Shown here piece after piece: positions 1-64,000 of a DNA stretch of 64,000 nucleotides; positions within the stretch are counted from its first letter, which is position 1; each line of letters begins with the position of its first letter. Where the stretch lies: contig JALHLV010000003.1 in NCBI GenBank assembly GCA_022844405.1, positions 98,846 to 162,845 of the forward strand. The letters are read 5' to 3'. The position numbers and the translations under genes were made by a program. This DNA comes from Sphingomonadales bacterium (GTDB lineage: Bacteria > Pseudomonadota > Alphaproteobacteria > SMXS01). The notes under the pieces are model-generated. The model was given only the letters and a program-made list of their open reading frames with translations, was not told where the DNA came from and did not search any database.

Positions 1-14
1 GCGACGGGACAGCC

Positions 15-638
15 ATGACGAAACGCGAGGGCTTAACCGCCAATGACCCCCGCCGCGAACGGCGGCGCGACGCCATGCTCGACGCCGCCCGCGCCCTATT
101 CCTCGAACAGGGATACGATGCGGTGAGCCTATCGGATGTGGTCGCCCGCTCCGGCGGCTCGCTCAGCACGCTTTACGGGCTGTTCGGCAACAAGCGCGGC
201 CTGCTGAAGGAGGTCATGCAATCCCAGTTCGAGCGCGACATGCGCGCGCTCGACGGCATCATCGGCCGGGACAACTCGCCCGCGGAGACTCTGCTCGACA
301 TCGCCCTCGGCTCCCAGGAATACCTGGCTGCCCCGGACATGGTTCGGTTCATGCGGTTCGTCATCGGGGAGAGTCTCAGGTCTCCCGAGTTCGGCCAGAA
401 GTTCTTCGAGAACGTCCACATGCGCTTCCTCGACCGCTACGTGGCCCTGTTCGCCCGCTGGCATGGAGAAGGCCTGCTGAGGATCCCCGACGCCGGCCTC
501 GCCGCCCGCCAGTTCATCAGCCTCGTCCTGCATGACCTGCATGTGCGCGCCATCTACACCGGCGGCGACGCCGCCGCCGTCAGCCGCCACGAAGCCGAGC
601 AGGCCGTGGCGCTGTTCCTCGCCTATTACCGGCGCTGA
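15..638 (+). CDS. TetR/AcrR family transcriptional regulator
   Basis: This 207-aa protein has the TetR layout: an N-terminal three-helix DNA-binding domain (about residues 18-65) and a C-terminal helical ligand-binding and dimerisation domain. The helix-turn-helix reads SLSDVVARSGGSLSTLYGLF, where the S-x-x-T/S-L-Y core is typical of the family. The gene converges on the Rieske oxygenase gene at 662-2047 with only 23 bp between the stops, so it probably controls part of the neighbouring oxygenase and efflux genes. Its ligand is unknown. A candidate operator is the AT-rich near-palindrome at 2148-2161; that link is inference. Confidence 0.9.
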   Translation: MTKREGLTANDPRRERRRDAMLDAARALFLEQGYDAVSLSDVVARSGGSLSTLYGLFGNKRGLLKEVMQSQFERDMRALDGIIGRDNSPAETLLDIALGSQEYLAAPDMVRFMRFVIGESLRSPEFGQKFFENVHMRFLDRYVALFARWHGEGLLRIPDAGLAARQFISLVLHDLHVRAIYTGGDAAAVSRHEAEQAVALFLAYYRR

Positions 639-661
639 ACGCGAAATGGTCGGCTGTAGCT

Positions 662-2047
662 CTACTTGGCCATGTACTTGTCGAGCGTGTCGTGAAACGC
701 GCGGATGCGGGACTCCTGGTAGATCGACAGCGTCTCGGCGCCCTTGGCGCTGGCCAGCATGCCTTCGTGCTGGGCGCGCAGATTGCCGGTGTCCTGGTCG
801 AACGTGATCTGCGACAGCGGGAACGCCGCAAGCTCCTTCACGTCCACATACGGCATCGCTTCCGGGATCTTCACCATCTGCGCCGGATCGGGCCGTGGCT
901 GGCCCTTCGGCACCGGCCGCATCATCAGCACCTCGAAGGTGCAGCGGTTCGGGTCGTGCTTGATCGGCTTCACCCGGTGGATCGAGCGCAGCGCCATGCC
1001 GGTGTAGAGGAAGATGTTCGGGAACAAATTGTACTTGATGGAGTCGATCATCTCGGCATCGCTGAAGCTCGAGGTGTCCATGCCGAAGCCGTCCGCCATC
1101 GCCTTGCGCACCTGTTTGGCCATGGCGTTGCGCGCCGACTGGCCTTCCTGCAGCGTCACCGACTTGCCGTCCGGCGAACGGCCGCCCAGCAGCACCCGGT
1201 CGATGCGCTCCTGCTCGCTGATCGTCTTCTTCGCCGCCGGGCTGGGTACCGCCAGCGCGCATAGGTCGCGGGTCACATGGTCATCGAACACGTCGTGCTG
1301 CATGTTCCAGTCGCCGACCACCTGGGTCAGTTCCGGATGGACCAGCGGCGTGTGATAGGCCTCCATGAAGGCCTCCTGCGCCGTCTTCCAGTTGCAGTAC
1401 AGCTCCTTCTCCAGGTGCATGAACAGATACCAGTCGGTCCACGGCCAGTCCCTGAAGTGCTCCGGCAGCACGCCGAGATATTCGAGCAGCGGCGGCGCAT
1501 CCTTGTCCATGTTGATGAACACGAGGCCGTTCCACACATCCACCTGCACTTCCGGCAGCCGGTTCTTCCCGTAGTCCAGGTGCGGGAATTCCCACGCGCA
1601 CGGCACCTCGTTCAGCGTGCCGTCCAGGTTCCAGGTCCAGCCGTGATAGGGGCACTGGATGGTGGCGGACCAGCCGCTGCTTTCCGACGGCTTCAGCTTG
1701 GTGCCGCGGTGCAGGCAGGAATTGTGATAGGCCTTCAGCGCGCCGTCGTCCGCGCGGACCACGACGATGGAATGATGGCCGATGTCGTAGACCAGGTAAT
1801 CGCCCGGCTCGGCGACCTGGTCCTCGCGGCAGACATACTGCCAGACCTTCTCCCAGACCTTCTTCATTTCCAGGTTGGCGAAGTCCTGGCTGATGTACTT
1901 GTTGAACGGGATATCGTCGCGGCTCTGCGGCGGATTGGACTGGGCGACGAGCACGTCTTTGATGATGCCGCCGTCCGAGCGCATGATTTCCTGGAAGGTG
2001 GGCGCCCCCGGGCAACGCGGGATTTCAGTTTTCACCTGGACGTTCAT
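662..2047 (-). CDS. Rieske aromatic ring-hydroxylating oxygenase, alpha subunit
   Basis: The 461-aa protein is a Rieske non-heme iron oxygenase large subunit, a family that adds O2-derived hydroxyls to rings or N/O-demethylates substrates. The [2Fe-2S] ligands are visible as CLHRGT and, about 17 residues later, CPYHGW. The catalytic iron site follows NWKTAQEAFMEAYHTPLVHP, with the two histidines. I chose the ATG at 2047 because GGGGAGATGG lies 8-10 nt upstream; a longer frame to 2119 has no such site. No beta subunit, ferredoxin or reductase is adjacent, so it is probably a homo-oligomeric alpha-only type with partners elsewhere. The substrate cannot be told from sequence alone. Confidence 0.92.
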   Translation of the reverse strand: MNVQVKTEIPRCPGAPTFQEIMRSDGGIIKDVLVAQSNPPQSRDDIPFNKYISQDFANLEMKKVWEKVWQYVCREDQVAEPGDYLVYDIGHHSIVVVRADDGALKAYHNSCLHRGTKLKPSESSGWSATIQCPYHGWTWNLDGTLNEVPCAWEFPHLDYGKNRLPEVQVDVWNGLVFINMDKDAPPLLEYLGVLPEHFRDWPWTDWYLFMHLEKELYCNWKTAQEAFMEAYHTPLVHPELTQVVGDWNMQHDVFDDHVTRDLCALAVPSPAAKKTISEQERIDRVLLGGRSPDGKSVTLQEGQSARNAMAKQVRKAMADGFGMDTSSFSDAEMIDSIKYNLFPNIFLYTGMALRSIHRVKPIKHDPNRCTFEVLMMRPVPKGQPRPDPAQMVKIPEAMPYVDVKELAAFPLSQITFDQDTGNLRAQHEGMLASAKGAETLSIYQESRIRAFHDTLDKYMAK

Positions 2048-2147
2048 GCACCCATCTCCCCATGGCTGAAAGCGTGCGGGCCGGACGCACCGACTCCCGG
2101 GCATGTCCGAAGGTAGCACCGCGTCGTGCCGGCGACAAGCAGATAAC

Positions 2148-2161
2148 TATACCATGATATA
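2148..2161. promoter_or_regulatory. AT-rich near-palindrome upstream of the first Rieske gene (candidate operator)
   Basis: TATACCATGATATA is symmetric in 12 of 14 positions. It sits in a short AT-rich stretch (about 2140-2170) between the Rieske gene and emrB, about 100 bp upstream of the Rieske start. A TetR- or MarR-type operator or promoter is plausible; the binding protein is inferred only. Confidence 0.4.
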
Positions 2162-2170
2162 TTTAAGTCA

Positions 2171-3730
2171 TCAGTCCGCGACCGCGATGGGCGGCGCGGC
2201 GACGCCTTCGGCCTTCGGCTTCCTGGGAATCCACAGCATCACCATCAGCGCCAGGCTCGCCCAGCCCGAGATCCACGACAGGTCCGTCGTCGACAACAGA
2301 TAGGCCTGCGACACCATCTCGCGCACCAGCATGCCCACCGCCTGCGTGTCGGACAGCCCGAGCTCGCGCAGCACCGACACGGCATGACGCAGCGCCGGGT
2401 CATACGCACTGGATGACTCCGCCAGCCGGCTCTGGTGCAGCACCTCGCGCCGGTCCCAGAACGTGACCGCGATCGAGGCGGCGATGCCGCCGCCGGTGAT
2501 GCGCGCGAAGTTCATGATGCCCGAACCCGACGGAATCTTCTCGGGCGGCAGTCCCTGCACGGTGATCGACACGATCGATATCATGAACGTGCTCAGCGCC
2601 ACGCCCTGCACCAGCAGCGGCGCCGCGAAGTCGAAGAAGCTGGCATCCGCCGTGTAGCCCGCGCGCATGAAGAACGAGATCGCGAACATCAGGAACGCGA
2701 ACGACGCGCCCCAGCGCATGTCGGCCCGCGCCATCAGCTTGCTCGCCAACGGCGACAGGATCAGCGCCACCAGCCCGCTCGGCGCCGCGATCAGCCCCGC
2801 CCAGGTCGCCGTGTAGCCTTCCTGGGTCTGCAGCCACAGCGGCAGGATCACCAGGTTCGAGAAGAACAGCATGTAGCCCAGGCAGAACGCCGCCGTGCCG
2901 ACGGAAAAGCTGCTGATCCTGAACAGGTGAAGGTCGACGATGGGGTGCTTGTCGGTCCATTCCCACACCACCCACGCCGCGCAGGCCACCGCCGACACCA
3001 CCGCCAGGACGACGATCGTATTGGACGAGAACCAGTCGGAGTTCTTGCCCGTGTCCAGCATGATCTGCAGCGATCCCACCCAGACGATCAGCAGCAGGAG
3101 GCCGACCAGGTCGATGGGCAGCTTGCGGATCGGCGTCCTGAAGTCGCCCAGGTTCCGCCAGACCAGGAACGCGCTGATCAATCCCACGGGAATGTTGATC
3201 AGGAAGATCCATGACCAGTGATAGTTGTCCGAGATGAGGCCGCCAAGGATGGGGCCGCAGATCGGCGCGATCAGCGTCGTCATCGACCAGATGATCAGCG
3301 CCGTGCCACGTCGGTGCGGCGGAAAGATCATCAGCAGCAGCGCCTGCGACCCCGGCACCAGCGGACCCGAGACCGCGCCCTGGATGACCCGGAACACCAC
3401 CAGTCCGCTCAGATTCCACGCCATGCCGCAGAGCAGCGAGGCGGCGGTGAACAGCAGCATGGACCACACGAATACCTTCACCGCGCCGTAGCGCCCCATC
3501 AGCCAGCCGGTCAGCGGCAGCGCGATGCCGCTGGCGATGGCGAACGACGTCAGGATCCATGTGCCCTGGTCGGCGCTGGCGCCCAGGTCGCCGGCGATGG
3601 TCGGGATCGACACGTTGGCGATGGTGATGTCGAGCACCTGCATGAAGGTGCCCATGGCCAGTGCGATCGAGGTGACGCCCAGCTTGATGCCGGTGAGCGG
3701 CTTGACCGCGGCTGGCGCCTGCGAACTCAC
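2171..3730 (-). CDS. emrB: EmrB/QacA (DHA2) family multidrug MFS transporter
   Basis: This 519-aa inner-membrane protein matches the 14-helix DHA2 drug:H+ antiporters. The first helix carries the family motif LDITIANVSIPTIAGDLGAS, and the loop after helix 2 reads GWLMGRYGAVKVF (motif A-like). Length is typical for EmrB. Its ATG overlaps the emrA stop by 4 bp (ATGA), so the two are translationally coupled. With EmrA as periplasmic adaptor and the outer membrane factor upstream, it should form a tripartite pump that exports hydrophobic compounds directly across both membranes. The context of oxygenases suggests export of aromatic or terpenoid compounds, which is inference. Confidence 0.95.
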   Translation of the reverse strand: MSSQAPAAVKPLTGIKLGVTSIALAMGTFMQVLDITIANVSIPTIAGDLGASADQGTWILTSFAIASGIALPLTGWLMGRYGAVKVFVWSMLLFTAASLLCGMAWNLSGLVVFRVIQGAVSGPLVPGSQALLLMIFPPHRRGTALIIWSMTTLIAPICGPILGGLISDNYHWSWIFLINIPVGLISAFLVWRNLGDFRTPIRKLPIDLVGLLLLIVWVGSLQIMLDTGKNSDWFSSNTIVVLAVVSAVACAAWVVWEWTDKHPIVDLHLFRISSFSVGTAAFCLGYMLFFSNLVILPLWLQTQEGYTATWAGLIAAPSGLVALILSPLASKLMARADMRWGASFAFLMFAISFFMRAGYTADASFFDFAAPLLVQGVALSTFMISIVSITVQGLPPEKIPSGSGIMNFARITGGGIAASIAVTFWDRREVLHQSRLAESSSAYDPALRHAVSVLRELGLSDTQAVGMLVREMVSQAYLLSTTDLSWISGWASLALMVMLWIPRKPKAEGVAAPPIAVAD

Positions 3731-4875
3731 GGCTTCTGGCCGTCGCCCGAATTGGCCGCTATGGTTTCCGCGATCAGCGTTTCCACGTCGGGGCCCACGT
3801 CGTCGACCGGCTTTGACGGAATCGGCCCATGCCGGACTTCCGTCGCGATCACCTGGCCAGACTTGTCCTTGATGTCGACGGTCGCCTGCATGGACAGGCC
3901 GATGCGCAGCGGATGCTTCTTCACCTCTTCCGGATCGAGCAGGATGCGCACCGGCACCCGCTGGACGATCTTGATCCAGTTGCCCGACGCGTTCTGCGGC
4001 GGCAGCAGCGCGAAGGCGCTGCCGCTGCCCGCCGAGAAGCCAGCCACCTTGCCGTGATAGATCACGTCACCGCCGTAGATGTCGGCTTCCAGCTCGACCG
4101 GCTGGCCCACCCGCATGTCGGTGAGCTGCACTTCCTTGAAGTTCGCGTCGACCCAGACCTCCGACAGCGGCACCACCGCCATCAGCGGTTCGCCCTGCCT
4201 GACATGCTGGCCCACCTGCACCGTGCGCTGGGCGACCGTGCCATCGACCGGCGCGATGATCCGCATATGCGACACCAAAAGCGCCGCCTGCCGCACCTTG
4301 CCTGCCGCCGCCAGCACCGCCGGGTTGTCCGCCACCTCCGTGCTGCCCAGCATGGCCAACGTCGAGTTGAGCTGCTCGCGCGCCACCGACACCTGGGCGC
4401 GCAGCTCGGCCGCCTCGTCGCGGGCGTTGTCAATGTCCTCGCGCGCCACCGCGCCGTCGGCACCCAGGTCGGCGCGCCGCCTGTAGCTGGACTCGGCCCG
4501 CTGCGCTTCCGCCTCGCGCTGCCGGATCAGCGCCCGCAGCTCGTTGGCCCGCGAGAACATCGCTGTCACGTCGCGCACCGTCCGCGCCAGCTCGGCCCGT
4601 GCGTTCGCCATCTCGATATTGGCCCGTGCCGGGTCCAGGTCGACCAGAAGCTGGCCACGCTTGACCGATTGGGTGCTGTCGGCGTGGATCGCCAGCACCG
4701 TCGCGTTCTCCAGCGAGGTGACCGCCACCACGTCGCCGCTCACATAGGCGTCGTCCGTGCTCTCGTAATGCGACAGGTAGATCAGCCAGTACGCGCCATA
4801 AGCGATCAGGCCCACCACGACGATGATCGCGATGGCCGTCAGGCCGCGGCGGCGATTGGTTTCAGGGGAAGCCAT
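3727..4875 (-). CDS. emrA: EmrA/HlyD family membrane fusion protein
   Basis: The 382-aa protein has one N-terminal membrane helix (about residues 12-32, AIIVVVGLIAYGAYWLIYL), then a biotinyl-lipoyl-like half with YESTDDAYVSGDVV, a long coiled-coil hairpin (about 90-190) rich in Ala, Glu and Arg, and a second lipoyl/barrel half with IIAPVDGTVAQRTVQVGQ. This is the standard EmrA order. It bridges EmrB to the outer membrane channel. The stop overlaps emrB by 4 bp, and the upstream outer membrane factor gene ends only 4 bp before its start, so all are one operon. Confidence 0.95.
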   Translation of the reverse strand: MASPETNRRRGLTAIAIIVVVGLIAYGAYWLIYLSHYESTDDAYVSGDVVAVTSLENATVLAIHADSTQSVKRGQLLVDLDPARANIEMANARAELARTVRDVTAMFSRANELRALIRQREAEAQRAESSYRRRADLGADGAVAREDIDNARDEAAELRAQVSVAREQLNSTLAMLGSTEVADNPAVLAAAGKVRQAALLVSHMRIIAPVDGTVAQRTVQVGQHVRQGEPLMAVVPLSEVWVDANFKEVQLTDMRVGQPVELEADIYGGDVIYHGKVAGFSAGSGSAFALLPPQNASGNWIKIVQRVPVRILLDPEEVKKHPLRIGLSMQATVDIKDKSGQVIATEVRHGPIPSKPVDDVGPDVETLIAETIAANSGDGQKP

Positions 4876-4879
4876 CTCG

Positions 4880-6316
4880 TCACTCCCTCACGGCGGATCG
4901 GTTCAGTCCCGCCGCTTGCGTTTCTGCCAGTTGCGGCGGCACGAAGTCGCCCCCTACCGCCACCAGGAGCTTCACCCGCTCGACGGCCTGCTGTGCATTC
5001 AGCACCGCCAGTTGCCGGCGCGCCTCCAGCAGTTGCGTTTCGGCGGTCAGCACCGCCAGGTAGGTCGACAGCCCGGCGCCATAGCGCCGTTCGGCCAGCG
5101 CGAACGCCTGCTCGGCCGCATCGAGCGCCTTGGCCTGGTCCGCCAGCTCGATCCGCAGCGACTCGATGCCCGATAGCCGGTCGGCCACCTGCTGCACCGC
5201 CGACACCACCGCGCCGTTATAGCCGGCGATGGCGATGTCGATCTCGGCGACCGCGCCCTCGTAGTTGGGCTTCAGCCGCGCGTCGAACAGCGGCAGGTGC
5301 ACCGCCGGTCCGGCGCCGTAGACGCCCGCCGCGCCGCTGAGCAGATGGCTCAGCCCGATGGCCTGGAAGCCCGCGAACGCCGCCAGGTTGACGTTGGGAT
5401 AGAACGCCGCCTTCGCCGCCCGCTGCCCCGAATAGGTCGCATCCACTCGCAGCCGCGCCGCCAGGATGTCCGGCCGCCGCGCCAGCAGGTCGACGGGCAG
5501 CGTCTCGGGCAGCGGCAGCACCGCTTGCGGATCGAGCGTCGGCCGCACGATGCCGGCATAGGCGTCCGCGCCCCGGCCGGTCAGCGCGGCGATCGCGTGC
5601 ACCGCGTTGTCGCGCTCGTTGGTCGCCTGCTGCCGGGAAACCCGCGCAAGGGCGAGCTGGCCTTCCGCCTGCTTTTCCTCGATCCGGCTGTCGAGCCCGG
5701 CGGCCACCCGCTTGCGCGCCAGCTCCAGCAGCCGCGTTCGCTGCGCCACCGTGCGGTCGGCGATGTCGAGCAGCGCATAGGCCCGGTCGAGCCCGATATA
5801 GGTTTCCGCCAGCGCGCCGGTCAGCGCCAGGCGCGCCGCCGCCGCGTCCAGTTCGGCCGCCGCCGCACCCGCCCGCGCCTGCTCGATCAGCGCCTTCTGC
5901 CGGCCCCAGAAATCCACGTCCCAAGACAAATTTCCCTGCACCGAGCCCAGCCAGTAGTGCCCGCCACCGTAAGGCGGCGGATAGATGAAGCGTTCGCTGA
6001 AACGCTGGAACTGTTCGTCGCCGTCGAGCGTCACCCGGGGCAGCGCGTCACCGCGCGCGGCCGCCGCCGACGCCTGCGCCGCGCTCACCCGCGCCAGCGC
6101 CTCGGCGAGCCGCGGATTTCCGGCGAGTGCCCGCGTCACCAGCGCATCGAACTGCGGATCGGCCCAGTCGCGCCACCAGGCGGCGGGCGCGGACGGGGCG
6201 GTTTCGCCGTTCAGGCCAAGCTGGGCGGCTTGCAGCATCTGGCCTTTCGGTTGCGTATTCGGTACGCACCCCGCCAGCGCGCAGGATGCCACGACGAGCG
6301 CAAGCGTCCGCTTCAT
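4880..6316 (-). CDS. Outer membrane efflux lipoprotein (NodT/OprM family)
   Basis: The 478-aa protein is a TolC-like outer membrane factor. The signal peptide ends in the lipobox LAGC, with Cys17 as the predicted lipidated residue. Two repeated OEP domains follow; markers are PAAWWRDWADPQFDALV near the N-terminus, the RRPDILAARLRVDATYS segment mid-protein, and the FDARLKPNYEGAVAEIDIA stretch. It supplies the outer membrane channel for EmrAB. Its ATG overlaps the marR stop by 4 bp, placing it second in the operon. Confidence 0.95.
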   Translation of the reverse strand: MKRTLALVVASCALAGCVPNTQPKGQMLQAAQLGLNGETAPSAPAAWWRDWADPQFDALVTRALAGNPRLAEALARVSAAQASAAAARGDALPRVTLDGDEQFQRFSERFIYPPPYGGGHYWLGSVQGNLSWDVDFWGRQKALIEQARAGAAAAELDAAAARLALTGALAETYIGLDRAYALLDIADRTVAQRTRLLELARKRVAAGLDSRIEEKQAEGQLALARVSRQQATNERDNAVHAIAALTGRGADAYAGIVRPTLDPQAVLPLPETLPVDLLARRPDILAARLRVDATYSGQRAAKAAFYPNVNLAAFAGFQAIGLSHLLSGAAGVYGAGPAVHLPLFDARLKPNYEGAVAEIDIAIAGYNGAVVSAVQQVADRLSGIESLRIELADQAKALDAAEQAFALAERRYGAGLSTYLAVLTAETQLLEARRQLAVLNAQQAVERVKLLVAVGGDFVPPQLAETQAAGLNRSAVRE

Positions 6317-6786
6317 GGCTGCCCGCCCTTCTCGCCTTCCTGCAGCTTGTCGATCATCCGCCTGAGCATGCTCACCAGCATCTCGATCTCCTCGCGGCTG
6401 AAATCGGCGAGCAGCCGGTTGACATGATCGACCACCAGCGGGACCGACGCATCCACCGCCCGGCGCCCTTCCAGCGTCAGCGCCAGCTCGACGATGCGGC
6501 GGTCCTCGGTGCTGCGGGTCCGCTCGATCAGACCTCGGCTTTCGAGCTGGTCCACCACGCGCGTCAGCGCGCCGCTGTCATGATTGAGGTTGCGGCTGAT
6601 GTCGGCCGCCCGGTTGGCAAGCCCGTCGCGCAGTTGCATCAGCACGCACCATTGCACGAAGGTGAACTCGCGATCCGTGAACAGCGCTTCCATGCGGGGC
6701 TGCAGCAGATTCAGCGTGCACCGAAGCAGGTAGCCCACGGCGTTGCGGGCGGTGAATGTTTCGGATGTGTAGTGGCCGGAGGTCAT
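6313..6786 (-). CDS. MarR family regulator of the efflux operon
   Basis: The 157-aa protein has the MarR winged-helix: NRAADISRNLNHDSGALTR as the helix-turn-helix and LIERTRSTEDRRIVELAL as the wing with its DRR motif. I chose the ATG at 6786; a TTG at 6804 would overlap the operator. It is the first gene of marR-OMF-emrA-emrB and lies directly downstream of a perfect 12-bp palindrome, so autorepression relieved by a hydrophobic ligand is the likely mechanism, as for EmrR and MarR. The ligand may be an oxygenase substrate, which is inference. Confidence 0.92.
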   Translation of the reverse strand: MTSGHYTSETFTARNAVGYLLRCTLNLLQPRMEALFTDREFTFVQWCVLMQLRDGLANRAADISRNLNHDSGALTRVVDQLESRGLIERTRSTEDRRIVELALTLEGRRAVDASVPLVVDHVNRLLADFSREEIEMLVSMLRRMIDKLQEGEKGGQP

Positions 6787-6787
6787 T

Positions 6788-6816
6788 AACTGCCTGCACA
6801 ACAACTGCCTAGGCAG
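6788..6816. promoter_or_regulatory. MarR operator region
   Basis: CTGCCTAGGCAG at 6805-6816 is a perfect 12-bp palindrome ending 18 bp before the marR ATG. The half site AACTGCCT occurs twice in direct orientation, at 6788-6795 and 6803-6810, a 15-bp spacing. This arrangement fits two adjacent dimer contacts overlapping the promoter or leader. That MarR binds here is inferred from position and symmetry. Confidence 0.7.
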
Positions 6817-6865
6817 CTATATTAACCGCTGATTTGTGACGCGCAAGCCCGTGTGCCAAAGCAAA

Positions 6866-6894
6866 GGGCGCCGGCGGTCCTACCGCCGGCGCCC
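6866..6894 (-). terminator. Rho-independent terminator after Rieske gene 2
   Basis: A 12-bp perfect stem (GGGCGCCGGCGG / CCGCCGGCGCCC) with a 5-nt loop lies 22 bp after the Rieske stop. On the minus strand it is followed by TTTGCTTT. Confidence 0.75.
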
Positions 6895-6916
6895 CGCTAT
6901 CTGTGAAATGCGATAC

Positions 6917-8131
6917 TTACTCGGCGGCCTGGCGGACCGGCGCGAACAGGCTGTTGAGGTCGTCGTTGCTGGTGTCGAGCAGCTTCTGCACCCAGCCGTG
7001 GAACACCTGCCCGCCGCCCTCGTTACGGCCGAAATAAACGTGCTCGGTCATGCCGGCATCGAGCGCCTTCTGCTGGCGCAGCCCGGTGCCGTAGTCCTCG
7101 TGCTGCACGACATATTCCAGCAGCTTGAACTGGTCTTCGAGGCCCTGGCGGGTCGCATCCGTCAGCGGCTTTTCCGACAGGTACATCTGGGTTGTGAAGC
7201 TCTCGCCCACCTTGTCGCCGGGGAACAGCTGCGAGATCATCACGCCCCGCTGGCCGCCATAGAAGGTGGCGATGGAGATATGCGGGAAGATGGTCCACAC
7301 GCCGTTCATCAGCGCCTCGGTGGGCCACTCGCTCGTGTCCTTCTGCGCCAGGTCGGCTAGGTCGAGGCCTTCCGGCATCGGCAGGACCGTCGACGGCGCG
7401 CTCACCCGCGTGTGCGGGCCGAAGGAATAGAACAGCGCCCGGTTCGGAATGTTCCGCCCGAACGTGTCCGCGTGCAGCACCGGCAGGTGGTAGAAATCCA
7501 GGTAGCCGTCATAGGCGATCTTCCAATTCGGGCCTTTCAGCGTCCGGCTCTGGAAGAACTGCCAGCTTTCCAGGCCGAAGCCCTCGAGCAGCGTGTCGTA
7601 GCCCGACAGGAAGGCGTTGATGTCGAGAGTGGAGTTCGGGTCCAGGATCGCCCAGATCAGGCCCGCCTTCTCCAGCACCGGAAACGGCTTCAGGCCCAGC
7701 TCGTCGGTATTGACCTCGCCGAAGTCGTCGCGCGAGGCGACACCGATCAACTCGCCGTCGCGGTTGAACGTCCAGCCATGATAGCCGCAGATGAACCGCG
7801 ACGCGTTGCCCGTCCCCTGTGCCACGGCGGTGCCGCGATGGGTGCACGAATTGAGGAACGCCCGGACCTTGCCGTCCTTGCCGCGGGTCAGCAGCACCGG
7901 CACGCCTACCGCGTCCATGGCCTTGTAGTCGCCCGGGTTCGGCAGCTCGGCGGTCGGCGCCAGCATCAGCGGCATGCGGCGGAAGATCAGCTTCTTCTCG
8001 CGCTCGAACCGCTCGGCGTCGGTGTAGATGTCGGCCTTCACCTTCAACACCTCCGGTGCCAGCCGCATGGTGCCGGCCTTGCCGTGCTCCAGCGCATCCT
8101 TGGTCATCTCGATGAGCGTGGCTCTATCCAT
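6917..8131 (-). CDS. Rieske oxygenase alpha subunit (second)
   Basis: This 404-aa Rieske oxygenase has the cluster ligands CTHRGT and CGYHGWTF; Gly replaces the common Pro in CPYHGW. The mononuclear iron segment reads NWKIAYDGYLDFYHLPVLHA. The ATG at 8131 was chosen for the AGGAG about 8 nt upstream. It resembles the fourth Rieske protein (50908-52083) along its length, for example FRRMPLMLAPTAELPNPG here against FRRLPLLLAFTGELREPG there, so the two are paralogs. It is divergent from the third Rieske gene, with a 293-bp shared control region. Electron partners are not nearby. Confidence 0.92.
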   Translation of the reverse strand: MDRATLIEMTKDALEHGKAGTMRLAPEVLKVKADIYTDAERFEREKKLIFRRMPLMLAPTAELPNPGDYKAMDAVGVPVLLTRGKDGKVRAFLNSCTHRGTAVAQGTGNASRFICGYHGWTFNRDGELIGVASRDDFGEVNTDELGLKPFPVLEKAGLIWAILDPNSTLDINAFLSGYDTLLEGFGLESWQFFQSRTLKGPNWKIAYDGYLDFYHLPVLHADTFGRNIPNRALFYSFGPHTRVSAPSTVLPMPEGLDLADLAQKDTSEWPTEALMNGVWTIFPHISIATFYGGQRGVMISQLFPGDKVGESFTTQMYLSEKPLTDATRQGLEDQFKLLEYVVQHEDYGTGLRQQKALDAGMTEHVYFGRNEGGGQVFHGWVQKLLDTSNDDLNSLFAPVRQAAE

Positions 8132-8424
8132 CCTGCGTCTCCTGAAAAATCCGGTCGGCATTCCCCGCGACGGCAAGATCATCGGGTTCGGAGGCCGGAT
8201 TGTCAATGTAACGGGTGTTGGACCATGGCACGACAAATTTTCTCGCCTCGTCCCGCATTAGACATTAGCCTGATCGAACGATCGAGCCGGCCGCGGTCGA
8301 GAGACCGGCGCCGCTGTTTCCAGCGATTTTCTCGGAAGCGATTTTCTCAGCCAGGCCGCCAACGGTCCCGCCGGCCATGCAGGCATCGGGCGAGACCATC
8401 GTTCGGACGAAACGGGAGACGGAC
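8132..8424. promoter_or_regulatory. Divergent intergenic region between two Rieske genes
   Basis: No gene was found in these 293 bp. They must carry the promoters for both divergent oxygenases. A 12-bp sequence AGCGATTTTCTC occurs twice in direct orientation at 8322-8333 and 8337-8348 (15-bp period), and GATCGAACGATC lies nearby at about 8273-8284. Either could be a regulator site; function is not shown. Confidence 0.4.
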
Positions 8425-9768
8425 ATGACGGAAATCATCACCCACCCCCTCGCCATCGACGGCAAGGACCCGCGCAACGCGCGCGGCGACCGGATTTCGC
8501 AGGACCGCTACTATTCACGCGAGTGGATGCAGCGCGAATGGGATCACCTGTGGACGAAGGTCTGGCACATCGCCGGCCGGGTCAACGAGCTGCCCGAGCC
8601 GGGCGACTACATCGTCCACGACTTCATGCACGAGTCGGTCGTCATCGCCCGCCAGTCCGACGGCTCGCTGAAGGGCTTCTACAACGCCTGCGGCCACCGG
8701 GCGCAGAAGCTGGTGCGCGGCAACGGCTCGCAGGACAGCTGGACCTGTCCCTATCACGGCTGGGTCTGGAGCACCGACGGCAGCCTGCTCGATGCCTGCG
8801 ACCGCGACGACTTTCCCCAGGGCGATCCGGTCGGCAAGATCCGCCTGATCGACGTCCGGGTCGATACCTGGGGCGGCTTCGTCTGGTACACCATGGACAA
8901 CGAGGCGCCGCCGCTGCTCAAGTACCTGGAGCCCATTCCGGACATCCACCGCAACTTCCCGCTGGAGAAGCTGGTCCGCGTCCTGCGCGTGCGGGTCGAG
9001 CTTCCCTGCAACTGGAAGTTCTCGTCGGACAATTTCAACGAGTCCTATCACACCCGCACGGCGCATCCGCAGGTGCCGCCGATCATTGACCAGGACCACT
9101 TCACCTCGCGCTTCGAGATTTTCCCCAACGGCCACGCCCGCATCATCCAGATGGGCCGGCCGTCGCTGCGCGACCGGCTGCCCGAGGGCGTGCCGCACCC
9201 GTTCGACGACCAGCTGCGCGCCTGGGACATCGATCCGGCCCGCTACGCGACCTTCGAAGAAAAGGCCATCCAGGGCTGGATCGACCTCAAGGAGGCCAAG
9301 CGCAAGCTCGGCCCGGAGCGCGGTTACGACCATTTCGCCCGGCTGACCGACGAGGAAATGACCGAGAGCCCCTTCGGCGTCGTGTTCCCCAACATTGCCT
9401 TCGGCGCCAATGCCGAAGGCATGGGCTTCTTCCGCTGGGAGCCGCACCCGGACGACCCGGAGAAATGCTATTTCGACCTGTGGGAGTTCGCCTATCCGGC
9501 CAAGAACCACTACCGCGGCCGTCTCACCCAGACCACGCTGGAGATGAAGGAAGCCGAGCTCGACTGCCGTGTCTACACCGGTCCCGAGGCCGTCGCCGAC
9601 CTGAGCGACCGGGTGGTGTTCCAGGATTGGGGACTCAGCCCCGGCCAGCAGGCCGGCTGGCGCTCGCGCGGCTATCAGGAGCCATACCTGGCGGCGCAGG
9701 AAACCCGCGTCCGCCGCTTCCACGAGGTGCTGCACGACTACCTGGCCGGCAAGCCGCCGGGACGGTGA
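8425..9768 (+). CDS. Rieske oxygenase alpha subunit (third)
   Basis: The 447-aa protein carries CGHRAQ and CPYHGWVW for the [2Fe-2S] cluster and NWKFSSDNFNESYHTRTAHP for the catalytic iron. The ATG at 8425 is preceded by GGAGA; a frame open from 8377 lacks a better site. Its C-terminal half is of the SRPBCC ring-hydroxylating fold. It converges with the P450 gene at 9790-11037 (21 bp between ends). The sequence is clearly a different subgroup from the divergent neighbour, so the two probably act on different substrates or steps. Confidence 0.92.
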   Translation: MTEIITHPLAIDGKDPRNARGDRISQDRYYSREWMQREWDHLWTKVWHIAGRVNELPEPGDYIVHDFMHESVVIARQSDGSLKGFYNACGHRAQKLVRGNGSQDSWTCPYHGWVWSTDGSLLDACDRDDFPQGDPVGKIRLIDVRVDTWGGFVWYTMDNEAPPLLKYLEPIPDIHRNFPLEKLVRVLRVRVELPCNWKFSSDNFNESYHTRTAHPQVPPIIDQDHFTSRFEIFPNGHARIIQMGRPSLRDRLPEGVPHPFDDQLRAWDIDPARYATFEEKAIQGWIDLKEAKRKLGPERGYDHFARLTDEEMTESPFGVVFPNIAFGANAEGMGFFRWEPHPDDPEKCYFDLWEFAYPAKNHYRGRLTQTTLEMKEAELDCRVYTGPEAVADLSDRVVFQDWGLSPGQQAGWRSRGYQEPYLAAQETRVRRFHEVLHDYLAGKPPGR

Positions 9769-9789
9769 GGTAGTCCGAACGCCGCGTGA

Positions 9790-11037
9790 TCAGCCCCGCT
9801 TGCCGAACGCCATCGGCAGTTCGATGATCGTCCGCTGCAGCAGGCTCGGCAGGTAGGTGACGCCTTCGAACCCGGCCGGATAGCGGAAATCCTCCATCCG
9901 GCCGACGATCGCCGAGAACGACGACGCCATCTCCACCCGCGCCAGCGTCGCGCCCAGGCAGTGGTGGATGCCGGACCCGAATGTCACATGCGCGCCGGCG
10001 TTCTTGCGCCGGAGGTCGATATCCTCGGCGCCCGGAAACACGGCCTCGTCGCGGTTGCCCGCCGCCCAGCGCATGTTGATCGGCGTGCCCTTGGATAACG
10101 GCACGCCGCCCAGCACCACGTCCTTCGTCGTCACCCGGTAAAGGCCCTGGATCGGCGTCTCCAGCCGCAGCACCTCCTCGACGAAGTTCTTCATCAGCGC
10201 CGGCTCGGCGCGCAGCTCGGCCACCACGTCGGGCCGGTCGAGCATGATCTTCATGCCGGCGCCGATGGCGCTGGTCGTGGTCTCGTTGCCGCCCACCAGG
10301 ATCTCGCTCAGCATCGACAGGATCTCGGCGTCATCCAGGTACCGGCCTTCGGGCAGCTTGGTGAAGATCAGGCCCGAGATGATGTCGTCCTCGGGCGCCG
10401 CCCGGCGCTTGTCGACGACCCGCTTCATGTAGAACTGCGCCTCGATCAGCAACTCGGCCGCCTGGTAGTCCTGCTCGTCGGTCAGCATGTTGGAGATGCG
10501 CGACATCGACGCGTCCGACCATTCCTTGAACAGATGGATGTCCTCGCGCGGCACGCCGATCTGGCCGGCGATGACGATGCAGGGAAGCGGGAACGCGAAC
10601 TCGCGCATGAACTCGCATTCGCCCCGATCGATGAACGCGTCGATCAGTTCATGGGCGATGGCGTCGATGTCGGGCGTCATCTTCTTGATCCGCGAGCCGG
10701 CGAACACCGCGTCTACCAGCGACCGCTTCGACTTATGGACCGGGTCGTCCATGCGCGACAGCGACGGATACTGCCTGAAGCCCTTCTCGCGCAGCAGCCG
10801 CTCGCTCTTCTCCGGCACCCCGCCGGGCCGCAGCGCGATCCAGTCCAGGTCGCTGGAATAGGTGACCGGGTCGCGGACGATCTCGCGCAGCAGGTCGTAG
10901 CCGGTCACCATCGCCATGCCGGTGTTCGGATCGCGGTAGACCGGCGCGTTCTCCAGCAGCCAGTTGTACGCCTGGTACGGGCATTGCTGCACCTCCCGGT
11001 CCATCAGGTTGAACGGCATGGTCGGCTGGGCACTCAT
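9790..11037 (-). CDS. Cytochrome P450 (first)
   Basis: This 415-aa soluble bacterial P450 has the I-helix oxygen-binding motif VGGNETTTSA, the K-helix ExxR in EEVLRLETP, and the heme loop FGSGIHHCLG with the thiolate ligand near Cys360. It lacks a membrane anchor, as expected for class I bacterial P450s, which need a ferredoxin and reductase. It is likely cotranscribed after the MFS gene upstream (11096-12451, 58-bp gap). The neighbourhood suggests hydroxylation of a terpenoid, steroid or fatty-acid-like molecule; the substrate is unproven. Confidence 0.94.
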   Translation of the reverse strand: MSAQPTMPFNLMDREVQQCPYQAYNWLLENAPVYRDPNTGMAMVTGYDLLREIVRDPVTYSSDLDWIALRPGGVPEKSERLLREKGFRQYPSLSRMDDPVHKSKRSLVDAVFAGSRIKKMTPDIDAIAHELIDAFIDRGECEFMREFAFPLPCIVIAGQIGVPREDIHLFKEWSDASMSRISNMLTDEQDYQAAELLIEAQFYMKRVVDKRRAAPEDDIISGLIFTKLPEGRYLDDAEILSMLSEILVGGNETTTSAIGAGMKIMLDRPDVVAELRAEPALMKNFVEEVLRLETPIQGLYRVTTKDVVLGGVPLSKGTPINMRWAAGNRDEAVFPGAEDIDLRRKNAGAHVTFGSGIHHCLGATLARVEMASSFSAIVGRMEDFRYPAGFEGVTYLPSLLQRTIIELPMAFGKRG

Positions 11038-11095
11038 GAAATCCTCCCCGAAATTCCGCCGCAGGATAGCGCGCCTGCCGCGCCGCCGCAGCCTC

Positions 11096-12451
11096 TCATG
11101 CCGCCGCCGCCGCTTCCGTCTCGGCCAGGCTCTTGCGGTACTTCTTCAGGCCGATATACATCAGCACGCACACCACCGGCGGCAGCGCGCAGTTCACCGC
11201 CGCCAGCGACCACGCCAGCAGCTGGTCGTCGCGGAACACAAAGGTGGTGAGGAAGCCGACCGAGGTCGCGCCCAGGCTGATGCCGACGATGTTGCTCACG
11301 AACAGGTAGAACGACGAGATCTTGGCGCGCATCTGGTTGGGCGTGATCGACATCATCGCCGCACCGCTGAGGCCCGCCGGCACCGCGGCCAGGAACTGCC
11401 ACAACGCCAGGAAGGCGGCCGCCCACCATGCGTCGGGCGCGAACAGGAACACGCCGGCGGCGACCGGAGCGGTCGGTATGGCGCAGATCAGCGTCGCCCG
11501 GAACGGCGCGTCGCGGTAGCCGCGCCGTTCCAGCCAGCTGGCGTACCAGCCGCCGAAGAACGCGCCGCCCGTTCCGAAGACCAGCACCACCATGCCGTAG
11601 ACATAGCCGGCCTCCGACGCCGTCCAGCCGAAGCTGCGCGAGAAGAACACCACCATCCACGAGAAATTGCCATACGCCACCAGCACCAGCAGCGAGTAGC
11701 TGACGAACAGGGTGGTCAGCGTTCCCCGGTGCGCCTTCACGAAGGCGCCGAACTCCCCCATTTGCTGCCGGCTGCTCACCCCATGCGACGTCCGGCCCCG
11801 GCGCAGCGGCTCGCGCACCGTCAGCAGCAGCACCGCGAGCACCAGCCCCGGAATGCCCGCCGCGACGAACGCCGCCTGCCACGGCCGCAGCTCGCCCAGC
11901 AGCGGCACATCCAGCGGCCCCATCTGCTTCAGCGCCGCGATCAGCGCGCCACCCAGCACCATGGCGACGCCGACGCCGGTCAGGTTGCCCATGGTGAACA
12001 CGCTCATCGCCATGGCCAGCTTGCGCTTGGGGAAATAGTCGCTGATGATCGAATAGGCCGACGGCGACAGCGTCGCCTCGCCCACGCCCACGCCGATGCG
12101 GGCGAGGAACAGGTGCCAGAAGCCGCTGGCCAGGCCGCACGCCGCCGTCGCCATGCTCCAGAACGTCACCCCGGCGATGATGATGTTGCGCCGGCTGTGC
12201 TGGTCGGCGGCCAGCGCGATCGGCACCGACATCAGTGCGTAGAAGATGCCGAAGGGTGGCCCCTGCAGCAGGCCGATCTCGAAATCGGTCAGGCCCAGGT
12301 CGGCCTTGATGTCCGCCACCACCAGAGAAATGATCTGCCGGTCCAGGAACGAGATGACCGCCCCGAAATACAGCACGATGACCACGTACCAGGCATAGGT
12401 CTGGTTCGGCCACGGCGCCTCCGCGGGCGGTGCTTTTACCTGGTCATGCAT
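11096..12451 (-). CDS. MFS transporter, Spinster-like
   Basis: The protein is about 451 aa, with 12 predicted membrane helices. The N-terminal segment has FGAVISFLDRQIISLVV and LADQHSRRN, typical of the Spinster-like MFS group often found beside bacterial catabolic oxygenase genes. I prefer the ATG at 12451 (GGGGAAGG upstream) over a GTG at 12475. It is codirectional with and upstream of the P450 gene, so it may import the P450 substrate or export its product. Confidence 0.88.
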   Translation of the reverse strand: MHDQVKAPPAEAPWPNQTYAWYVVIVLYFGAVISFLDRQIISLVVADIKADLGLTDFEIGLLQGPPFGIFYALMSVPIALAADQHSRRNIIIAGVTFWSMATAACGLASGFWHLFLARIGVGVGEATLSPSAYSIISDYFPKRKLAMAMSVFTMGNLTGVGVAMVLGGALIAALKQMGPLDVPLLGELRPWQAAFVAAGIPGLVLAVLLLTVREPLRRGRTSHGVSSRQQMGEFGAFVKAHRGTLTTLFVSYSLLVLVAYGNFSWMVVFFSRSFGWTASEAGYVYGMVVLVFGTGGAFFGGWYASWLERRGYRDAPFRATLICAIPTAPVAAGVFLFAPDAWWAAAFLALWQFLAAVPAGLSGAAMMSITPNQMRAKISSFYLFVSNIVGISLGATSVGFLTTFVFRDDQLLAWSLAAVNCALPPVVCVLMYIGLKKYRKSLAETEAAAAA

Positions 12452-12576
12452 GTCGGCAGATGCCTTCCCCGTCACGGCATCCTGGCGGGCGCCGGTGTAA
12501 CCGTGTCGAAACCCCGCGCCAAACTAGATCAGCCCTCCCGAACCGGCAAGCATGACTTTATGCCGCCGGACAGGCC

Positions 12577-12840
12577 CTACCGCAACTGGCTGTCCTTGCT
12601 GCCGCGCCGGTTGAATCCCTGGTTCGCCGGCCGCTTGTCGCGCGCCGACTGGCACTGGACGCAGGTCCTCACGCCCGGCAGCGCCTGGCGCCGCTTTTCG
12701 GGGATCTCGTCGCCGCACTCGATGCAGTGGGTTTCGCTCTCGCCCGAAGGCAGGCGCGAGCGCGCATGCAGCAGGCCATCCTTCACCGTGTCGTCGATCT
12801 GATCCTGCACCGCGCCGTCGCGCGCCCAGCCGGTCGCCAT
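12577..12840 (-). CDS. DksA/TraR family C4 zinc-finger protein
   Basis: This 87-aa protein ends with the zinc-finger pattern C-x2-C (HCIECGDEIPEKRRQA) followed by C-x2-C (RTCVQCQ), as in the small DksA/TraR proteins such as YbiI. The N-terminal WARDGAVQDQIDDTVKDGL is a short helix. It lacks the long coiled coil of full DksA, so action in the RNA polymerase secondary channel is uncertain. The ATG at 12840 was chosen because homologous small proteins start there; the open frame continues further upstream without similarity. Confidence 0.85.
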   Translation of the reverse strand: MATGWARDGAVQDQIDDTVKDGLLHARSRLPSGESETHCIECGDEIPEKRRQALPGVRTCVQCQSARDKRPANQGFNRRGSKDSQLR

Positions 12841-12958
12841 CTGTCTGTCCCGTGGTTTCGAGTGCTTCCCGTTAGATGGGGATCGGGCCGGCGTTTTCCA
12901 ACTCTGGCCAACGCCCGCCGGCGCTCTATACTGGCCACCCGACCAAGGAGCAGAGCCC

Positions 12959-14227
12959 ATGTCGCAGTGCCCGTTCGCCAAGCCGCAGGACATCAACTTC
13001 ATGGACCCCGTGGTCCAGGAGAACTGGTTCGAGGCCTACGAGGTCCTGCACCGCGACGCGCCGGTCTACCACATGGCCAACCTGGGCATGTACATCGTCA
13101 CCAAGTATGACGACCTCGACAGGGTGCTGAAGGACCCGGTCGGCTTCCCCAACGACTATTCCGCCGAGGCGCAGGAGACGCTGATCCAGCATCCCGAGGC
13201 GCAGAAGCTCTACCATACCGAAGGCTGGCCCCGGCTGATGCCGCTGTCGACCAACCTGCCCGAGCACCGCTCGTTCCGCGACCTGGTCGATCCCTATTTC
13301 ACCGCCATCGCCGTCCGCAAGCGCGAGGCGCTGGTGCAGGCCCGCGTCAACGAGCTGATCGACGGCTGGATCGGCAAGGGCGAGATCGAGTTCATCAAGG
13401 ACTTCGCCGAGCCCCTGCCCATGGCGATCATCGCCGAGGCGCTGGGGTTCCCCCGCGTCGACCTGCCGCGGCTCAAGCGCTGGTCGGCCGCCTGGGTGAA
13501 GCCGTGGTCGCGCGGCCTGACGCTGGACGAGGAGAAGGAATGCGTCCGCACCCACATCGAGTTCCAGCACTACATCCACGAGACCGCCCAGGCAAAGCGC
13601 GCCAACCCCACCGACGACGTCATCAGCCATCTCGCGACCTGCGACTATGACGACCCGCTCACCGGCCAGACCCGCAAGCTGACCGACGCCGAGGTGATCG
13701 GCATCAGCGACCACCTGCTCACCGGCGGCAACGAGACCACCACCTTCGCCCTGGCCAGCGGCCTGTGGCTGCTGTTCCGCTATCCGGACGTCTACGCCGA
13801 GCTGAAGGCCGACCGGTCCAAGGTCCGCGTCTTCGTCGAGGAGGCGCTACGCATCGAATCCCCGACCCAAGGCCTGATGCGCATCGCCGCCGAGGACACC
13901 ACTTTGCGCGGCGTCGACATTCCCAAGGGCGCCGTGGTCCACGTCCGCTACGGCGCCGGCAACCGCGATCCCGAGCGCTACCCCGACCCCGACCGCCCGG
14001 ACCTCGACCGCCGCGCGTCCGCCGCCCACCTGGCCTTCGGCATCGGCGAGCACATCTGCCCCGGCGCCGCGCTCAGCCGCTTCGAGCAGAACCTGGCCTG
14101 GAACACCCTGCTCGACCGCATCGACAACCTCCGCCCGGTCCCCGAAAAGGACGACTACACCCACATCCCCGGCTTCTGGCTCCGCGCCCTGAAGCAGATC
14201 CATGTGCGGTTCGATCCGGCGAAGTAA
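12959..14227 (+). CDS. Cytochrome P450 (second)
   Basis: The 422-aa soluble P450 has the I-helix motif TGGNETTTFA, K-helix EEALRIESP, and heme loop FGIGEHICPG with Cys367 as heme ligand. The N-terminus MSQCPFAKPQDINFMDP is typical of bacterial P450s of the steroid/terpene type. It is divergent from the DksA-like gene. A hairpin repeat pair (14295-14443) follows and may end its transcript. Redox partners are not encoded nearby. Confidence 0.94.
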   Translation: MSQCPFAKPQDINFMDPVVQENWFEAYEVLHRDAPVYHMANLGMYIVTKYDDLDRVLKDPVGFPNDYSAEAQETLIQHPEAQKLYHTEGWPRLMPLSTNLPEHRSFRDLVDPYFTAIAVRKREALVQARVNELIDGWIGKGEIEFIKDFAEPLPMAIIAEALGFPRVDLPRLKRWSAAWVKPWSRGLTLDEEKECVRTHIEFQHYIHETAQAKRANPTDDVISHLATCDYDDPLTGQTRKLTDAEVIGISDHLLTGGNETTTFALASGLWLLFRYPDVYAELKADRSKVRVFVEEALRIESPTQGLMRIAAEDTTLRGVDIPKGAVVHVRYGAGNRDPERYPDPDRPDLDRRASAAHLAFGIGEHICPGAALSRFEQNLAWNTLLDRIDNLRPVPEKDDYTHIPGFWLRALKQIHVRFDPAK

Positions 14228-14294
14228 AGCCCGCCGCCGTTCCATTTTATCCCGCTCAAGAGGGTGTCAAAAACCAGTATCTCATAATAATTAT

Positions 14295-14443
14295 CGTCAT
14301 CCCCGCGCACGCGGGGACCCAGTTGGGGCAGGCACGTGCCCTCTCAACTGCTCCGTCACGAACAAACATTTTTTCGTTGACCGAGCCCATGGCGATGATC
14401 GCGCTCTGTGACCATCTGGGTTCCCGCGTGCGCGGGAATGACG
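14295..14443. repeat. Inverted pair of palindromic (REP-like) repeats
   Basis: CGTCATCCCCGCGCACGCGG at 14295 begins a 28-bp arm (14295-14322). Its near-exact inverted copy is at 14416-14443 (CTGGGTTCCCGCGTGCGCGG...). Each arm contains its own small palindrome. This is the widespread 'GTCATCCCCGCG' repeat type of proteobacteria. The stretch from the P450 stop to the sirtuin start (340 bp) holds nothing else I can support. Confidence 0.8.
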
Positions 14444-14567
14444 GCGTTTTATTGTATTTATTCTGATGCTCCATCATCGGGACCCTGCCCTACGCGCACA
14501 ACACCCAACCATTGCCCGAAACCCGCCAAACGGTATCTTGAACGAACCAAACCCAGGGAGCCCCGCC

Positions 14568-15329
14568 GTGACCGCCATCCACACCCTGCGCCGCATGATC
14601 GACGAGGCGCGCCGCGTCGTCGTCTTCACCGGCGCCGGGATCAGCACGGAATCCGGCATCCCCGACTTCCGCAGCCCCGGCGGCTACTGGACGAAAAACA
14701 AGCCGATCATGTTCCAGGACTACATCGCCTCGCCCGACATCCGGCGCGAGGCCTGGCGGCGCAAGTTCGACACTGACGGCACCTTCGAGAACGCCCGCCC
14801 CAACAAGGGCCACATGGCCATCGCCAAGCTGGTGCGCCAGGGCAAGGTGACCCACATCGTCACCCAGAACGTCGACAATCTGCACCAGGCCTCGGGCATT
14901 CCGCCGGAGAAAATCATCGAGCTGCACGGCAACGCCACCTACGCGCTGTGCCTCGATTGCCGCACCCGCTACGAGATCGACGATCTGCGCCGGGCGTATC
15001 TGGACGACGGCGCCTACCCCAGCTGCGGCTGCGGCGGCGTGGTGAAGACCGCCACCATCTCGTTCGGCCAGTCCATGCCCCAGCACGAGATGCTGCGCGC
15101 CCGCGACGCCACCCTGGACTGCGACCTGTTCCTCTCCATCGGCTCGTCGCTGGTGGTCTACCCGGCCGCCGGCTTCCCGGTCATGGCCGGCCGCAACGGC
15201 GCCGCCCTGGTCATCCTCAACCGCGACCCCACCGACCTGGACGACCTCGCCGACCTGGTCATCAACGACGAGATCGGCCCGGTGATGGCGGAGGTTGTCG
15301 GGTTGACGAATGCGGATATGAGCGCGTAA
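14568..15329 (+). CDS. cobB: NAD-dependent protein deacylase (sirtuin, Sir2/CobB family)
   Basis: The 253-aa protein is a class III-like sirtuin that removes acyl groups from lysines using NAD. It has the Rossmann motif GAGISTESGIPDFRSPGG, the catalytic histidine context IVTQNVDNLH and ELHGN, and a zinc site C-x2-C (ALCLDC) with CGCGG. The GTG start at 14568 has AGGGAG 7 nt upstream. The last 73 bp before the stop are repeated 2 kb downstream beyond hipBA, so the present 3' end (ending in NADMSA) may have been replaced or duplicated by an insertion event. Confidence 0.93.
   Translation: MTAIHTLRRMIDEARRVVVFTGAGISTESGIPDFRSPGGYWTKNKPIMFQDYIASPDIRREAWRRKFDTDGTFENARPNKGHMAIAKLVRQGKVTHIVTQNVDNLHQASGIPPEKIIELHGNATYALCLDCRTRYEIDDLRRAYLDDGAYPSCGCGGVVKTATISFGQSMPQHEMLRARDATLDCDLFLSIGSSLVVYPAAGFPVMAGRNGAALVILNRDPTDLDDLADLVINDEIGPVMAEVVGLTNADMSA
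15249..15321 (+). repeat. 73-bp direct repeat, copy 1 (inside the sirtuin 3' end)
   Basis: This segment begins GCCGACCTGGTCATC and ends GCGGATATGA. It matches 17263-17335 at 71 of 73 positions, without gaps, in the same orientation. The two copies bracket hipBA. Confidence 0.95.
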
Positions 15330-15364
15330 GTCCTTTCATAGTGTGTGGCCAAAATCTTCATTCT

Positions 15365-15517
15365 AATTCGTCAAAAATGGCTAATTGTATGGGCAATTCT
15401 GGTATTTATCGTCAAAAGTGACGAAAATTCACCAGGAGTGAAACATGGATTTATTTCTCGTCACTTTCGACGAATAATAGTTGAAAATAATCCATAATAC
15501 GCCATATATGACGAATT
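15365..15517. promoter_or_regulatory. hipBA operator array (TCGTCA boxes)
   Basis: This AT-rich leader holds several copies of one motif. TCGTCAAAAGTGACGA at 15409-15424 and TCGTCACTTTCGACGA at 15458-15473 are inverted pairs. Single half sites AATTCGTCA (15365-15373) and TGACGAATT (15509-15517, touching the hipB ATG) flank them. Repeated inverted boxes before hipB are how HipB autoregulates in characterised systems; binding here is inferred. Confidence 0.75.
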
Positions 15518-15868
15518 ATGAAGATAACGCTGACCATGCCTGAGACGACCACGCTCACCGAACTTGGCGAGCGTGCCCGGCAGTATCGGGTCGGCATGAA
15601 CCTGACCCAGGCCGAGCTCGCGAAGAATGCCGGCGTGTCGCAGCGGACGATCGAGCGGCTCGAGGCGGGCAGCTCGGTTCAGCTCGACACGCTCATTCGC
15701 ATTCTCCGCGCACTTCGACTGTCCACCAATCTCGACCAGCTGATCCCGGAGGCGAGCATCCGCCCGATCCAGCTGGCGGGCTCCAGGGTCGAGGTCCGTC
15801 AACGCTCGTACAAGCGCCGCGACACGGCCCCCAAGGGGCAAGGCTGGGTCTGGGGTGACAAGAAGTGA
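15518..15868 (+). CDS. hipB: HipB-like antitoxin (XRE family)
   Basis: The 116-aa protein contains an XRE/Cro helix-turn-helix (about residues 15-65; LTQAELAKNAGVSQRTIERL). A second ATG at 15536 is possible. A basic C-terminal tail follows (SRVEVRQRSYKRRD). Its stop overlaps the GTG start of hipA (GTGA), the usual HipBA order and coupling. It should neutralise HipA and repress the operon through the boxes in its leader. The leader is AT-rich unlike the surrounding genome, a sign of transfer. Confidence 0.88.
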   Translation: MKITLTMPETTTLTELGERARQYRVGMNLTQAELAKNAGVSQRTIERLEAGSSVQLDTLIRILRALRLSTNLDQLIPEASIRPIQLAGSRVEVRQRSYKRRDTAPKGQGWVWGDKK

Positions 15869-17166
15869 CGACCTCCGAGGTCTGGCTCTGGGGCACGCGC
15901 GTCGGCGCGGTCACACTGCCCGAAGGCGAGCGGTTCGCCAGCTTCGAATATGATCCCGACTTCCAGCGCAGCGGCATCGAGCTCTCGCCGCTGATGATGC
16001 CGTTGGGCGGGCGGATCTACCGCTTCCCAGCGCTGGCGCCCGAGAGCTTCCACGGGCTGCCGGGACTGCTCGCCGACTCGCTTCCCGACAAATACGGAAA
16101 CGCGCTGATCGACGCCTGGCTCGCGACTCAGGGGCGCACCGGCGCCGACTTCAACGCCGTCGAGCGGCTCTGCTACACCGGATCGCGCGGCATGGGCGCG
16201 CTCGAGTTCGTGCCGGCGCAGGGGCCCGCCGCGACCACCGCGGAGAAGATCGAGATCGGGGAACTGGTCAAGCTCGCCTCCGAAGTGCTTGTCCACCGCT
16301 CCGAACTCAAGGCGACCTTTGCCGGCCCCGCCAAGGCCGAGGCGCTGCGCGAGATCCTGCGCGTCGGCACCTCGGCGGGCGGCGCACGCGCCAAGGCGAT
16401 CATCGCCTGGAATCCCGATACCAACGAAGTGCGCTCGGGCCAGGTCGCTGCCCCGGCCGGTTTCGAATACTGGCTGATGAAGTTTGATGGCGTTGACCAA
16501 AACAAGGACCACGACCTCGCCGACCCTCTGGGCCACGGCGCGATTGAATATGCCTATTCGCTGATGGCCGCCAAGGCCGGCATTGAGATGGCCGACTGCC
16601 GATTATTCGATGAAGGCCCGCGCCGTCACTTCATGACCAGGCGCTTCGACCGGCTCGCCGACGGCGACAAGCTCCACATGCAGTCACTGGCCGCGATGTC
16701 GCATCTCGATTTTAACCAGCCGCGTGCCAATAGCTATGAGCAGGCGTTCACCACAATCCGTGAGCTGGGACTCGGCCAAGGCACACTAACCCAGCTATTC
16801 CGCCGAGCAGTGTTCAACATCGTCGCTCGAAATCAAGACGACCATGTCAAGAACATCGCCTTCCTCATGGACCGCCGCGGCCAATGGCGGCTCGCGCCGG
16901 CATTCGACATCTCCTGGGCGTACAATCCCTCTGGTGCCTGGACCAACCAGCATCAGATGTCACTCGGCGGCAAGCGCGATTTCTTCACGCTCGACGACCT
17001 CGCCGCCGGTGGAGCGGTGGCTGGCCTATCGAGGCGGGCGGCAGAACGAATAGCCCGCGACGTGAATGATGCCGTGTCGCACTGGCGCGAGGTCGCCACG
17101 GGGATCGGCGTGCGCCCCGACTTCGTCGACGAAATCGAAAAGACCCTGCGGCTCGACATCGGCTAG
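15865..17166 (+). CDS. hipA: HipA-like serine/threonine kinase toxin
   Basis: The 433-aa protein has the HipA N-terminal subdomain, then the flexible loop GTSAGGARAK (about 168-177) whose serine is the autophosphorylation site in HipA proteins, and the catalytic motif NQDDHVKN (323-330) followed by an APAFDIS metal-binding motif. All kinase features look intact. HipA kinases phosphorylate tRNA synthetases such as GltX and induce dormancy. The start is the GTG overlapping the hipB stop. The cassette is bracketed by the 73-bp repeat from the sirtuin gene. Confidence 0.93.
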   Translation: MTTSEVWLWGTRVGAVTLPEGERFASFEYDPDFQRSGIELSPLMMPLGGRIYRFPALAPESFHGLPGLLADSLPDKYGNALIDAWLATQGRTGADFNAVERLCYTGSRGMGALEFVPAQGPAATTAEKIEIGELVKLASEVLVHRSELKATFAGPAKAEALREILRVGTSAGGARAKAIIAWNPDTNEVRSGQVAAPAGFEYWLMKFDGVDQNKDHDLADPLGHGAIEYAYSLMAAKAGIEMADCRLFDEGPRRHFMTRRFDRLADGDKLHMQSLAAMSHLDFNQPRANSYEQAFTTIRELGLGQGTLTQLFRRAVFNIVARNQDDHVKNIAFLMDRRGQWRLAPAFDISWAYNPSGAWTNQHQMSLGGKRDFFTLDDLAAGGAVAGLSRRAAERIARDVNDAVSHWREVATGIGVRPDFVDEIEKTLRLDIG

Positions 17167-17262
17167 AGTCACGCTGCGGCCGCTTGAAGCCGATAGCGAC
17201 GAACTCATTACCCCACATGAACGAGCGTCGGCTTTCAGGGCCCACCGGGCCGCGGCGGATTG

Positions 17263-17346
17263 GCCGACCTGGTCATCAACGACGAGATCGGCCCGGTGAT
17301 GGCGGAGGTTGTGGGGCTGACGAATGCGGATATGACGGGAAACTGA
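17263..17346 (+). pseudogene. Duplicated 3' end of the sirtuin gene (direct repeat, copy 2)
   Basis: 17263-17335 repeats the sirtuin 3' end. In the matching frame it encodes DLVINDEIGPVMAEVVGL and ends with NADMTGN and a stop at 17344-17346, against NADMSA in the intact gene. Only two substitutions separate the repeats. The upstream sirtuin part is missing here, and the sequence before 17263 is unrelated. It is either the original gene end displaced by hipBA or a duplicate. Confidence 0.9.
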
Positions 17347-17352
17347 ACTGGC

Positions 17353-17387
17353 CGTTACCACTGGATATATGGTAACGTATATGTTAC
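17353..17387. promoter_or_regulatory. Operator of the RelE/HigB-type toxin-antitoxin pair
   Basis: Two overlapping inverted repeats lie 16-50 bp before the toxin ATG: CGTTACC (17353-17359) with GGTAACG (17371-17377), and GTAAC (17372-17376) with GTTAC (17383-17387). The GTAAC core recurs three times, as expected for an HTH antitoxin. Confidence 0.7.
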
Positions 17388-17402
17388 TTATATGGCCGTG
17401 GC

Positions 17403-17744
17403 ATGATCGTCCAGGAATACATTAGGGAAGACGGCTCCAGCCCGTTCCGCTCGTGGTTCGACGATCTCGATCCCCAGGCGGCGGCGAAAGTGGCCACCGC
17501 GATCCTGCGGCTCGAACTGGGCAACATTTCGAGTTTGAAATGGATCGGCGGCGGGCTCGGCGAATACCGCATCGATTGGGGGCCGGGCTACCGACTCTAC
17601 CTGGCCGGAGACGGTGACACCCTCATCATCCTGCTGCTGGGCGGCACCAAGAAGCGGCAGCAGGCGGATATCGAACGAGCGGGCGCCTTGCTCGCGGAAT
17701 ACAAGGCGCGCAAGGCGGCGGCGAACAAGAAGGCGAAGAGGTAG
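17403..17744 (+). CDS. RelE/HigB-type toxin (phage Gp49/HI1419 family)
   Basis: The 113-aa protein matches the 'addiction module killer' family: SPFRSWFDDLDPQAAAKV near the N-terminus, the central GLGEYRIDWGPGYRLYL, then LIILLLGGTKKRQQADI. These positions correspond to the RelE-fold core with its basic residues. Such toxins cleave mRNA at the ribosome. The lysine-rich tail is longer than usual. The antitoxin gene starts 4 bp after its stop (toxin first, as in higBA). Confidence 0.92.
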   Translation: MIVQEYIREDGSSPFRSWFDDLDPQAAAKVATAILRLELGNISSLKWIGGGLGEYRIDWGPGYRLYLAGDGDTLIILLLGGTKKRQQADIERAGALLAEYKARKAAANKKAKR

Positions 17745-17748
17745 CGGC

Positions 17749-18075
17749 ATGGCGCTGACACGCGATTTCAAGGACACCGTGAAGGAGCGCCTGCTGCGCG
17801 ATCCCGCCTTCGCCCGGGCCATGCTCGACGAGGCGGCCACCTTGTTCCTCAACGGCGAACCCAACATGGCGCGCCTGATCCTGCGCGACCTCGTCAACGC
17901 CTCGATCGGCTTCGAGACGCTGGCGGCGCAAACCGGGACGCCGAGCAAGAGTCTCCATCGCATGCTCTCCGAAAACGGCAATCCCGCCATGGACAACCTC
18001 GCCGCCATCTTCGGCGCGGTCCGCAAACATTTGGGCGTCGATATGCAGGCACATGCGGTCGAGGCGGCTGAGTAG
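17749..18075 (+). CDS. HTH antitoxin (HI1420/HigA-like family)
   Basis: The 108-aa protein begins MALTRDFKDTVKERLLRDP, the start characteristic of the HI1420-type antitoxins, and has a C-terminal helix-turn-helix, FETLAAQTGTPSKSLHRMLS. It follows the toxin by 4 bp and should bind both the toxin and the GTAAC operators upstream. The length is normal for the family, and the module looks complete. Confidence 0.92.
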   Translation: MALTRDFKDTVKERLLRDPAFARAMLDEAATLFLNGEPNMARLILRDLVNASIGFETLAAQTGTPSKSLHRMLSENGNPAMDNLAAIFGAVRKHLGVDMQAHAVEAAE

Positions 18076-18118
18076 GACGGCCGCCAACCCGTTTGCGCTA
18101 TCCCCGCCCACCCCCTCT

Positions 18119-18247
18119 CGTTATGGATCGCGCTGGCCACGGCCGCGCCCGCGCCGCAAATCCCCGATTCCCCCGCGCCCCTGGCCTTGATCGGTGACGA
18201 GATCGGGTTGGCCTCCTTGAGTAACACGACCTCCTCGTGCGGCAATG
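18119..18247 (-). pseudogene. Fragment resembling the C-terminus of a molybdenum hydroxylase large subunit
   Basis: The minus strand encodes LPHEEVVLLKEANPISSP followed by IKARGAGESGICGAGAAV and ASAIHN. This resembles the conserved end of xanthine dehydrogenase/aldehyde oxidase molybdopterin subunits (pattern PLG-x-KG-x-GE-x-G-x2-G-x3-A-x-A-x-A). No upstream part of such a gene is present, and no start or stop fits, so it looks like a remnant left by rearrangement next to the toxin-antitoxin insertions. Similarity is judged by eye only. Confidence 0.45.
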
Positions 18248-18256
18248 CCGCCCCCA

Positions 18257-18784
18257 TCAACCACCCTCGCCCACTCCCCAGCGATAGGCGCCATAGCTCA
18301 AATCCTCCCCATCCCGCCGGCCAGTGACGAAGCTGTCCAGCGTCAGGGCCGCGCGGTCCAGGCCGTGGCGCGTCTCCACCCAGTCCATCACCACGGTGCG
18401 GTCCTTGATCTTCCAGTCGGCGCCGCGGCGCTCCAGCTTGTCGGCATAGCGGCCGGCGGCCACGTCCACCACCGTGCCGTCGCCCTCGCGCCGCGTGTGA
18501 TAGGCGACGAAATAGGTGTCGGCCGCCGCCCGCGCGCCGGTCACGGCGATGTTCGACTGGCCGATAAAGTGCATCGTGCCCGTGAACGCCTCGCGCAGCA
18601 TGGGAATGATGAACGCGGAAAAGTCCGGCCCGGGGCCGACATAGATGCCGTGGTTGTCGGTGGAATCCTCCCAGTAGACGCTGTCGATCAGCGCGGCGTC
18701 GAGCCGGTCGATCCCCCGGCAATAGCGCTCCAGCGTCTGGCGGATGCGGTGATGGTCGATCACCTCGTTCAGCATGTCCTGCAT
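18257..18784 (-). CDS. SnoaL/NTF2-like protein (cystatin-like fold)
   Basis: The 175-aa protein matches the SnoaL-like group often found with bacterial aromatic and steroid degradation genes: HHRIRQTLERYCRGIDRLD near the start, then DSVYWEDSTDNHG, and a C-terminal WKIKDRTVVMDWVE. Members are polyketide cyclases, dehydratases, ketosteroid-isomerase relatives or subunits of ring hydroxylases. The ATG at 18784 has GAGGGAGG upstream. It is divergent from the third P450 gene, suggesting a shared pathway; the reaction is unknown. Confidence 0.85.
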   Translation of the reverse strand: MQDMLNEVIDHHRIRQTLERYCRGIDRLDAALIDSVYWEDSTDNHGIYVGPGPDFSAFIIPMLREAFTGTMHFIGQSNIAVTGARAAADTYFVAYHTRREGDGTVVDVAAGRYADKLERRGADWKIKDRTVVMDWVETRHGLDRAALTLDSFVTGRRDGEDLSYGAYRWGVGEGG

Positions 18785-18922
18785 GGTCGCGGCGCCTCCC
18801 TCGCCTTGGGTCCCACTATCGGCCCCAGGGGCGCGCAACCACAAGCCCGGCCGCGACGAACCGCGCGAAATTCCGTCCGCGATGCGCTATGAATTCTTCC
18901 GGGGAGTCATGGGGAGGTGAAA

Positions 18923-20155
18923 ATGTCGTCGGAACCGATCAGCTTCAGCGATCCGGAGGTGCAGCGCTGCCCCTTCGCCGCCTATGCCGAGGTGCGCAAG
19001 GCCGGGCCGGTCTATCTCGACCCGCGCAGCGGCTTCTACATCGTCACCGGCTATGAGGAGATCCGGAAGGCCGCGTCCGATCCGGCGACGTTCTCCAACG
19101 TCACCGGCCAGCTGATGGTCAAGAACGCGCCGTACCAGGCGAAGATCGACGCCATCTACCGCGAGCAGGGCTACATGCCGGTCACCGCGCTCGTGGCGTC
19201 CGATCCGCCCATCCACACCATCCACCGCGCGCTGGTCGACAAGGTGTTCACCATCACCCGCGTGCGGAAGATGGAGGAATACCTGGAAGGCGTCGTCGAC
19301 GAGATGATCGACGAGATCATCGACGCCGGCGAGGTGGAGTTCTATTTCAACCTGGCGGTGAAGATCCCGAACCATGTGCTGTCGGACCAGATCGGCCTGC
19401 CGCGCGAGCGCTTCGCCGACTTCAAGCGCTGGGCCGACGCCATCGTCCAGGAGATGGACCCGGACAATGGCGAGGAACGCCAGGTCGAGCTGACCCACAC
19501 CATCTGCGAGCTGCAGCACTTCATCGTCGCCCGCGCCGAGGAATACCGGCTGGCGCCGCGCGAGTGCATCCTCAGCGACCTGGTGCATGCCGAGGTCGAC
19601 GGCCGCCGCCTGTCCACCGAGGAGATCATCCAGATCGTCGAGCAGATGTTGCCGGCGGGCAGCGACACCACGGTGGGCGCGCTCGCCTCGGCCATGTACC
19701 GCATCGTCACCACGCCCGGCCTGGAGCAGCAGCTCCGCGCCGATCCGGCGCTGATCCCGAAATTCGTCGAGGAGGTGCTGCGGCTCGACGCGCCGGTGCA
19801 GGGACTGTGGCGGCGCGCGACCCGCGACACGGTGGTCGGCGGCACGCCCATCCCCAAGGACGCGGTTCTGGTGCTGCGCTACGGCGCCGGCAACCGGGAT
19901 CCGGAGGTGTTCGCCGATCCCGACAGCTTCGACGTCAACCGCGGCAACGCCCGCAAGCATTTCGCCTTCGGTGTCGGCGCCCATTTCTGCGTCGGCAACC
20001 AGCTGGCGCGCGGCGAGCTGCGCGTCGCCATCGCCGGCATCCTGCGCCGCATGGGCAATCTGCGGCTGGCGCGCGGCGAGGACGGCGTCGGCTGGCAGAC
20101 CCACTTCTTCGCCTACGGCCCGAACCGGCTGGAGATCGCCTTCGACAAGCTCTGA
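18923..20155 (+). CDS. Cytochrome P450 (third)
   Basis: The 410-aa soluble P450 carries the I-helix LPAGSDTTVGALA, the K-helix EEVLRLDAP and the heme loop FGVGAHFCVG with Cys356. The I-helix has Asp-Thr-Thr after Ser, against Glu-Thr-Thr in the other two P450s, so it is a separate subfamily. The ATG at 18923 follows GGGGAGG by 5 nt; a GTG at 18917 overlaps that site. The next gene, a membrane protein, starts 12 bp after its stop, so the two may be cotranscribed. Confidence 0.94.
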   Translation: MSSEPISFSDPEVQRCPFAAYAEVRKAGPVYLDPRSGFYIVTGYEEIRKAASDPATFSNVTGQLMVKNAPYQAKIDAIYREQGYMPVTALVASDPPIHTIHRALVDKVFTITRVRKMEEYLEGVVDEMIDEIIDAGEVEFYFNLAVKIPNHVLSDQIGLPRERFADFKRWADAIVQEMDPDNGEERQVELTHTICELQHFIVARAEEYRLAPRECILSDLVHAEVDGRRLSTEEIIQIVEQMLPAGSDTTVGALASAMYRIVTTPGLEQQLRADPALIPKFVEEVLRLDAPVQGLWRRATRDTVVGGTPIPKDAVLVLRYGAGNRDPEVFADPDSFDVNRGNARKHFAFGVGAHFCVGNQLARGELRVAIAGILRRMGNLRLARGEDGVGWQTHFFAYGPNRLEIAFDKL

Positions 20156-20167
20156 ACGGGAAACGCC

Positions 20168-21472
20168 ATGTCCGGCCAACGGCATCTGCGCCTCGCGGCG
20201 CTCGTCATCGGTGCGCTGGGCGCCGCACGCCTGCTGTGGCTGGCGCTGGACGTGGCGCGGCGTGGGCCGGCATCGGGCTGGTGGCTCGAGGCGGCGTTCT
20301 ACGGCCTGATGATCCTGGCCGCCGTCCGGTTGCGCCAAGGCTCCGATCTGGCCTGGTTCGGCGCGGTCGTGCTCTATGCCTGCGCCGTCGTCGTCGGCAC
20401 CGGGACGGTGATCGACCTCGTGCTGTCGATCCGCGCGCCGGAACCCGCCTCTCTCCTCCAGACCGCGCCGCTGCTCGCCGCCGGTATCTACGGTCTCTGG
20501 GCGCTGCTGGTGTCGGCCAGGGTCAAGGCGTTTCGCGCCGCCCATGACCGGCCCGACCGCTTCGCCCTGCTCACCTCGCTCGCCGTAGCCGTCGCAATCG
20601 CCGCGGGTATCGGCTGGTATCTGGACCGGCTCTCGCCCGCCATCCAGCGGACGATCGGCGTCCAGGCCGGCATCGCCGCGGCCTTCGTCGTGCTGGTCGC
20701 CTTCCTCGCCGCGCGCAACCGCAACGCGCCCATCCGCTGGCACTACCTGCCGCTGGTGGTGGCGGGCGTCGTGGTCGTCGCCAACCTCGAGGCCATCGGC
20801 CAGCTCCGCGAGCTGCGGCCGGCGGCGGCGGCGCTTTCCGCCAAGCCGCCGAAATCCGACGAGGAACTGGCCGCCGCGCTGCCCGGCAAGGCGTTCCGGA
20901 TGACCACCGAGCTGGAAGCCGCCAAACGCGAGGCGCTCGCGCGCCTGGAGGCGCACACCGCCGTCCTCGGCCCCTGGCCGTTGATGGACGCGCTGACGCC
21001 GCCGCGGATCAACGATCCCGCCGCCGTCGATGCCGCGGCGGCGGCGCTGGCCGCCAGAACGGCCGAAATCCGGGGCGCGGTAAAGACTTATGACACGATC
21101 CTCGGCCGGTTCGCCGACCGTCGGCGCGGGATCGTCGCCCCGCTCGCCGAACCGCTGCGCCGCCGCGTCGAGGCCCGTTTCGGCCGGGAGGAGGACGCCT
21201 ATCGCAGCCATTACGGCGCCCGCGTCGACCTGCTGTCGCGCGCCGCCGCCGATCTGGGCGCCATGCTGGCGATCCTGAAGGACCAGCGGTACCGCTACAC
21301 CGCCGACTGGCACGGCGCGGTCGCGTTCGAGGACGCGGCGGCCGGCGAGGACTTCACGCTTCGCCGCGCCTCGCTGGAGGAGCTGGCCGTCTGGAACGCC
21401 CGGCTGCGCGCGGAAGGCGCCGATCTGGCGGCCGGCAAGCCCGCGTGGGGATGGATCAACGCGCTCGACTGA
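20168..21472 (+). CDS. Membrane protein of unknown function
   Basis: The 434-aa protein is not recognised. The N-terminal half has about six hydrophobic segments (near residues 9-27, 39-55, 60-85, 96-115, 137-156 and 167-212). The second half (about 225-434) is hydrophilic, Ala/Arg/Glu-rich and helical, with coiled-coil character (TELEAAKREALARLEAHTAV). The tail has WNARLRAEGADLAAGKPAWG. It starts 12 bp after the P450 stop. A membrane-anchored sensor or scaffold is possible, but no catalytic motif was seen. Confidence 0.75.
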   Translation: MSGQRHLRLAALVIGALGAARLLWLALDVARRGPASGWWLEAAFYGLMILAAVRLRQGSDLAWFGAVVLYACAVVVGTGTVIDLVLSIRAPEPASLLQTAPLLAAGIYGLWALLVSARVKAFRAAHDRPDRFALLTSLAVAVAIAAGIGWYLDRLSPAIQRTIGVQAGIAAAFVVLVAFLAARNRNAPIRWHYLPLVVAGVVVVANLEAIGQLRELRPAAAALSAKPPKSDEELAAALPGKAFRMTTELEAAKREALARLEAHTAVLGPWPLMDALTPPRINDPAAVDAAAAALAARTAEIRGAVKTYDTILGRFADRRRGIVAPLAEPLRRRVEARFGREEDAYRSHYGARVDLLSRAAADLGAMLAILKDQRYRYTADWHGAVAFEDAAAGEDFTLRRASLEELAVWNARLRAEGADLAAGKPAWGWINALD

Positions 21473-21476
21473 GCCG

Positions 21477-21501
21477 GGAACTTATCCCCGGCGGTCGAGT
21501 T
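21477..21501 (+). promoter_or_regulatory. Candidate EcfG-type promoter
   Basis: GGAAC (21477-21481) is followed after 17 nt by GTT (21499-21501), close to the GGAAC-N16/17-CGTT consensus of the alphaproteobacterial general stress sigma factor. It precedes the ECF sigma gene by about 200 bp. The sequence from 21502 to 21708 holds no gene that I can support. Confidence 0.3.
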
Positions 21502-21708
21502 GTCCCGTTGAATGAAGCGCGAAGACGCCCCGTCCCGCGGACGGCCATCCGGTGGCCACAAAGAAGCCCGCTACCGCGCCGGAAAAAATCAGCCTGAGCA
21601 CCCGATTACCGAACCAAAGCCAGATTTCGGCCACATTTCGTGCGTTGGGACAGGTATCAGCAACACCGGTACGGGGACACCTGACCGATAGAGCGAGAGA
21701 GGATTCCC

Positions 21709-22224
21709 ATGTCGAGGACATCTACCCTCCACAACGATCTGGCCAGTCTCGAGGAACACATCCCCGCCCTGCGGCGCTACGCCCAGAAGCTGGCCCGCGA
21801 CCCGGATGACGCGGCCGACGTCGTCCAGATGTGCCTGGAGCGCGCGCTGCGCAACTTCCACATGTTCCAGCCCGGCACCAATCTGCGGAGCTGGCTGTTC
21901 ACCATCCTGCACAACGAGTTCATCAGCGAAATCCGGCGCCGGGCCCGCCGCGGCCACGCGGTGCCGCTCGAGGACTGGCTCGATCCGGGCGTGCGCGGCG
22001 GCCAGGAGGAAGCCATCGAGATGCGCGAGTTCGACCGGGCCTTCACGGCGCTGGCGCCCAAGGACCGCGAGATCCTGCAGATGGTCGGCATCGACGGCAC
22101 TTCCTACGCCGCCGCCGGCGCCCACCTGAAGCTGGAGATCGGCACCGTCAAGTCGCGGGTGTTCCGCGCCCGCGAGCGTCTGCGCGGCCTGATGGACGGT
22201 GGCGAGAGCCGCATCGCGGCCTGA
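21709..22224 (+). CDS. ECF RNA polymerase sigma factor, EcfG-like
   Basis: The 171-aa protein has region 2 (about 15-80: LRRYAQKLARDPDDAADVVQ, RSWLFTILHN) and region 4 (about 110-160: FTALAPKDREILQMVGIDG, IGTVKSRVFRARERL). It lacks other domains, so it is a minimal ECF factor. The sequence style fits the group around EcfG (ECF15), but no nepR or phyR gene is adjacent, so anti-sigma control would be from elsewhere. The methyltransferase gene follows in the same direction after 52 bp. Confidence 0.88.
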   Translation: MSRTSTLHNDLASLEEHIPALRRYAQKLARDPDDAADVVQMCLERALRNFHMFQPGTNLRSWLFTILHNEFISEIRRRARRGHAVPLEDWLDPGVRGGQEEAIEMREFDRAFTALAPKDREILQMVGIDGTSYAAAGAHLKLEIGTVKSRVFRARERLRGLMDGGESRIAA

Positions 22225-22276
22225 CGGGCGGCGCGGTATCATATGAACCGGAGCCGCTTGCCGCCGGGGGATTACC

Positions 22277-23122
22277 ATGCAGGACAGTTCGGGACCGGAC
22301 CCCACGGCGGTGCGGGTCGCGCTCTGGCGGGCGCTGCACCTTTACGCCGATGAACCGCCCCACGTGCTCGTGGACGACGTGGGCCTGCGCCTGGTGGACC
22401 CGGGCAAGCACTGGCGCCTCCAGCCCGACATGAACCCCGCAGCCCGAGCCCGCGTGCGCGCCAGCGTCGTGGCCCGCGCCCGGATCGTCGAGGACCTGGC
22501 GGTGGAACAGGCCGGGCGCGTCGTCTCGCAATACGTCATCCTGGGCGCCGGCCTCGACAGCTTCGCCCAGCGCCGGCCGGAGGTTGGCCTGACTATCTTC
22601 GAGATCGACCGGCCGGGCACGCAGGCCTGGAAGCGGCGGCGCCTGACGGAGCTGGGCTTCGGCGTGCCGGACTGGCTGCGGCTCGTGCCCGTCGACTTCG
22701 AGGCCGGCACGTCCTGGCGCGAGGCGCTCGACGGCGCCGGGTTCGACGCGGGCAAGCCGGCCCTGGTGACGGCCACGGGACTTTCCATGTACCTGACGCG
22801 CGGCGCCGTCGCGGCCCTGCTGCGCGACGCCGCCGCGCTTGCCCCGGGTTCCACACTGGCCATGACCTTCCAGTTGCCCATCGACCTGCTCGAGCCGGAG
22901 GAACGCCCGGCGCGCGAGCGGACCATGGAGGGTGCACGGGCCATGGGCACGCCGTTCATCAGCTTCTTCAGCCCGCCGGAAATCCTCGCCATGGCCGGCG
23001 ACGCCGGTTTCCGGGAAGCCCGCCACCTCTCGGCGGCCGAGACGGCGTCGCGCTACTTCGCCGGCAGAACGGACGGGCTGCGGCCGTCCAGCACCGAGGA
23101 GATGCTGGTGGCCGTGGTCTGA
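22277..23122 (+). CDS. Class I SAM-dependent methyltransferase (leucine carboxyl methyltransferase-like)
   Basis: The 281-aa protein matches the LCM/TIGR00027-type methyltransferases. The SAM-binding region reads YVILGAGLDSFAQRRPE, then FEIDRPGTQAWKRRRL, and later VTATGLSMYLTRGAV, which match the family's GAGLD, E-x-D and G-x-x-Y-x-L/Y motifs. Members methylate small acids or protein carboxyl termini, and many have no known substrate. It follows the sigma factor gene but has its own GGGG ribosome site. Confidence 0.88.
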   Translation: MQDSSGPDPTAVRVALWRALHLYADEPPHVLVDDVGLRLVDPGKHWRLQPDMNPAARARVRASVVARARIVEDLAVEQAGRVVSQYVILGAGLDSFAQRRPEVGLTIFEIDRPGTQAWKRRRLTELGFGVPDWLRLVPVDFEAGTSWREALDGAGFDAGKPALVTATGLSMYLTRGAVAALLRDAAALAPGSTLAMTFQLPIDLLEPEERPARERTMEGARAMGTPFISFFSPPEILAMAGDAGFREARHLSAAETASRYFAGRTDGLRPSSTEEMLVAVV

Positions 23123-23136
23123 AGCAGCTGAAAAAG

Positions 23137-23161
23137 GGAACTTATGGCCGCGTGCAGCCTT
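23137..23161 (+). promoter_or_regulatory. Candidate EcfG-type promoter of the DUF2383 gene
   Basis: GGAAC at 23137-23141 is followed after 16 nt by CCTT (23158-23161), three of four matching the CGTT -10 element of EcfG promoters. The predicted start lies about 25 nt before the ATG at 23196. Confidence 0.35.
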
Positions 23162-23195
23162 TATCTCTTCACACCCAGATCATCAGGAGGTATCG

Positions 23196-24005
23196 ATGAG
23201 CCGTTCCGACAAAGTTACGGTCCTCACCCGCACCGGCGCCGCGCTCGCCGATGATGCCGGCATGCTGTCGCAGGACGCGGTCAGACTGCTCGAGGATCTC
23301 TACGCCGCGGCGCGCGACAGCGCGCAAGGCTACCGCGAGGCGGCCGAGTCCGCCAGCAGCGGCGCCATGAAGGCGCGGCTATACGGCATGGCGCGGCGGC
23401 GCAACGCCATGGCCGCCCAACTCGCGCTCACCCTGCGCTCGCTCGGCATCGAGACCGGGCACCATGGCGGCATCGGCGAGCGGCTGCGGCGCCATTTCGA
23501 CGAGTTGAAAAACAAGCTGGAGTCGGGCGACATGCGGGGCGCGGTCACCGGCATCATCCGCGGCGAAGGTGCGTTCATCGAGAGCATCGACAGGGCCTTG
23601 CGCGAAACCCTGCCGGACGCCGTCCACGGCTTCCTCAAGCGCCAGCAGCGCCAGATGAAGGGCGTCGTCGAACGGTTCTCCGACGACATCTCCAGGAGCG
23701 AGAGCCTCAGGGCGCTCAAGCAGCAGGCAATCCAGTACCGCAAGCCGGCCCTGTTCGTCCTCGCCGCCGTCGGCGTCGCGACGCTGGCGGCGGTGCTGAT
23801 CGTCCAGCAGCGCCGCCACGGCACCGTCACGCGCTCGCTCGCCAGCGCTCGCGGCGCCATCGACAAGGCGCTGGCGCGGTTGCCGTCGGCGTCCCGGGTC
23901 CGCAGGTCGCTGCAGGGCCTCCAGATACCGGCGATGCACATGCCGGAGTTCAAGCGGCCGTCGTTCCGCAAATCAGGCCAGGCTGTCGGCCGCGAGCCGG
24001 GCTGA
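23196..24005 (+). CDS. DUF2383/PA2169-like four-helix protein with C-terminal membrane segment
   Basis: The 269-aa protein begins with a ferritin-like helical domain (about 20-160) related to PA2169-type DUF2383 proteins; the diagnostic stretch is LEDLYAAARDSAQGYREAAE. A single hydrophobic segment (about 188-206, PALFVLAAVGVATLAAVLIV) and a basic C-terminal tail follow. The ATG is preceded by CAGGAGG. Such proteins are commonly stress-induced in alphaproteobacteria; the biochemical role is unknown. Its 3' end overlaps the convergent glucokinase gene by 33 bp. Confidence 0.8.
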   Translation: MSRSDKVTVLTRTGAALADDAGMLSQDAVRLLEDLYAAARDSAQGYREAAESASSGAMKARLYGMARRRNAMAAQLALTLRSLGIETGHHGGIGERLRRHFDELKNKLESGDMRGAVTGIIRGEGAFIESIDRALRETLPDAVHGFLKRQQRQMKGVVERFSDDISRSESLRALKQQAIQYRKPALFVLAAVGVATLAAVLIVQQRRHGTVTRSLASARGAIDKALARLPSASRVRRSLQGLQIPAMHMPEFKRPSFRKSGQAVGREPG

Positions 24006-24956
24006 CCCGAACAGTCCGGCATCCGGATCCATCGACACCCTCACAGGCACCGACCGCAGCAGGCCTTCCATGCGGCCCTTGCCCGTGAGGGTGTCGATGA
24101 ATCCGGGCTTTTGCAGCGCCGGCAGGATGGCGGGCGGAATGCCGCCGGCGAAGCACAGCCCACCCACCGCCATGTAGCGCAGCACGGCATTGCCACCCTC
24201 GCGCGCCAGTGCGCCGGTGAACAGCGCCAGCGCCGCGACGCTCAGGCCGCAGCCGCCCTCCAGCGCCCGCCCGGCGATGGCCTCGGGCCGTTTGTCCGGC
24301 GGCAACCCGGCAAGCTCCGCCGGCCAGCGGTGGCGGCCCGACTCCACCAGGAACGCCGCGATGGCGGCGAGCCCCGGCCCGCTGATCACCCGTTCCCAGC
24401 TCACATGCCCGCCATCCGTCCCCGCCAGCCAGGCGCGCAGCTCCGCCTCGACCGCGCCGGCGGCGGCGAAGTCCGCATGGCCGCCTTCCGACGGCATCAC
24501 ACGGTGCCGCGCGCCGTCCCACAGCAGCCCCGCCTCGCCCAGCCCCGTCCCGGGCGCGACCACGGCCATGCTGCCCCGGCCCCAGGGATGCGAACCGCTC
24601 TGCAGCACCACGAAGCCGTCTTCCGGCATATGGGCGACCGCGACCGCGATGGCGGTCAGGTCGTTGACCACGGTCACCGGGCCGATGCCGGCCGACGCGG
24701 TCAGCGCCGCCGCGTCGAGTATCCAGTCCAGGTTGGTCATGCGGCAGACGCCGTTCTCGACCGGGCCGGCGGCGCCAAAGCAGGCCGCCTCGACGGTGGC
24801 CTCGCGCGGACGGCCACAGCGTTCCAGTACATCGGCGATGCCGGCGTAGCCGGCGTTGAGCACGGTGGTTTTCCAGACCGGCGCCAGCGTGCCGCCGGAC
24901 CGCTCGAACAGCCCCAGCCGCGTGCGGGTGCCGCCCACATCGCCAGCCAGAATCAC
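23973..24956 (-). CDS. glk: Glucokinase (ROK-unrelated Glk type)
   Basis: The 327-aa protein phosphorylates glucose with ATP. The N-terminal phosphate-binding motif GDVGGTRTRLGLF, the second motif FGAAGPVENG, the glucose-binding VVNDLTAIAV, the adenosine region VVAPGTGLG, and MPSEGGHADFA all match bacterial Glk (about 320 aa). It lies near a beta-glucosidase (27068-28387) on the same strand, which would release its substrate, although the ABC gene between them runs the other way. Confidence 0.95.
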   Translation of the reverse strand: MILAGDVGGTRTRLGLFERSGGTLAPVWKTTVLNAGYAGIADVLERCGRPREATVEAACFGAAGPVENGVCRMTNLDWILDAAALTASAGIGPVTVVNDLTAIAVAVAHMPEDGFVVLQSGSHPWGRGSMAVVAPGTGLGEAGLLWDGARHRVMPSEGGHADFAAAGAVEAELRAWLAGTDGGHVSWERVISGPGLAAIAAFLVESGRHRWPAELAGLPPDKRPEAIAGRALEGGCGLSVAALALFTGALAREGGNAVLRYMAVGGLCFAGGIPPAILPALQKPGFIDTLTGKGRMEGLLRSVPVRVSMDPDAGLFGSARLAADSLA

Positions 24957-25048
24957 GGCCTTAGCCCCTTCACGCTTTCGTTTCCCTCGCGAAACAGCCT
25001 ATCTTCCAAGTGGGGACCAAACGCACACGCGCCGCCGGAGAAGGCACC

Positions 25049-26788
25049 ATGACGTCCGGTCCAACATCGACATCCAGAGCGGCCGCCGAAGGCTTCCTGG
25101 GGTGGCTCGCCTTCCTGCGCGCGTTCTGGGTCTTCGCCGGCGGCTGGTGGAGTTCGCGCGAGCGTTGGAAGGCCGTCGTCATGAGCGCGGCACTGGTGAT
25201 GCTGACCGCCATGCAGGTCGGCGTCGCGGTGGCGCTGAACCTCTGGAACCTGCGGTTCTTCGACGCGCTCGAGCAGAAGGCGCTGGACAGTTTTCTCACC
25301 CTGATCGGCGTTTTCATCCTGATCATACTGGCGAACGTGGCGGTTACCATCGCCCATCTCCAGACCAAGCGCCGATTGCAGGCCAACTGGCGGCGCTGGC
25401 TCACGAGGCGGGTCATGCAGGACTGGATGATCGCCGGACGCCACCACACCCTGTCGCTCATGCCCGGCAGGCACGACAACCCGGACGGCCGCATCGCCGA
25501 GGACATCCGCATCGCCACCGAATACGCCGTCGATATCGGCCATTCCGGCCTCTATTCCAGCATCCTGCTGGTCAGCTTCGTCAACATCCTCTGGGGCGTC
25601 TCGGGCACCATCGAGCTGGCGCCGTTCGGCATCGGCCTGTCGATTCCCGGTCATCTGGTCTGGGTCGCGGTCGTCTACACGGTTATTGCCACCTGGATCG
25701 CATTGCGGCTGGGCCGGCCCATGACCCGGGCCGCCAACCGGCGGCAGGCGTCCGAGGCGGACTTCCGCTTCGGTCTTGCCCGCGCGCGCACCCACAGCCT
25801 GGGCATCGCGCTGATGCAGGGTGAGCCCGACGAACGGCGGCGCTTCGTGCGGCTGTTCCACCGCGCTTTCCGGGCGTGGAACCGGCAGACGGCCGCGCTG
25901 CGGCGGTTCTACTACTACATGGCCACCTGGCCGCTGCTGAACCAGATATTCCCGGTGCTGGTGGCGGCGCCGCGCTACATTACCGGCAACATCACCCTCG
26001 GCGTGCTGATGCAGTCGGCCCAGGCGTTCGGCCAGGTCGTCGCCGCCCTGTCCTGGCCGGTGGACAATCTCGCCAAGGCGGCGGAATGGCGCGCCTCGGC
26101 CGAGCGCGCGCGCCAGCTTCACGACGCGCTGCGCGACCTGCGCCGCAACGGCAGCCGGACCGGGCACATCGCGCCCGTCGAGGGCACCAGCGACGCGGTG
26201 GAATTCCGCGGCGTGGTGCTGCGCGACGCCGAGGCCAGGCCGCTCACGGACAGCATCGACCTGACCATCCAGCCCGGCGAGAAGGTCGCCGTAACCGGCG
26301 ACCCCGCCCTTACCGGCAGCCTGTTCCACGCCGCCGCCGGGCTGTGGCCCTGGGGACAGGGGCAGATCCTGCTGCCGGCCGAGGGCATGGTCTATTTCAT
26401 GCCGGAGCGGCCCTATATCCCGCTGGGGCCGCTGCATGACGCCATGTGCTATCCGGAAGCCAAGCACACCTGCGGCGTCGTCAGCATCATCAGCGCCCTG
26501 ACCCGCGCCGGCCTGGTGTCGTGGGTCGATCATCTGGAGCGCTCCGCGGCGTGGGACGAGGTCATGTCGCTCGCCGAGCAGCAGCGACTGGGTTTCGCCC
26601 GGCTCCTGCTGCACCGGCCGGGCTGGGTCGTGCTGCACGACGCCACCTCGGCCCTCGACGCCGACAGCGAGCAGGACATGCTGCGGCTGATCCGGGACGC
26701 CCGTCACGATGCCGCGATCCTGGTGATCGGCGACCGGCCGTCGCTCGGCCCCCAATGCGACCGGACCATCCGGCTGGAGCGGGTTTAG
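25049..26788 (+). CDS. YddA/SbmA-type ABC transporter with degenerate ATPase domain
   Basis: The 579-aa half-size ABC protein has an ABC_membrane_2 (SbmA/BacA-like) domain with about six helices (1-340; RIAEDIRIATEYAVDIGHSG) and a C-terminal nucleotide-binding domain. Canonical catalytic residues are altered: the Walker A region reads GDPALTGSL (417-425), with no GK[ST]; the signature is SLAEQQRL (507-514) for SLGEQQRL; and Walker B is VVLHDATSALD, with His530 and Asp531 for Asp-Glu. It is open and full length, so it is not simply a pseudogene. The ATG at 25049 follows GGAGAAGG. Relatives carry peptides, B12 or bleomycin. Confidence 0.9.
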   Translation: MTSGPTSTSRAAAEGFLGWLAFLRAFWVFAGGWWSSRERWKAVVMSAALVMLTAMQVGVAVALNLWNLRFFDALEQKALDSFLTLIGVFILIILANVAVTIAHLQTKRRLQANWRRWLTRRVMQDWMIAGRHHTLSLMPGRHDNPDGRIAEDIRIATEYAVDIGHSGLYSSILLVSFVNILWGVSGTIELAPFGIGLSIPGHLVWVAVVYTVIATWIALRLGRPMTRAANRRQASEADFRFGLARARTHSLGIALMQGEPDERRRFVRLFHRAFRAWNRQTAALRRFYYYMATWPLLNQIFPVLVAAPRYITGNITLGVLMQSAQAFGQVVAALSWPVDNLAKAAEWRASAERARQLHDALRDLRRNGSRTGHIAPVEGTSDAVEFRGVVLRDAEARPLTDSIDLTIQPGEKVAVTGDPALTGSLFHAAAGLWPWGQGQILLPAEGMVYFMPERPYIPLGPLHDAMCYPEAKHTCGVVSIISALTRAGLVSWVDHLERSAAWDEVMSLAEQQRLGFARLLLHRPGWVVLHDATSALDADSEQDMLRLIRDARHDAAILVIGDRPSLGPQCDRTIRLERV

Positions 26789-26840
26789 GGGTGGTAGCGT
26801 AGAAATCTGGTCCAGTGACCGAGAAGCTGATCCGTTTCGG

Positions 26841-27017
26841 AACCGCTTCGCGGTCCCCCTCACCTGGCCGCTTCCGGCTTCGCCCGTTGGGCTACGCCGG
26901 ACAGGTCGCGGCCATCCTCTCCCCGTTGGGGCGAGGGGAATCCGCCTGGGCCGCGGCACGATCAGACCCCTTCTCCCCGCCGGGGAGAAGGTGGCGCGAA
27001 GCGCCGGATGAGGGGCG
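26841..27017 (+). repeat. Intergenic repeat, copy A
   Basis: AACCGCTTCGCGGTCCCCCT opens this element, and GGCGCGAAGCGCCGGATGAG closes it. It contains the hairpin CCTTCTCCCCG/CGGGGAGAAGG. A shorter copy with the same ends lies at 28455-28584. The 279-bp gap between the ABC and beta-glucosidase genes holds nothing else. Confidence 0.8.
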
Positions 27018-27067
27018 CGGCGTCAGCGGCACGCTGTCCCGCTGAGCCAACCAGAGCGGCTCTTGCT

Positions 27068-28387
27068 CTAGACCGGAAACCTGCCGGTGCGCGCCAGCGC
27101 GCCGTACCAGCGCGCCGAGGTCTTGGGCGTGCGTTCCAGCGTCGCGAAATCCACCTGGATGACGCCGAACCGCGTGGTGTAGCCCGAGCCCCATTCGAAA
27201 TTGTCGAGCAGCGACCAGACGAAATAGCCGCGCACGTCGGCGCCCTGCTCCATGGCCTGGCGCATGGATTTGACGTACTCGGCGAGGAACAGCACCCGCC
27301 CGGTGTCGTCGACGGCGCCGTTGGGATCGCCGCAGCCGTTTTCGGTCACGTAGACCGGCAGGCCGTAGCGCCGCGATACGCCGAGCAGCGTCTCGCGGAA
27401 CGCATCCGGATGGATCGTCCAGCCGATGTCGACCGAGGGTACGTCCGCCCGCACGCTGCCCCAGCCGTAACCCCAGGTCGTGTCCGGGTCGGCCCTGGCG
27501 AAGATCGGGCCGTAATGATTCAGCCCGAACCAGTCAAGTCCCTGGCGGATGCGCGCCATGTCGCCGGGCTGGACGTAGGGTGCGATGGCCAGCGCGGTCA
27601 GCGGCGGATAGCGGCCCAGCCCCTGGGGGTCGGCGAACGCCAGGTTCCAGTGCTCGTCGAGCAGCGCCGCCGCCGCGGCGGTTTCGGGCGCGTCGTCTTC
27701 CGGGATCACCGGCTGGATGTTGTGGATCGCACCGACCTGCGCGTCCTTCACCGCACCGCGCAGCACCGCGACGGCGTCGCCATGGGCCAGGTTGACGTGG
27801 TGGATCGCCTTCAGGTGCGCCGTGCGGTCGGTGATGCCCGGCGCCGCCCAGTCGATGGCATAGCCGAACATGGTGAACACGTTGAATTCGTTGAAGGTCG
27901 CCCAGCGCTTCACGCGGTCGCCGTAGCGATGGGCGACCAGCGCGGCGTAGTCGGCGAACCAGCCGGCGCTGTCGCGCGAGGTCCAGCCGCCCAGGTCTTC
28001 GAGCGCCTGCGGCAGGTCCCAGTGATAGAGGCACAGCCACGGCTCGATCCCCGCGCCCAGCACGCCGTCGATCAGCCGGTCGTAGAAATCCAGGCCCTTT
28101 TCGTTGACCGCGCCCTGTCCGGCCGGCAGCACCCGCGGCCAGGACACCGAGAACCGGTAGGCGCCGATGCCCATCTCCGTCATCAGGCCGATGTCTTCGG
28201 CCCAGCGGTGATAATGGTCGCAGGCCACGTCACCCGAGCTGCCGTCGGCGACCTTGCCCGGGATCAGGCAGCGCCTGTCCCAGATGCTGGGTCCGCGCCC
28301 GTCCTCGCGGGCCGCGCCTTCGATCTGGTAGGCGGACGTCGACGCGCCCCAGAGGAACGACGCGGGGAAATCGGGTTGCGCGCTCAT
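27068..28387 (-). CDS. bgl: Beta-glucosidase, glycoside hydrolase family 1
   Basis: The 439-aa cytoplasmic enzyme shows GH1 hallmarks: the N-terminal FPASFLWGASTSAYQIEG, the acid/base motif TFNEFN (Glu near residue 167), and the nucleophile motif VTENGCGD (Glu near 349), plus a final WSLLDNFEWGSGYTTRFG. It hydrolyses beta-linked glucosides to glucose, which the nearby glucokinase would phosphorylate. The ATG at 28387 follows AAAGGGG. No signal peptide is seen. It is bounded by the two intergenic repeat copies. Confidence 0.95.
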   Translation of the reverse strand: MSAQPDFPASFLWGASTSAYQIEGAAREDGRGPSIWDRRCLIPGKVADGSSGDVACDHYHRWAEDIGLMTEMGIGAYRFSVSWPRVLPAGQGAVNEKGLDFYDRLIDGVLGAGIEPWLCLYHWDLPQALEDLGGWTSRDSAGWFADYAALVAHRYGDRVKRWATFNEFNVFTMFGYAIDWAAPGITDRTAHLKAIHHVNLAHGDAVAVLRGAVKDAQVGAIHNIQPVIPEDDAPETAAAAALLDEHWNLAFADPQGLGRYPPLTALAIAPYVQPGDMARIRQGLDWFGLNHYGPIFARADPDTTWGYGWGSVRADVPSVDIGWTIHPDAFRETLLGVSRRYGLPVYVTENGCGDPNGAVDDTGRVLFLAEYVKSMRQAMEQGADVRGYFVWSLLDNFEWGSGYTTRFGVIQVDFATLERTPKTSARWYGALARTGRFPV

Positions 28388-28454
28388 CTGTGCCCCTTTG
28401 GCCGGACGATCCATCCTAACAACGATCGCTGCTGTGCGGAAACCTGGTGGTGCG

Positions 28455-28584
28455 AACCGCTTCGCGGTCCCCCTCACCCCAACTCTCTCCCCGGTGGGGC
28501 GAGGGGATTTGGCTGGTGCGACTGAAACATAAACCCTTCTCCCCGCCCGGGGAGAAGGTGGCGCGGAGCGCCGGATGAGGGGCG
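28455..28584 (+). repeat. Intergenic repeat, copy B
   Basis: This shares both ends and the CCTTCTCCCCGCC/GGGGAGAAGG hairpin with copy A at 26841-27017, in the same orientation. It lies between the beta-glucosidase start and the sulfotransferase stop. Confidence 0.8.
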
Positions 28585-28594
28585 CCGCGGCGCG

Positions 28595-30727
28595 TTACCG
28601 GTCCAGTGCCGCCAGCCGGTCGATCAGCGGCTGGACCGCGTCGCCGTACTTTTTCCAGCGGTCCACCGACCTGGTATAGATCGGCTCGCGGACCTGGGTG
28701 ACGCTGGCGGTCTTGACCGGCCGCTTGGCGTCGTAGAACGCCAGGCAGCGGTCTTCCCAGGGCAGGCCGATGAACTCGAGCAGCTCGCGGGCCTTGCCTT
28801 CCGTGTCGGCGACCAGCTCCTCGTATTTCAGCTCGTGGAACGATCCCTCGGGCAGCACCGAACGCCAGTGATCCATCAGCCCGGCATATTTCGCATAGTA
28901 GTCGGCGAGATCGTCGAAATCGTAGGAATAGGGCAGGTCCTCGCGGAACAGGCGGGTGAAGCACGAGATGCAGTTGTCGACCGGATTGCGCCTGATATGA
29001 ATGATTTTGGCGTTCGGCATGATGACGTTGATCAGGCCGATATAGAAGAAGTTGGTCAGCATCTTGTCGGTGAAGTAGGGCGTGCTGCCGCCCCAGTTGG
29101 GCACGTCGCGCAGATAGCCCGAGACGATCGCGTCCGCGTGCTTTTGCGACACGAACTGGAACACTTCGGGGAACCGGACCGACTCGCTGAAGTCCTTGAC
29201 GATGGTTTCGGTCATGCTCTGGTTCAGCGTGCGCACCTCGCCGGCGCCGAACACCTGCGAATGGCTGGAGATGATCTGCTCGGTCAGCGTGCTGCCGGAC
29301 CGGGGCATGCCCAGCACCAGGATCGGCGCGCGGGTGTCCGATCCCTTGATCAGCGCGCGCTTGGCGTCGAGCGCCTCGCGGGTGAACACCTCCCGGATGC
29401 GGTCGAACAGGTACAGGCTGGCCTGCTTGTTGTAGTTCAGCTCCGCGCGCTTGAGCTTTGCCCCGGCCATGAACGCCGTCATGGCCTGCCGGCTTTCGCC
29501 GACATCGTCGTAAACCTTGCCCAGCGCGTAATAGACGCCGATCTTTTCGTGGTCCGACAGGGTGTCGATACCCTTCGACGCCGCGATGAAGTTCTTGTAG
29601 TGGGTTTCCGTCTTGGTGAATTTCTTGGCGTTGGCCAGGTTGGTATAGACCCGTAGCGCCTCGGGCGCGATGGCGATGGCCTTCTCGAAACAGGCGCGCG
29701 CCTCGTCCAATTCGCCCAGCTCCATGTGCGAAACGCCGAGCTGGTTGAGCAGCTCGGCCGAGTCCGGCTGGGCCTCGAGCGCCTTGCGGAACCAGTCGAT
29801 GGCTTCCGCGGTCTGCCCCATCTCGCGTTTCACCCGGCCCATCAGCGCCAGCGTCCGGTGATCGGCGCCATCGAGCGCCAGCGCCTGCTCGGCCGCCGCC
29901 AGGGCGCCGTTGAGCTTGTGATCTTCCTGCAGCAGCTGGGACAGCAGGATCAACGGCTCCACCCTGGTGGGATACATGGTGGTCATGCGCGACAGCAGGG
30001 TCAGCGCGTAGTTGCCGTTGCCCTGGGCGTGCGAGGCCGACGCGATGCCGGTCAGCGCCTCCATGTAGTCCGGCCGGATGTCGCTGGCCCGCCGGAACAG
30101 CTTCTCGGCGACATCGTACTGCCGCTGCGCCATATGGGCCTTGCCGGCATTGGCCAGCGCCTCGACATAGGTGGGCCGCAGCTCGATCGCCCGTTCGTAG
30201 CAGCGCAGGCTGGCCTCGGAATTCTCCCGCACCCGGTACAGGTTGCCCAGATTGTTGTGGGCCTCGGCGAAATCCGGCTTCAGCTTCAGGGCGTGCCGGT
30301 AGGCCGCTTCCGCCGCGTCGAGTTCCGAGCGCTCGAACTGGACGATGCCCAGATTGTTCCGGGCGTCCGGATAGTTGGGCGCAAGGGCGACCGCCTTCAA
30401 TCCGTGCTCGACCGCGCGGTCGAGGTTGCCGGCCTGGCGGTACATCTCGCACAGATTGCTGTGAAACACCGGCAGGTTCGGGTCGGCGGTGATGGCCTTT
30501 TCCAGGACGTCGATGGCGTCGGTCAGCCGCCCGAGCCGGTGCAGCACGAACGCGCGCATGGCGATGGTATTGGCGTCGTTGGGGAACTGGTCGATGAGCT
30601 GCGCGGACAACGAGTCGGCGGCAGGAAGCTTTCCCTGGTTGGCGAGGTTGATGGCGAGGGCGACGGCGTCCTCGCGCTTGAGCCGCTTCTTTGTCTGCTG
30701 GTTCTGTTCCAAAGTCGATTCCTGCAT
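28595..30727 (-). CDS. TPR-repeat sulfotransferase
   Basis: The 710-aa protein joins about twelve N-terminal TPR units (about 15-400; DARNNLGIVQFERSELDAAE and AEAHNNLGNLYRVRENSEAS are typical) to a sulfotransferase domain (about 465-700). The PAPS 5'-phosphosulfate loop is GMPRSGSTLTEQII, and the 3'-phosphate site is IIHIRRNPVDNCISCF. Such proteins transfer sulfate from PAPS to protein tyrosines, carbohydrates or small molecules. It lies directly downstream of and codirectional with the giant autotransporter, separated by a terminator. ATG 30727 is chosen though its ribosome site is weak. Confidence 0.93.
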   Translation of the reverse strand: MQESTLEQNQQTKKRLKREDAVALAINLANQGKLPAADSLSAQLIDQFPNDANTIAMRAFVLHRLGRLTDAIDVLEKAITADPNLPVFHSNLCEMYRQAGNLDRAVEHGLKAVALAPNYPDARNNLGIVQFERSELDAAEAAYRHALKLKPDFAEAHNNLGNLYRVRENSEASLRCYERAIELRPTYVEALANAGKAHMAQRQYDVAEKLFRRASDIRPDYMEALTGIASASHAQGNGNYALTLLSRMTTMYPTRVEPLILLSQLLQEDHKLNGALAAAEQALALDGADHRTLALMGRVKREMGQTAEAIDWFRKALEAQPDSAELLNQLGVSHMELGELDEARACFEKAIAIAPEALRVYTNLANAKKFTKTETHYKNFIAASKGIDTLSDHEKIGVYYALGKVYDDVGESRQAMTAFMAGAKLKRAELNYNKQASLYLFDRIREVFTREALDAKRALIKGSDTRAPILVLGMPRSGSTLTEQIISSHSQVFGAGEVRTLNQSMTETIVKDFSESVRFPEVFQFVSQKHADAIVSGYLRDVPNWGGSTPYFTDKMLTNFFYIGLINVIMPNAKIIHIRRNPVDNCISCFTRLFREDLPYSYDFDDLADYYAKYAGLMDHWRSVLPEGSFHELKYEELVADTEGKARELLEFIGLPWEDRCLAFYDAKRPVKTASVTQVREPIYTRSVDRWKKYGDAVQPLIDRLAALDR

Positions 30728-30792
30728 CCGGTAAAACCGTGGGGCTCGCCTGGCCGGCACTCGGCGCACCTCATGACCGCTTCAAACAAAGA

Positions 30793-30820
30793 CACGGCGC
30801 ATCCCCGGGGATGCGCCGTG
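30793..30820 (-). terminator. Perfect 28-bp palindrome after autotransporter 1
   Basis: CACGGCGCATCCCC followed at once by its exact complement GGGGATGCGCCGTG lies 87 bp after the autotransporter stop. On the minus strand TCTTTGTTT follows, which fits a strong intrinsic terminator. Confidence 0.75.
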
Positions 30821-30907
30821 CGCTTTGCGTTTTCCGCTTCGGGGTCACGGGACGAGGAGCCGAACCCTATCCCGCGGCACCGATCTTCCGAGGCGTTTCC
30901 GCTGGCC

Positions 30908-33900
30908 TCAGAACTTCACGCGCACGCCACCCTGGATGGCATGGCTGTTATAACCCGACCCGAAGGCGCCCTGGTAGTCGAAGAACACGCCGACGCCGTT
31001 GCTCATCAGCGCGGTGATGCCCGCGCCGACCACCGCGAGGTCCTGCGTGACCTTGGAGCCGATGGCGACGAACGGGTCGTTCGGCAGGCCGTTCAGGTTG
31101 GCTGCGATCCACGCCGGATTGTCCTTGAACTCATGCCGCCATTCGGCGCGCAGTTCCGGGATCCACTTGGTCGAGCCATCGCCCCAGACGCCCGACAGGC
31201 GCGCGCCGAGACGCGACTGGAACGACTTGCCGGTACCGTCGAGGACGTCGAGGCCCAGGTCGCCGCCGCCCGTCTCCGAGAACGGATCGGAGTCGACGGT
31301 CGAATAGTTCAGGCCGGCGAAGGGCCGCAGCTCGGTGCCGTTGCCCAGGTCGAACAGATAGCCCACTTCCGCGTGGCCCATCAGCCCGTCGCCATTGTAC
31401 TTCGAGGTGGCGCCGGTGGTGCAGTTGAACGCCAGGCACGCCGTGTTGCCGTACTGGATCGTCCGGTTCACCTTGTAGTTGTCGCTGGCATAGGTCAGCG
31501 AGCCGTCGATGTAGAACCGGTCGATCGTCGCCGACAGGTAACCGCCGATGGTCCAGCGCTTGATCTTGCCGAGATCGCCGTCATCGAAGTCCAGCTTGTC
31601 GTCCATGTAGCCGGCGACGACACCGAGGGTCACGTTCTGCGACACCTGGAAGTCGCCGCCCAGGACCGCGCCGAAGGTATCCTCGTTGTAGCCGTCGGCC
31701 TCCACGTCGCCGCGGGTGTCCGCCCAGCGGCCGAAGGCACGGCCCCAGAACGCGAACCGCGACTCCTCGGGGGCAGAGGCGCCCGCCGCCGAGTTCGGGG
31801 CGACCGACACCGACGACCCCTTGGGACGCAGCATGACCACCTGGCCGTCGGCGCCGCCGGTGTGGCGAATGTCGTTCAGGTGCTCGCTGATCGCCATGTG
31901 ATAGGGCTCCGACAGGTTCGCCGCCGCCCGCATCACCTGCGCATGCTCCGAGCCGGACCACGAGTTCAGCACCCGGTCGTACAACCCGGCGTCCTTCAGC
32001 GTGAACATGGCCGACAGGATGTCGTTCAGCTCCGGCGTGTTCTTCGACGCGACGCGCTTGGTGTCGTAGCCCTCCTCCAGCGCCGTCGCCACCGACGTCG
32101 AGTTGATCGTCAGGCCCGCCACCGAGTCGAACGCGTTGCGCTTCCACGAGATCGTCACGTCCTGCGGATTGACGGTGGCGGTGAAGTCGATCAGCAACGT
32201 GTCGCCGTTGATGCTGGTGTTGTCGAAGGTGCCGACGACGTCGCCGCCGGTGGCGATCACCACGTGGCTGCCCTTGTCGCCGTAGAGGCCCGGCAGCGCC
32301 ACCGCGTTCAGCGTCCCGTCGATATTCGCATCGCCCGTCGTCTTGATGTCGCCCGCGTCCGTCGGGTTGAAGATGAAGGTCAGCGCCGACGCCGGATCCA
32401 TGTTGAACGTGCCGGCGCCGATGGAGCCGGTGGTCTGCATCACCAGGCTGGCGTTCTTGTTCAGGTTCACCTCGCCGGTGCCGGTGGTGGTGCCGGCCAT
32501 CGAGAACGTCACCGCCTTGTCGTCGAGGCCGATGTTCAGCGCCGCGCCGCCCACCAGGGCGAAGTCGGCGTCCGCCGTCACCGTGTTGTTCGCCGGCGTG
32601 CCCGTGCCCGAGAACACGTTGACCACGTCACGCTCGTCCGCCGACACGATCCCGTGGATCGCGCCGCCGGTCCAGTTGACCGTATCGGCGTTGTCGTTGA
32701 CCAGCTCGATGGCGACGTCGCCCGAGATCGAACCGCCCTGCTGGTTGATCACCAGCGGCAGCGGCGCGAACGGCGCGGCGATGCCGTAGGACGTGCCCGG
32801 CTCGCTGGTCGCCGAGATCGTGCCGCTGTTGGTCACGGTGATCACGCCCGTCGCCTGCGAAACCAGCGGCGACGAGTCTTCCGTCGTGGACGGGCCGATC
32901 AGCAGCGCGACAGCAGTCGACTTGTCGGCGCTGCCCGTGACGGTCGCGCTGATCGTGCCGCTGTTGGTGATCACCAGACCGTCCGTTGGCTCTTCCAGGC
33001 CCAGTCCGATGGCGATCACCGACACCGCGTTGTCGACCTCGACGAACCCGGGGTCGGCGCCCATCGCGGCGCTCGCCGTGACGGTAACCGCCGCCGAGGC
33101 CGTCGCCGCGATCGTACCGGAGTTGTTGACCACCGTGACGTCGTCGAGCATGACGCCGTAGGCTGCTACGTTGACCTCATTGTCGATCGTCACCGAAGCA
33201 GACGTCACGCCACTGGCAGTGATCGTCTCGGTCAAGGTGGCCGAGGCGATGGCCGTGATGGTCCCGGAGTTGTCGAAGCCAGTCAGGACCCCGTCGGCTT
33301 CGACGGCGATGGCGAACACGTTCTGATTAACGTCGCCCAGGTAGATTTCGCCATAGTTCACCGACCCGACGGCTGACGCGACGACCGTCATGGCGGCGTT
33401 GGCGGTCGCCGAGATGGTGCCGGAATTGACGATGGCGTACTCGCCGCCGTCGATGTTGGCGCCGTAGGCCGACAGGGTCTGATCCAGCGTCTCCATCGAG
33501 ATGTAGGCGGACGGGCCGATCGCGGAGAGGTTGTAGCTCGCGACCGCGTTTGCCGCGGCGGTGATCGACAGGGCGCTGCTGTTGCTGAAGACCGCCGGAT
33601 TCTTGGTGTCGCCGCTGTCCATGTCGTTGATGTCGACGCCCAGCGCGAACACGTATTGAGTGTCATAGACGTAGATTTCGGCCGACGACGACGCGGCGAC
33701 CGAACTGGAGGCCGTCACGGCCAGGTTCGCCGAGGCGGTGGCCGCGATGGTTCCCGAATTGGTGAAATCGCCCGTCAGGCTGTTGATGAACACGGCCGTC
33801 GCCGACGCGGTCAGCGTATTGCTCATCGACACGGTGGCTTCAGTGCCGGCCGCCACCGTCAGGGTCTCGATGGCGCTCACGCTCGCCGTCGCCGTGATGC

Positions 33901-36049
33901 TGCCCGAGTTGGTGAACGAGGTCACCGTGCCGTCCAGGTCCGCGCCATAGGCATAGGCGCTGCGCTCGCCATCCATCCAGATGTAGCCGTAGGTGTCCGT
34001 GGCATTCACCGCGGCAACCACGTCGAGGGCGGCCGAGGCGGTCGCCGAGATCGACCCGGAATTGGTGAAATCGTATTCCCCGCTATTGACGCTGACGCCG
34101 GTCGCCGTCGCCGACATCGACACGTTGTCGAGGCTTACCGTCGCCTGCGGACCGGTGGCGGACAGGTCGTAGCTCGCCGCCGCCGTGGCGGATGCCGTGA
34201 TCGACAGGGCGCTGGTGTTGGAGAAGCTGCCGTTGAGCGGCCCGATGTTGACCGCGTTGGCGTAAGCATATACGTCGTCGTTGATGGTCACATAGGCATA
34301 GTCGAGGGCGTCGGTCGCATCGGCGACCACGGCCAGATCGGCCGCGGCGGTGGCCGTGATGGTGCCGGTGTTGGTGAAGTCGCCTTCCAGGGTCGCGACA
34401 AAGACCGCCGAGGCGCTCGCCGTCACGTCGTTGGAAACCGAGACGGTCGCGGACGTCTGTGCCGCCGCCGACAGCGTCTCGACCACGGTCGCGCTCGCGG
34501 TGGCGGTGATCGTGCCGGAATTGTTGAAGTCCGTGGTCTCTCCATAGAGCAAGACGCCGTAGGCGTAGGCCGAGACTTCCGCCGAGGCAGTCACGCTGGC
34601 CTCGGAAGTCGCGCCCGTCGCCGTCGCCCCGATGGACAGGGATGCGCCGGCATTGGCGGCAATGGAGCCCGAGTTGGAGAAGTCGAAGGTTCCGCTGTTG
34701 ACGAGAACGCCCGTGGCCGTCGCGCTCACCTCCGCGCTGTCCACGTAGACGCCGGCAGATGGCCCGACGGCCGACAGGTCATAGCTGGAGTCGGCGGCAG
34801 CCGTCGCCGAAATGGTGCCGGTGCCGGCGTTGGCGAACGTGCCGTCGAGGTTCTCGATGTACACGCCGGCCGCTTCGGCATTGGCCGTGTTGGTGAGGCT
34901 GACGGAAGCCCAGGAACTGGCGTCCGTCACACTCGCCGTCGCGGCCAGATCGGCGGTGGCGACAGCCGAGATCGAGCCTGAATTGCTGAAATCGCCCTGC
35001 AGGTCATCATTCACATACACGCCATAGGCCGTCGCGGATACCGTGTGAGAGAGGTATACGCTCGCACTGGTCGCGCCGTCGGCGGTAATCGTATCGGTGA
35101 GCGACGCTGCGGCCGAAGCCGTGATCGTCCCGGAATTGTCGAAGCCTGTCGGAGTGCCGGCCAGGTACGCGCCAAAGGCCTCGGCGCTCACATAGGCATT
35201 CACTTCGACGTAACCGGTTTCGGTCGTGGCCACCGCGGCGATTCCGACGGTTTCGGTCGCGCTGGCCGTAGCGCTGAGGGTACCGACATTGACCACATCG
35301 TACGTGCCGTTGGCGACGAAGAGAGCCGTCGCCGTGGCGCTTGCCGTACCGTCGTTGAGTAACGCGCTCACGTAACCATCTTCGACGGCCATCTGGAAGT
35401 CGGCCGTCGCCGTGGCGGACGCGGTGATGCTGTGGCCTGCACCGTTGGTGATGGTGCCATTCGCATCAAAGATCACGGCGCCGCCGGCATACGCGTAAGC
35501 GGAATCGGAAATCGAGGCGGTGGTTGCCGGGGTTGCGGCCGTGCCTGCCTGGTAGGCGAGATCCGCCGATCCGACGGCGGAAACGGTGCCGGTGTTGGTG
35601 AAATCGCCCGTCAGGCTGCTGATTTCGACGGCGATAGCCGTCGCGTTGGCATAGTTCGAGTAGTACGCGGTCGTGGCGGTCGATGCCACGTCATTGGTCG
35701 CCTGCGCCCGGATGGTGCCGGTGTTGACGAAATCGCCATTGATTGTGCCGTTGACATCCAGCGCGGCGACGGAAATCGACGCTTCCGGGGACGAACCGCT
35801 AGCCAATGTTTCGATCAGGCCGGCATTGGTCAGGTTGCCGGTGATGTTGGCGTTCACCAGCAGGCCGTCCGGGGTGATGCTGCCGGTGGAGGAGACGATC
35901 AGGTCTTCGGTCAGATTGCTGCCGATCACCACGCCGGTTTGGGCGCCGCTATAGGTGACGGCCAGCGCCGGCGACGCGGCCAAGCCGCCGCCGCACATCA
36001 GCGCGACCATGGAAACGGACAATTTCAGCTTGCTGTTCAGATGCTTCAT
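30908..36049 (-). CDS. Giant autotransporter 1 (type Va secretion, 1713 aa)
   Basis: A 30-residue signal peptide (ending SPALA) is followed by a very long Ala/Ser/Thr-rich passenger built of degenerate repeats around FTNSGTITATASA and TNTGTISATA (about 40-1250), predicted to form a beta-helix. A conserved linker (LPGLYGDKGSHVV; NTPELNDILSAMFTLKDAGL) leads to the C-terminal barrel (about 1430-1713), starting AFWGRAFGRWADTRGD and ending VRVKF with a terminal Phe, as outer-membrane barrels do. A CLAFNC pair lies in a barrel loop. An adhesin or surface-layer role is likely. GAGGGG precedes the ATG. Confidence 0.93.
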   Translation of the reverse strand: MKHLNSKLKLSVSMVALMCGGGLAASPALAVTYSGAQTGVVIGSNLTEDLIVSSTGSITPDGLLVNANITGNLTNAGLIETLASGSSPEASISVAALDVNGTINGDFVNTGTIRAQATNDVASTATTAYYSNYANATAIAVEISSLTGDFTNTGTVSAVGSADLAYQAGTAATPATTASISDSAYAYAGGAVIFDANGTITNGAGHSITASATATADFQMAVEDGYVSALLNDGTASATATALFVANGTYDVVNVGTLSATASATETVGIAAVATTETGYVEVNAYVSAEAFGAYLAGTPTGFDNSGTITASAAASLTDTITADGATSASVYLSHTVSATAYGVYVNDDLQGDFSNSGSISAVATADLAATASVTDASSWASVSLTNTANAEAAGVYIENLDGTFANAGTGTISATAAADSSYDLSAVGPSAGVYVDSAEVSATATGVLVNSGTFDFSNSGSIAANAGASLSIGATATGATSEASVTASAEVSAYAYGVLLYGETTDFNNSGTITATASATVVETLSAAAQTSATVSVSNDVTASASAVFVATLEGDFTNTGTITATAAADLAVVADATDALDYAYVTINDDVYAYANAVNIGPLNGSFSNTSALSITASATAAASYDLSATGPQATVSLDNVSMSATATGVSVNSGEYDFTNSGSISATASAALDVVAAVNATDTYGYIWMDGERSAYAYGADLDGTVTSFTNSGSITATASVSAIETLTVAAGTEATVSMSNTLTASATAVFINSLTGDFTNSGTIAATASANLAVTASSSVAASSSAEIYVYDTQYVFALGVDINDMDSGDTKNPAVFSNSSALSITAAANAVASYNLSAIGPSAYISMETLDQTLSAYGANIDGGEYAIVNSGTISATANAAMTVVASAVGSVNYGEIYLGDVNQNVFAIAVEADGVLTGFDNSGTITAIASATLTETITASGVTSASVTIDNEVNVAAYGVMLDDVTVVNNSGTIAATASAAVTVTASAAMGADPGFVEVDNAVSVIAIGLGLEEPTDGLVITNSGTISATVTGSADKSTAVALLIGPSTTEDSSPLVSQATGVITVTNSGTISATSEPGTSYGIAAPFAPLPLVINQQGGSISGDVAIELVNDNADTVNWTGGAIHGIVSADERDVVNVFSGTGTPANNTVTADADFALVGGAALNIGLDDKAVTFSMAGTTTGTGEVNLNKNASLVMQTTGSIGAGTFNMDPASALTFIFNPTDAGDIKTTGDANIDGTLNAVALPGLYGDKGSHVVIATGGDVVGTFDNTSINGDTLLIDFTATVNPQDVTISWKRNAFDSVAGLTINSTSVATALEEGYDTKRVASKNTPELNDILSAMFTLKDAGLYDRVLNSWSGSEHAQVMRAAANLSEPYHMAISEHLNDIRHTGGADGQVVMLRPKGSSVSVAPNSAAGASAPEESRFAFWGRAFGRWADTRGDVEADGYNEDTFGAVLGGDFQVSQNVTLGVVAGYMDDKLDFDDGDLGKIKRWTIGGYLSATIDRFYIDGSLTYASDNYKVNRTIQYGNTACLAFNCTTGATSKYNGDGLMGHAEVGYLFDLGNGTELRPFAGLNYSTVDSDPFSETGGGDLGLDVLDGTGKSFQSRLGARLSGVWGDGSTKWIPELRAEWRHEFKDNPAWIAANLNGLPNDPFVAIGSKVTQDLAVVGAGITALMSNGVGVFFDYQGAFGSGYNSHAIQGGVRVKF

Positions 36050-36388
36050 ATGGCCCCTCGCCCGTTGACCGGGCCTCCCTCGATTGAATTCGATGCAAAT
36101 ATGACGAATGTTGTTCCATTACCGCAATGGCTTTTTGCACATGCGTAACGAATATCCGATCACGTTGCCGTCAGGACACAGGCCCGGCGCTGCAACAAAC
36201 TGCAATCACTTGGAAAAGTACGGGCGCGGCGCCCCTCGAAATGGGGACGCCGCGCCCGCGTGGTATCCGGTTCCGGTTGGATCCAGTGGAGCTGGTTATG
36301 GCCGCCCGGTTCCGGTTGCCGAGAGCGGAACCTTACCCGAACGCGGCCCCGGATGATATGGCCGTCGTCGCCGCTCCCCAAACGCGAA
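36050..36388. promoter_or_regulatory. Intergenic region upstream of autotransporter 1
   Basis: No gene was found between the autotransporter 1 start and the terminator of autotransporter 2. The first 100 bp are AT-richer (around GATGCAAATATGACGAATG) and probably hold the autotransporter 1 promoter. A GGTTCCGGTTG sequence occurs twice (near 36269 and 36309); no further function is evident. Confidence 0.4.
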
Positions 36389-36420
36389 CACGGCGCACCG
36401 TCGAGTGACGGTGCGCCGTG
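36389..36420 (-). terminator. Terminator hairpin after autotransporter 2
   Basis: A 14-bp perfect stem (CACGGCGCACCGTC / GACGGTGCGCCGTG) with loop GAGT lies 76 bp after the autotransporter 2 stop. It shares the CACGGCGCA stem start with the terminator after autotransporter 1, consistent with duplication of gene plus terminator. Confidence 0.75.
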
Positions 36421-36495
36421 CCCTGGCTGCTGCTGTGTCTGGAGGGCCGGCGGGCGGGAGCCGAGATTACCCGCCGGTTCTCCGTGTCGGCCGCG

Positions 36496-39400
36496 TCAGA
36501 ACTTGACGCGGACTCCGCCTTGCGCGATGTGGCTGGAGTAGCCGGACGCGAACGCGCCCTGATAGTCGATGAACAGGCCCCAGCCGCTGGCCATCTGGGC
36601 GGTGATGCCCGCGCCGACCACGGCCATGTCGCGGCCCGTGCGCGAACCGACCGTGACGAACGGATCGTCGGGCAGGCCGACCAGCGACGCCTGGATCCAG
36701 GCGGGGTTGTCCTCGAACTCGTGGCGCCATTCGCCGCGCAGCTCGGGGACCCACTTGACGCCGCCCGAGGCCCATTCGCCCGAGAGCCGGGCGCCGAGGC
36801 GCGACTGCAGCGACTTGCCGGTGCCGTCGAGGCCGATCAGGCCGAGATCGCCGCCGCCGGTTTCGCTGAAACCGTTGTGGTCGATGCTGACGTAGTTCAG
36901 GCCCGCGAACGGCTGCAGCCTGGCGGTCTCGCCGACCCGCCAGTTGAAGCCGGCTTCGGCGTGGGCGATCCAGCCGTCGCCGCTGTATTTGGACGCGGCC
37001 CCGGTGGTGCAGGTGTAGGTCAGGCACCCGGCGCCGCCGACCAGGATGGTCCGGTTCACCTTGTAGTCGTCGCTCGCATAGGTGAACGAGCCGTCGACGT
37101 AGAAGGCGTCGAACGTGGCCGAGGCGTAGCCGCCGATGCTCCACCGCCGGATCTTGCCGAGGTCACCGTCATCGAAGTCCAGGCTGTCGTCGATGTAGCT
37201 GCCGGCGACGCCGATCAGGAACGTGGGCGACAGGTTGAAGTCCATGCCCAGCACCGCGCCGTAGGTGTCTTCCTTGAACCCGTCGGCGTTGGCGTCGCCG
37301 CGCGTGTCCGCCCAGCGGCCGAAGCCGCGGCCCCAGAACGACATCCGGCCGTCCTCGGCGCCCGACTGGCCGACCGACGAGGCCGGCGCGATCGAGTTGG
37401 ACGAGCCTTTCGGACGCAGCATCACCACGTTCTGTTCCTTGAACCCGGTGTTGCGGTTGTCGTTCAGGTGCTCGCCGATCGCCATCAGGTAGGGCTCCGA
37501 CAGATTGGTCGCCGCCCGCATCACCTGGGCATGCTCCGACCCGGACCACGAGTTCAGCACCCGGTCGTAAAGGCCGGCGTCGGTCAGCGTGAACAGGCCG
37601 CCGAGCTGGTCGTTCAGTTCGGGCGTGTTCTTCGACGGCGGGCGGGCCGGGTCGTAGGTATCCTCGATCACCCCGGCCACCGACTTGGAGTTGTCGCTGA
37701 GGCCGTCGACCTCGTCGAAGCCGTTGCGCTCCCACGACACGACCACGTCGGTCGGATTGACCTTGGTGGTGAAGTCGATCAGCAGCGTGTCGCCAATGGC
37801 GCCGACGCTGTCGAACTTGCCGGCGACCACGCCGCCCGCATCGATCACGATGTGGCTGCCCTTGTCGCCGTAGAGACCGGGCAGCGCCTGCGTCTGCAGG
37901 GTGCCGTCGGCGTTGAAGTCGCCCGTGGTGGTGATCAGGCCGGCCTTGGTCGGGTTGAACTGGATCACCAGGGTGCTGGCGTCCTTCTGGTTGAACGTGC
38001 CGGTATCGATCTTGCCCGTCGGGCCGACGACCAGCTTGCCGTCGGTGTTCAGGTTGGTCTCGCCCACATTGGTGACCAGGCCGTTCATCACGAAGGTCAC
38101 GGGCGCGCCCTTGTTGCCGATGTTGAGTGCGCCCGCGCCTTCCAGGGTAAAGTCGGTGCCGGCGGTGACCGTGGTGGCCACGCCCTTGCCGTCCTTGGTC
38201 GCCTGGATGACGTTGACGACATCGGCGCTGTCGGCGTCGACGAGGCCCTTGATGGTGCCGCCCGACCAGTTGAGCGTGTCGCCCTTGCCCTGATCCATGG
38301 CGATGGCGGCGGTACTGCCTTCGATCAGGCCGCCCATCTGGTTGATCACCACCGGCACCGCCGCGGTCTCGGCGAAGATGCCGTAACCCAGGCCGCCCGA
38401 GACCTTGTTGATCCCCGAGATGGTGCCGGTGTTGTTGACGGTGATCACGCCGGCCGCCAGGGCCTCGGCGTCGGCATCATCCCCGGCCAGCGGCAGCAGG
38501 ATGTCGTCCGGCAGCACGCTGTCCTCGCCGAGCAGGTCGACGAGCAGACCGTCCGGAAGCGTCCCGAGCAGCAGGCCGACAGCGGCCGATTCATCGGCAT
38601 TGCCGCTGAGTTCGGCGGTGATCTTGCCGCTGTTGTTGACCACCAGGCCATCGTCGGCCTCGGGCAGCCACAGGCCGACCGCGCCGGCCGCCGTGCCGCT
38701 GTCCTCGCCGGCGATGCCGGTCGCGTTGAGCGAGCCGGTGGCCGAGATGGTGCCGCTGTTGGTCACGGTCGACGGATCGCCCGCGACCACGGCGCCGGCC
38801 ACCACGAGGCCGCCCAGCGTTTCCTGTTCCGGCGTCACCGCCTTGCTCGCGGCTGGCTGGGTGATGTCGATCTTCAGGCTGCCGGTGGCGCTGATCGTGC
38901 CGCTGTTGGTGAAGGTGCTCGCGGTGTCCTTGGCATCGGCCGGCGCCTCGATGTCGGCGTAGAGGCCGACGGCGGCGACGCCCGCCAGGTTCTCCGAGAC
39001 GATCTCGCCCAGATCGGCCTTGTCGTTGGCGAGCAGGTCGAGGTCGTAGGCGCCCGTCGCCGACGCGGAGATCGTGCCGGCGTTGTTGACGTTGCCGTCG
39101 ATCGGCTCCTCGAACGCCGCGCCGACCGCCGCCGAGTACAGGATGCCGACGTTGGCCGCGGCACTGCCGGCCGCGCCGTTGCCCGTCAGGGTGATGGTCT
39201 GCGAGGCGGTCGATGCCGCGGTGATGGTGCCCGCGTTGTCGAAGCCGGTCGCGTCGCCCATGTCGAGCAGGCCCACGGCCAGCGCGCCGGTCAGGCTCTC
39301 GCCGACGCCGACGCCGCTCGCGTCGGTGCCCGTCGAGGTGCCCGAGACGGTCACGGTCGACACCGCATCCGCCGTGGCCGAGATGGTGCCGGCATTGGTC

Positions 39401-40998
39401 ACCGTGTTGGTGTCGGGATCCTCCACCGTGTCCTCGCCGCCGCTCAGGGCGACGCCTATGGCGTTGGCCATGGTGACGGTTTCCGCGACGGCGACGCCGT
39501 CGGAGGCCGCCACCTTGGCGCCCGTGGCGCCGAGATCGACGGTCGAGGTCGCCGAAGCATCGGCGACGATCTTGCCATCCTTGGTGTTGGTGAAGCTGCC
39601 GTCGAAGTCGTCGATCAGCACGCCCCAGGCATCCGCATTGACGAAGCTGCCGACCGAGACGACGCCCGAGGCCACATCGGCGGCGCCGGCGTCGGCCACG
39701 ACCTTAAGGTCGGCCGTGTTGGTGGACGAGATCGCCCCGGAATTGCTGAACGGCCCTTCCAGCCGGTCGATGACGACGCCGAAGGTTTCGCCGCCCACCT
39801 CGTTGTCGAGGACGACGGTGGCGCCCTTGTCGCCGGTCGCGGTGGCGCCCACCACGAGGGTCGACGCGCCGGTGACGGTTACCGGGCCGGAATTGGTGAA
39901 GGACGCAAGGCCGCCATCGACCTCGATACCGTAGGCATCGGCATGGATGTTGTCCTCGCCAGCGATCACGGCGGTGCCCGCGCCGTCGGCGACAGCGGTC
40001 AGGGTGCCCGACGCCTTGGCGTCAGCGCTGACCGTCCCGGTGTTGGCGACACTGGTGGCGTCTTCGCCGATCCACAGGCCGACGCTGGTCGCCTCGGCGT
40101 CGACGCCGAAGTCCTCGCCGCCGATGATGGCGTCGCCGGTGGTGCCGGTCGCCGTGCCGTCGAACACCGAGGTGGCGCCGGCCGACGCGGCGATGGTGCC
40201 GCCGTTGACGATCGCGTCGCCGCCGCCGTCGAGCAACACGCCCACGGCGAACGCGCCGGACTCGATGTTATCGACGTCGAACAGCGTGGCCGTCGTGCCG
40301 CTGACGTCGGCGATCACGTCGCTGGAGGCGCTGGCGGTCGCCTTGATGGTCGCGCCCTTGGCGTTGGTGAAGTCGCCCGTGTCCAGGGTGCCCTCGGCGC
40401 CGAACGCCGATGCAAAGGTGCCGGAACCGCCGTCGATGTGCGAACTGCCCTTGGCGGATTTGGCGGAGATATCCGACGAGGCGTCGGCCTTGGCGTCGGC
40501 GGTAATGCTGCCGGTGTTGCTGAAGTCGCCCTTCACGTCGTCGAGCGAGACGCCCGACGCGAAGGCATCGGCGCCCGAGGGCGCATCCTCGGAAATCGAC
40601 GCGTCGCCGGAGAAATCGCCGATGACGCTGACCGTGGCGTCGGCCATGGCGAGGATGGTCTTGGTGTTGCTGAAGCTGCCGCCGATGCCGCCCAACACCT
40701 CGAGGGCGATGGCGTCCGCATCGACGAAATCGGCGTCGCCGGCGGTCGGGGTGTCGATGAACTCGATGATGCCGTTGTTGGTCACCGCGCCGGCGACCGC
40801 GCCCTGCACCAGGATGCCGCCGGGCGAGACGTCGCCGGTGGTGTCCACGACGAGGTCGGAAATGGCGGTGGTGATGACCACTGAATTCTGCGCGCCCGAG
40901 ATCGTCACGGCGTGCGCGGTGGAGGCGATCATCGCCCCGCCGCTCATCAACGCGAGCAATGACACGGACAGTTTGAGCTTGTTATCCAAGCGCTTCAT
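36496..40998 (-). CDS. Giant autotransporter 2 (1500 aa), paralog of autotransporter 1
   Basis: This has the same architecture as its downstream neighbour: a 30-residue signal peptide (ending STAHA), a repetitive Ala/Ser/Thr/Asp/Gly-rich passenger (about 35-1000) with units like FTNSGTISATGS, the linker LPGLYGDKGSHIVIDAGG and NTPELNDQLGGLFTLTDAGL, and a barrel (about 1217-1500) from SFWGRGFGRWADTRGD to a terminal VRVKF. The barrels are nearly the same, including the C-x4-C pair (CLTYTC). The passenger is more acidic and about 200 residues shorter. AAAGGGAG precedes the ATG. Passenger divergence beside barrel conservation suggests adaptive variation. Confidence 0.93.
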   Translation of the reverse strand: MKRLDNKLKLSVSLLALMSGGAMIASTAHAVTISGAQNSVVITTAISDLVVDTTGDVSPGGILVQGAVAGAVTNNGIIEFIDTPTAGDADFVDADAIALEVLGGIGGSFSNTKTILAMADATVSVIGDFSGDASISEDAPSGADAFASGVSLDDVKGDFSNTGSITADAKADASSDISAKSAKGSSHIDGGSGTFASAFGAEGTLDTGDFTNAKGATIKATASASSDVIADVSGTTATLFDVDNIESGAFAVGVLLDGGGDAIVNGGTIAASAGATSVFDGTATGTTGDAIIGGEDFGVDAEATSVGLWIGEDATSVANTGTVSADAKASGTLTAVADGAGTAVIAGEDNIHADAYGIEVDGGLASFTNSGPVTVTGASTLVVGATATGDKGATVVLDNEVGGETFGVVIDRLEGPFSNSGAISSTNTADLKVVADAGAADVASGVVSVGSFVNADAWGVLIDDFDGSFTNTKDGKIVADASATSTVDLGATGAKVAASDGVAVAETVTMANAIGVALSGGEDTVEDPDTNTVTNAGTISATADAVSTVTVSGTSTGTDASGVGVGESLTGALAVGLLDMGDATGFDNAGTITAASTASQTITLTGNGAAGSAAANVGILYSAAVGAAFEEPIDGNVNNAGTISASATGAYDLDLLANDKADLGEIVSENLAGVAAVGLYADIEAPADAKDTASTFTNSGTISATGSLKIDITQPAASKAVTPEQETLGGLVVAGAVVAGDPSTVTNSGTISATGSLNATGIAGEDSGTAAGAVGLWLPEADDGLVVNNSGKITAELSGNADESAAVGLLLGTLPDGLLVDLLGEDSVLPDDILLPLAGDDADAEALAAGVITVNNTGTISGINKVSGGLGYGIFAETAAVPVVINQMGGLIEGSTAAIAMDQGKGDTLNWSGGTIKGLVDADSADVVNVIQATKDGKGVATTVTAGTDFTLEGAGALNIGNKGAPVTFVMNGLVTNVGETNLNTDGKLVVGPTGKIDTGTFNQKDASTLVIQFNPTKAGLITTTGDFNADGTLQTQALPGLYGDKGSHIVIDAGGVVAGKFDSVGAIGDTLLIDFTTKVNPTDVVVSWERNGFDEVDGLSDNSKSVAGVIEDTYDPARPPSKNTPELNDQLGGLFTLTDAGLYDRVLNSWSGSEHAQVMRAATNLSEPYLMAIGEHLNDNRNTGFKEQNVVMLRPKGSSNSIAPASSVGQSGAEDGRMSFWGRGFGRWADTRGDANADGFKEDTYGAVLGMDFNLSPTFLIGVAGSYIDDSLDFDDGDLGKIRRWSIGGYASATFDAFYVDGSFTYASDDYKVNRTILVGGAGCLTYTCTTGAASKYSGDGWIAHAEAGFNWRVGETARLQPFAGLNYVSIDHNGFSETGGGDLGLIGLDGTGKSLQSRLGARLSGEWASGGVKWVPELRGEWRHEFEDNPAWIQASLVGLPDDPFVTVGSRTGRDMAVVGAGITAQMASGWGLFIDYQGAFASGYSSHIAQGGVRVKF

Positions 40999-41464
40999 GG
41001 GAACTCCCTTTTTGCTAGTGACCCAATGGATTGTGAAAACCGGCTGGTGCGGCCATTTTCACAAAACATAGGAGGCAGGATCGGGAGCGCCAGAAAAAAA
41101 TGCATCCTTTGTTGACAAATTACGTTTTAATATCAATTCGTTACCGTAATATTATAAAGCATTCTCTTACACCGGCTTGCGGCACTGCAGCACAAGAAAT
41201 CGTCTGTAAGACCTGTAAACTGTCGGGACGCGGGAAAGGTTCCACACCCGAAACAACAAACTCGATGTGTACAATCTCTTGCGTCTTTACGGCCCCGTCG
41301 AGGCGGAAATGCGGCCATTGCCCGGATGCCCGGCCCGGGAGTTCCGCCCGGCCGGGGCAACGGCGTTTCAAGGAGATATGGCTGGGCGATACCGGCGCAA
41401 CCCCGGCGCGCGACGGGCCGGGCCGTTCGCCGCCGTCAGCCGGCGCCGCGGACCGGCATGCGGG
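40999..41464. promoter_or_regulatory. Intergenic region upstream of autotransporter 2
   Basis: These 466 bp hold no convincing gene. A distinctly AT-rich patch (41087-41165, including TTGACA at 41112 and AATATTATAAAG) lies 100-170 bp upstream of autotransporter 2 and probably contains its promoter. Short open frames at 41133-41371 have no recognisable features or ribosome sites. Confidence 0.4.
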
Positions 41465-42172
41465 TCACGGTTCGGGGTCCACCCGCAACAGCCAGCGGAA
41501 AACCGCCAGCGCCGCCACCGCGCCGGCGAGCTGGGCGGCGATGAAGACCGGCGCCGACGACGGGGCGATGCCGGCGAAGGTGTCCGACAGGCTTCTCGCG
41601 ATGGTGACCGCCGGGTTCGCGAACGAGGTCGATGCGGTGAACCAGTAGGCCGCGGTGATGTAGAGCCCGACCGCCGCGGCGGTGAAATCCGGCTTGAACC
41701 GGACCGTCGCCAGGATGGTCGCCAGCAGGCCGAAGGTGGCGACGAATTCGGAGAACGCCTGCGCCGGTCCGGCCCGCAGCTTCGCCGACAGCTGCAGCAC
41801 GGGAAGCTCGAACATCAGGTGGGCCGCCCAGGCGCCGAGAACGGCGCCGCAGATCTGCGCCGCCACATAGGCGAGGGCGATCCCGGCCGGCAGCTCGCGC
41901 TTCAGGGCGAACACCATGGTGACGGCCGGATTGAAATGCGCGCCCGACAGCGGCCCGAAAATCGTGATCAGGACGATCAGGCCGGCGCCGGTCGCCAGCG
42001 TGTTGCCCAGCAGCGCGACGGCGACGTTGCCGCCAGCCAGCCGTTCGCCCATGACGCCGGAACCGACGACGATGGCGAGCAGCAGCGCCGCCCCCAGCGC
42101 CTCGGCGACGAGGCGGCGCGGCAGGGTCGGGGTGGGCGGCGTGACTGCCGCGGCGCCGGCCTGGCGGGCCAA
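41465..42172 (-). CDS. aqpS: Aquaporin-family channel of the arsenic operon (AqpS-like)
   Basis: The 235-aa membrane protein is a major intrinsic protein with six helices and two full NPA boxes (81-83 in HFNPAVT and 186-188 in FANPAVT). In AqpS-type operons it replaces ArsB and lets arsenite leave down its gradient after ArsC reduces arsenate. It is last in arsR-arsI-arsC-aqpS. The start used is a TTG just after the arsC stop; later starts would cut the first helix. Confidence 0.88.
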   Translation of the reverse strand: MARQAGAAAVTPPTPTLPRRLVAEALGAALLLAIVVGSGVMGERLAGGNVAVALLGNTLATGAGLIVLITIFGPLSGAHFNPAVTMVFALKRELPAGIALAYVAAQICGAVLGAWAAHLMFELPVLQLSAKLRAGPAQAFSEFVATFGLLATILATVRFKPDFTAAAVGLYITAAYWFTASTSFANPAVTIARSLSDTFAGIAPSSAPVFIAAQLAGAVAALAVFRWLLRVDPEP

Positions 42173-42173
42173 G

Positions 42174-42686
42174 CTACGATGCTTCCGGCAGCTTGCGGCC
42201 GATCTCGTCGAGCCGCTTCTGCAAGGTCAGCCGGTCCAACGACTTCATCGGCAGGTTGACGAAGATCGAGATGCGGTTGGTGAGCATCCGGTAGGTATCA
42301 GCGAAGGCGAGGCGGATTTCCGCCTCGGTGCCTTCCGCCGTCGCCGGATCGGGGAGGCCCCAATGCGCGCTCATCGGCTGTCCGGGCCACACCGGGCAGA
42401 CTTCGTTGGCGGCGTTGTCGCAGACGGTGAACACGAAATCCAGCCTGGGCGCACCAGCCGCGGCGAACTCGTTCCATGACTTGGAACGAAGGTCGCCGGT
42501 CGGATGGTTGACCGAGGCGAGCAGGTCGAGCGCATAGGGGTGCACCGCGCCCTTCGGGTCGCTGCCGGCGCTGAAGCCGCGGAAGCGGCCCAGGCCTTCC
42601 CGGTTCATGATCGCCTCGGCCATGATCGACCGGCACGAATTGCCGGTGCACAGGAACAGCACGTTGTAGATCGACGGATCGCTCAT
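42174..42686 (-). CDS. arsC: Arsenate reductase, low-molecular-weight phosphatase type
   Basis: The 170-aa protein has the LMW-PTPase P-loop CTGNSCRS near residues 13-20, and the later DFVFTVCDNAANEVCPVWPG, where the cysteines fit the ArsC redox relay. It reduces arsenate to arsenite with thioredoxin. It is flanked by arsI (12 bp upstream) and the aquaporin gene (1 bp downstream) in one operon. A C-terminal RLDEIGRKLPEAS helix follows. Length is slightly above the usual 130-140 aa because of the extra C-terminal helix common in alphaproteobacteria. Confidence 0.93.
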   Translation of the reverse strand: MSDPSIYNVLFLCTGNSCRSIMAEAIMNREGLGRFRGFSAGSDPKGAVHPYALDLLASVNHPTGDLRSKSWNEFAAAGAPRLDFVFTVCDNAANEVCPVWPGQPMSAHWGLPDPATAEGTEAEIRLAFADTYRMLTNRISIFVNLPMKSLDRLTLQKRLDEIGRKLPEAS

Positions 42687-42698
42687 CGAGGTAACTCC

Positions 42699-43163
42699 TC
42701 AGCAACAGGCGCTTTTGGCGGGTGCGGCTTCGGCAGCGGGCGTCTTGGCGCAGCAGGCCGATTTCGGTACATCGGTCGCCGCGATGTCGTCGCCATAGAC
42801 CGGACTTTCGCCGGTGGTCAGGAAGGTTTCCCAGGCGATGCCCTCGGGATCGCGGATCCAGGTCTTTTCCGATTTCGCATAGCAACAGGTGGTCTCACCC
42901 TGGTCGAGCAGCGGCCCGCCCGCCTGCTTGAGCCGGCCATAGACCTCGCCCAGCTCGGCGGAGTCCTCGACCTGGATGCCGAGATGGTCGATGCCCTTGG
43001 TGTCGCCCCGCGTGGTGATCGCGAAGTTCACCCGCGGATCGTCCAGCATCCACTTGGCGTAGTCGGGCTTCACCAGCGACGGCTCGGCGGCGAACAGGCT
43101 CGAATAGAACCGGATCGACTGGTCGAGGTCGGCGACGGCGACATTCACATGAAAGCGCTTCAT
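42699..43163 (-). CDS. arsI: ArsI/CadI-type C-As lyase (vicinal oxygen chelate family)
   Basis: The 154-aa protein has the ArsI/CadI fold. The predicted metal ligands are His5, His60 and Glu112, and the substrate-binding cysteine pair is Cys93-Cys94 in ETTCCYAK, matching characterised ArsI, which cleaves the C-As bond of methylarsenite and aromatic arsenicals with O2. The C-terminal tail carries two identical KSACC motifs (134-138 and 150-154), a likely As(III)/metal-binding extension. Its ATG overlaps the arsR stop by 4 bp. A cadmium-induced protein role is the alternative. Confidence 0.9.
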   Translation of the reverse strand: MKRFHVNVAVADLDQSIRFYSSLFAAEPSLVKPDYAKWMLDDPRVNFAITTRGDTKGIDHLGIQVEDSAELGEVYGRLKQAGGPLLDQGETTCCYAKSEKTWIRDPEGIAWETFLTTGESPVYGDDIAATDVPKSACCAKTPAAEAAPAKSACC

Positions 43164-43549
43164 TGTATCACTCCATTGTTAGAGGGTTCGCGGCAATCGG
43201 CCGACGCGGCCGGCGCGCAGCATCCCGCCAGCACGCTGTCGAGCAGCGGCGAGCAGATTTCCGGACGCCCCTGGCAGCAGTCCTCCACCAGGAAGCCCAG
43301 CAGGCCACGGATGGCGGCGGCGTCGACCGCGTACACGATCGACCGGCTATGGCGGGTGGACCCGACCAGCCCCGCGTTGGACAGGACGGACAGATGTGTC
43401 GACAGGGTGCTCGCCGGAAGGTCCAGCTCGCGGGCGATGTCGCCCGCCGCCATGCCGTCCGGCCCCTGCCGGACCAGCAGCCTGAACACGCGCAGCCGGC
43501 TGTCCTGCGCCAGCGCCGAGAGAGCCTGAATTGCCGATTCCATTTCCAT
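43160..43549 (-). CDS. arsR: ArsR/SmtB family arsenic-responsive repressor
   Basis: The protein is about 129 aa, with a winged helix (AAGDIARELDLPASTLSTHL). Cysteines Cys91-Cys92 and Cys99 (EDCCQGRPEIC), plus a C-terminal CC pair, form a probable As(III) site at the C-terminal end, as in alphaproteobacterial and Corynebacterium-type ArsRs rather than the E. coli helix-4 site. The start at 43549 is uncertain (ATG at 43543 also possible). It is the first gene of the operon and abuts its putative operator. Confidence 0.92.
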   Translation of the reverse strand: MEMESAIQALSALAQDSRLRVFRLLVRQGPDGMAAGDIARELDLPASTLSTHLSVLSNAGLVGSTRHSRSIVYAVDAAAIRGLLGFLVEDCCQGRPEICSPLLDSVLAGCCAPAASADCREPSNNGVIQ

Positions 43550-43569
43550 ATTTCTATAATTGCCGAAAT
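43550..43569. promoter_or_regulatory. ArsR operator candidate
   Basis: ATTTC (43550-43554) and GAAAT (43565-43569) form an inverted repeat with a 10-bp spacer, adjoining the arsR start. Confidence 0.5.
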
Positions 43570-43645
43570 AACGGATGAACGTCAAGCAGCTTCTTGGTTA
43601 TCATGGAATAGCGAAAACTCAAGGTTTGATGCGGGTCACTCCTGT

Positions 43646-43723
43646 CACCGTGTCCCTGAGCTTGTCGAAGGGCCTGGCATCGGCGTTCGTGCAAGGCCCT
43701 TCGACAAGCTCAGGGACACGGTG
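43646..43723. repeat. Perfect 30-bp inverted repeat (REP-like hairpin)
   Basis: CACCGTGTCCCTGAGCTTGT begins the left arm (43646-43675). The right arm (43694-43723) is its exact complement, with an 18-nt loop. This 'CTGAGCTTGTCGAAGG' element is common in alphaproteobacterial and other proteobacterial genomes. It lies between arsR's promoter and the RES toxin 3' end, where it can terminate the RES-Xre transcript. Confidence 0.9.
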
Positions 43724-43756
43724 AGAGTTATGTCCTGCCCACGGCAAGTGAGCCGT

Positions 43757-44449
43757 TCAGGCGCCGGCCCCATCCTCGCTTATGGAAACGGCGCCCGTCT
43801 TGTCCCAGGTAAACCGCCAGGTTTTTCCCCTGCGCACATTGGCCACCATCGCCGGGCGGAAGCAGGCGACGCAGGTGCCCCTGCGACGCCGGACGCTGGG
43901 ATAGACGACGCCCGCCGAGCCATCTTCCAGCAAGATATCGGCCAAGGCCTGCGACGCCACGTAGGACTCCGGTGCCAGGCATTCGGCGAACCCCGCGTCG
44001 CCGCGCAGGTCGTGGAACGTGCCGCCGAAATCCGCCAGATAGTCGTGATACGTCGCGGTCTCGCGCCAGCCGCCGATTTCGGCCAGTTCCACGCCCTTGT
44101 GAAACGCGATCTCGGCCTTGGCCGTCGCCAGGTCGAACGCCGCGTACCAGGCGCCGCGCTCGGGCCCGTTGAACCGGCTGCCCAGCGGATGGGCGTGGCA
44201 GAACGCGGCGTTGACGATCCGGTAGTGCGGCACGCCGAACACCAGCTCGCGGGTGCCGATGCCGGGCAGCCGGTCGTTCTCGGCCAGCAGCCGGTCGTTG
44301 GTGGCGTGGTCCAGGTCGAAAATATCCTTCAGGTGGACGTCATCGTCGGCGATCCGCGCCAGCACGCTGTCGCCGCCGTCGATGTAGCGCGACGGGATCA
44401 GGCGGTGGGTATCGTTCTGCCGGATGGCGTTGGCCGCGGGCAGCCTCAC
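43757..44449 (-). CDS. RES-domain toxin
   Basis: The protein is about 230 aa and has the RES fold: residues RFNGPERGAWYAA hold the first conserved Arg and E, and a central Y-x-F-x-D pattern is followed by YVASQALADILLEDGSAGVVYPS, whose Ser is near the active site. RES toxins (ParT, MbcT) degrade or ADP-ribosylate with NAD; MbcT is an NAD phosphorylase. The GTG start at 44449 overlaps the antitoxin stop (GTGA). Antitoxin first is the usual order for Xre-RES. Confidence 0.9.
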   Translation of the reverse strand: MRLPAANAIRQNDTHRLIPSRYIDGGDSVLARIADDDVHLKDIFDLDHATNDRLLAENDRLPGIGTRELVFGVPHYRIVNAAFCHAHPLGSRFNGPERGAWYAAFDLATAKAEIAFHKGVELAEIGGWRETATYHDYLADFGGTFHDLRGDAGFAECLAPESYVASQALADILLEDGSAGVVYPSVRRRRGTCVACFRPAMVANVRRGKTWRFTWDKTGAVSISEDGAGA

Positions 44450-44880
44450 GCGCCGCCCCGCCTCGCATCGAGCAGCCGCCGCACCGTCTGCAGCGCGGGC
44501 ACGCCGCCCCGGCACATGAAGTCCAGCGGCGTCCGGCCGCCGAAGATGCGGTTGCTGTTGGCCAGGCTCACCCAGGCGTCGGCCAGGCTCTCCGAGTAGA
44601 GAATGTTGAGCGCCTTGAAGATGCCCACCAGGTAGGAAATGCGGGTCAGCCGGTCCGCATCCAGCACCCGGCGCCCGGTCTTCTTCAACTCGTAATACGG
44701 CCCGTTCGACATGCCGCCTAGCAGCGCCCTCGCGTCCTCGTCGCGCACCGACCAGCGCTCCATGATGTTGAAGAACGCCTTCAACGCCGACGGGCTCAGA
44801 CGCTCCCGCTCCGGGCGCGCCGTCAGATCGACGAAGGGCGACGGATCGTGACGGCTGGCGGGGTATTGCTGGGGCTGCAT
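44446..44880 (-). CDS. Xre/MbcA/ParS-type antitoxin (DUF2384)
   Basis: The 144-aa protein has an N-terminal HTH-like region (LSPSALKAFFNIMERWSV) and the C-terminal toxin-binding domain AWVSLANSNRIFGGRTPLDF, a hallmark of ParS/MbcA antitoxins. AGGAG lies 6 nt before the ATG. A 16-bp palindrome 17 nt upstream suggests autoregulation. The gene order and stop-start overlap with the RES toxin support a working module. Confidence 0.92.
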   Translation of the reverse strand: MQPQQYPASRHDPSPFVDLTARPERERLSPSALKAFFNIMERWSVRDEDARALLGGMSNGPYYELKKTGRRVLDADRLTRISYLVGIFKALNILYSESLADAWVSLANSNRIFGGRTPLDFMCRGGVPALQTVRRLLDARRGGA

Positions 44881-44896
44881 CTTTATCTCCTGTTCC

Positions 44897-44912
44897 GGAG
44901 TATATATACTCC
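44897..44912. promoter_or_regulatory. Operator/-10 region of the RES-Xre module
   Basis: GGAGTATATATACTCC is a perfect 16-bp palindrome 17 nt before the antitoxin ATG. Its TATATATA core can also serve as the -10 element, so binding would block transcription. Confidence 0.75.
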
Positions 44913-45046
44913 CGTTACGAATATTTCAAGCATGGCCCGGGCCTGTCCGCCCGCGCTCGTTGCCCGGATGCCGGGCCGAAACGCGCGCCGCCACATTGCC
45001 TCTAGCCGTGTCTGGGCTATCTCCGGTAAAATCAGTGCCACCCAGG

Positions 45047-45075
45047 ATGCCCGGTTCACTGATGATACCGGGCAT
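45047..45075. promoter_or_regulatory. Hairpin just upstream of the serine acetyltransferase
   Basis: ATGCCCGGT (45047-45055) and ACCGGGCAT (45067-45075) form a 9-bp stem with an 11-nt loop, ending 23 nt before the cysE ATG. It could be a leader hairpin affecting translation; nothing further supports a riboswitch. Confidence 0.35.
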
Positions 45076-45098
45076 TCGTTCATGTGCCGGAAGCCGCC

Positions 45099-46097
45099 AT
45101 GTCAGTGAAGATGAAGACCAGCGCCCGTGCGCCCAAGCCCCGGTCGCGGGACGCCGTGCCGCAGGACTGGAACCTGGACGGCATCGTCGCCGGCCTGCGC
45201 GAATCCCGCGAGATCCGGAACAACATCCGCTTCCGCGGCCGGATCAGCGAACTGCCCGACCGCGAGACCATCTCGCGGATCATGGAACAGATTTCCGCCG
45301 CCCTGTTCCCGACCCATTACGGCCGCGCCGACCTGACCGGCGACAGCATCGACTATTTCGTCGGCAGTACCCTCAACGGCGCGTTCACCCTGCTCGCCGA
45401 GCAGGTGCGCCGCGGCCTGATGTTCTCGACCGATCACGACAACGACAGCGACGAGGACATCCGCCAGCGCGCCGCCCGCATCGTCCGCGAGTTCGGCGAC
45501 CTGCTGCCGGCCATCCGCGACATGCTGGTCAGCGACCTGCACGCCGCCTACCGGGGCGACCCGTCGGCCACCAACCTGTCCGAGATCCTGGTCTGCTATC
45601 CGGGCATGGCCGCGGTGATCCATTACCGCGTCGCCCACGCGCTCTACCGTCTCGGCGCGACCCTGCCGGCGCGGCTGATGACCGAGATCGCCCATTCGAA
45701 CACCGGCATCGACATCCATCCGGCGGCCGAGATCGGCGAGAGCTTCTTCATCGACCACGGCACCGGCGTCGTCGTCGGCCAGACCGCCATCATCGGCGAC
45801 CGGGTACGGCTCTATCAGGCGGTGACGCTGGGCGCCAAGAGCTTCCCCGCCGATGAGAACGGCGCGCTGATCAAGGGCATTCCGCGCCATCCGATCGTCG
45901 AGGACGACGTGGTGATCTATTCCGGCGCCACCATCCTGGGCCGCATCACCATCGGCGCCGGCTCGGTCATTGGCGGCAATGTCTGGCTGACCCAGAGCGT
46001 GCCGCCGGGCAGCAACGTCACCCAGGCGCAGATGCACAACGACTGCGCCATGCTCTATGACGTCTGCGCCCGCCGGGACGACGCCAAGCAGGACTGA
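45099..46097 (+). CDS. cysE: Serine O-acetyltransferase
   Basis: The 332-aa protein makes O-acetylserine for cysteine synthesis. The N-terminal helical domain contains VSDLHAAYRGDPSATN, and the C-terminal left-handed beta-helix has HSNTGIDIHPAAEIGESFFI and IDHGTGVVVGQTAIIGDRV, with the catalytic His in the HP and DHG contexts. It ends with VPPGSNVTQAQ. It is longer than E. coli CysE (273 aa) and resembles the EpsC/SrpH-type enzymes. ATG 45099 was preferred over GTG 45084 for its GGAAG site. Confidence 0.92.
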   Translation: MSVKMKTSARAPKPRSRDAVPQDWNLDGIVAGLRESREIRNNIRFRGRISELPDRETISRIMEQISAALFPTHYGRADLTGDSIDYFVGSTLNGAFTLLAEQVRRGLMFSTDHDNDSDEDIRQRAARIVREFGDLLPAIRDMLVSDLHAAYRGDPSATNLSEILVCYPGMAAVIHYRVAHALYRLGATLPARLMTEIAHSNTGIDIHPAAEIGESFFIDHGTGVVVGQTAIIGDRVRLYQAVTLGAKSFPADENGALIKGIPRHPIVEDDVVIYSGATILGRITIGAGSVIGGNVWLTQSVPPGSNVTQAQMHNDCAMLYDVCARRDDAKQD

Positions 46098-46106
46098 CGG
46101 CCGCCT

Positions 46107-46493
46107 TCAGACCAAGCGTATCGAGCCGGGATATCCGGCGACGATCCTGTCGGCCGTGTACAGCATCAGTCCCTCCACCATAGCCTGCGCGATCAGCAAC
46201 CTGTCGAACGGGTCTCTATGCAACGACGGCAACCTGATGGTCGCGGTGGCGTGATGACCGGCAATCGGGAGTTCTTCCCAGCCGTTGTCCAGCAGACTTC
46301 GTCTCAAGCGACCGGGATCGACCTGGAAATCGCTCCTTCCCAGCGAGGATTTGATGGCTACTTCCCATAGGCTGACCACGCTGAAAACCGGGATGTTCCG
46401 CTCGTCGCCGAGTAGCGTGCGCACTGTGCCTGGCAGCTTGTCCGACCGGAAAGCCGCCCAAAGCACGAGGTGCGTATCCACCAGAAGCTTCAC
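46107..46493 (-). CDS. vapC: VapC-type PIN-domain ribonuclease toxin (first)
   Basis: The 128-aa PIN protein carries the acidic site residues Asp6 (LVDTHLVLW), the Glu in SLWEVAIKSSLG, Asp in HRDPFDRLLIAQA and Asp in YTADRIV. VapC toxins cut tRNA or rRNA. The subfamily (DTHLVLW, HRDPFDR) is the same as the second VapC at 53170-53559, so these two are related modules. It overlaps the antitoxin stop by 4 bp. Confidence 0.93.
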   Translation of the reverse strand: MKLLVDTHLVLWAAFRSDKLPGTVRTLLGDERNIPVFSVVSLWEVAIKSSLGRSDFQVDPGRLRRSLLDNGWEELPIAGHHATATIRLPSLHRDPFDRLLIAQAMVEGLMLYTADRIVAGYPGSIRLV

Positions 46494-46735
46494 GCACCAT
46501 CCTCGAACAGCCGCTGGATTTCCTCTGCACCCATCCGGTCGAAGTCGTCAGGGATGTCGCACTCGCCGTCCATGAAGCCGATGCGTCGTTTCGCGCCGGC
46601 GACCGGAGCATCGAGCGGCATCACCTTCACGAGAGGCTTGCCTGCCTTGGCGATGATGAACCCCTCGCCGTCCGCCGCCTCGTCGACCAGGCGCGACAGG
46701 TGGGTCTTCGCCTCGTGTATGTTCACCGTCTTCAT
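46490..46735 (-). CDS. vapB: VapB/Phd-type antitoxin (first)
   Basis: The 81-aa antitoxin begins MKTVNIHEAKTHLSRLVDEA, the Phd/YefM N-terminal DNA-binding motif. Its C-terminal half (EEIQRLFEDGA) is the toxin-binding tail. It sits directly downstream of an AACTAAG inverted repeat, its likely operator, and overlaps vapC by 4 bp. Confidence 0.93.
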   Translation of the reverse strand: MKTVNIHEAKTHLSRLVDEAADGEGFIIAKAGKPLVKVMPLDAPVAGAKRRIGFMDGECDIPDDFDRMGAEEIQRLFEDGA

Positions 46736-46748
46736 CTTCGCCTCGTTG

Positions 46749-46766
46749 AACTAAGTTTACTTAGTT
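46749..46766. promoter_or_regulatory. VapB operator (first module)
   Basis: AACTAAG-TTTA-CTTAGTT is a perfect inverted repeat 13 nt upstream of the vapB ATG; TTAGT recurs just beyond. Confidence 0.75.
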
Positions 46767-46862
46767 TAGTCTAACCGCGCTGGTTTGCAAGCGAGCAGAT
46801 TGGGGTCGCGGCGTCACGCAGGACGGATTAGTTTTTGCGACAACCAAGTTCGGAGACCATGC

Positions 46863-47402
46863 ATGTTCTCGACTGTCCGCATCCTTGTCCTCGCGGCCTG
46901 CATCCTGCTTCCCGCCCCGGCGCTCGCCCAGCACCACCACGTCGTCGAGGCCGGGTCGCTCGAGATCGTCCATCCGTGGTCGCGGGCGACGCCGGGCGGG
47001 GCCAAGGTCGCGGGCGGCTACGTCACCGTTGTTAACAAGGACAAGGCGCCCGACCGGCTGATGGCCGCAGCGGCCGACGGCATCTCTGCCAAGGCGGAGA
47101 TTCACGAAGTCAGCATGAAGGACGGCGTCATGAGCATGAAGCGCGTCGATGGCGTCGCCGTCCCGGCGGGCGGCACGCTGACGCTCAAGCCCGGTTCGTG
47201 GCACATCATGTTCATGGGATTGAAGCGGCCGCTGAAGCAGGGCGAGACGTTCCCGGGCTCGCTGACCTTCGAGAAGGCCGGCAAGGTCGCGGTCGAGTTC
47301 ACCGTCGAGGCGACCGGCGCCACGGCGCCCGCCATGCCGGGAACGACCGGTCCCGCGGCGCCCATGGACCATGGCGGCATGGACCACCACATGCATCACT
47401 GA
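46863..47402 (+). CDS. Periplasmic copper chaperone PCu(A)C
   Basis: The 179-aa protein has a 22-residue signal peptide (ending APALA) and one cupredoxin-like PCu(A)C domain. The Cu(I) ligand pattern H-x10-M-x21-H-x-M is exact: His81, Met92, His114 and Met116. A His/Met-rich tail (DHGGMDHHMHH) adds binding capacity. It delivers copper to cytochrome oxidase subunits. GGAG at 46852 sets the ATG at 46863. It converges with the small membrane gene; the stops are 1 bp apart. Confidence 0.93.
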   Translation: MFSTVRILVLAACILLPAPALAQHHHVVEAGSLEIVHPWSRATPGGAKVAGGYVTVVNKDKAPDRLMAAAADGISAKAEIHEVSMKDGVMSMKRVDGVAVPAGGTLTLKPGSWHIMFMGLKRPLKQGETFPGSLTFEKAGKVAVEFTVEATGATAPAMPGTTGPAAPMDHGGMDHHMHH

Positions 47403-47403
47403 T

Positions 47404-47745
47404 TTACGGGATGCGCTGATCCCCGGCGGCGCGCGGATCGTCCGGGTGCCAACGCAGCGCGTTCGACCGCCGGTTGCCGTCGACGAGCCTGCAGAATATC
47501 CAGGCGACCGCCGACACGCTCAGCACGCCCAGCGCCCACACGACGATGATCACGGTCTCGCCGACGCCCGCCAGCATCCGGCCGATCCACGACACCGTCT
47601 CGACCACCTGCGGTTCGGCCGCCAGCATGTCGGCGTTGCCGGACATCCAGTCGCCCGAGACGTCGACCAGCGCATAGGCCAGCCACGCCGCGCCGCTCCA
47701 CGGCACCAGCAGGATCAGCGCCACGACCCAGATAAAGATCTTCAT
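47404..47745 (-). CDS. Small membrane protein of unknown function
   Basis: The 113-aa protein has two predicted membrane helices, about residues 2-29 (IFIWVVALILLVPWSGAAWL) and 60-88 (ETVIIVVWALGVLSVSAVAW), separated by an acidic/polar loop. The family is not recognised. ATG 47745 follows GGAAGG. It overlaps the DUF4112 gene stop by 4 bp, so the two are coupled. Confidence 0.75.
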   Translation of the reverse strand: MKIFIWVVALILLVPWSGAAWLAYALVDVSGDWMSGNADMLAAEPQVVETVSWIGRMLAGVGETVIIVVWALGVLSVSAVAWIFCRLVDGNRRSNALRWHPDDPRAAGDQRIP

Positions 47746-48182
47746 TTCACGACCTTCCACGAGGTGGTGATGGAGCCGTCCTCGGCCTTGAGCCGCGCCA
47801 GCTTGTCGAGGTGACGCTGCAGCAGCTTCACGTTGCGGGCGTTGGCGCGGAAGAACACGTCGCCGACCCAGCCGACCAGCGGAACCATGCCGATCACCGT
47901 ATCGATACCGACATTGGCGGCCATCTTTACCATCAAGGATTTGGGCGCGCCGAGCTGGTGCGCTTCCCAGACCAGATAGGCCGAAACGCCGGTGGCCAAC
48001 AGCGTGCCGGCGCCGGGAACGATGTTGAGCAGCGCGTCGGCGCCGACGCGGATATTGGTGCCGGGCACCACGAACGCATTGTCCATCAGCCGGGCGACGG
48101 CATCGAGCCGGGCGCGCGCCGAGGCGTGCGGATGCTCGTCCCTGGTGTAGGTCTGGTAATTGGCGGATCCGGCGTAGGCCAT
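47742..48182 (-). CDS. DUF4112 domain protein
   Basis: The 146-aa protein matches the DUF4112 family: RLDAVARLMDNAFVVPGTNI, then ADALLNIVPGAGTLLATGVS, and VGIDTVIGMVPLVGWVGDVF with the FFRANARNVKLLQRHL tail. It has two or three short hydrophobic stretches, and its function is unknown. It starts the two-gene set with the small membrane protein. Confidence 0.9.
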   Translation of the reverse strand: MAYAGSANYQTYTRDEHPHASARARLDAVARLMDNAFVVPGTNIRVGADALLNIVPGAGTLLATGVSAYLVWEAHQLGAPKSLMVKMAANVGIDTVIGMVPLVGWVGDVFFRANARNVKLLQRHLDKLARLKAEDGSITTSWKVVK

Positions 48183-48391
48183 GGGCTGCTCCCAGAATTC
48201 AGGCGCGCCTGCGCCCGTCAGGTGGAAGAGTCCGACATCGCGGTTGGAGAACCGCCAGAGGGGCCCGGACCCAGTATTGTGAAAAATGGCGATTGCCCCG
48301 GCGGATTCAAGACCCCGCCCCTGCCGTCACCCAACTCTGTCATCGCCGCGGACATGGGGCTATACACTGCGTCGGTCCAGGGAGAGGCGGG

Positions 48392-49573
48392 GTGAAGCAG
48401 GTCGACGTCATCGTCATCGGCGCCGGGGCCGCCGGCATGATGTGCGCGGCCGAGGCCGGCCGGCGCGGCCGGTCGGTGCTGGTCGTCGAGCACGCCCGCG
48501 CGCCGGGCGAGAAGATCCGCATCTCCGGCGGCGGACGCTGCAACTTCACCAACCTGAACGCCGGCCCGGCCAACTACATCTCGGCCAATCCGGGGTTCTG
48601 CATTTCGGCGCTGCGCCGCTATACCCAGCGCGACTTCATCGCCCTGGTGGACCGGCACGGCATCGCCTGGCACGAGAAGACGCTGGGCCAGCTGTTCTGC
48701 GACGGCTCGTCCCAGCAGGTCATCGACCTGCTGGTGAAGGAGATGAAGCGGCACGGCGCCGAGCTGCGCCTGGCCACGGCGGTTTCCGGCATCGAGCGGA
48801 CCGCCGACGGATTTTCCGTCGCGTTGCCGGGCGGTGCCATACGGTGCGAGTCCATCGTCATCGCCAGCGGCGGCCTGTCGATCCCGAAAATGGGCGCGAC
48901 CGGCTTCGCCTATGACGTCGCGCGGCGGTTCGGCCTGGGCATCGTCGCGCCGCGCCCGGCGCTGGTGCCGCTGACCTTCGACCCGGTCACCCTCGAGCGG
49001 CTGAAACCGCTGGCCGGCGTCGCCGTCGACGCCGCCTCGGTCCGCTGCGGCAAGACGCGGTTCGACGAGGCCATGCTGTTCACCCACCGCGGCCTCAGCG
49101 GCCCGGCGATTTTGCAGATCTCGTCCTACTGGAAGCCCGGCGAGGAGATCGCCGTCAGCCTGCTGCCCGGCACCGATGTCTTCGCCGAACTGCATGCCGC
49201 GCGCACGGCGAATGGCCGCCAGGCGCCGCACACCGCCCTTTCCGCGTTGCTGCCCAAACGCCTCGCCCAGGCCATCACCGAGCGCGAAGGCACGGCGGGC
49301 AACATCGCCGACCTGTCCGACAAGCGCCTGCGCCAGCTCGAGGCCGCGGTCAACGACTGGCGCATCGTCCCCGCCGGCACCGAAGGCTACCGCACCGCCG
49401 AGGTCACCACCGGCGGCATCGACACAAGGGATCTGGACTCGAAGACCATGCAGGCCCGCACCGTCCCCGGCCTGTTCTTCATCGGCGAGGCCGTCGACGT
49501 CACCGGCTGGCTCGGCGGCTACAATTTCCAGTGGGCCTGGTCGTCCGGCTGGAGCGCCGGCAAGGTGGCGTGA
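48392..49573 (+). CDS. HI0933/BaiN-type NAD(P)/FAD-dependent oxidoreductase
   Basis: The 393-aa flavoprotein has the dinucleotide motif VIGAGAAGMMCAAEAGRRGR, the SGGGRCNFTN sequence that defines the HI0933 family, and a C-terminal FIGEAVDVTGWLGGYNFQWA. Relatives reduce double bonds in steroids/bile acids (BaiN) or have unknown roles. The GTG start at 48392 has GGGAGAGG just upstream. Confidence 0.93.
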   Translation: MKQVDVIVIGAGAAGMMCAAEAGRRGRSVLVVEHARAPGEKIRISGGGRCNFTNLNAGPANYISANPGFCISALRRYTQRDFIALVDRHGIAWHEKTLGQLFCDGSSQQVIDLLVKEMKRHGAELRLATAVSGIERTADGFSVALPGGAIRCESIVIASGGLSIPKMGATGFAYDVARRFGLGIVAPRPALVPLTFDPVTLERLKPLAGVAVDAASVRCGKTRFDEAMLFTHRGLSGPAILQISSYWKPGEEIAVSLLPGTDVFAELHAARTANGRQAPHTALSALLPKRLAQAITEREGTAGNIADLSDKRLRQLEAAVNDWRIVPAGTEGYRTAEVTTGGIDTRDLDSKTMQARTVPGLFFIGEAVDVTGWLGGYNFQWAWSSGWSAGKVA

Positions 49574-49600
49574 TCCATCGCGCTACCATTCTGCCGGGGT

Positions 49601-50200
49601 TCAGTCCTCCAGCGTGTAGGTGATTTTGCCCTCGATTTCCTTGATCACGCCTCTGGCCTTGAGCTGCTTGAGCAGTTCAGCCACCTCGGCGTCGGAGAGC
49701 TTTTTCCCAAACAAGGCATTGATGGTCGTGCCGAGGGTTTTGGCGGTTCTTGGCCGGCCTCCTTTGAGCTTCTTCAGATGTCCGATGATCCCATCGGCCC
49801 GCTCGACCGGCGTCGTCATGGCTGCGATCGCAAGCAGCGGAATATCGAGAAGCGCCGAACGCCGCTGGCAGCGGATATCGTGCTTCGCGAGATATCGCAT
49901 CAGCGGATCGAAACCCGTGTCCTTCGAGATAATGTGGAAATAGGCATCGGGATTTTCCGCCGATAGCTTTCCCACATAGTAAGCGATGTGAAAATCCAAG
50001 GCATTCTGCCCCGATCCCTCCATTTCGATATACTCGGCGTCAGCGCCCATATGCTGCAGCACTTTCACCGTCTCGAACGGCACCTTCGTCTGCTCCGCCC
50101 CAACGAAAACCTTGACCTTGAAGGGGCCGCCCAGCAGCAGGCTCATATTCTTCGGCTGGACATTCTGGTAGTCGATCAGGACAAAATTCAGTTTCGCCAT
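49601..50200 (-). CDS. PIN-like (PIN7/NYN-type) domain protein with C-terminal HTH
   Basis: The 199-aa protein has a PIN-like core: FVLIDYQNVQPKNMSLLLGG with Asp and Asn at the metal site, KDTGFDPLMRYLAKHD with a conserved Asp, and ALDFHIAYYVGKLSAE. The C-terminal third (DAEVAELLKQLKARGVIKEI) is a winged-helix-like module. The combination suggests a nucleic acid-binding nuclease of unknown target. ATG 50200 is the conserved start. No partner antitoxin is adjacent. Confidence 0.82.
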   Translation of the reverse strand: MAKLNFVLIDYQNVQPKNMSLLLGGPFKVKVFVGAEQTKVPFETVKVLQHMGADAEYIEMEGSGQNALDFHIAYYVGKLSAENPDAYFHIISKDTGFDPLMRYLAKHDIRCQRRSALLDIPLLAIAAMTTPVERADGIIGHLKKLKGGRPRTAKTLGTTINALFGKKLSDAEVAELLKQLKARGVIKEIEGKITYTLED

Positions 50201-50339
50201 GCGGGCCTCGGCGGATGAGAAAGCACCATCATGCCACAGCCTCAGCGGTCGCCCAAACGACAGCATCGGCTGTGGTCAGCTTTCCACCAGCTCCATATAG
50301 GCGTAAGTTGAAATGGTGGCTGCGTTGGGAGGTGCGCCG

Positions 50340-50888
50340 ATGGATCTATACCGCCAGGTCATCGATCTGATCGTCACCGCGCCCGATCGCAAGCCGGCTG
50401 GCGGCTTGCCGCGTTTGCTGGACTCCCTGTTCGCCGATCTGGCGGCGGACCCCTTGCCCCGTCCGGTCGACGACACCGAGGGCATGATCTGGAGCGCCTG
50501 GACATCCCATCCACATCCCGACGCCGCCGACGCCATGGGCCGCGCGCTGCGGATGATGCACGCCCATTCCTGGGAGGTGGCCGAGCGCGAGCTGGACCGG
50601 CTGATCGCGGGCTTTCCGCTGCGGGCCGAGGCGTGGAACAAGCGCGCCACCGTGCTGTTCCTGATGGACCGGGACGACGAGAGCGTCGCCGACATCATCC
50701 AGACCCTGAAGCTGGAGCCGCGCCATTTCGGCGCCCTGTCCGGCTATGGCCAGATCTGCCTGCGCCGCGGCGACGAGGCCGGCGCGCTGGTGGCGTTCGA
50801 GGAGGCGCTGCGCATCCACCCGCATCTCGACAGCATCCGCGACGCGGTCATCGCCCTCGGCAAACGGCTCGGCGGCACGCTGAACTGA
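50340..50888 (+). CDS. TPR-containing protein
   Basis: The 182-aa protein has about two to three TPR-like helical pairs in its C-terminal two-thirds (WEVAERELDRLIAGFPLRAE; EAWNKRATVLFLMDRDDESV; AGALVAFEEALRIHPHLDSI). GGGAGGT precedes ATG 50340. It has no signal peptide. Its adjacency to the Rieske gene (convergent) gives no functional hint; the DUF-like family is common in alphaproteobacteria. Confidence 0.8.
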   Translation: MDLYRQVIDLIVTAPDRKPAGGLPRLLDSLFADLAADPLPRPVDDTEGMIWSAWTSHPHPDAADAMGRALRMMHAHSWEVAERELDRLIAGFPLRAEAWNKRATVLFLMDRDDESVADIIQTLKLEPRHFGALSGYGQICLRRGDEAGALVAFEEALRIHPHLDSIRDAVIALGKRLGGTLN

Positions 50889-50907
50889 GCGGGCTGCAGA
50901 TCACCCG

Positions 50908-52083
50908 CTATAGATCGGGCTTGTCCGCCGGATCCGGGTTTTCCTGGCTGTAATAGGCGATCCACCGGTGCAGCCGCTGGTTGCCCAGCTCGTTGCGGCC
51001 GAAGATCACGTCCGGGATCGCGCCCGAGGCCAGGCCCTCCTGCACGCCGTCCACAGTCTTGTAGTCCTCGTCCTTGACCACGTCGTGGAGCATCTTGGCG
51101 CGCATCGCGACCATGGCCTTCTCCTCCTCGGTCTCCGGCGCCTTGGCGGCGAGAAAAACCTGGGTGGTCACCGACCGGTCATGCCGGTCGCCGGGAAAGA
51201 GCTGCGACACCACGCCGCCTTCGCCATGGCGCACCGCGAAGGACACATGCGGAAACAGCGTCCGGATCACCGTCAGCCCGTCGTTCAGCGTGCGCTCGGC
51301 GGCGGGCTTGCCGGTCGCCGGCAGGATGTCGTGATGGGCGAAGCCGATCCGCTGGTGCGGGCCGAACGCGTCATAGGTCAGCACGTTGGACTGCGAGAAC
51401 ACCGCGATGGTCTTCGGATGCAGCGAGGCGATGTGATAGCCGTCCACATAGCCGTCGTGGGCCAGCTTCCAGTTGGCGGTCTCGAGCTGCTGGCTGGCGA
51501 CCACCTCCCATTTGTCCATCTCCAGCTTCTCCAGCTCCCCGCGGAAGCCGCCCAGCCAGGCATCGACGTCGATCGCCGCGCCCGGCGTCAGGCTGACCAG
51601 GATCAGCCCGGCCACCTCGGCGCAGGGGAGTTCGGTGAGCCCCTCGCCGTCCACACCGAAGTCGCCGAATTTCTCCGGGTCGGCCACCTTCACCAGGGCG
51701 CCGTGGTCGTCATAGCTCCAGGCGTGATAGGGGCAGACCATGCGCACGCATTTGCCGGCGCCTTCCTCCATCACCCGCGCGCCCCGATGCCGGCACACGT
51801 TCATGAACGCCCGCACGACGCCGTCGCGGCCGCGGATCATCACCACCGGCACGCCCACCACCTTCATGGCCTTGTAGCGGCCCGGCTCGCGCAGCTCGCC
51901 GGTGAAGGCGAGCAGCAGCGGGAGCCGCCTGAAGATGCGCTCGACCTCCAGCGTCCACTGCGCCGGGTCCAGATAGTAGGACGCCTTCATCCGCATCACG
52001 CCGGGCGCGGAATCGGTGGTGCCGTCCCGTGCGTGGCCGGCGAGGCGGTCGGCGATGTCGTTGTAGTCGTCGAAGCGGTCCAT
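50908..52083 (-). CDS. Rieske oxygenase alpha subunit (fourth)
   Basis: The 391-aa protein has cluster ligands CRHRGA and CPYHAWSY (Ala for the usual Gly) and the catalytic segment NWKLAHDGYVDGYHIASLHP. It is a paralog of the second Rieske protein (6917-8131). ATG 52083 begins MDRFDDYNDIADRLAGH. The quinone oxidoreductase-like gene ends 11 bp upstream, so they form an operon. That neighbour is not a known Rieske reductase. Confidence 0.92.
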   Translation of the reverse strand: MDRFDDYNDIADRLAGHARDGTTDSAPGVMRMKASYYLDPAQWTLEVERIFRRLPLLLAFTGELREPGRYKAMKVVGVPVVMIRGRDGVVRAFMNVCRHRGARVMEEGAGKCVRMVCPYHAWSYDDHGALVKVADPEKFGDFGVDGEGLTELPCAEVAGLILVSLTPGAAIDVDAWLGGFRGELEKLEMDKWEVVASQQLETANWKLAHDGYVDGYHIASLHPKTIAVFSQSNVLTYDAFGPHQRIGFAHHDILPATGKPAAERTLNDGLTVIRTLFPHVSFAVRHGEGGVVSQLFPGDRHDRSVTTQVFLAAKAPETEEEKAMVAMRAKMLHDVVKDEDYKTVDGVQEGLASGAIPDVIFGRNELGNQRLHRWIAYYSQENPDPADKPDL

Positions 52084-52094
52084 GGCCGGCACTG

Positions 52095-53072
52095 CTAGAC
52101 CTTCACCACGACCTTGCCGAGCATCTCGCCCTTGGCCAGCCGGTCGATGGCCTGCGGCACCTGGTCGAAGCCGAACACCCGGTCGACCGGCACGCCGATC
52201 CTGCCCGCTTCGGCGAGCCGGACCAGCTCGGCGTGATGGGCGCGGGTTTCCTCGGTGGTGCGAGCGCCGGCGAAGGCGCCGACGACCGAATAGGACTTCA
52301 GCACCACATGCAGCGGATCGACCTTGGCCCATTCGCCGCTGCCATAGCCGATCAGCACGATGCGGCCATGCTGGGCGACGCATTTGGTGGCCGCCTCGTA
52401 GGCGCTGCCGCCGACCGGATCGTAGACCAGGTTGGCGCCCTTGTTGCCGGTGATCTCGCGCACCGCCTTGTGGATCGGCTGCTCGGCATAGTTCACCACG
52501 TGGTCGGCGCCCAGCTTGCGGCAGAATTCGGCCTTCGCGGCGTTGCTGGCGGTGGCGATCACCGTCGCGCCACAGGCCTTGCCCAGCATGATCGCCGCCG
52601 AGCCCGACGAGCCCGCGCCGCCCAGCACCAGCAGCGTCTCGCCCGCCTGGAGCTGGCCGCGCTGGATCAGGCCCACATAGCCGGTGTGGTAGGACACGTA
52701 GAAGCCGGCGGCTTCCTCGTCGCTGAAATTCTTCGGGATCGTCATGGCCGAGGACGACGAGGCCAGCGTGTAGTCGGCGAAGCCGCCCGCGCCCGCCGCG
52801 AAATTGGTCGAGGTCATCACCTTCTCGCCGACCTTCACATCGGCGTCCGGCCCAACAGCGGTCACCACGCCGACGACCTCCTGCCCGGGCGTCACCGGCG
52901 GCGTCGACACCGCCGGATAGTTGCCGCGGATCATCAGCACGTCGGGCAGGCCCACGCCCGCCGCCGACACCTTCACCTGGATCTGATTGCCCTTCGGCTC
53001 GGGCACCGGCGCGTCGACCAGCCTGAGCACATCGACCGCTTCCCCGAAACTCTCCGCCCGCCACGCCCGCAT
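52095..53072 (-). CDS. NADPH:quinone oxidoreductase-like MDR protein
   Basis: The 325-aa protein is a zinc-independent medium-chain dehydrogenase: a GroES-like N-terminal half, then the Rossmann motif LVLGGAGSSGSAAIMLGKAC and YDPVGGSAYEAATKC. The ending FDQVPQAIDRLAKGEMLGKV is typical of QOR proteins. It reduces quinones or alpha,beta-unsaturated carbonyls with NADPH. Cotranscribed upstream of the fourth Rieske gene, it may act on that enzyme's product. Confidence 0.92.
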   Translation of the reverse strand: MRAWRAESFGEAVDVLRLVDAPVPEPKGNQIQVKVSAAGVGLPDVLMIRGNYPAVSTPPVTPGQEVVGVVTAVGPDADVKVGEKVMTSTNFAAGAGGFADYTLASSSSAMTIPKNFSDEEAAGFYVSYHTGYVGLIQRGQLQAGETLLVLGGAGSSGSAAIMLGKACGATVIATASNAAKAEFCRKLGADHVVNYAEQPIHKAVREITGNKGANLVYDPVGGSAYEAATKCVAQHGRIVLIGYGSGEWAKVDPLHVVLKSYSVVGAFAGARTTEETRAHHAELVRLAEAGRIGVPVDRVFGFDQVPQAIDRLAKGEMLGKVVVKV

Positions 53073-53169
53073 ATATTGCTTCCTTCATAGTTCTTGCCGT
53101 CGCGGACATTGCCCGCCGAGTCGGCGCGCAGGGTATGACGCCGGGAGCGGACGGAGCAAGCAGGGATGG

Positions 53170-53559
53170 CTACCAGGTGATCGTGGTATCGCTGTAGGCG
53201 GCCAGTTTCCGGTCATGCGTGACAAGGCGCATGGGCTCGGCCAGCGCTTGCGCGGCAAGCAACCGGTCGAACGGGTCGCCATGAAGCATGGGCAATTCCT
53301 CCACCGTTGCGGCATGCTCCGCAGATATGCCGAGGATGCTATAACCGGCGTTAGCGAAATGCCGGATCGCCGCCCGGCCCGAGAACGGCGGCGCGCCTCG
53401 TTTGTCAAGGCGACGCTTGATCGATATTTCGAGAACGCTGATCGCGGATACATACAGGCTGTTCGCGGGATCGGTGAGATAGGGGATAACCTCCCGGCCA
53501 ATGCGCCTTGGATCGGTGAGCGCCCAGATCGCCACATGCGTGTCGAGCAGCAGCCTCAC
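53170..53559 (-). CDS. vapC: VapC-type PIN-domain ribonuclease toxin (second)
   Basis: The 129-aa PIN protein has LLLDTHVAIWAL (Asp6), the ISVLEISIKRRLD Glu, HGDPFDRLLAAQA and VTHDRKLAAY. It is the same subfamily as the VapC at 46107-46493. It overlaps the antitoxin gene by 4 bp. The acidic residues of the active site are all present, so it should be an active nuclease. Confidence 0.93.
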   Translation of the reverse strand: MRLLLDTHVAIWALTDPRRIGREVIPYLTDPANSLYVSAISVLEISIKRRLDKRGAPPFSGRAAIRHFANAGYSILGISAEHAATVEELPMLHGDPFDRLLAAQALAEPMRLVTHDRKLAAYSDTTITW

Positions 53560-53822
53560 ACGAGATCGCCTTCCTCGTCATCGAGGAACATCGCGGCGAT
53601 TTCTTCATCGGTCGAGTTGAAGTCCTCAAGCGACAGGGAGGGATATTTGCCGGCAAGCAACCCAAGGCGCTTGCTGGTATCGACCGGCGGGCCGATAGGC
53701 ACCAGTCTCGCCGCCGGCTTGCCGTTGCGTGCGATGATGATCTCGGTCTCCGCGCCGCTCTCGACGGCTTCGACCAGTCGAGACAAGTTCGTTTTCGCAT
53801 CAAGCATATTCACGGTCGCCAC
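53556..53822 (-). CDS. vapB: VapB/Phd-type antitoxin (second)
   Basis: The 88-aa antitoxin begins MATVNMLDAKTNLSRLVEAV, the Phd-type start, and ends in an acidic tail (DEEIAAMFLDDEEGDLV) that should wrap VapC. It overlaps the toxin start by 4 bp. Two TGGCTAA repeats just upstream may be its operator. Confidence 0.93.
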   Translation of the reverse strand: MATVNMLDAKTNLSRLVEAVESGAETEIIIARNGKPAARLVPIGPPVDTSKRLGLLAGKYPSLSLEDFNSTDEEIAAMFLDDEEGDLV

Positions 53823-53833
53823 GCGGGCCTCCT

Positions 53834-53850
53834 TGGCTAACTCTGGCTAA
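53834..53850. promoter_or_regulatory. Candidate operator of the second VapBC
   Basis: TGGCTAA occurs twice at 53834-53840 and 53844-53850, one helical turn (10 bp) apart, 12 nt upstream of the vapB ATG. Confidence 0.5.
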
Positions 53851-53963
53851 TATAGATTGCCGCCTGTCACAACGCAAGGTCGCACCAACCGCCCGCGCCC
53901 CTTCCCAACGGTCACAACCAGCGCCATACTCCGGCGTGGGGGCGCCCCAATCGCGGGTTGCAC

Positions 53964-55073
53964 ATGAAGAACATCGCTGTTTTCTGCGACGGCACCTGGC
54001 AGAGCCTGGGCCAGCCCAATCCCACCAACGTCTCGCGTCTCGCGCGCTGCGTGGCGCCTGAAAGCCCGGCCACCGCGGCCGATCCGGCCATGCCGCAGGT
54101 GGTGTTCTACGACGACGGCGTCGGCGTCGGCCAGGGTGTGCTCGACGACGTGGTCAAGGTCGTCGGCGGCGGCCTTGGCGAGGGCCTCGATGCCAAGATC
54201 GGCCAGGCTTACCAGTTTCTGTGCCTGAACTACGCGCCGGGCGACCGCATCTTCGTCTTCGGCTTCTCGCGCGGCGCCTATACGGCGCGCAGCCTGGCCG
54301 GGCTGCTGCGCAAATGCTGGATATTGCGGCGCGACCGGATCGGCGAACTGGGCAACGCCATCGCCCTCTACCGTAACCGCAAGGTGGGCGTGAACGACCA
54401 GGCCACGCTCGACTTCAAGAAGAGCAACAGCCAGGCCGTGGCCGCCGCCGCCAACGTGGCCAGCGCGGTCGATACCCGCGGCAGGGTGCGCTATGTGGGC
54501 GTCTGGGACACCGTCGGCTCGCTGGGCGTGCCCCAGGTGCTGCCCTTCGCCAACCAGGTGAACGACAAGTACCGCTTCCACGACACCGAGCTGTCCAGTT
54601 TCGTCGAGCGGGCGCGCCACGCCGTGTCGATCGACGAACGCCGCAACACCTTCCAGCCCACCCTGTGGACCAACATGGACAAGCTGAACGCCGAGAGCGG
54701 CGGCGCCAAGCTTCCCCTGGAGCAGCAGCCCTACCAGCAGCACTGGTTTCCCGGCACCCATGGCAGCGTCGGCGGCGGCGACAGCGACAAGGGCCTGTCG
54801 CTCGGCCCGCTGTGCTGGATCGCCGAGGGCGCGGCGCAGGCCGGGCTGGTCTGGGACACGGCCATGCTGACGAGCTACGCCAAGGGCGCCAATCCGGCGG
54901 GCACCTTCGCCAAGCAGGATTCCTCGCTGCGCGACTTCTTCGTCGGCGCCGGCCTTGCCGACCGACCGCCGCCGCCCAGCTTCCGTGACGTCTCGGACTA
55001 TACCCGCGCCCGCTGGCGGGCCGTGAAAACCTACCGGCCCAAGCCGCTCGGCGGCTTCAAGGACCAGTTCTAG
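53964..55073 (+). CDS. DUF2235 (Tle1-like) alpha/beta-hydrolase
   Basis: The 369-aa protein begins KNIAVFCDGTWQ and has the nucleophile elbow GFSRGAYTARSLAGLLRKCW, the DUF2235 hallmark shared with Tle1-type type VI phospholipase effectors. A catalytic serine sits in GFSRG, and the HGSVGGGD segment provides the His/Asp. No VgrG, PAAR or immunity protein is adjacent, so an orphan or housekeeping role (PHA or cyclic-lipid related) is equally possible. It converges with the Fic gene (12 bp). Confidence 0.88.
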   Translation: MKNIAVFCDGTWQSLGQPNPTNVSRLARCVAPESPATAADPAMPQVVFYDDGVGVGQGVLDDVVKVVGGGLGEGLDAKIGQAYQFLCLNYAPGDRIFVFGFSRGAYTARSLAGLLRKCWILRRDRIGELGNAIALYRNRKVGVNDQATLDFKKSNSQAVAAAANVASAVDTRGRVRYVGVWDTVGSLGVPQVLPFANQVNDKYRFHDTELSSFVERARHAVSIDERRNTFQPTLWTNMDKLNAESGGAKLPLEQQPYQQHWFPGTHGSVGGGDSDKGLSLGPLCWIAEGAAQAGLVWDTAMLTSYAKGANPAGTFAKQDSSLRDFFVGAGLADRPPPPSFRDVSDYTRARWRAVKTYRPKPLGGFKDQF

Positions 55074-55085
55074 GAAGGCCGTCCC

Positions 55086-56267
55086 TTAGTCGCTGCGCGC
55101 TTCCGCGCCTGCGGCATCCGATGTGGTGCGGGAAATTTCCGTGATCGCGCTGGCAAGATACATCTTGGGGTACCTATCAGGAAATATTTGTAATATCTCC
55201 AAATCGACAAGTTTATCGAGGGTTTTACTCGCCGCCCGATAGGTAACACCAAGTTTTTCCTGAACATCACGAACCGTCAGCAACGGTTGTTCAAAGAGCA
55301 TGTCAACGACCGTGATTGCATTTGCCGATCTCGCGGTCGTGGCGGTACGTTGCCTGTAGACCTCTTGGAGATTGAGCAGGCGGTCGATTGTCGCGATGGT
55401 CTCCGCGCAACTCTCCGCGACTCTTTCGAAAAAGAAGTTAAGCCACGCGCTCCATTCGCCTTTTGCCGATACATTATACAAGCGGTCGATATAGGCATCT
55501 TTTTGACGCTCAAGAACAGGGCTCATATAGAGCGCGGGCATATCGAGCAGGCCCCCATGAACCGCCATGGCAGTTATGAGCATGCGACCTACGCGCCCGT
55601 TGCCGTCGGCGAAAGGGTGGATTGCCTCGAACTGATAGTGAACCAGTGCAAGATCTATGAGACGCGCAGGCCCATCGATCCCCTGGCGATTGATATACTT
55701 CTCCAATTGATCCATGCAGCGCTGCGTCTCTACCGGAGGCGGCGGAACAAAGCGTGCGGTTTCGATCGTGTAGCCACCAATCCAATTCTGGTCACGCTTG
55801 TATTCGCCCGGCCGCTTTCGTGCGCCACGCGCGGCGGTCAAACCGCTAAGGAGTATTTCGTGCGAGCGTCTGATGATCCGATGCGACAGCGGGAGTTCGC
55901 GCAGCATGCTCAGAGCAGAGTTCAATGCGGTTAGATAGTTGATAACCTCGCGGGTGGAATCGTCATGAGGAGTTTCTACGCCGGCCTCTGCAAGCAAAAG
56001 GCGATCTGTAGTGGTGAAGGTTCCTTCCATGGCCGAGGAAGTTAGGGCCTCACGACGTTGCAACGGACGGATGAGGATGTACGGATTTTGAAGGCGCCGA
56101 CAGGCACCCTTAAGTTCCCCGATCGACTGCATGGCCGTGGCCATTGACAAAGCGATGTCCCCCAACTCGAGCTTGGGGGGCAGAGGGGCGGGCACGAAGG
56201 CCACTTGTCCTTCGATCGTCGGAACCAACTCACCAGGTGAGCTAGCTTGGAATGTCTGACGCTTCAT
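55086..56267 (-). CDS. Fic family AMPylase with N-terminal inhibitory helix and C-terminal wHTH
   Basis: The 393-aa protein has the Fic motif HPFADGNGRVGR (about 216-227), complete for AMP transfer. The autoinhibitory helix motif S-x3-E-G is present as S77SAMEG82, so it is a class II Fic with intramolecular inhibition through Glu81. The C-terminus (about 320-380) is a winged helix: LLTVRDVQEKLGVTYRAASK. The promoter overlaps a 34-bp inverted repeat, suggesting that the HTH represses its own gene. Targets are unknown. Confidence 0.94.
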   Translation of the reverse strand: MKRQTFQASSPGELVPTIEGQVAFVPAPLPPKLELGDIALSMATAMQSIGELKGACRRLQNPYILIRPLQRREALTSSAMEGTFTTTDRLLLAEAGVETPHDDSTREVINYLTALNSALSMLRELPLSHRIIRRSHEILLSGLTAARGARKRPGEYKRDQNWIGGYTIETARFVPPPPVETQRCMDQLEKYINRQGIDGPARLIDLALVHYQFEAIHPFADGNGRVGRMLITAMAVHGGLLDMPALYMSPVLERQKDAYIDRLYNVSAKGEWSAWLNFFFERVAESCAETIATIDRLLNLQEVYRQRTATTARSANAITVVDMLFEQPLLTVRDVQEKLGVTYRAASKTLDKLVDLEILQIFPDRYPKMYLASAITEISRTTSDAAGAEARSD

Positions 56268-56292
56268 GGTCCACCGGTACTAAGTGAGGGAC

Positions 56293-56326
56293 AAGATTAT
56301 ACTCTAGAGCCCTAAAGTACAATCTT
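56293..56326. promoter_or_regulatory. Inverted-repeat operator and promoter of the fic gene
   Basis: AAGATTATACTCTAG and CTAAAGTACAATCTT (13 of 15 paired, 4-nt spacer) form a palindrome. On the minus strand TATAAT (56296-56301) fits the -10 box about 29 bp from the ATG. Confidence 0.65.
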
Positions 56327-56366
56327 CCGGCTATCATTGTACCAATCTCCACTGTCCGTGCGGATG

Positions 56367-56918
56367 TCACAAACCCCACAGGTGTGCCAACGCCCGCAGG
56401 CCATTGTCCAAGAAGACAATCAGCCTGTCGTTCGCCGGCTGGTCGAACTGGCAGACGCGCTTGACCGCCTGCACCGTTTCGGCCCCCAGCGACGCCAAGC
56501 GCGCGTCGACCCGGGCCAGCGCCTTGCGCGCGCCGCTGCGCCGGCGGTCGTCCGTATCGGGCGTGTCCGGCTCGGCGCTTCCCGGCATGTCGCCGCGCGG
56601 CCGCCCGACATCGACGGCGCGCGCGAACGGCCTGCCATAGGCCGCCCAGGCCAACTCCTGGTAGCGCTCGCCCGCGTCGAACCGGCGCCGGTCGATGACG
56701 CCGCGCGCCAGCAGCACGGCGAGCCGCGACCGCGACAGCGCCGGGTCGATGTCGGCGACCACCTTGCCGTTCTCGACCACCAGCACCAAAGCGCCCACTG
56801 CCTCGGCGCGCCGCAATTGGGTCTGGATGGTGCCGTGATCGGCGGTGGGGACGCGCCCCGCCAGCGTCGTCTGGCGCCGTTTCGCGTTCGGGTCGCGGGG
56901 TCGGCCGCGTCTCGCCAT
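56367..56918 (-). CDS. Phage-like protein of unknown function
   Basis: The 183-aa basic protein begins MARRGRPRDPNAKRRQTTLA, a DNA-binding-like tail, and has TIQTQLRRAEAVGALVLVVE. Its central part has LAWAAYGRPFARAVDVGRPR. The family is not recognised with certainty; similar proteins sit in prophages next to HTH proteins and VRR-NUC nucleases, as here. It is transcribed with the next two genes. Confidence 0.65.
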   Translation of the reverse strand: MARRGRPRDPNAKRRQTTLAGRVPTADHGTIQTQLRRAEAVGALVLVVENGKVVADIDPALSRSRLAVLLARGVIDRRRFDAGERYQELAWAAYGRPFARAVDVGRPRGDMPGSAEPDTPDTDDRRRSGARKALARVDARLASLGAETVQAVKRVCQFDQPANDRLIVFLDNGLRALAHLWGL

Positions 56919-56943
56919 GCAGGTCTCCCATGATTGATACGGT

Positions 56944-57351
56944 TCAGGCCGCCAGGCGCCGATAGTCCGCTGCCATGCGGATCACCTCGTCGGCGGTCAC
57001 GCCCCAGTCGTCGCCCACCCGGAACAGGGTCCGCGCCGTGTAGGGACGCGGCACCATGTGCGGCCGGCGGATGGTGGCCTCGGCGCAGACCGGCGCATGG
57101 TGGCGGCGCAGTTCGTCGACCGCCGCCTGCAGCTCAGGCGCGGCCACGCGCGGCACCGGATCGGTCCGCCGCCTGAGGCCGATGGCCAGAAACTCGATGC
57201 CGTATTGCTGGCAGATCAGGCCGGTGACGCGCGGCGTCAGCCCCATGGCACGGCCCGCCTGCCCCTGCGTCCGGCCGGAACCCGCCATCTGCATCAGCCG
57301 GCCGGCCAGGTAGCGGCGGTATTCGGGGCTCATGTTGCGCTTTGCCGTCAT
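56944..57351 (-). CDS. Phage-like HTH protein
   Basis: The 135-aa protein starts MTAKRNMSPEYRRYLAGRLM and has RTQGQAGRAMGLTPRVTGLI, a plausible helix-turn-helix near residues 27-46. The C-terminus has RTLFRVGDDWGVTADEVIRM. It lies 9 bp downstream of the VRR-NUC gene in the same direction. A DNA-packaging or regulatory role in a phage-like unit is possible; no firm family match. Confidence 0.7.
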   Translation of the reverse strand: MTAKRNMSPEYRRYLAGRLMQMAGSGRTQGQAGRAMGLTPRVTGLICQQYGIEFLAIGLRRRTDPVPRVAAPELQAAVDELRRHHAPVCAEATIRRPHMVPRPYTARTLFRVGDDWGVTADEVIRMAADYRRLAA

Positions 57352-57360
57352 CGCCGCGCC

Positions 57361-57738
57361 TCAGGCCATCACGCCCATGCCGCGCAGCATGGCGACCAGC
57401 CCGCCCATGTCGCGCACGACCTTGTGGTTGTGGCCCAGCCGGTGCAGGCCGTCCGACCAGCCGGCCTGCGCCAGCGACAGCCTTCCGCCGCCGGTCTTCA
57501 GTTCGATCCAGCCGGTCAGTCCGCCGGGCGCGGCGACGATCAGGTCGGGCACGCCGCCGCGCATGCCGAGCCGGCGGAACCGCGCGATGGCCGCCTGGCG
57601 CTCGCGCTCGCCGCCCGCCAGCGTCAGCCCGTCGGCCGGATGCAGCCAGGTGAGCCGTTCCTGCCGTTCCAGGAAGGTCAGCAGATCGACCGCCTCGCGG
57701 TGCAGCCGGGTTTCGCGCGTTTCGGGTGTATCGGGCAT
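57361..57738 (-). CDS. VRR-NUC domain nuclease, phage-type
   Basis: The 125-aa protein is a small VRR-NUC-like nuclease: GMRGGVPDLIVAAPGG contains the metal-binding Asp, GWIELKTGGGRLSLAQ the E-x-K, and AGWSDGLHRLGHNHKVVRD a downstream Gln/His helix. Such stand-alone nucleases occur in phages. ATG 57738 follows AAAGGA. It is the first gene of a leftward three-gene unit divergent from a repressor gene. Confidence 0.88.
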   Translation of the reverse strand: MPDTPETRETRLHREAVDLLTFLERQERLTWLHPADGLTLAGGERERQAAIARFRRLGMRGGVPDLIVAAPGGLTGWIELKTGGGRLSLAQAGWSDGLHRLGHNHKVVRDMGGLVAMLRGMGVMA

Positions 57739-57968
57739 AGATGGTCCTTTTGCAAAAAAGGGGGCCGGGGCCGGACCTGGGGAGTGGGCAGGTCCGGCCC
57801 CGGCGGCACGGCGGCGGGGCCCGAAGGCCGGCGCTGCGCGGGTGGACGCGCTGCGCTGCCAAGACGGCCCTAGCCGCGCCGTGCCAGCCCACAATATAAC
57901 TTTCAATTACTTCTCCAATCGTGTAATGGGATTTTTCAACCATTGCCGCAAGTTATGCGGGTGCGCAA
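57739..57968. promoter_or_regulatory. Divergent control region of the phage-like island
   Basis: This 230-bp gap has an AT-rich part (57890-57960). ATTAC (57906-57910) and GTAAT (57923-57927) pair, and ATAACTT (57896-57902) pairs with AAGTTAT (57950-57956). A related ATAAC-TTTAG-GTTAT palindrome is at 58546-58560. These are probable repressor operators. Confidence 0.55.
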
Positions 57969-58247
57969 ATGACCAGGACCGTGCTCGACCAGCTCTCGGG
58001 ATTCGCCGAACGGCTTCGCCTGGTGCGCGAAGCCTGCGGCTATGCCTCGCGCCGCGGCTTCGCCCTGGCCCTCGGCATCGAGGAGGCCGCCTACCGGAAA
58101 TACGAGCGCGGCGAGAGTTATCCGCAGCCCGAAACCTTGGGCCGCATCCGCCAGCTTACCGGCGCCACGGTCGACTATCTGTATTTCGGCGACGAGGCCG
58201 GCCTGCCCGTCCGGCTTTACCGGAATATAATAGAAATAAAGGGTTAG
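57969..58247 (+). CDS. XRE/CI-like repressor
   Basis: The 92-aa protein is a single XRE HTH domain: RLVREACGYASRRGFALALG and EEAAYRKYERGESYPQPETL. It is divergent from the VRR-NUC gene, as in phage immunity regions. A short C-terminal tail (YLYFGDEAGL) is typical of such small repressors. It overlaps the convergent 84-aa gene by 4 bp. Confidence 0.9.
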   Translation: MTRTVLDQLSGFAERLRLVREACGYASRRGFALALGIEEAAYRKYERGESYPQPETLGRIRQLTGATVDYLYFGDEAGLPVRLYRNIIEIKG

Positions 58248-58498
58248 ACCCAGGGGGCGCGCCGCTCGGGCAACAGCAGCCGGCCGCACAGATAATCCAT
58301 CACCGGCTTGTGCATCTCCCACGGAACGTCCGCCAGCGTCCCCTCGCCGGCGAAGCGCGCGGCATCGTCCAGCACGCTGCCCGTATCCAGGTCGTACCAG
58401 GCGGCGACCGCCCGGCCCAGATGACGGATGGCCAGCAGCCGGGACGCGCGCCGCGCCAGGATCGTCTGCTCGATCAAACCGACTCTCCTTTCGAACAA
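58244..58498 (-). CDS. Small protein of unknown function in the phage-like island
   Basis: The 84-aa protein (IEQTILARRASRLLAIRHLG near the N-terminus, WYDLDTGSVLDDAARFAGEG centrally) is not recognised. AGGAGA sits before its start. It lies between the repressor gene and an ATAAC palindrome (58546-58560), which may be its operator. Confidence 0.6.
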   Translation of the reverse strand: MFERRVGLIEQTILARRASRLLAIRHLGRAVAAWYDLDTGSVLDDAARFAGEGTLADVPWEMHKPVMDYLCGRLLLPERRAPWV

Positions 58499-58545
58499 AA
58501 CAGGAACATATCTTATAGGATCATCGGCAAGCTACAGCAACAAGT

Positions 58546-58560
58546 ATAACTTTAGGTTAT
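58546..58560. promoter_or_regulatory. ATAAC-TTTAG-GTTAT palindrome
   Basis: A 5-5-5 inverted repeat in an AT-rich gap (58499-58622), sharing ATAACTT with the repressor-gene control region at 57896; a candidate second operator of the XRE repressor. Confidence 0.5.
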
Positions 58561-58622
58561 TTGTTGTGAAGGGAGGGTAAGGCGGTGTTGCCTCCTCGCG
58601 ATAGCGCCGAGGAGCACACAGG

Positions 58623-58928
58623 ATGGATGATGCCGACGCCACAAGATCCGCCGTCGCCCGGCTGCGCCACGATGCCGGCGGCAGTGACCCCTGGACCGAG
58701 TCCGGCGCGTCCCGCTGCCGCGGCGGCTTCGCGTGGCGCGATGCCCACGGCAATCAGTTCGACATCACGATCAGCCTGATCCGCCCCGCACCGCGCACGC
58801 CCGCCGAACACGAGTCGGCACGCCGACGTGCCGCCTGGCAGACGGTGATGCTGGGGGACGATTCCGCGTGCACCGCCGATCCCGAAGCCTGGCGCTTCGC
58901 GATGGAATGCCGGTCGCGCGGCCGTTGA
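58623..58928 (+). CDS. Small hypothetical protein
   Basis: The 101-aa protein (GGFAWRDAHGNQFDITISLI centrally; TADPEAWRFAMECRSRGR at the end) is unrecognised. GGAG lies 8 nt before its ATG, and its codon use resembles the phage-like genes to its left. It may be the right edge of that island. Confidence 0.55.
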   Translation: MDDADATRSAVARLRHDAGGSDPWTESGASRCRGGFAWRDAHGNQFDITISLIRPAPRTPAEHESARRRAAWQTVMLGDDSACTADPEAWRFAMECRSRGR

Positions 58929-58991
58929 ATGTGTGGTGCCCCGCAATCCGGCATTGTACAGTTTGCCGATTGATGTTGGGGGAGGCCATTC

Positions 58992-59885
58992 ATGACCGGA
59001 TTGATGCGCCGGGCGATTTTACCGCTCCTGGTCCTTTGTCTAGCCGCGTGCGGCGAACCGCTCGCCGAGCGGGGTACGTTCAGCGAGCCCGAGGTGGACG
59101 AGTCGCCATACGGACTGCGCGCCAACTTCGTGCCTGCGGTCTGGGACCGCCGAAGCGCACCGATGGAGGAGATGCAATCAGGGGAGACGTCTTCCGCTCC
59201 CAAGCGCATCGCCCGCTCGTATTCCTTCTACCTGTCGATGCCGGCAGGCCAAGTTCCCGCCATCCAAAAACGGCATCTCGAGGAATGCCAGCGTCTCAAA
59301 TGCACCATCATCGAGACGACCCTTGCCCGCGAGATCGGCGACCGCTTCGAGGGACGCGCGTCCATTCGCATCGCGCCAGAAGCCTTCGATGCGTTCGTGA
59401 AGATCATCTCCTCCCCGCCGGTCGAGGTCATCCGCCGGTCCGAGGAGACCGAGGACAAGGCCGTCCCCATGCTCCAACTTGAGAAGCTTCTGGAGAGCAA
59501 GGCCGCGCTGCGAGAACGCTTCAAGACCATGCTCACCGCACCCGGCACGCGCACCGTTGCCGACCTCGTCGCAATCGAGAAGGAGTTGGCGCAGGTCCAG
59601 AACGACATAGAGACAGCACAGGCCGAATACGACTATCTGCGCACGGTCACCGAAACGGTGAAGGTGTTCGTCAGCTATTCGGGCCCGGTGGCCCAGGTCG
59701 GCGGCATGGATTTCAGCCCGATCAGCTACGCACTCGGCTCCATCAACGACACGCTCGCCTCCTCGGTCGCGGGGCTGATCGTCTTTGTCGCGGCGGCCCT
59801 GCCCTGGATACCGCTCGTCGCCCTGCTGATCTGGCTCATCAGGGTGCTGTGGCGCCGGTGGCGGACGCCAAGGAAAGCGGTCTAG
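58992..59885 (+). CDS. DUF4349 lipoprotein (first of a pair)
   Basis: The 297-aa protein has a lipobox LAAC at residues 17-20 (predicted lipid-anchored), a DUF4349 periplasmic domain (about 75-225) with a coiled-coil section (VADLVAIEKELAQVQNDIET), and a C-terminal membrane helix (about 260-285, LPWIPLVALLIWLIRVLWRR) with a basic tail. The same layout recurs in the next gene. DUF4349 proteins are envelope proteins of unknown function. Confidence 0.9.
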   Translation: MTGLMRRAILPLLVLCLAACGEPLAERGTFSEPEVDESPYGLRANFVPAVWDRRSAPMEEMQSGETSSAPKRIARSYSFYLSMPAGQVPAIQKRHLEECQRLKCTIIETTLAREIGDRFEGRASIRIAPEAFDAFVKIISSPPVEVIRRSEETEDKAVPMLQLEKLLESKAALRERFKTMLTAPGTRTVADLVAIEKELAQVQNDIETAQAEYDYLRTVTETVKVFVSYSGPVAQVGGMDFSPISYALGSINDTLASSVAGLIVFVAAALPWIPLVALLIWLIRVLWRRWRTPRKAV

Positions 59886-59895
59886 GAAGGAAAAA

Positions 59896-59928
59896 GGGGC
59901 GCCCGCGAGGGGGGATTCCGGGCGCCCC
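59896..59928 (+). terminator. Terminator after the first DUF4349 gene
   Basis: GGGGCGCCCG (59896-59905) pairs exactly with CGGGCGCCCC (59919-59928), loop 13 nt, 10 bp after the stop. A poly-T tail is weak. Confidence 0.55.
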
Positions 59929-60102
59929 AACCGTTTCCGCGCGGAAAGCGGCTCGTTCAGGAAGTCACCGCGATTGCGGTATCCCAGGGAGGGATAAAGA
60001 ATCAACACACTGCCTCGGCTTTAGTTCCGATTCCTTAATTTTATTTAACGCAAACTGTGTCTCCGGCAGGCGTATCCTGTTGTCATCAAAAGGAGATTTG
60101 AG

Positions 60103-61014
60103 ATGATTAATGCAACGTATTTGCCCCGGCTCATGCCGGTTATTCTTCTCATGAGCATCCTTGCGGCTTGTGACCAGCCGTCCGACACACGGACGGAAAT
60201 GCTGTCGGGGCCGATGGAAACCGATATCCTCGACGACATGCCCCCGCCACCGCCGCCTCCGGACTTCAAGCCCCCGGCACCGGCTGCCGCACAGACGCGG
60301 GAACATATCGCGGTTTCTTATAGCTTTGCGCTGGAGGTTCCCGCAGATCAGATCGAAGCCATCCAGAAAAAGCATCTGGCGGAATGCGGCAAGCTCGGCT
60401 GCAAGGTGGTCTCGACCAGCATCTTTCGCTGGCAGGAGACCAGCATTGCCAACTCGTCCATCCGGCTGTCGCCGAAGTCTTTCCAGTCCTTCGCCGGCAT
60501 CGTCTCGGCCGCGCCGGCTACGGTGAGTTCACGGACGGAGAAGGCCGAGGATCAGACTCTGCCCGTGCTTGAGGTGGAAAAGCGGCTAGAACCGAAGATC
60601 GCCCTGCGTGACAGGCTCAAGGGGATGCTTACCGACCCCGGCACCACGAACGCCGCCGACCTGGCTGCCGTCGAGAAAGAACTGGCGCAGGTCCAGGGGG
60701 ACATCGAAACCACGATCGCCCAGCAAAAGCACCTCCGGACTCTCACGGAAACCGTCCTCGTCGACATTAGCTACCAGGGCAAGGAAGCCGAGGTTGCCGG
60801 CCTGAACTTCGCCCCTGTCACGCTAGCCATCACCAATGCCGGCCAGACCGTTATCCGATCGGCCGCCAGCCTCGTCAGCTTCCTGGCAACGATGCTGCCG
60901 TGGATTCCGCTGATCGCCTTCGTTGGCTGGACGGTCCGCCAAGGTCTTCGCCGCTGGCGAGCCTACAACGCCCGGTCCGGCCGCCTTCAGCCCGTGCCGG
61001 CCCCTACCCCCTGA
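60103..61014 (+). CDS. DUF4349 lipoprotein (second of a pair)
   Basis: The 303-aa paralog of the gene at 58992 has lipobox LAAC (about residues 20-23), a proline-rich spacer (DDMPPPPPPPDFKPPAPA), the same coiled coil (ADLAAVEKELAQVQGDIETT), and a C-terminal membrane segment (MLPWIPLIAFVGWTVRQGLR). AAGGAG precedes the ATG. A shared KRHLEEC/KKHLAEC-type helix and matching C-terminal end show a tandem duplication. The 3' end overlaps the convergent nuclease-fold gene by 11 bp. Confidence 0.9.
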   Translation: MINATYLPRLMPVILLMSILAACDQPSDTRTEMLSGPMETDILDDMPPPPPPPDFKPPAPAAAQTREHIAVSYSFALEVPADQIEAIQKKHLAECGKLGCKVVSTSIFRWQETSIANSSIRLSPKSFQSFAGIVSAAPATVSSRTEKAEDQTLPVLEVEKRLEPKIALRDRLKGMLTDPGTTNAADLAAVEKELAQVQGDIETTIAQQKHLRTLTETVLVDISYQGKEAEVAGLNFAPVTLAITNAGQTVIRSAASLVSFLATMLPWIPLIAFVGWTVRQGLRRWRAYNARSGRLQPVPAPTP

Positions 61015-61951
61015 TCAACTGCTCGAGCTGCTGCAGGTCGGTATCCGTGTTGATCTGCATCCACAGCGGCAAATGGTCGGACATCTGGTAGGTGAAGGCT
61101 TGCTTGCTCTTCATGGCGGGAAACAGCTTCTGGTAGTCGCCCTGGTAGAAGTCGACCACGCCGCCCGCGTTGCAGAAGCTTTCGTCGTAGATCGGCCGGT
61201 GCAGGATCTGGTCGTAGCGCTTGTTCCTCTCCAGGTTGCTGCCCAGATCGGCCTTCAGCAGCTTGTCCGGCACCATCAATCCCCTGGAGGTGATCGCCTT
61301 GAACAGGTCGCTGGTCTCGCTGGGGATGTTGAAGTCGCCCATGACGATGATGTCCTTGTCCTCGGCGGTCGGCTCGGCCGCCTTGTCGGCGACCCATTGG
61401 GCCAGCGCGTCCAGCTCGATCAGCCGGTTGGCCTCGCTGTCGCCCCAGCGGATATGCGTCGTCAGACAGACGAAGTCGAAATTGCCCGAGCTGAACGAGC
61501 CCATGTAAGGGCTGCGCCACCACGAGATCTTCGACAGGTACTCGGTCCCCTGCTTGACGCGCGGCGGCTGCGCTTCCGCCGCCAGGCCGTTGAAGGTGAC
61601 CGCGCGCCGATCGAACAGGTAGGCGACCCGTTCCCGGTTGCCACCGGGATCGAGCATGGCGTCGGAATAGACCGCCCGCCATTCCGGGCCGAGGATGTCG
61701 ATAACCTTGCGCAAGTCCGCCAGATTGTCGCGCAGCTCGACCAGGCCGATCAGGTCGAACTGGCTGAGGATTTCGGCGATGTAGAACAGCGCCGCCTTGG
61801 TGCGCGGCTTCTTGCCGAACTCGCGCACGTTCCAGGTGGCGATGTTCAGCGTCTCGTCGATCTTCGACGACGGAATCTTCGCCCTGGCGATCCGTTCCTT
61901 CAACTCGATCAGCCCCTTGGCGATCTCGTCGGTCACACCGTCATAGTTCAT
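61004..61951 (-). CDS. Endonuclease/exonuclease/phosphatase family protein
   Basis: The 315-aa protein has the EEP fold: NIATWNVREFGKKP (N-terminal Asn), VELRDNLADLRKVID (Glu at the metal), DKDIIVMGDFNIPSETSD with the GDFN motif, and MSDHLPLWMQI with the final Asp-His pair. All catalytic positions appear intact. It has no signal peptide; a phosphodiesterase or DNase role is possible. ATG 61951 follows GGGAGGG. Confidence 0.92.
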   Translation of the reverse strand: MNYDGVTDEIAKGLIELKERIARAKIPSSKIDETLNIATWNVREFGKKPRTKAALFYIAEILSQFDLIGLVELRDNLADLRKVIDILGPEWRAVYSDAMLDPGGNRERVAYLFDRRAVTFNGLAAEAQPPRVKQGTEYLSKISWWRSPYMGSFSSGNFDFVCLTTHIRWGDSEANRLIELDALAQWVADKAAEPTAEDKDIIVMGDFNIPSETSDLFKAITSRGLMVPDKLLKADLGSNLERNKRYDQILHRPIYDESFCNAGGVVDFYQGDYQKLFPAMKSKQAFTYQMSDHLPLWMQINTDTDLQQLEQLIRG

Positions 61952-62088
61952 GGAAGCCCTCCCCTCGCGGCGGCCCCCAAATGCCCGCGTCATTGTCCGC
62001 CTCGCCCGGAGGCTTGTCGATACGATTGTTAGAGCGCTTTCAGGCAAGGCGGAATCGCCTTGCCGCCCGAAAGCCGCGGCAAAAGAAT

Positions 62089-63081
62089 CTAGAGGGCCGC
62101 GGCGGCGTGCACCAGGCCCGCGCGGATCAGCGCCTCGTGGGACGGAAACCACATGCCGCCATGCTGCTTGCTCCACGCCTTGCGCGCGAAGACCGGGTCG
62201 ACGCCGCGTTCGATCATCTCCAGGGCGATCTGTTCGTTGACCGCCCGCTCCTTCGCTTCGTTGCCCAGCGGCCAGATGCTCGCCGAATGGAACCCCAGCC
62301 GCGCGCCAGGGCCGATGGTCCGCCGGACGCCGCCCAGAAAGGCGATGGCGCAGCCGGACCAGCACTCGGTCGACGTGTAGGTATCCCAGCCCTGCTCGGC
62401 GATGAAGTCCCTGATCCACCGCGACTCGCGCAGTTCGCCGCCGGCCCCGCCCAGCCTGATGCGCGTCACCGCCGGATATTTCGCGGCGGCTTCGCGCAGC
62501 GCCTTCGCGGAACCGTTGTCGAAGTAGCCGTCGAGCACCAGCTCGGTCCCGCCATGGATCGCCCGGATCGCCACGCTGCTCGGCAGGCTCTCCTGCACCC
62601 GCGCGAACGACGGCTCCAGGTTTGCCCGGACGAGACCCGGTCCCCTCGCCGCCACGGCGATGACCGCCAGGCCGGCGAGGGCGGCGACCCCATAGCCCAG
62701 CGCCCGCCCGCCGCGCCGGCCATGCGTCATGCCGGAGCGGAACAACCCCAGGCAGAGCCAGGCGGCGACAGCGAGCGCCGCGGTCCAGGCGGCGAGGCCG
62801 AGGAAGAACGCAGGCATGGGCGCGAACAGCCCGGAAGCGACCACCAGTCCAAGGCATGCCGCCATGACCGCGGCCGCCGCCGCCACCGGCTTCCAGAGCA
62901 GCCGGGAAAGCCCCAGTTCGCCCCGCCAATAGCGTCCGACGACGCCACGGCTCGCGTGATCGGCGCCGTCATCCAAAGGAAATGCTCCGGCTGGCCATGG
63001 CCCAAGGATACGAACCGGGCGCCCGGACGACAACGGCGATCCTTGCGCCGGCGCGCGCTTTGGGTTCCGATCGACCATCAT
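62089..63081 (-). CDS. Membrane protein with ClpP/crotonase-like domain (COG3904-type)
   Basis: The 330-aa protein has three hydrophobic segments in the first 145 residues (AAAAAVMAACLGLVVASG, AAWTAALAVAAWLCLGL and YGVAALAGLAVIAVAA) and a C-terminal domain of the ClpP-like COG3904 type. Its TSTECWSGCAIAFLGG contains the Ser and flanking Cys found in that family, and GARLGFHSAS carries a conserved His. Its function is unknown. Confidence 0.85.
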   Translation of the reverse strand: MMVDRNPKRAPAQGSPLSSGRPVRILGPWPAGAFPLDDGADHASRGVVGRYWRGELGLSRLLWKPVAAAAAVMAACLGLVVASGLFAPMPAFFLGLAAWTAALAVAAWLCLGLFRSGMTHGRRGGRALGYGVAALAGLAVIAVAARGPGLVRANLEPSFARVQESLPSSVAIRAIHGGTELVLDGYFDNGSAKALREAAAKYPAVTRIRLGGAGGELRESRWIRDFIAEQGWDTYTSTECWSGCAIAFLGGVRRTIGPGARLGFHSASIWPLGNEAKERAVNEQIALEMIERGVDPVFARKAWSKQHGGMWFPSHEALIRAGLVHAAAAL

Positions 63082-63101
63082 CGGCGGCCAAAGGCACCAT
63101 C

Positions 63102-63209
63102 ATGCGTCACGCACTCCTTGCCCCGACCATCCTCGCCGTGGTGCCCGGCGTCGCATTCGCGGCCCAGACGCACATGCGCTCCGGCCGTCATGGATCGCGG
63201 CGCGCCTGA
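63102..63209 (+). CDS. Possible tiny secreted peptide or remnant
   Basis: The 35-aa frame begins MRHALLAPTILAVVPGVAFA, a convincing signal peptide, followed by only 15 basic residues (QTHMRSGRHGSRRA). It may be a truncated secreted gene. No clear ribosome site is seen. Confidence 0.3.
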   Translation: MRHALLAPTILAVVPGVAFAAQTHMRSGRHGSRRA

Positions 63210-63344
63210 TCGGGCGCTCCAAGCCGAGACGGACAATGCGAGGCCCCGCTTCTTCGACGACCGAGCCTGCTGACACTGCCCGGATACAGGATCATACTGA
63301 CCCAACAGCCACCCGTACCGGCGGCTGGGCCAGGGAGGAACCTC

Positions 63345-63677
63345 ATGCGCACTTTGCTACTCTGCGGCGCCGTCGTCGGCGTGCTGACCGCCGTCGAAAC
63401 GCCGGCGGTGGCGGCTGATGAAGCCGCCACCGGGAAATCCGGCATGAGTTCGGCGAACAGCAACCCGCTTTACCGGGAGTCCGCCACGAAGCACTCATCC
63501 GATGCGTCGGCGGGGAAGGGCGGCGAGAAGACGGCGCCGACCAAATCCGATGTGGGTCCGGTCAAGTGGATGGCGCCGGAGGCCACCTCGAAGGACCGGA
63601 TGAGCGGCGCACAGACCAACCCGCTTTATCAGGAGTCCGGCAGCAAGGGCGAAAACCCGCTGCACGAGACCAAGTAG
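63345..63677 (+). CDS. Small secreted repeat protein
   Basis: The 110-aa protein has a signal peptide (MRTLLLCGAVVGVLTAVETP, cleaved near residue 23) and a hydrophilic Gly/Ser/Lys-rich mature part. The motif SxxxNPLYxES occurs twice (NSNPLYRESATK and QTNPLYQESGSK), with a partial third copy (ENPLHETK). AGGGAGG precedes ATG 63345. It is not a recognised family. Confidence 0.7.
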   Translation: MRTLLLCGAVVGVLTAVETPAVAADEAATGKSGMSSANSNPLYRESATKHSSDASAGKGGEKTAPTKSDVGPVKWMAPEATSKDRMSGAQTNPLYQESGSKGENPLHETK

Positions 63678-63690
63678 CCCGGCCGCGCGT

Positions 63691-64000
63691 TCAGCGCGCC
63701 CGCTGGTGCTCCGGCACGGGGCGGAGCTGCGGGTACCAGGGCGAACGCAGCGGATCGCCGGGCTTGAGCTGCAGCGACAGGCCGGGCGTCAGCGGCACCG
63801 TCGGCCGCGACGCCGGGCGCCTGGCATAGACGATGTCCTCACCGTAGCAGCGTATGGTGATCGCCCGGCGCCTGCCGCCTTCGGGCGTCCAGCCGCCGCC
63901 ATGCAGCACGCCCGGATGCAGCAGGATCACGTCGCCCGGCTCGATGTCGAACGACACGATGTTCCACTTGTCGCGCTCGGCCTCGATATTGGGCAGCGGC
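63691..64000 (-). CDS. Phytanoyl-CoA dioxygenase (PhyH) family protein, partial
   Basis: Only the C-terminal about 103 residues are in the window; the gene continues past the right edge. LLHPGVLHGGGWTPEGGRRR contains the distal iron-ligand His and the 2-oxoglutarate-binding Arg region of PhyH non-heme iron dioxygenases, which hydroxylate lipid or natural-product substrates with 2-oxoglutarate. The start and HxD motif lie outside. Confidence 0.85.
   Translation of the reverse strand, partial: PLPNIEAERDKWNIVSFDIEPGDVILLHPGVLHGGGWTPEGGRRRAITIRCYGEDIVYARRPASRPTVPLTPGLSLQLKPGDPLRSPWYPQLRPVPEHQRAR

Follow-up and report, generated by a model that had tools for sequence, protein, structure and literature searches.

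An alphaproteobacterial clade of YddA/BclA-type half-transporters with a degenerate nucleotide-binding domain and a linked beta-glucosidase gene

The 64,000-nucleotide stretch of DNA analysed here (the window) carries, at 25049..26788 on the forward strand, the gene of a pseudo-ABC half-transporter, in which a membrane domain is fused to a nucleotide-binding domain (NBD) whose ATPase motifs are altered. This raises the question of whether the protein can still use ATP and, if it cannot, what it transports and what moves the substrate across the membrane.

Gene, motif losses and phylogenetic extent

The open frame comprises 579 residues (coding positions 25049-26785, followed by a stop), as a sequence-only reading of the window had stated, and orthologues of the same genus share 88, 71, 62 and 62% identity with its product. 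The membrane domain, residues 39-357 (25163..26119, forward strand), matches Pfam PF06472 (ABC_membrane_2) over residues 39-299 with 114.7 bits (cut-off 24.4) and PF05992 (SbmA_BacA) over residues 40-357 with 89.2 bits (cut-off 24), the latter score being lower and not discriminating. PF00005 (ABC_tran) gave no match to the protein at E 1e-3 in the Pfam search. We consider the NBD to be still present, since residues 76-567, nearly the full length, match the solved ABC transporter Rv1819c (6tqe), the mycobacterial BacA, with E 6e-61, and no solved relative is closer by sequence; the degenerate domain occupies residues 383-574 (26195..26770, forward strand), and the end-to-end alignment of the protein with intact relatives points to its ABC descent. 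Judged by its sequence, the protein is by descent a YddA/BclA-type (PF06472) ABC half-transporter, and one without the sequence hallmarks that define a working ABC ATPase.

The alignment places each of the former ATPase motifs on the forward strand. The former Walker A, residues 417-425 (26297..26323), reads GDPALT-GSL; the former ABC signature, MSLAEQQR (26564..26587), has Ala509 in place of its second Gly and retains the QR; and in the former Walker B, WVVLHD (26624..26641), the Asp has become His530 and the catalytic Glu has become Asp531. These residues had been read correctly from the sequence (GDPALTGSL, A509 in SLAEQQR, H530 and D531), and the alignment adds three further losses: the P-loop lacks one residue, precisely that of the Lys column, the Q-loop Gln is replaced by Glu453 (26405..26407), and the H-switch His by Asp562 (26732..26734). 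Chance and sequencing error are excluded as causes of these changes, because every orthologue examined shows them. The NBD is almost certainly catalytically dead.

Relatives were gathered from close relatives of the window genome, from its order, class and phylum, and from selected other orders; a single scan of genome contigs returned only one relative. The collection contains 59 proteins without GK[ST], distributed over several alphaproteobacterial families and including those of most Azospirillum genomes; 12 come from the first alignment, 25 from Azospirillum (L098-L122), 4 are L176-L179 and 18 are L187-L204, while L186 repeats L008 and stands outside the count. In the first-aligned set of 37 dead proteins, the Lys column is empty throughout and the Walker B Asp is never kept; the signature second Gly survives in one protein (gone in 36) and the catalytic Glu in three (gone in 34), the Q-loop Gln is gone in 32 and the H-switch His in 15. 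GK[ST] is likewise absent from the 4 and 18 dead proteins found later. By comparison, the Lys, the signature second Gly and the Walker B Asp are retained in 65/65 intact relatives, and GK[ST] in six further ones, bringing the aligned intact proteins that keep it to 71/71. Alignment with the YddA and SbmA families, which had been suggested as a check on the motif losses, thus revealed a clade that shares the substitutions. One of its members (G417:C6:186663-188345) has coordinates identical to those of the match in the Azospirillum sp. B510 plasmid NC_013859.1, strain B510 having the orthologue AZL_RS30820, and public plasmid records carry the annotation 'ABC transporter ATP-binding protein/permease'.

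Trees were built on the membrane domain alone, that is, without the ATPase columns in question. A quick tree united the 12 dead proteins of the first alignment in one clade, requiring one change, and a careful tree recovered 9 of the 12 as one clade with support 98/93. The dead clade is nested among intact alphaproteobacterial YddA/BclA members, the nearest being L038/L039, and a search at E 1e-110 of 398 genomes sampled from the phylum found no member outside the class. The sisters L081, L086, L091 and L093 have an intact P-loop, but their H-switch, Q-loop or signature is altered, as if the constraint on the ATPase were loosening in the wider group around the dead clade.

The beta-glucosidase and glucokinase genes beside the transporter

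A GH1 beta-glucosidase gene lies at 27068..28477 on the reverse strand, convergent with the transporter gene and not in one operon with it (PF00232; NCBIfam TIGR03356, 559.6 bits, cut-off 478.5). It is the single GH1 copy of the genome, and its conserved part starts near 28387. Because its catalytic motifs TFNE and TENG are intact and no signal peptide is evident at its N-terminus, its substrate must be imported. On the other side of the transporter, and divergent from it, is a glucokinase gene (23973..24956, reverse strand; PF02685, 281 bits), so that the transporter sits between the two. The glucokinase is found beside the transporter at 3/4 same-genus orthologue loci, and in the distant member L177 a glucokinase-like gene lies between GH1 and the transporter. 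A TPR-sulfotransferase fusion gene (28595-30769) follows GH1 in the window and stays there throughout the genus; in other families no such neighbour of the transporter was found.

A GH1 gene is present at 59/59 dead loci, adjacent or within about 5 kb. The distance is within about 1 kb at 42 of them, L177 included, and 2-5 kb at the remaining 17, where in one case the pair is split by the transporter's own tandem duplicate and in the 16 genomes of the A. brasilense group other genes intervene, leaving 2.2-5 kb to the nearest GH1. By contrast, GH1 was found at none of 41 intact loci (40 viewed with flanks of about 4 kb in both directions, which contig ends shortened in a few cases, plus L205) and at none of six further intact loci, L180-L185, with 1.5 kb flanks. 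The loci L176-L185 were found after the pattern had been noticed, and they fit it, with four dead proteins accompanied by GH1 and six intact ones without it. The A. brasilense group region (L124, L187-L202) holds mostly two or three GH1 genes, of two subtypes, and the annotated record L124 also shows a glycosyltransferase, a TPR protein and a radical SAM protein there.

This count does not represent 59 independent events, since all dead members form one clade, and the linkage could in part be inherited synteny. We argue nevertheless for a maintained link, because lineages differ in gene orientation, in spacing and in GH1 subtype: the two genes are convergent in the window genus, G051, G223 and G387 and in tandem in most Azospirillum, G101 and G189, and the two GH1 subtypes found beside dead transporters are about 46% identical. 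The other neighbours of the dead loci vary and are unrelated (MutL, NAPRTase, GARS, YceI and a kinase). Within the window genus the sole GH1 gene adjoins the sole transporter gene, and the relatives G001, G007, G008 and G009 have neither.

Substrate, direction and energy of transport

The substrate is probably related to beta-glucosides, and we give slightly better than an even chance to the protein being an ATP-free carrier of such compounds, a reading with which proton-driven transport overlaps. The carrier would reside in the inner membrane, would derive from a YddA/BclA-type ABC transporter and would no longer hydrolyse ATP. Two identical half-transporters would make the pore, with the dead NBDs presumably acting as a cytoplasmic scaffold that keeps the dimer together. 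Beta-glucosides, whether cello-oligosaccharides or plant aryl/flavonoid glucosides, would enter by alternating access; inside, GH1 would free glucose and glucokinase would trap it as glucose-6-phosphate. Hydrolysis and phosphorylation would keep uptake downhill, so that the transporter itself would need no ATP, and polar residues in the membrane domain may provide a path for a co-transported proton. We favour this sink-driven carrier, with proton coupling as the main rival, because the GH1 substrate must enter the cell, the genome offers no intact family partner, and related transporters provide precedents. Mycobacterial BacA has a large hydrophilic cavity and moves varied hydrophilic solutes in both directions in an ATP-driven manner, cobalamin being both imported and exported in the manner of an equilibrating carrier, termed 'ATP-driven diffusion', and a TAP D-loop mutant behaves as an ATP-uncoupled facilitator (PMC10960864).

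In the rival reading, a proton symporter like SbmA/BacA, the gradient acting through protonatable membrane-domain residues replaces ATP. We regard this as possible, though less than an even chance. Its support comes from protonatable residues of the membrane domain. There, His103 (25355..25357, forward strand), Tyr169 and Pro337 (26057..26059, forward strand) are specific to the dead clade and occur in 41/41 aligned dead proteins, with His165, also specific to the clade, in 35/41; His103 is absent from every aligned intact relative, and Pro337 is next to W336, which aligns with the SbmA gate residue Y368. E151, E158, D162, H165 and Y169, with a spacing of 7/4/3/4 (25499..25555, forward strand), form a polar stripe that we infer to lie on one helix face. 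Across the eight protonatable positions 103, 151, 158, 162, 165, 236, 339 and 346, dead proteins have D, E or H at 7-8 and intact ones at 2-6. These residue positions rest on the alignment only; an AlphaFold model computed from two sequences had a pLDDT of 35 and was discarded. E158, D162 and D339 hardly vary among the dead proteins. However, the closest intact sisters often have acidic residues at these three positions already, so that these did not arise with the loss of the ATPase; a joint gain of acidic residues with that loss was therefore rejected. The polar residues could carry protons, but the same residue types would also suit sugar binding.

The comparison with SbmA itself yields a partial match. 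Of the strict glutamate ladder (E193, E203, E269, E276, E287 and E378), 3/6 positions are matched, E151, E236 and E346 corresponding to E193, E276 and E378, whereas V161, A229 and R247 stand at E203, E269 and E287. In this alignment E. coli YddA has the same three glutamates, and it has been described with an incomplete ladder; the loss of a single ladder glutamate impairs SbmA (PMC13316013). A common clade with SbmA is rejected by the AU test (p = 0.0003), with the caveat that the SbmA branch is long. With half of the ladder, a retained NBD and this tree result, membership in the SbmA/BacA (SLiPT) family was rejected. The sequence-only reading had proposed a 'pseudo-ABC' working by proton drive like SbmA/BacA; the dead NBD and its retention by selection hold, while the proposed likeness in energy source is no more than possible. 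A carrier drawing on the sink that the adjacent beta-glucosidase provides accounts for the data no less well, and between downhill, sink-driven movement and proton drive the balance appears about even.

The linkage to GH1 might instead mark an exporter, for example of a hydrolysis product, or a sensor that reports the presence of substrate through the dead NBD. A relative of the same fold runs both ways (PMC10960864), and the NBD has been kept although it lacks the ATPase residues; however, a cytoplasmic GH1 with a glucokinase requires an import route, and no regulator is constantly linked, so we consider this reading unlikely. Still less probable is a heterodimer of the dead half and an intact half-transporter, with one working site between them, as in heterodimeric exporters. 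Intact paralogues do occur in some lineages (G051, G059, G101 and G189), but a search of the window genome with PF06472 and PF05992 returned one protein each, which are the same gene; with no second family member there, ATP supplied through an intact family partner is improbable.

Homology of both membrane domain and NBD extends to the ABCD family (ABCD1, ABCD4), whose members are ATP-using transporters of eukaryotic organelles. The closest likeness is to the YddA/BclA type, with which the dead clade shares the PF06472 membrane domain and NBD architecture, full-length homology and its nesting in the tree, and from which it differs in lacking the ATPase residues and in its constant GH1 neighbour; BclA transport requires ATP hydrolysis (PMC12003926). 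With SbmA/BacA it has in common a related membrane domain, the absence of a usable ATPase and the three ladder glutamates, but it keeps the NBD, lacks equivalents of E203, E269 and E287 and is linked to a beta-glucosidase.

Selection on the retained domain and its implications

Against the 88% orthologue, dN/dS is 0.094 for the membrane domain and 0.148 for the NBD, and in 299 pairs within Azospirillum the medians are 0.23 and 0.42, values obtained by a simple counting method at high synonymous divergence. The ratio of NBD to membrane-domain dN is about 1.6 in the Azospirillum pairs vs 1.16 in intact relatives. We therefore regard the NBD as relaxed but still constrained, and the value of 0.148 relative to the nearest relative, the outcome of the dN/dS check proposed for the NBD, indicates purifying selection. 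In 37 dead proteins 24 NBD positions are invariant, among them W433, W435, G436, G438, Q512, R513, L514, F516, A517 and R518, which we take to serve the structure and not the binding of ATP. The protein is very probably a retained, functional carrier.

An NBD with a new mode of binding a nucleotide, or some other ligand, for regulation or energy would fit the conservation of the signature QR, the D-loop Asp and W433, W435, G436 and G438, but it is improbable given that the P-loop is shortened and its Lys lost in every aligned member and the Walker B Asp lost in 37/37. Recent inactivation of a gene heading for loss could account for the faster NBD, but it is refuted by the occurrence of the same loss in several families, with full-length open frames, dN/dS well below 1 and the invariant NBD residues, and is given practically no weight. 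Intact relatives with recent decay of this copy, or a sequencing error, had been named as outcomes that would undo the pseudo-ABC proposal, and both are excluded by the clade-wide losses and by purifying selection.

The sequence data argue that the dead clade is a loss of ATPase separate from that of the SbmA family, with the NBD kept. A 2026 study proposed a YddA-like ABC transporter as the ancestor of the proton-driven SbmA family, which would have emerged through loss of the NBD, and took split TMD/NBD genes as hints (PMC13316013). We see an even chance that an ABC pump of the family has here been converted, a second time and independently, to an ATP-free carrier, with the dead NBD still attached and conserved: the kind of intermediate missing from the proposed YddA-to-SbmA transition, specialised for beta-glucosides and relying on coupling to a cytoplasmic beta-glucosidase rather than on ATP. 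We found no report of a bacterial ABC clade in which all NBDs have lost catalysis, or of the GH1 link, in the open-access literature searched. The lineage, with ATPase residues gone and the NBD retained under selection, has cultivable members (Azospirillum), so that it becomes directly testable whether ATP use can disappear ahead of the domain and which energy source then takes over; it may show a route from an ATP pump to a gradient-driven carrier. Beta-glucosides would offer a substrate lead for a family whose function has been called unknown, and it is very likely that many proteins with the annotation 'ABC transporter ATP-binding protein/permease' are unable to use ATP.

Two further observations concern individual members. 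In G387 (L133 9117-13744), two tandem dead-NBD transporters stand beside one GH1 gene, and the two halves could form a heterodimer. The 88% orthologue, L032 (CALQFM020000002.1, 5001-6737), comes from a public MAG that bears the planctomycete name 'Candidatus Kuenenia stuttgartiensis'; the window's genus is alphaproteobacterial, and this label looks wrong.
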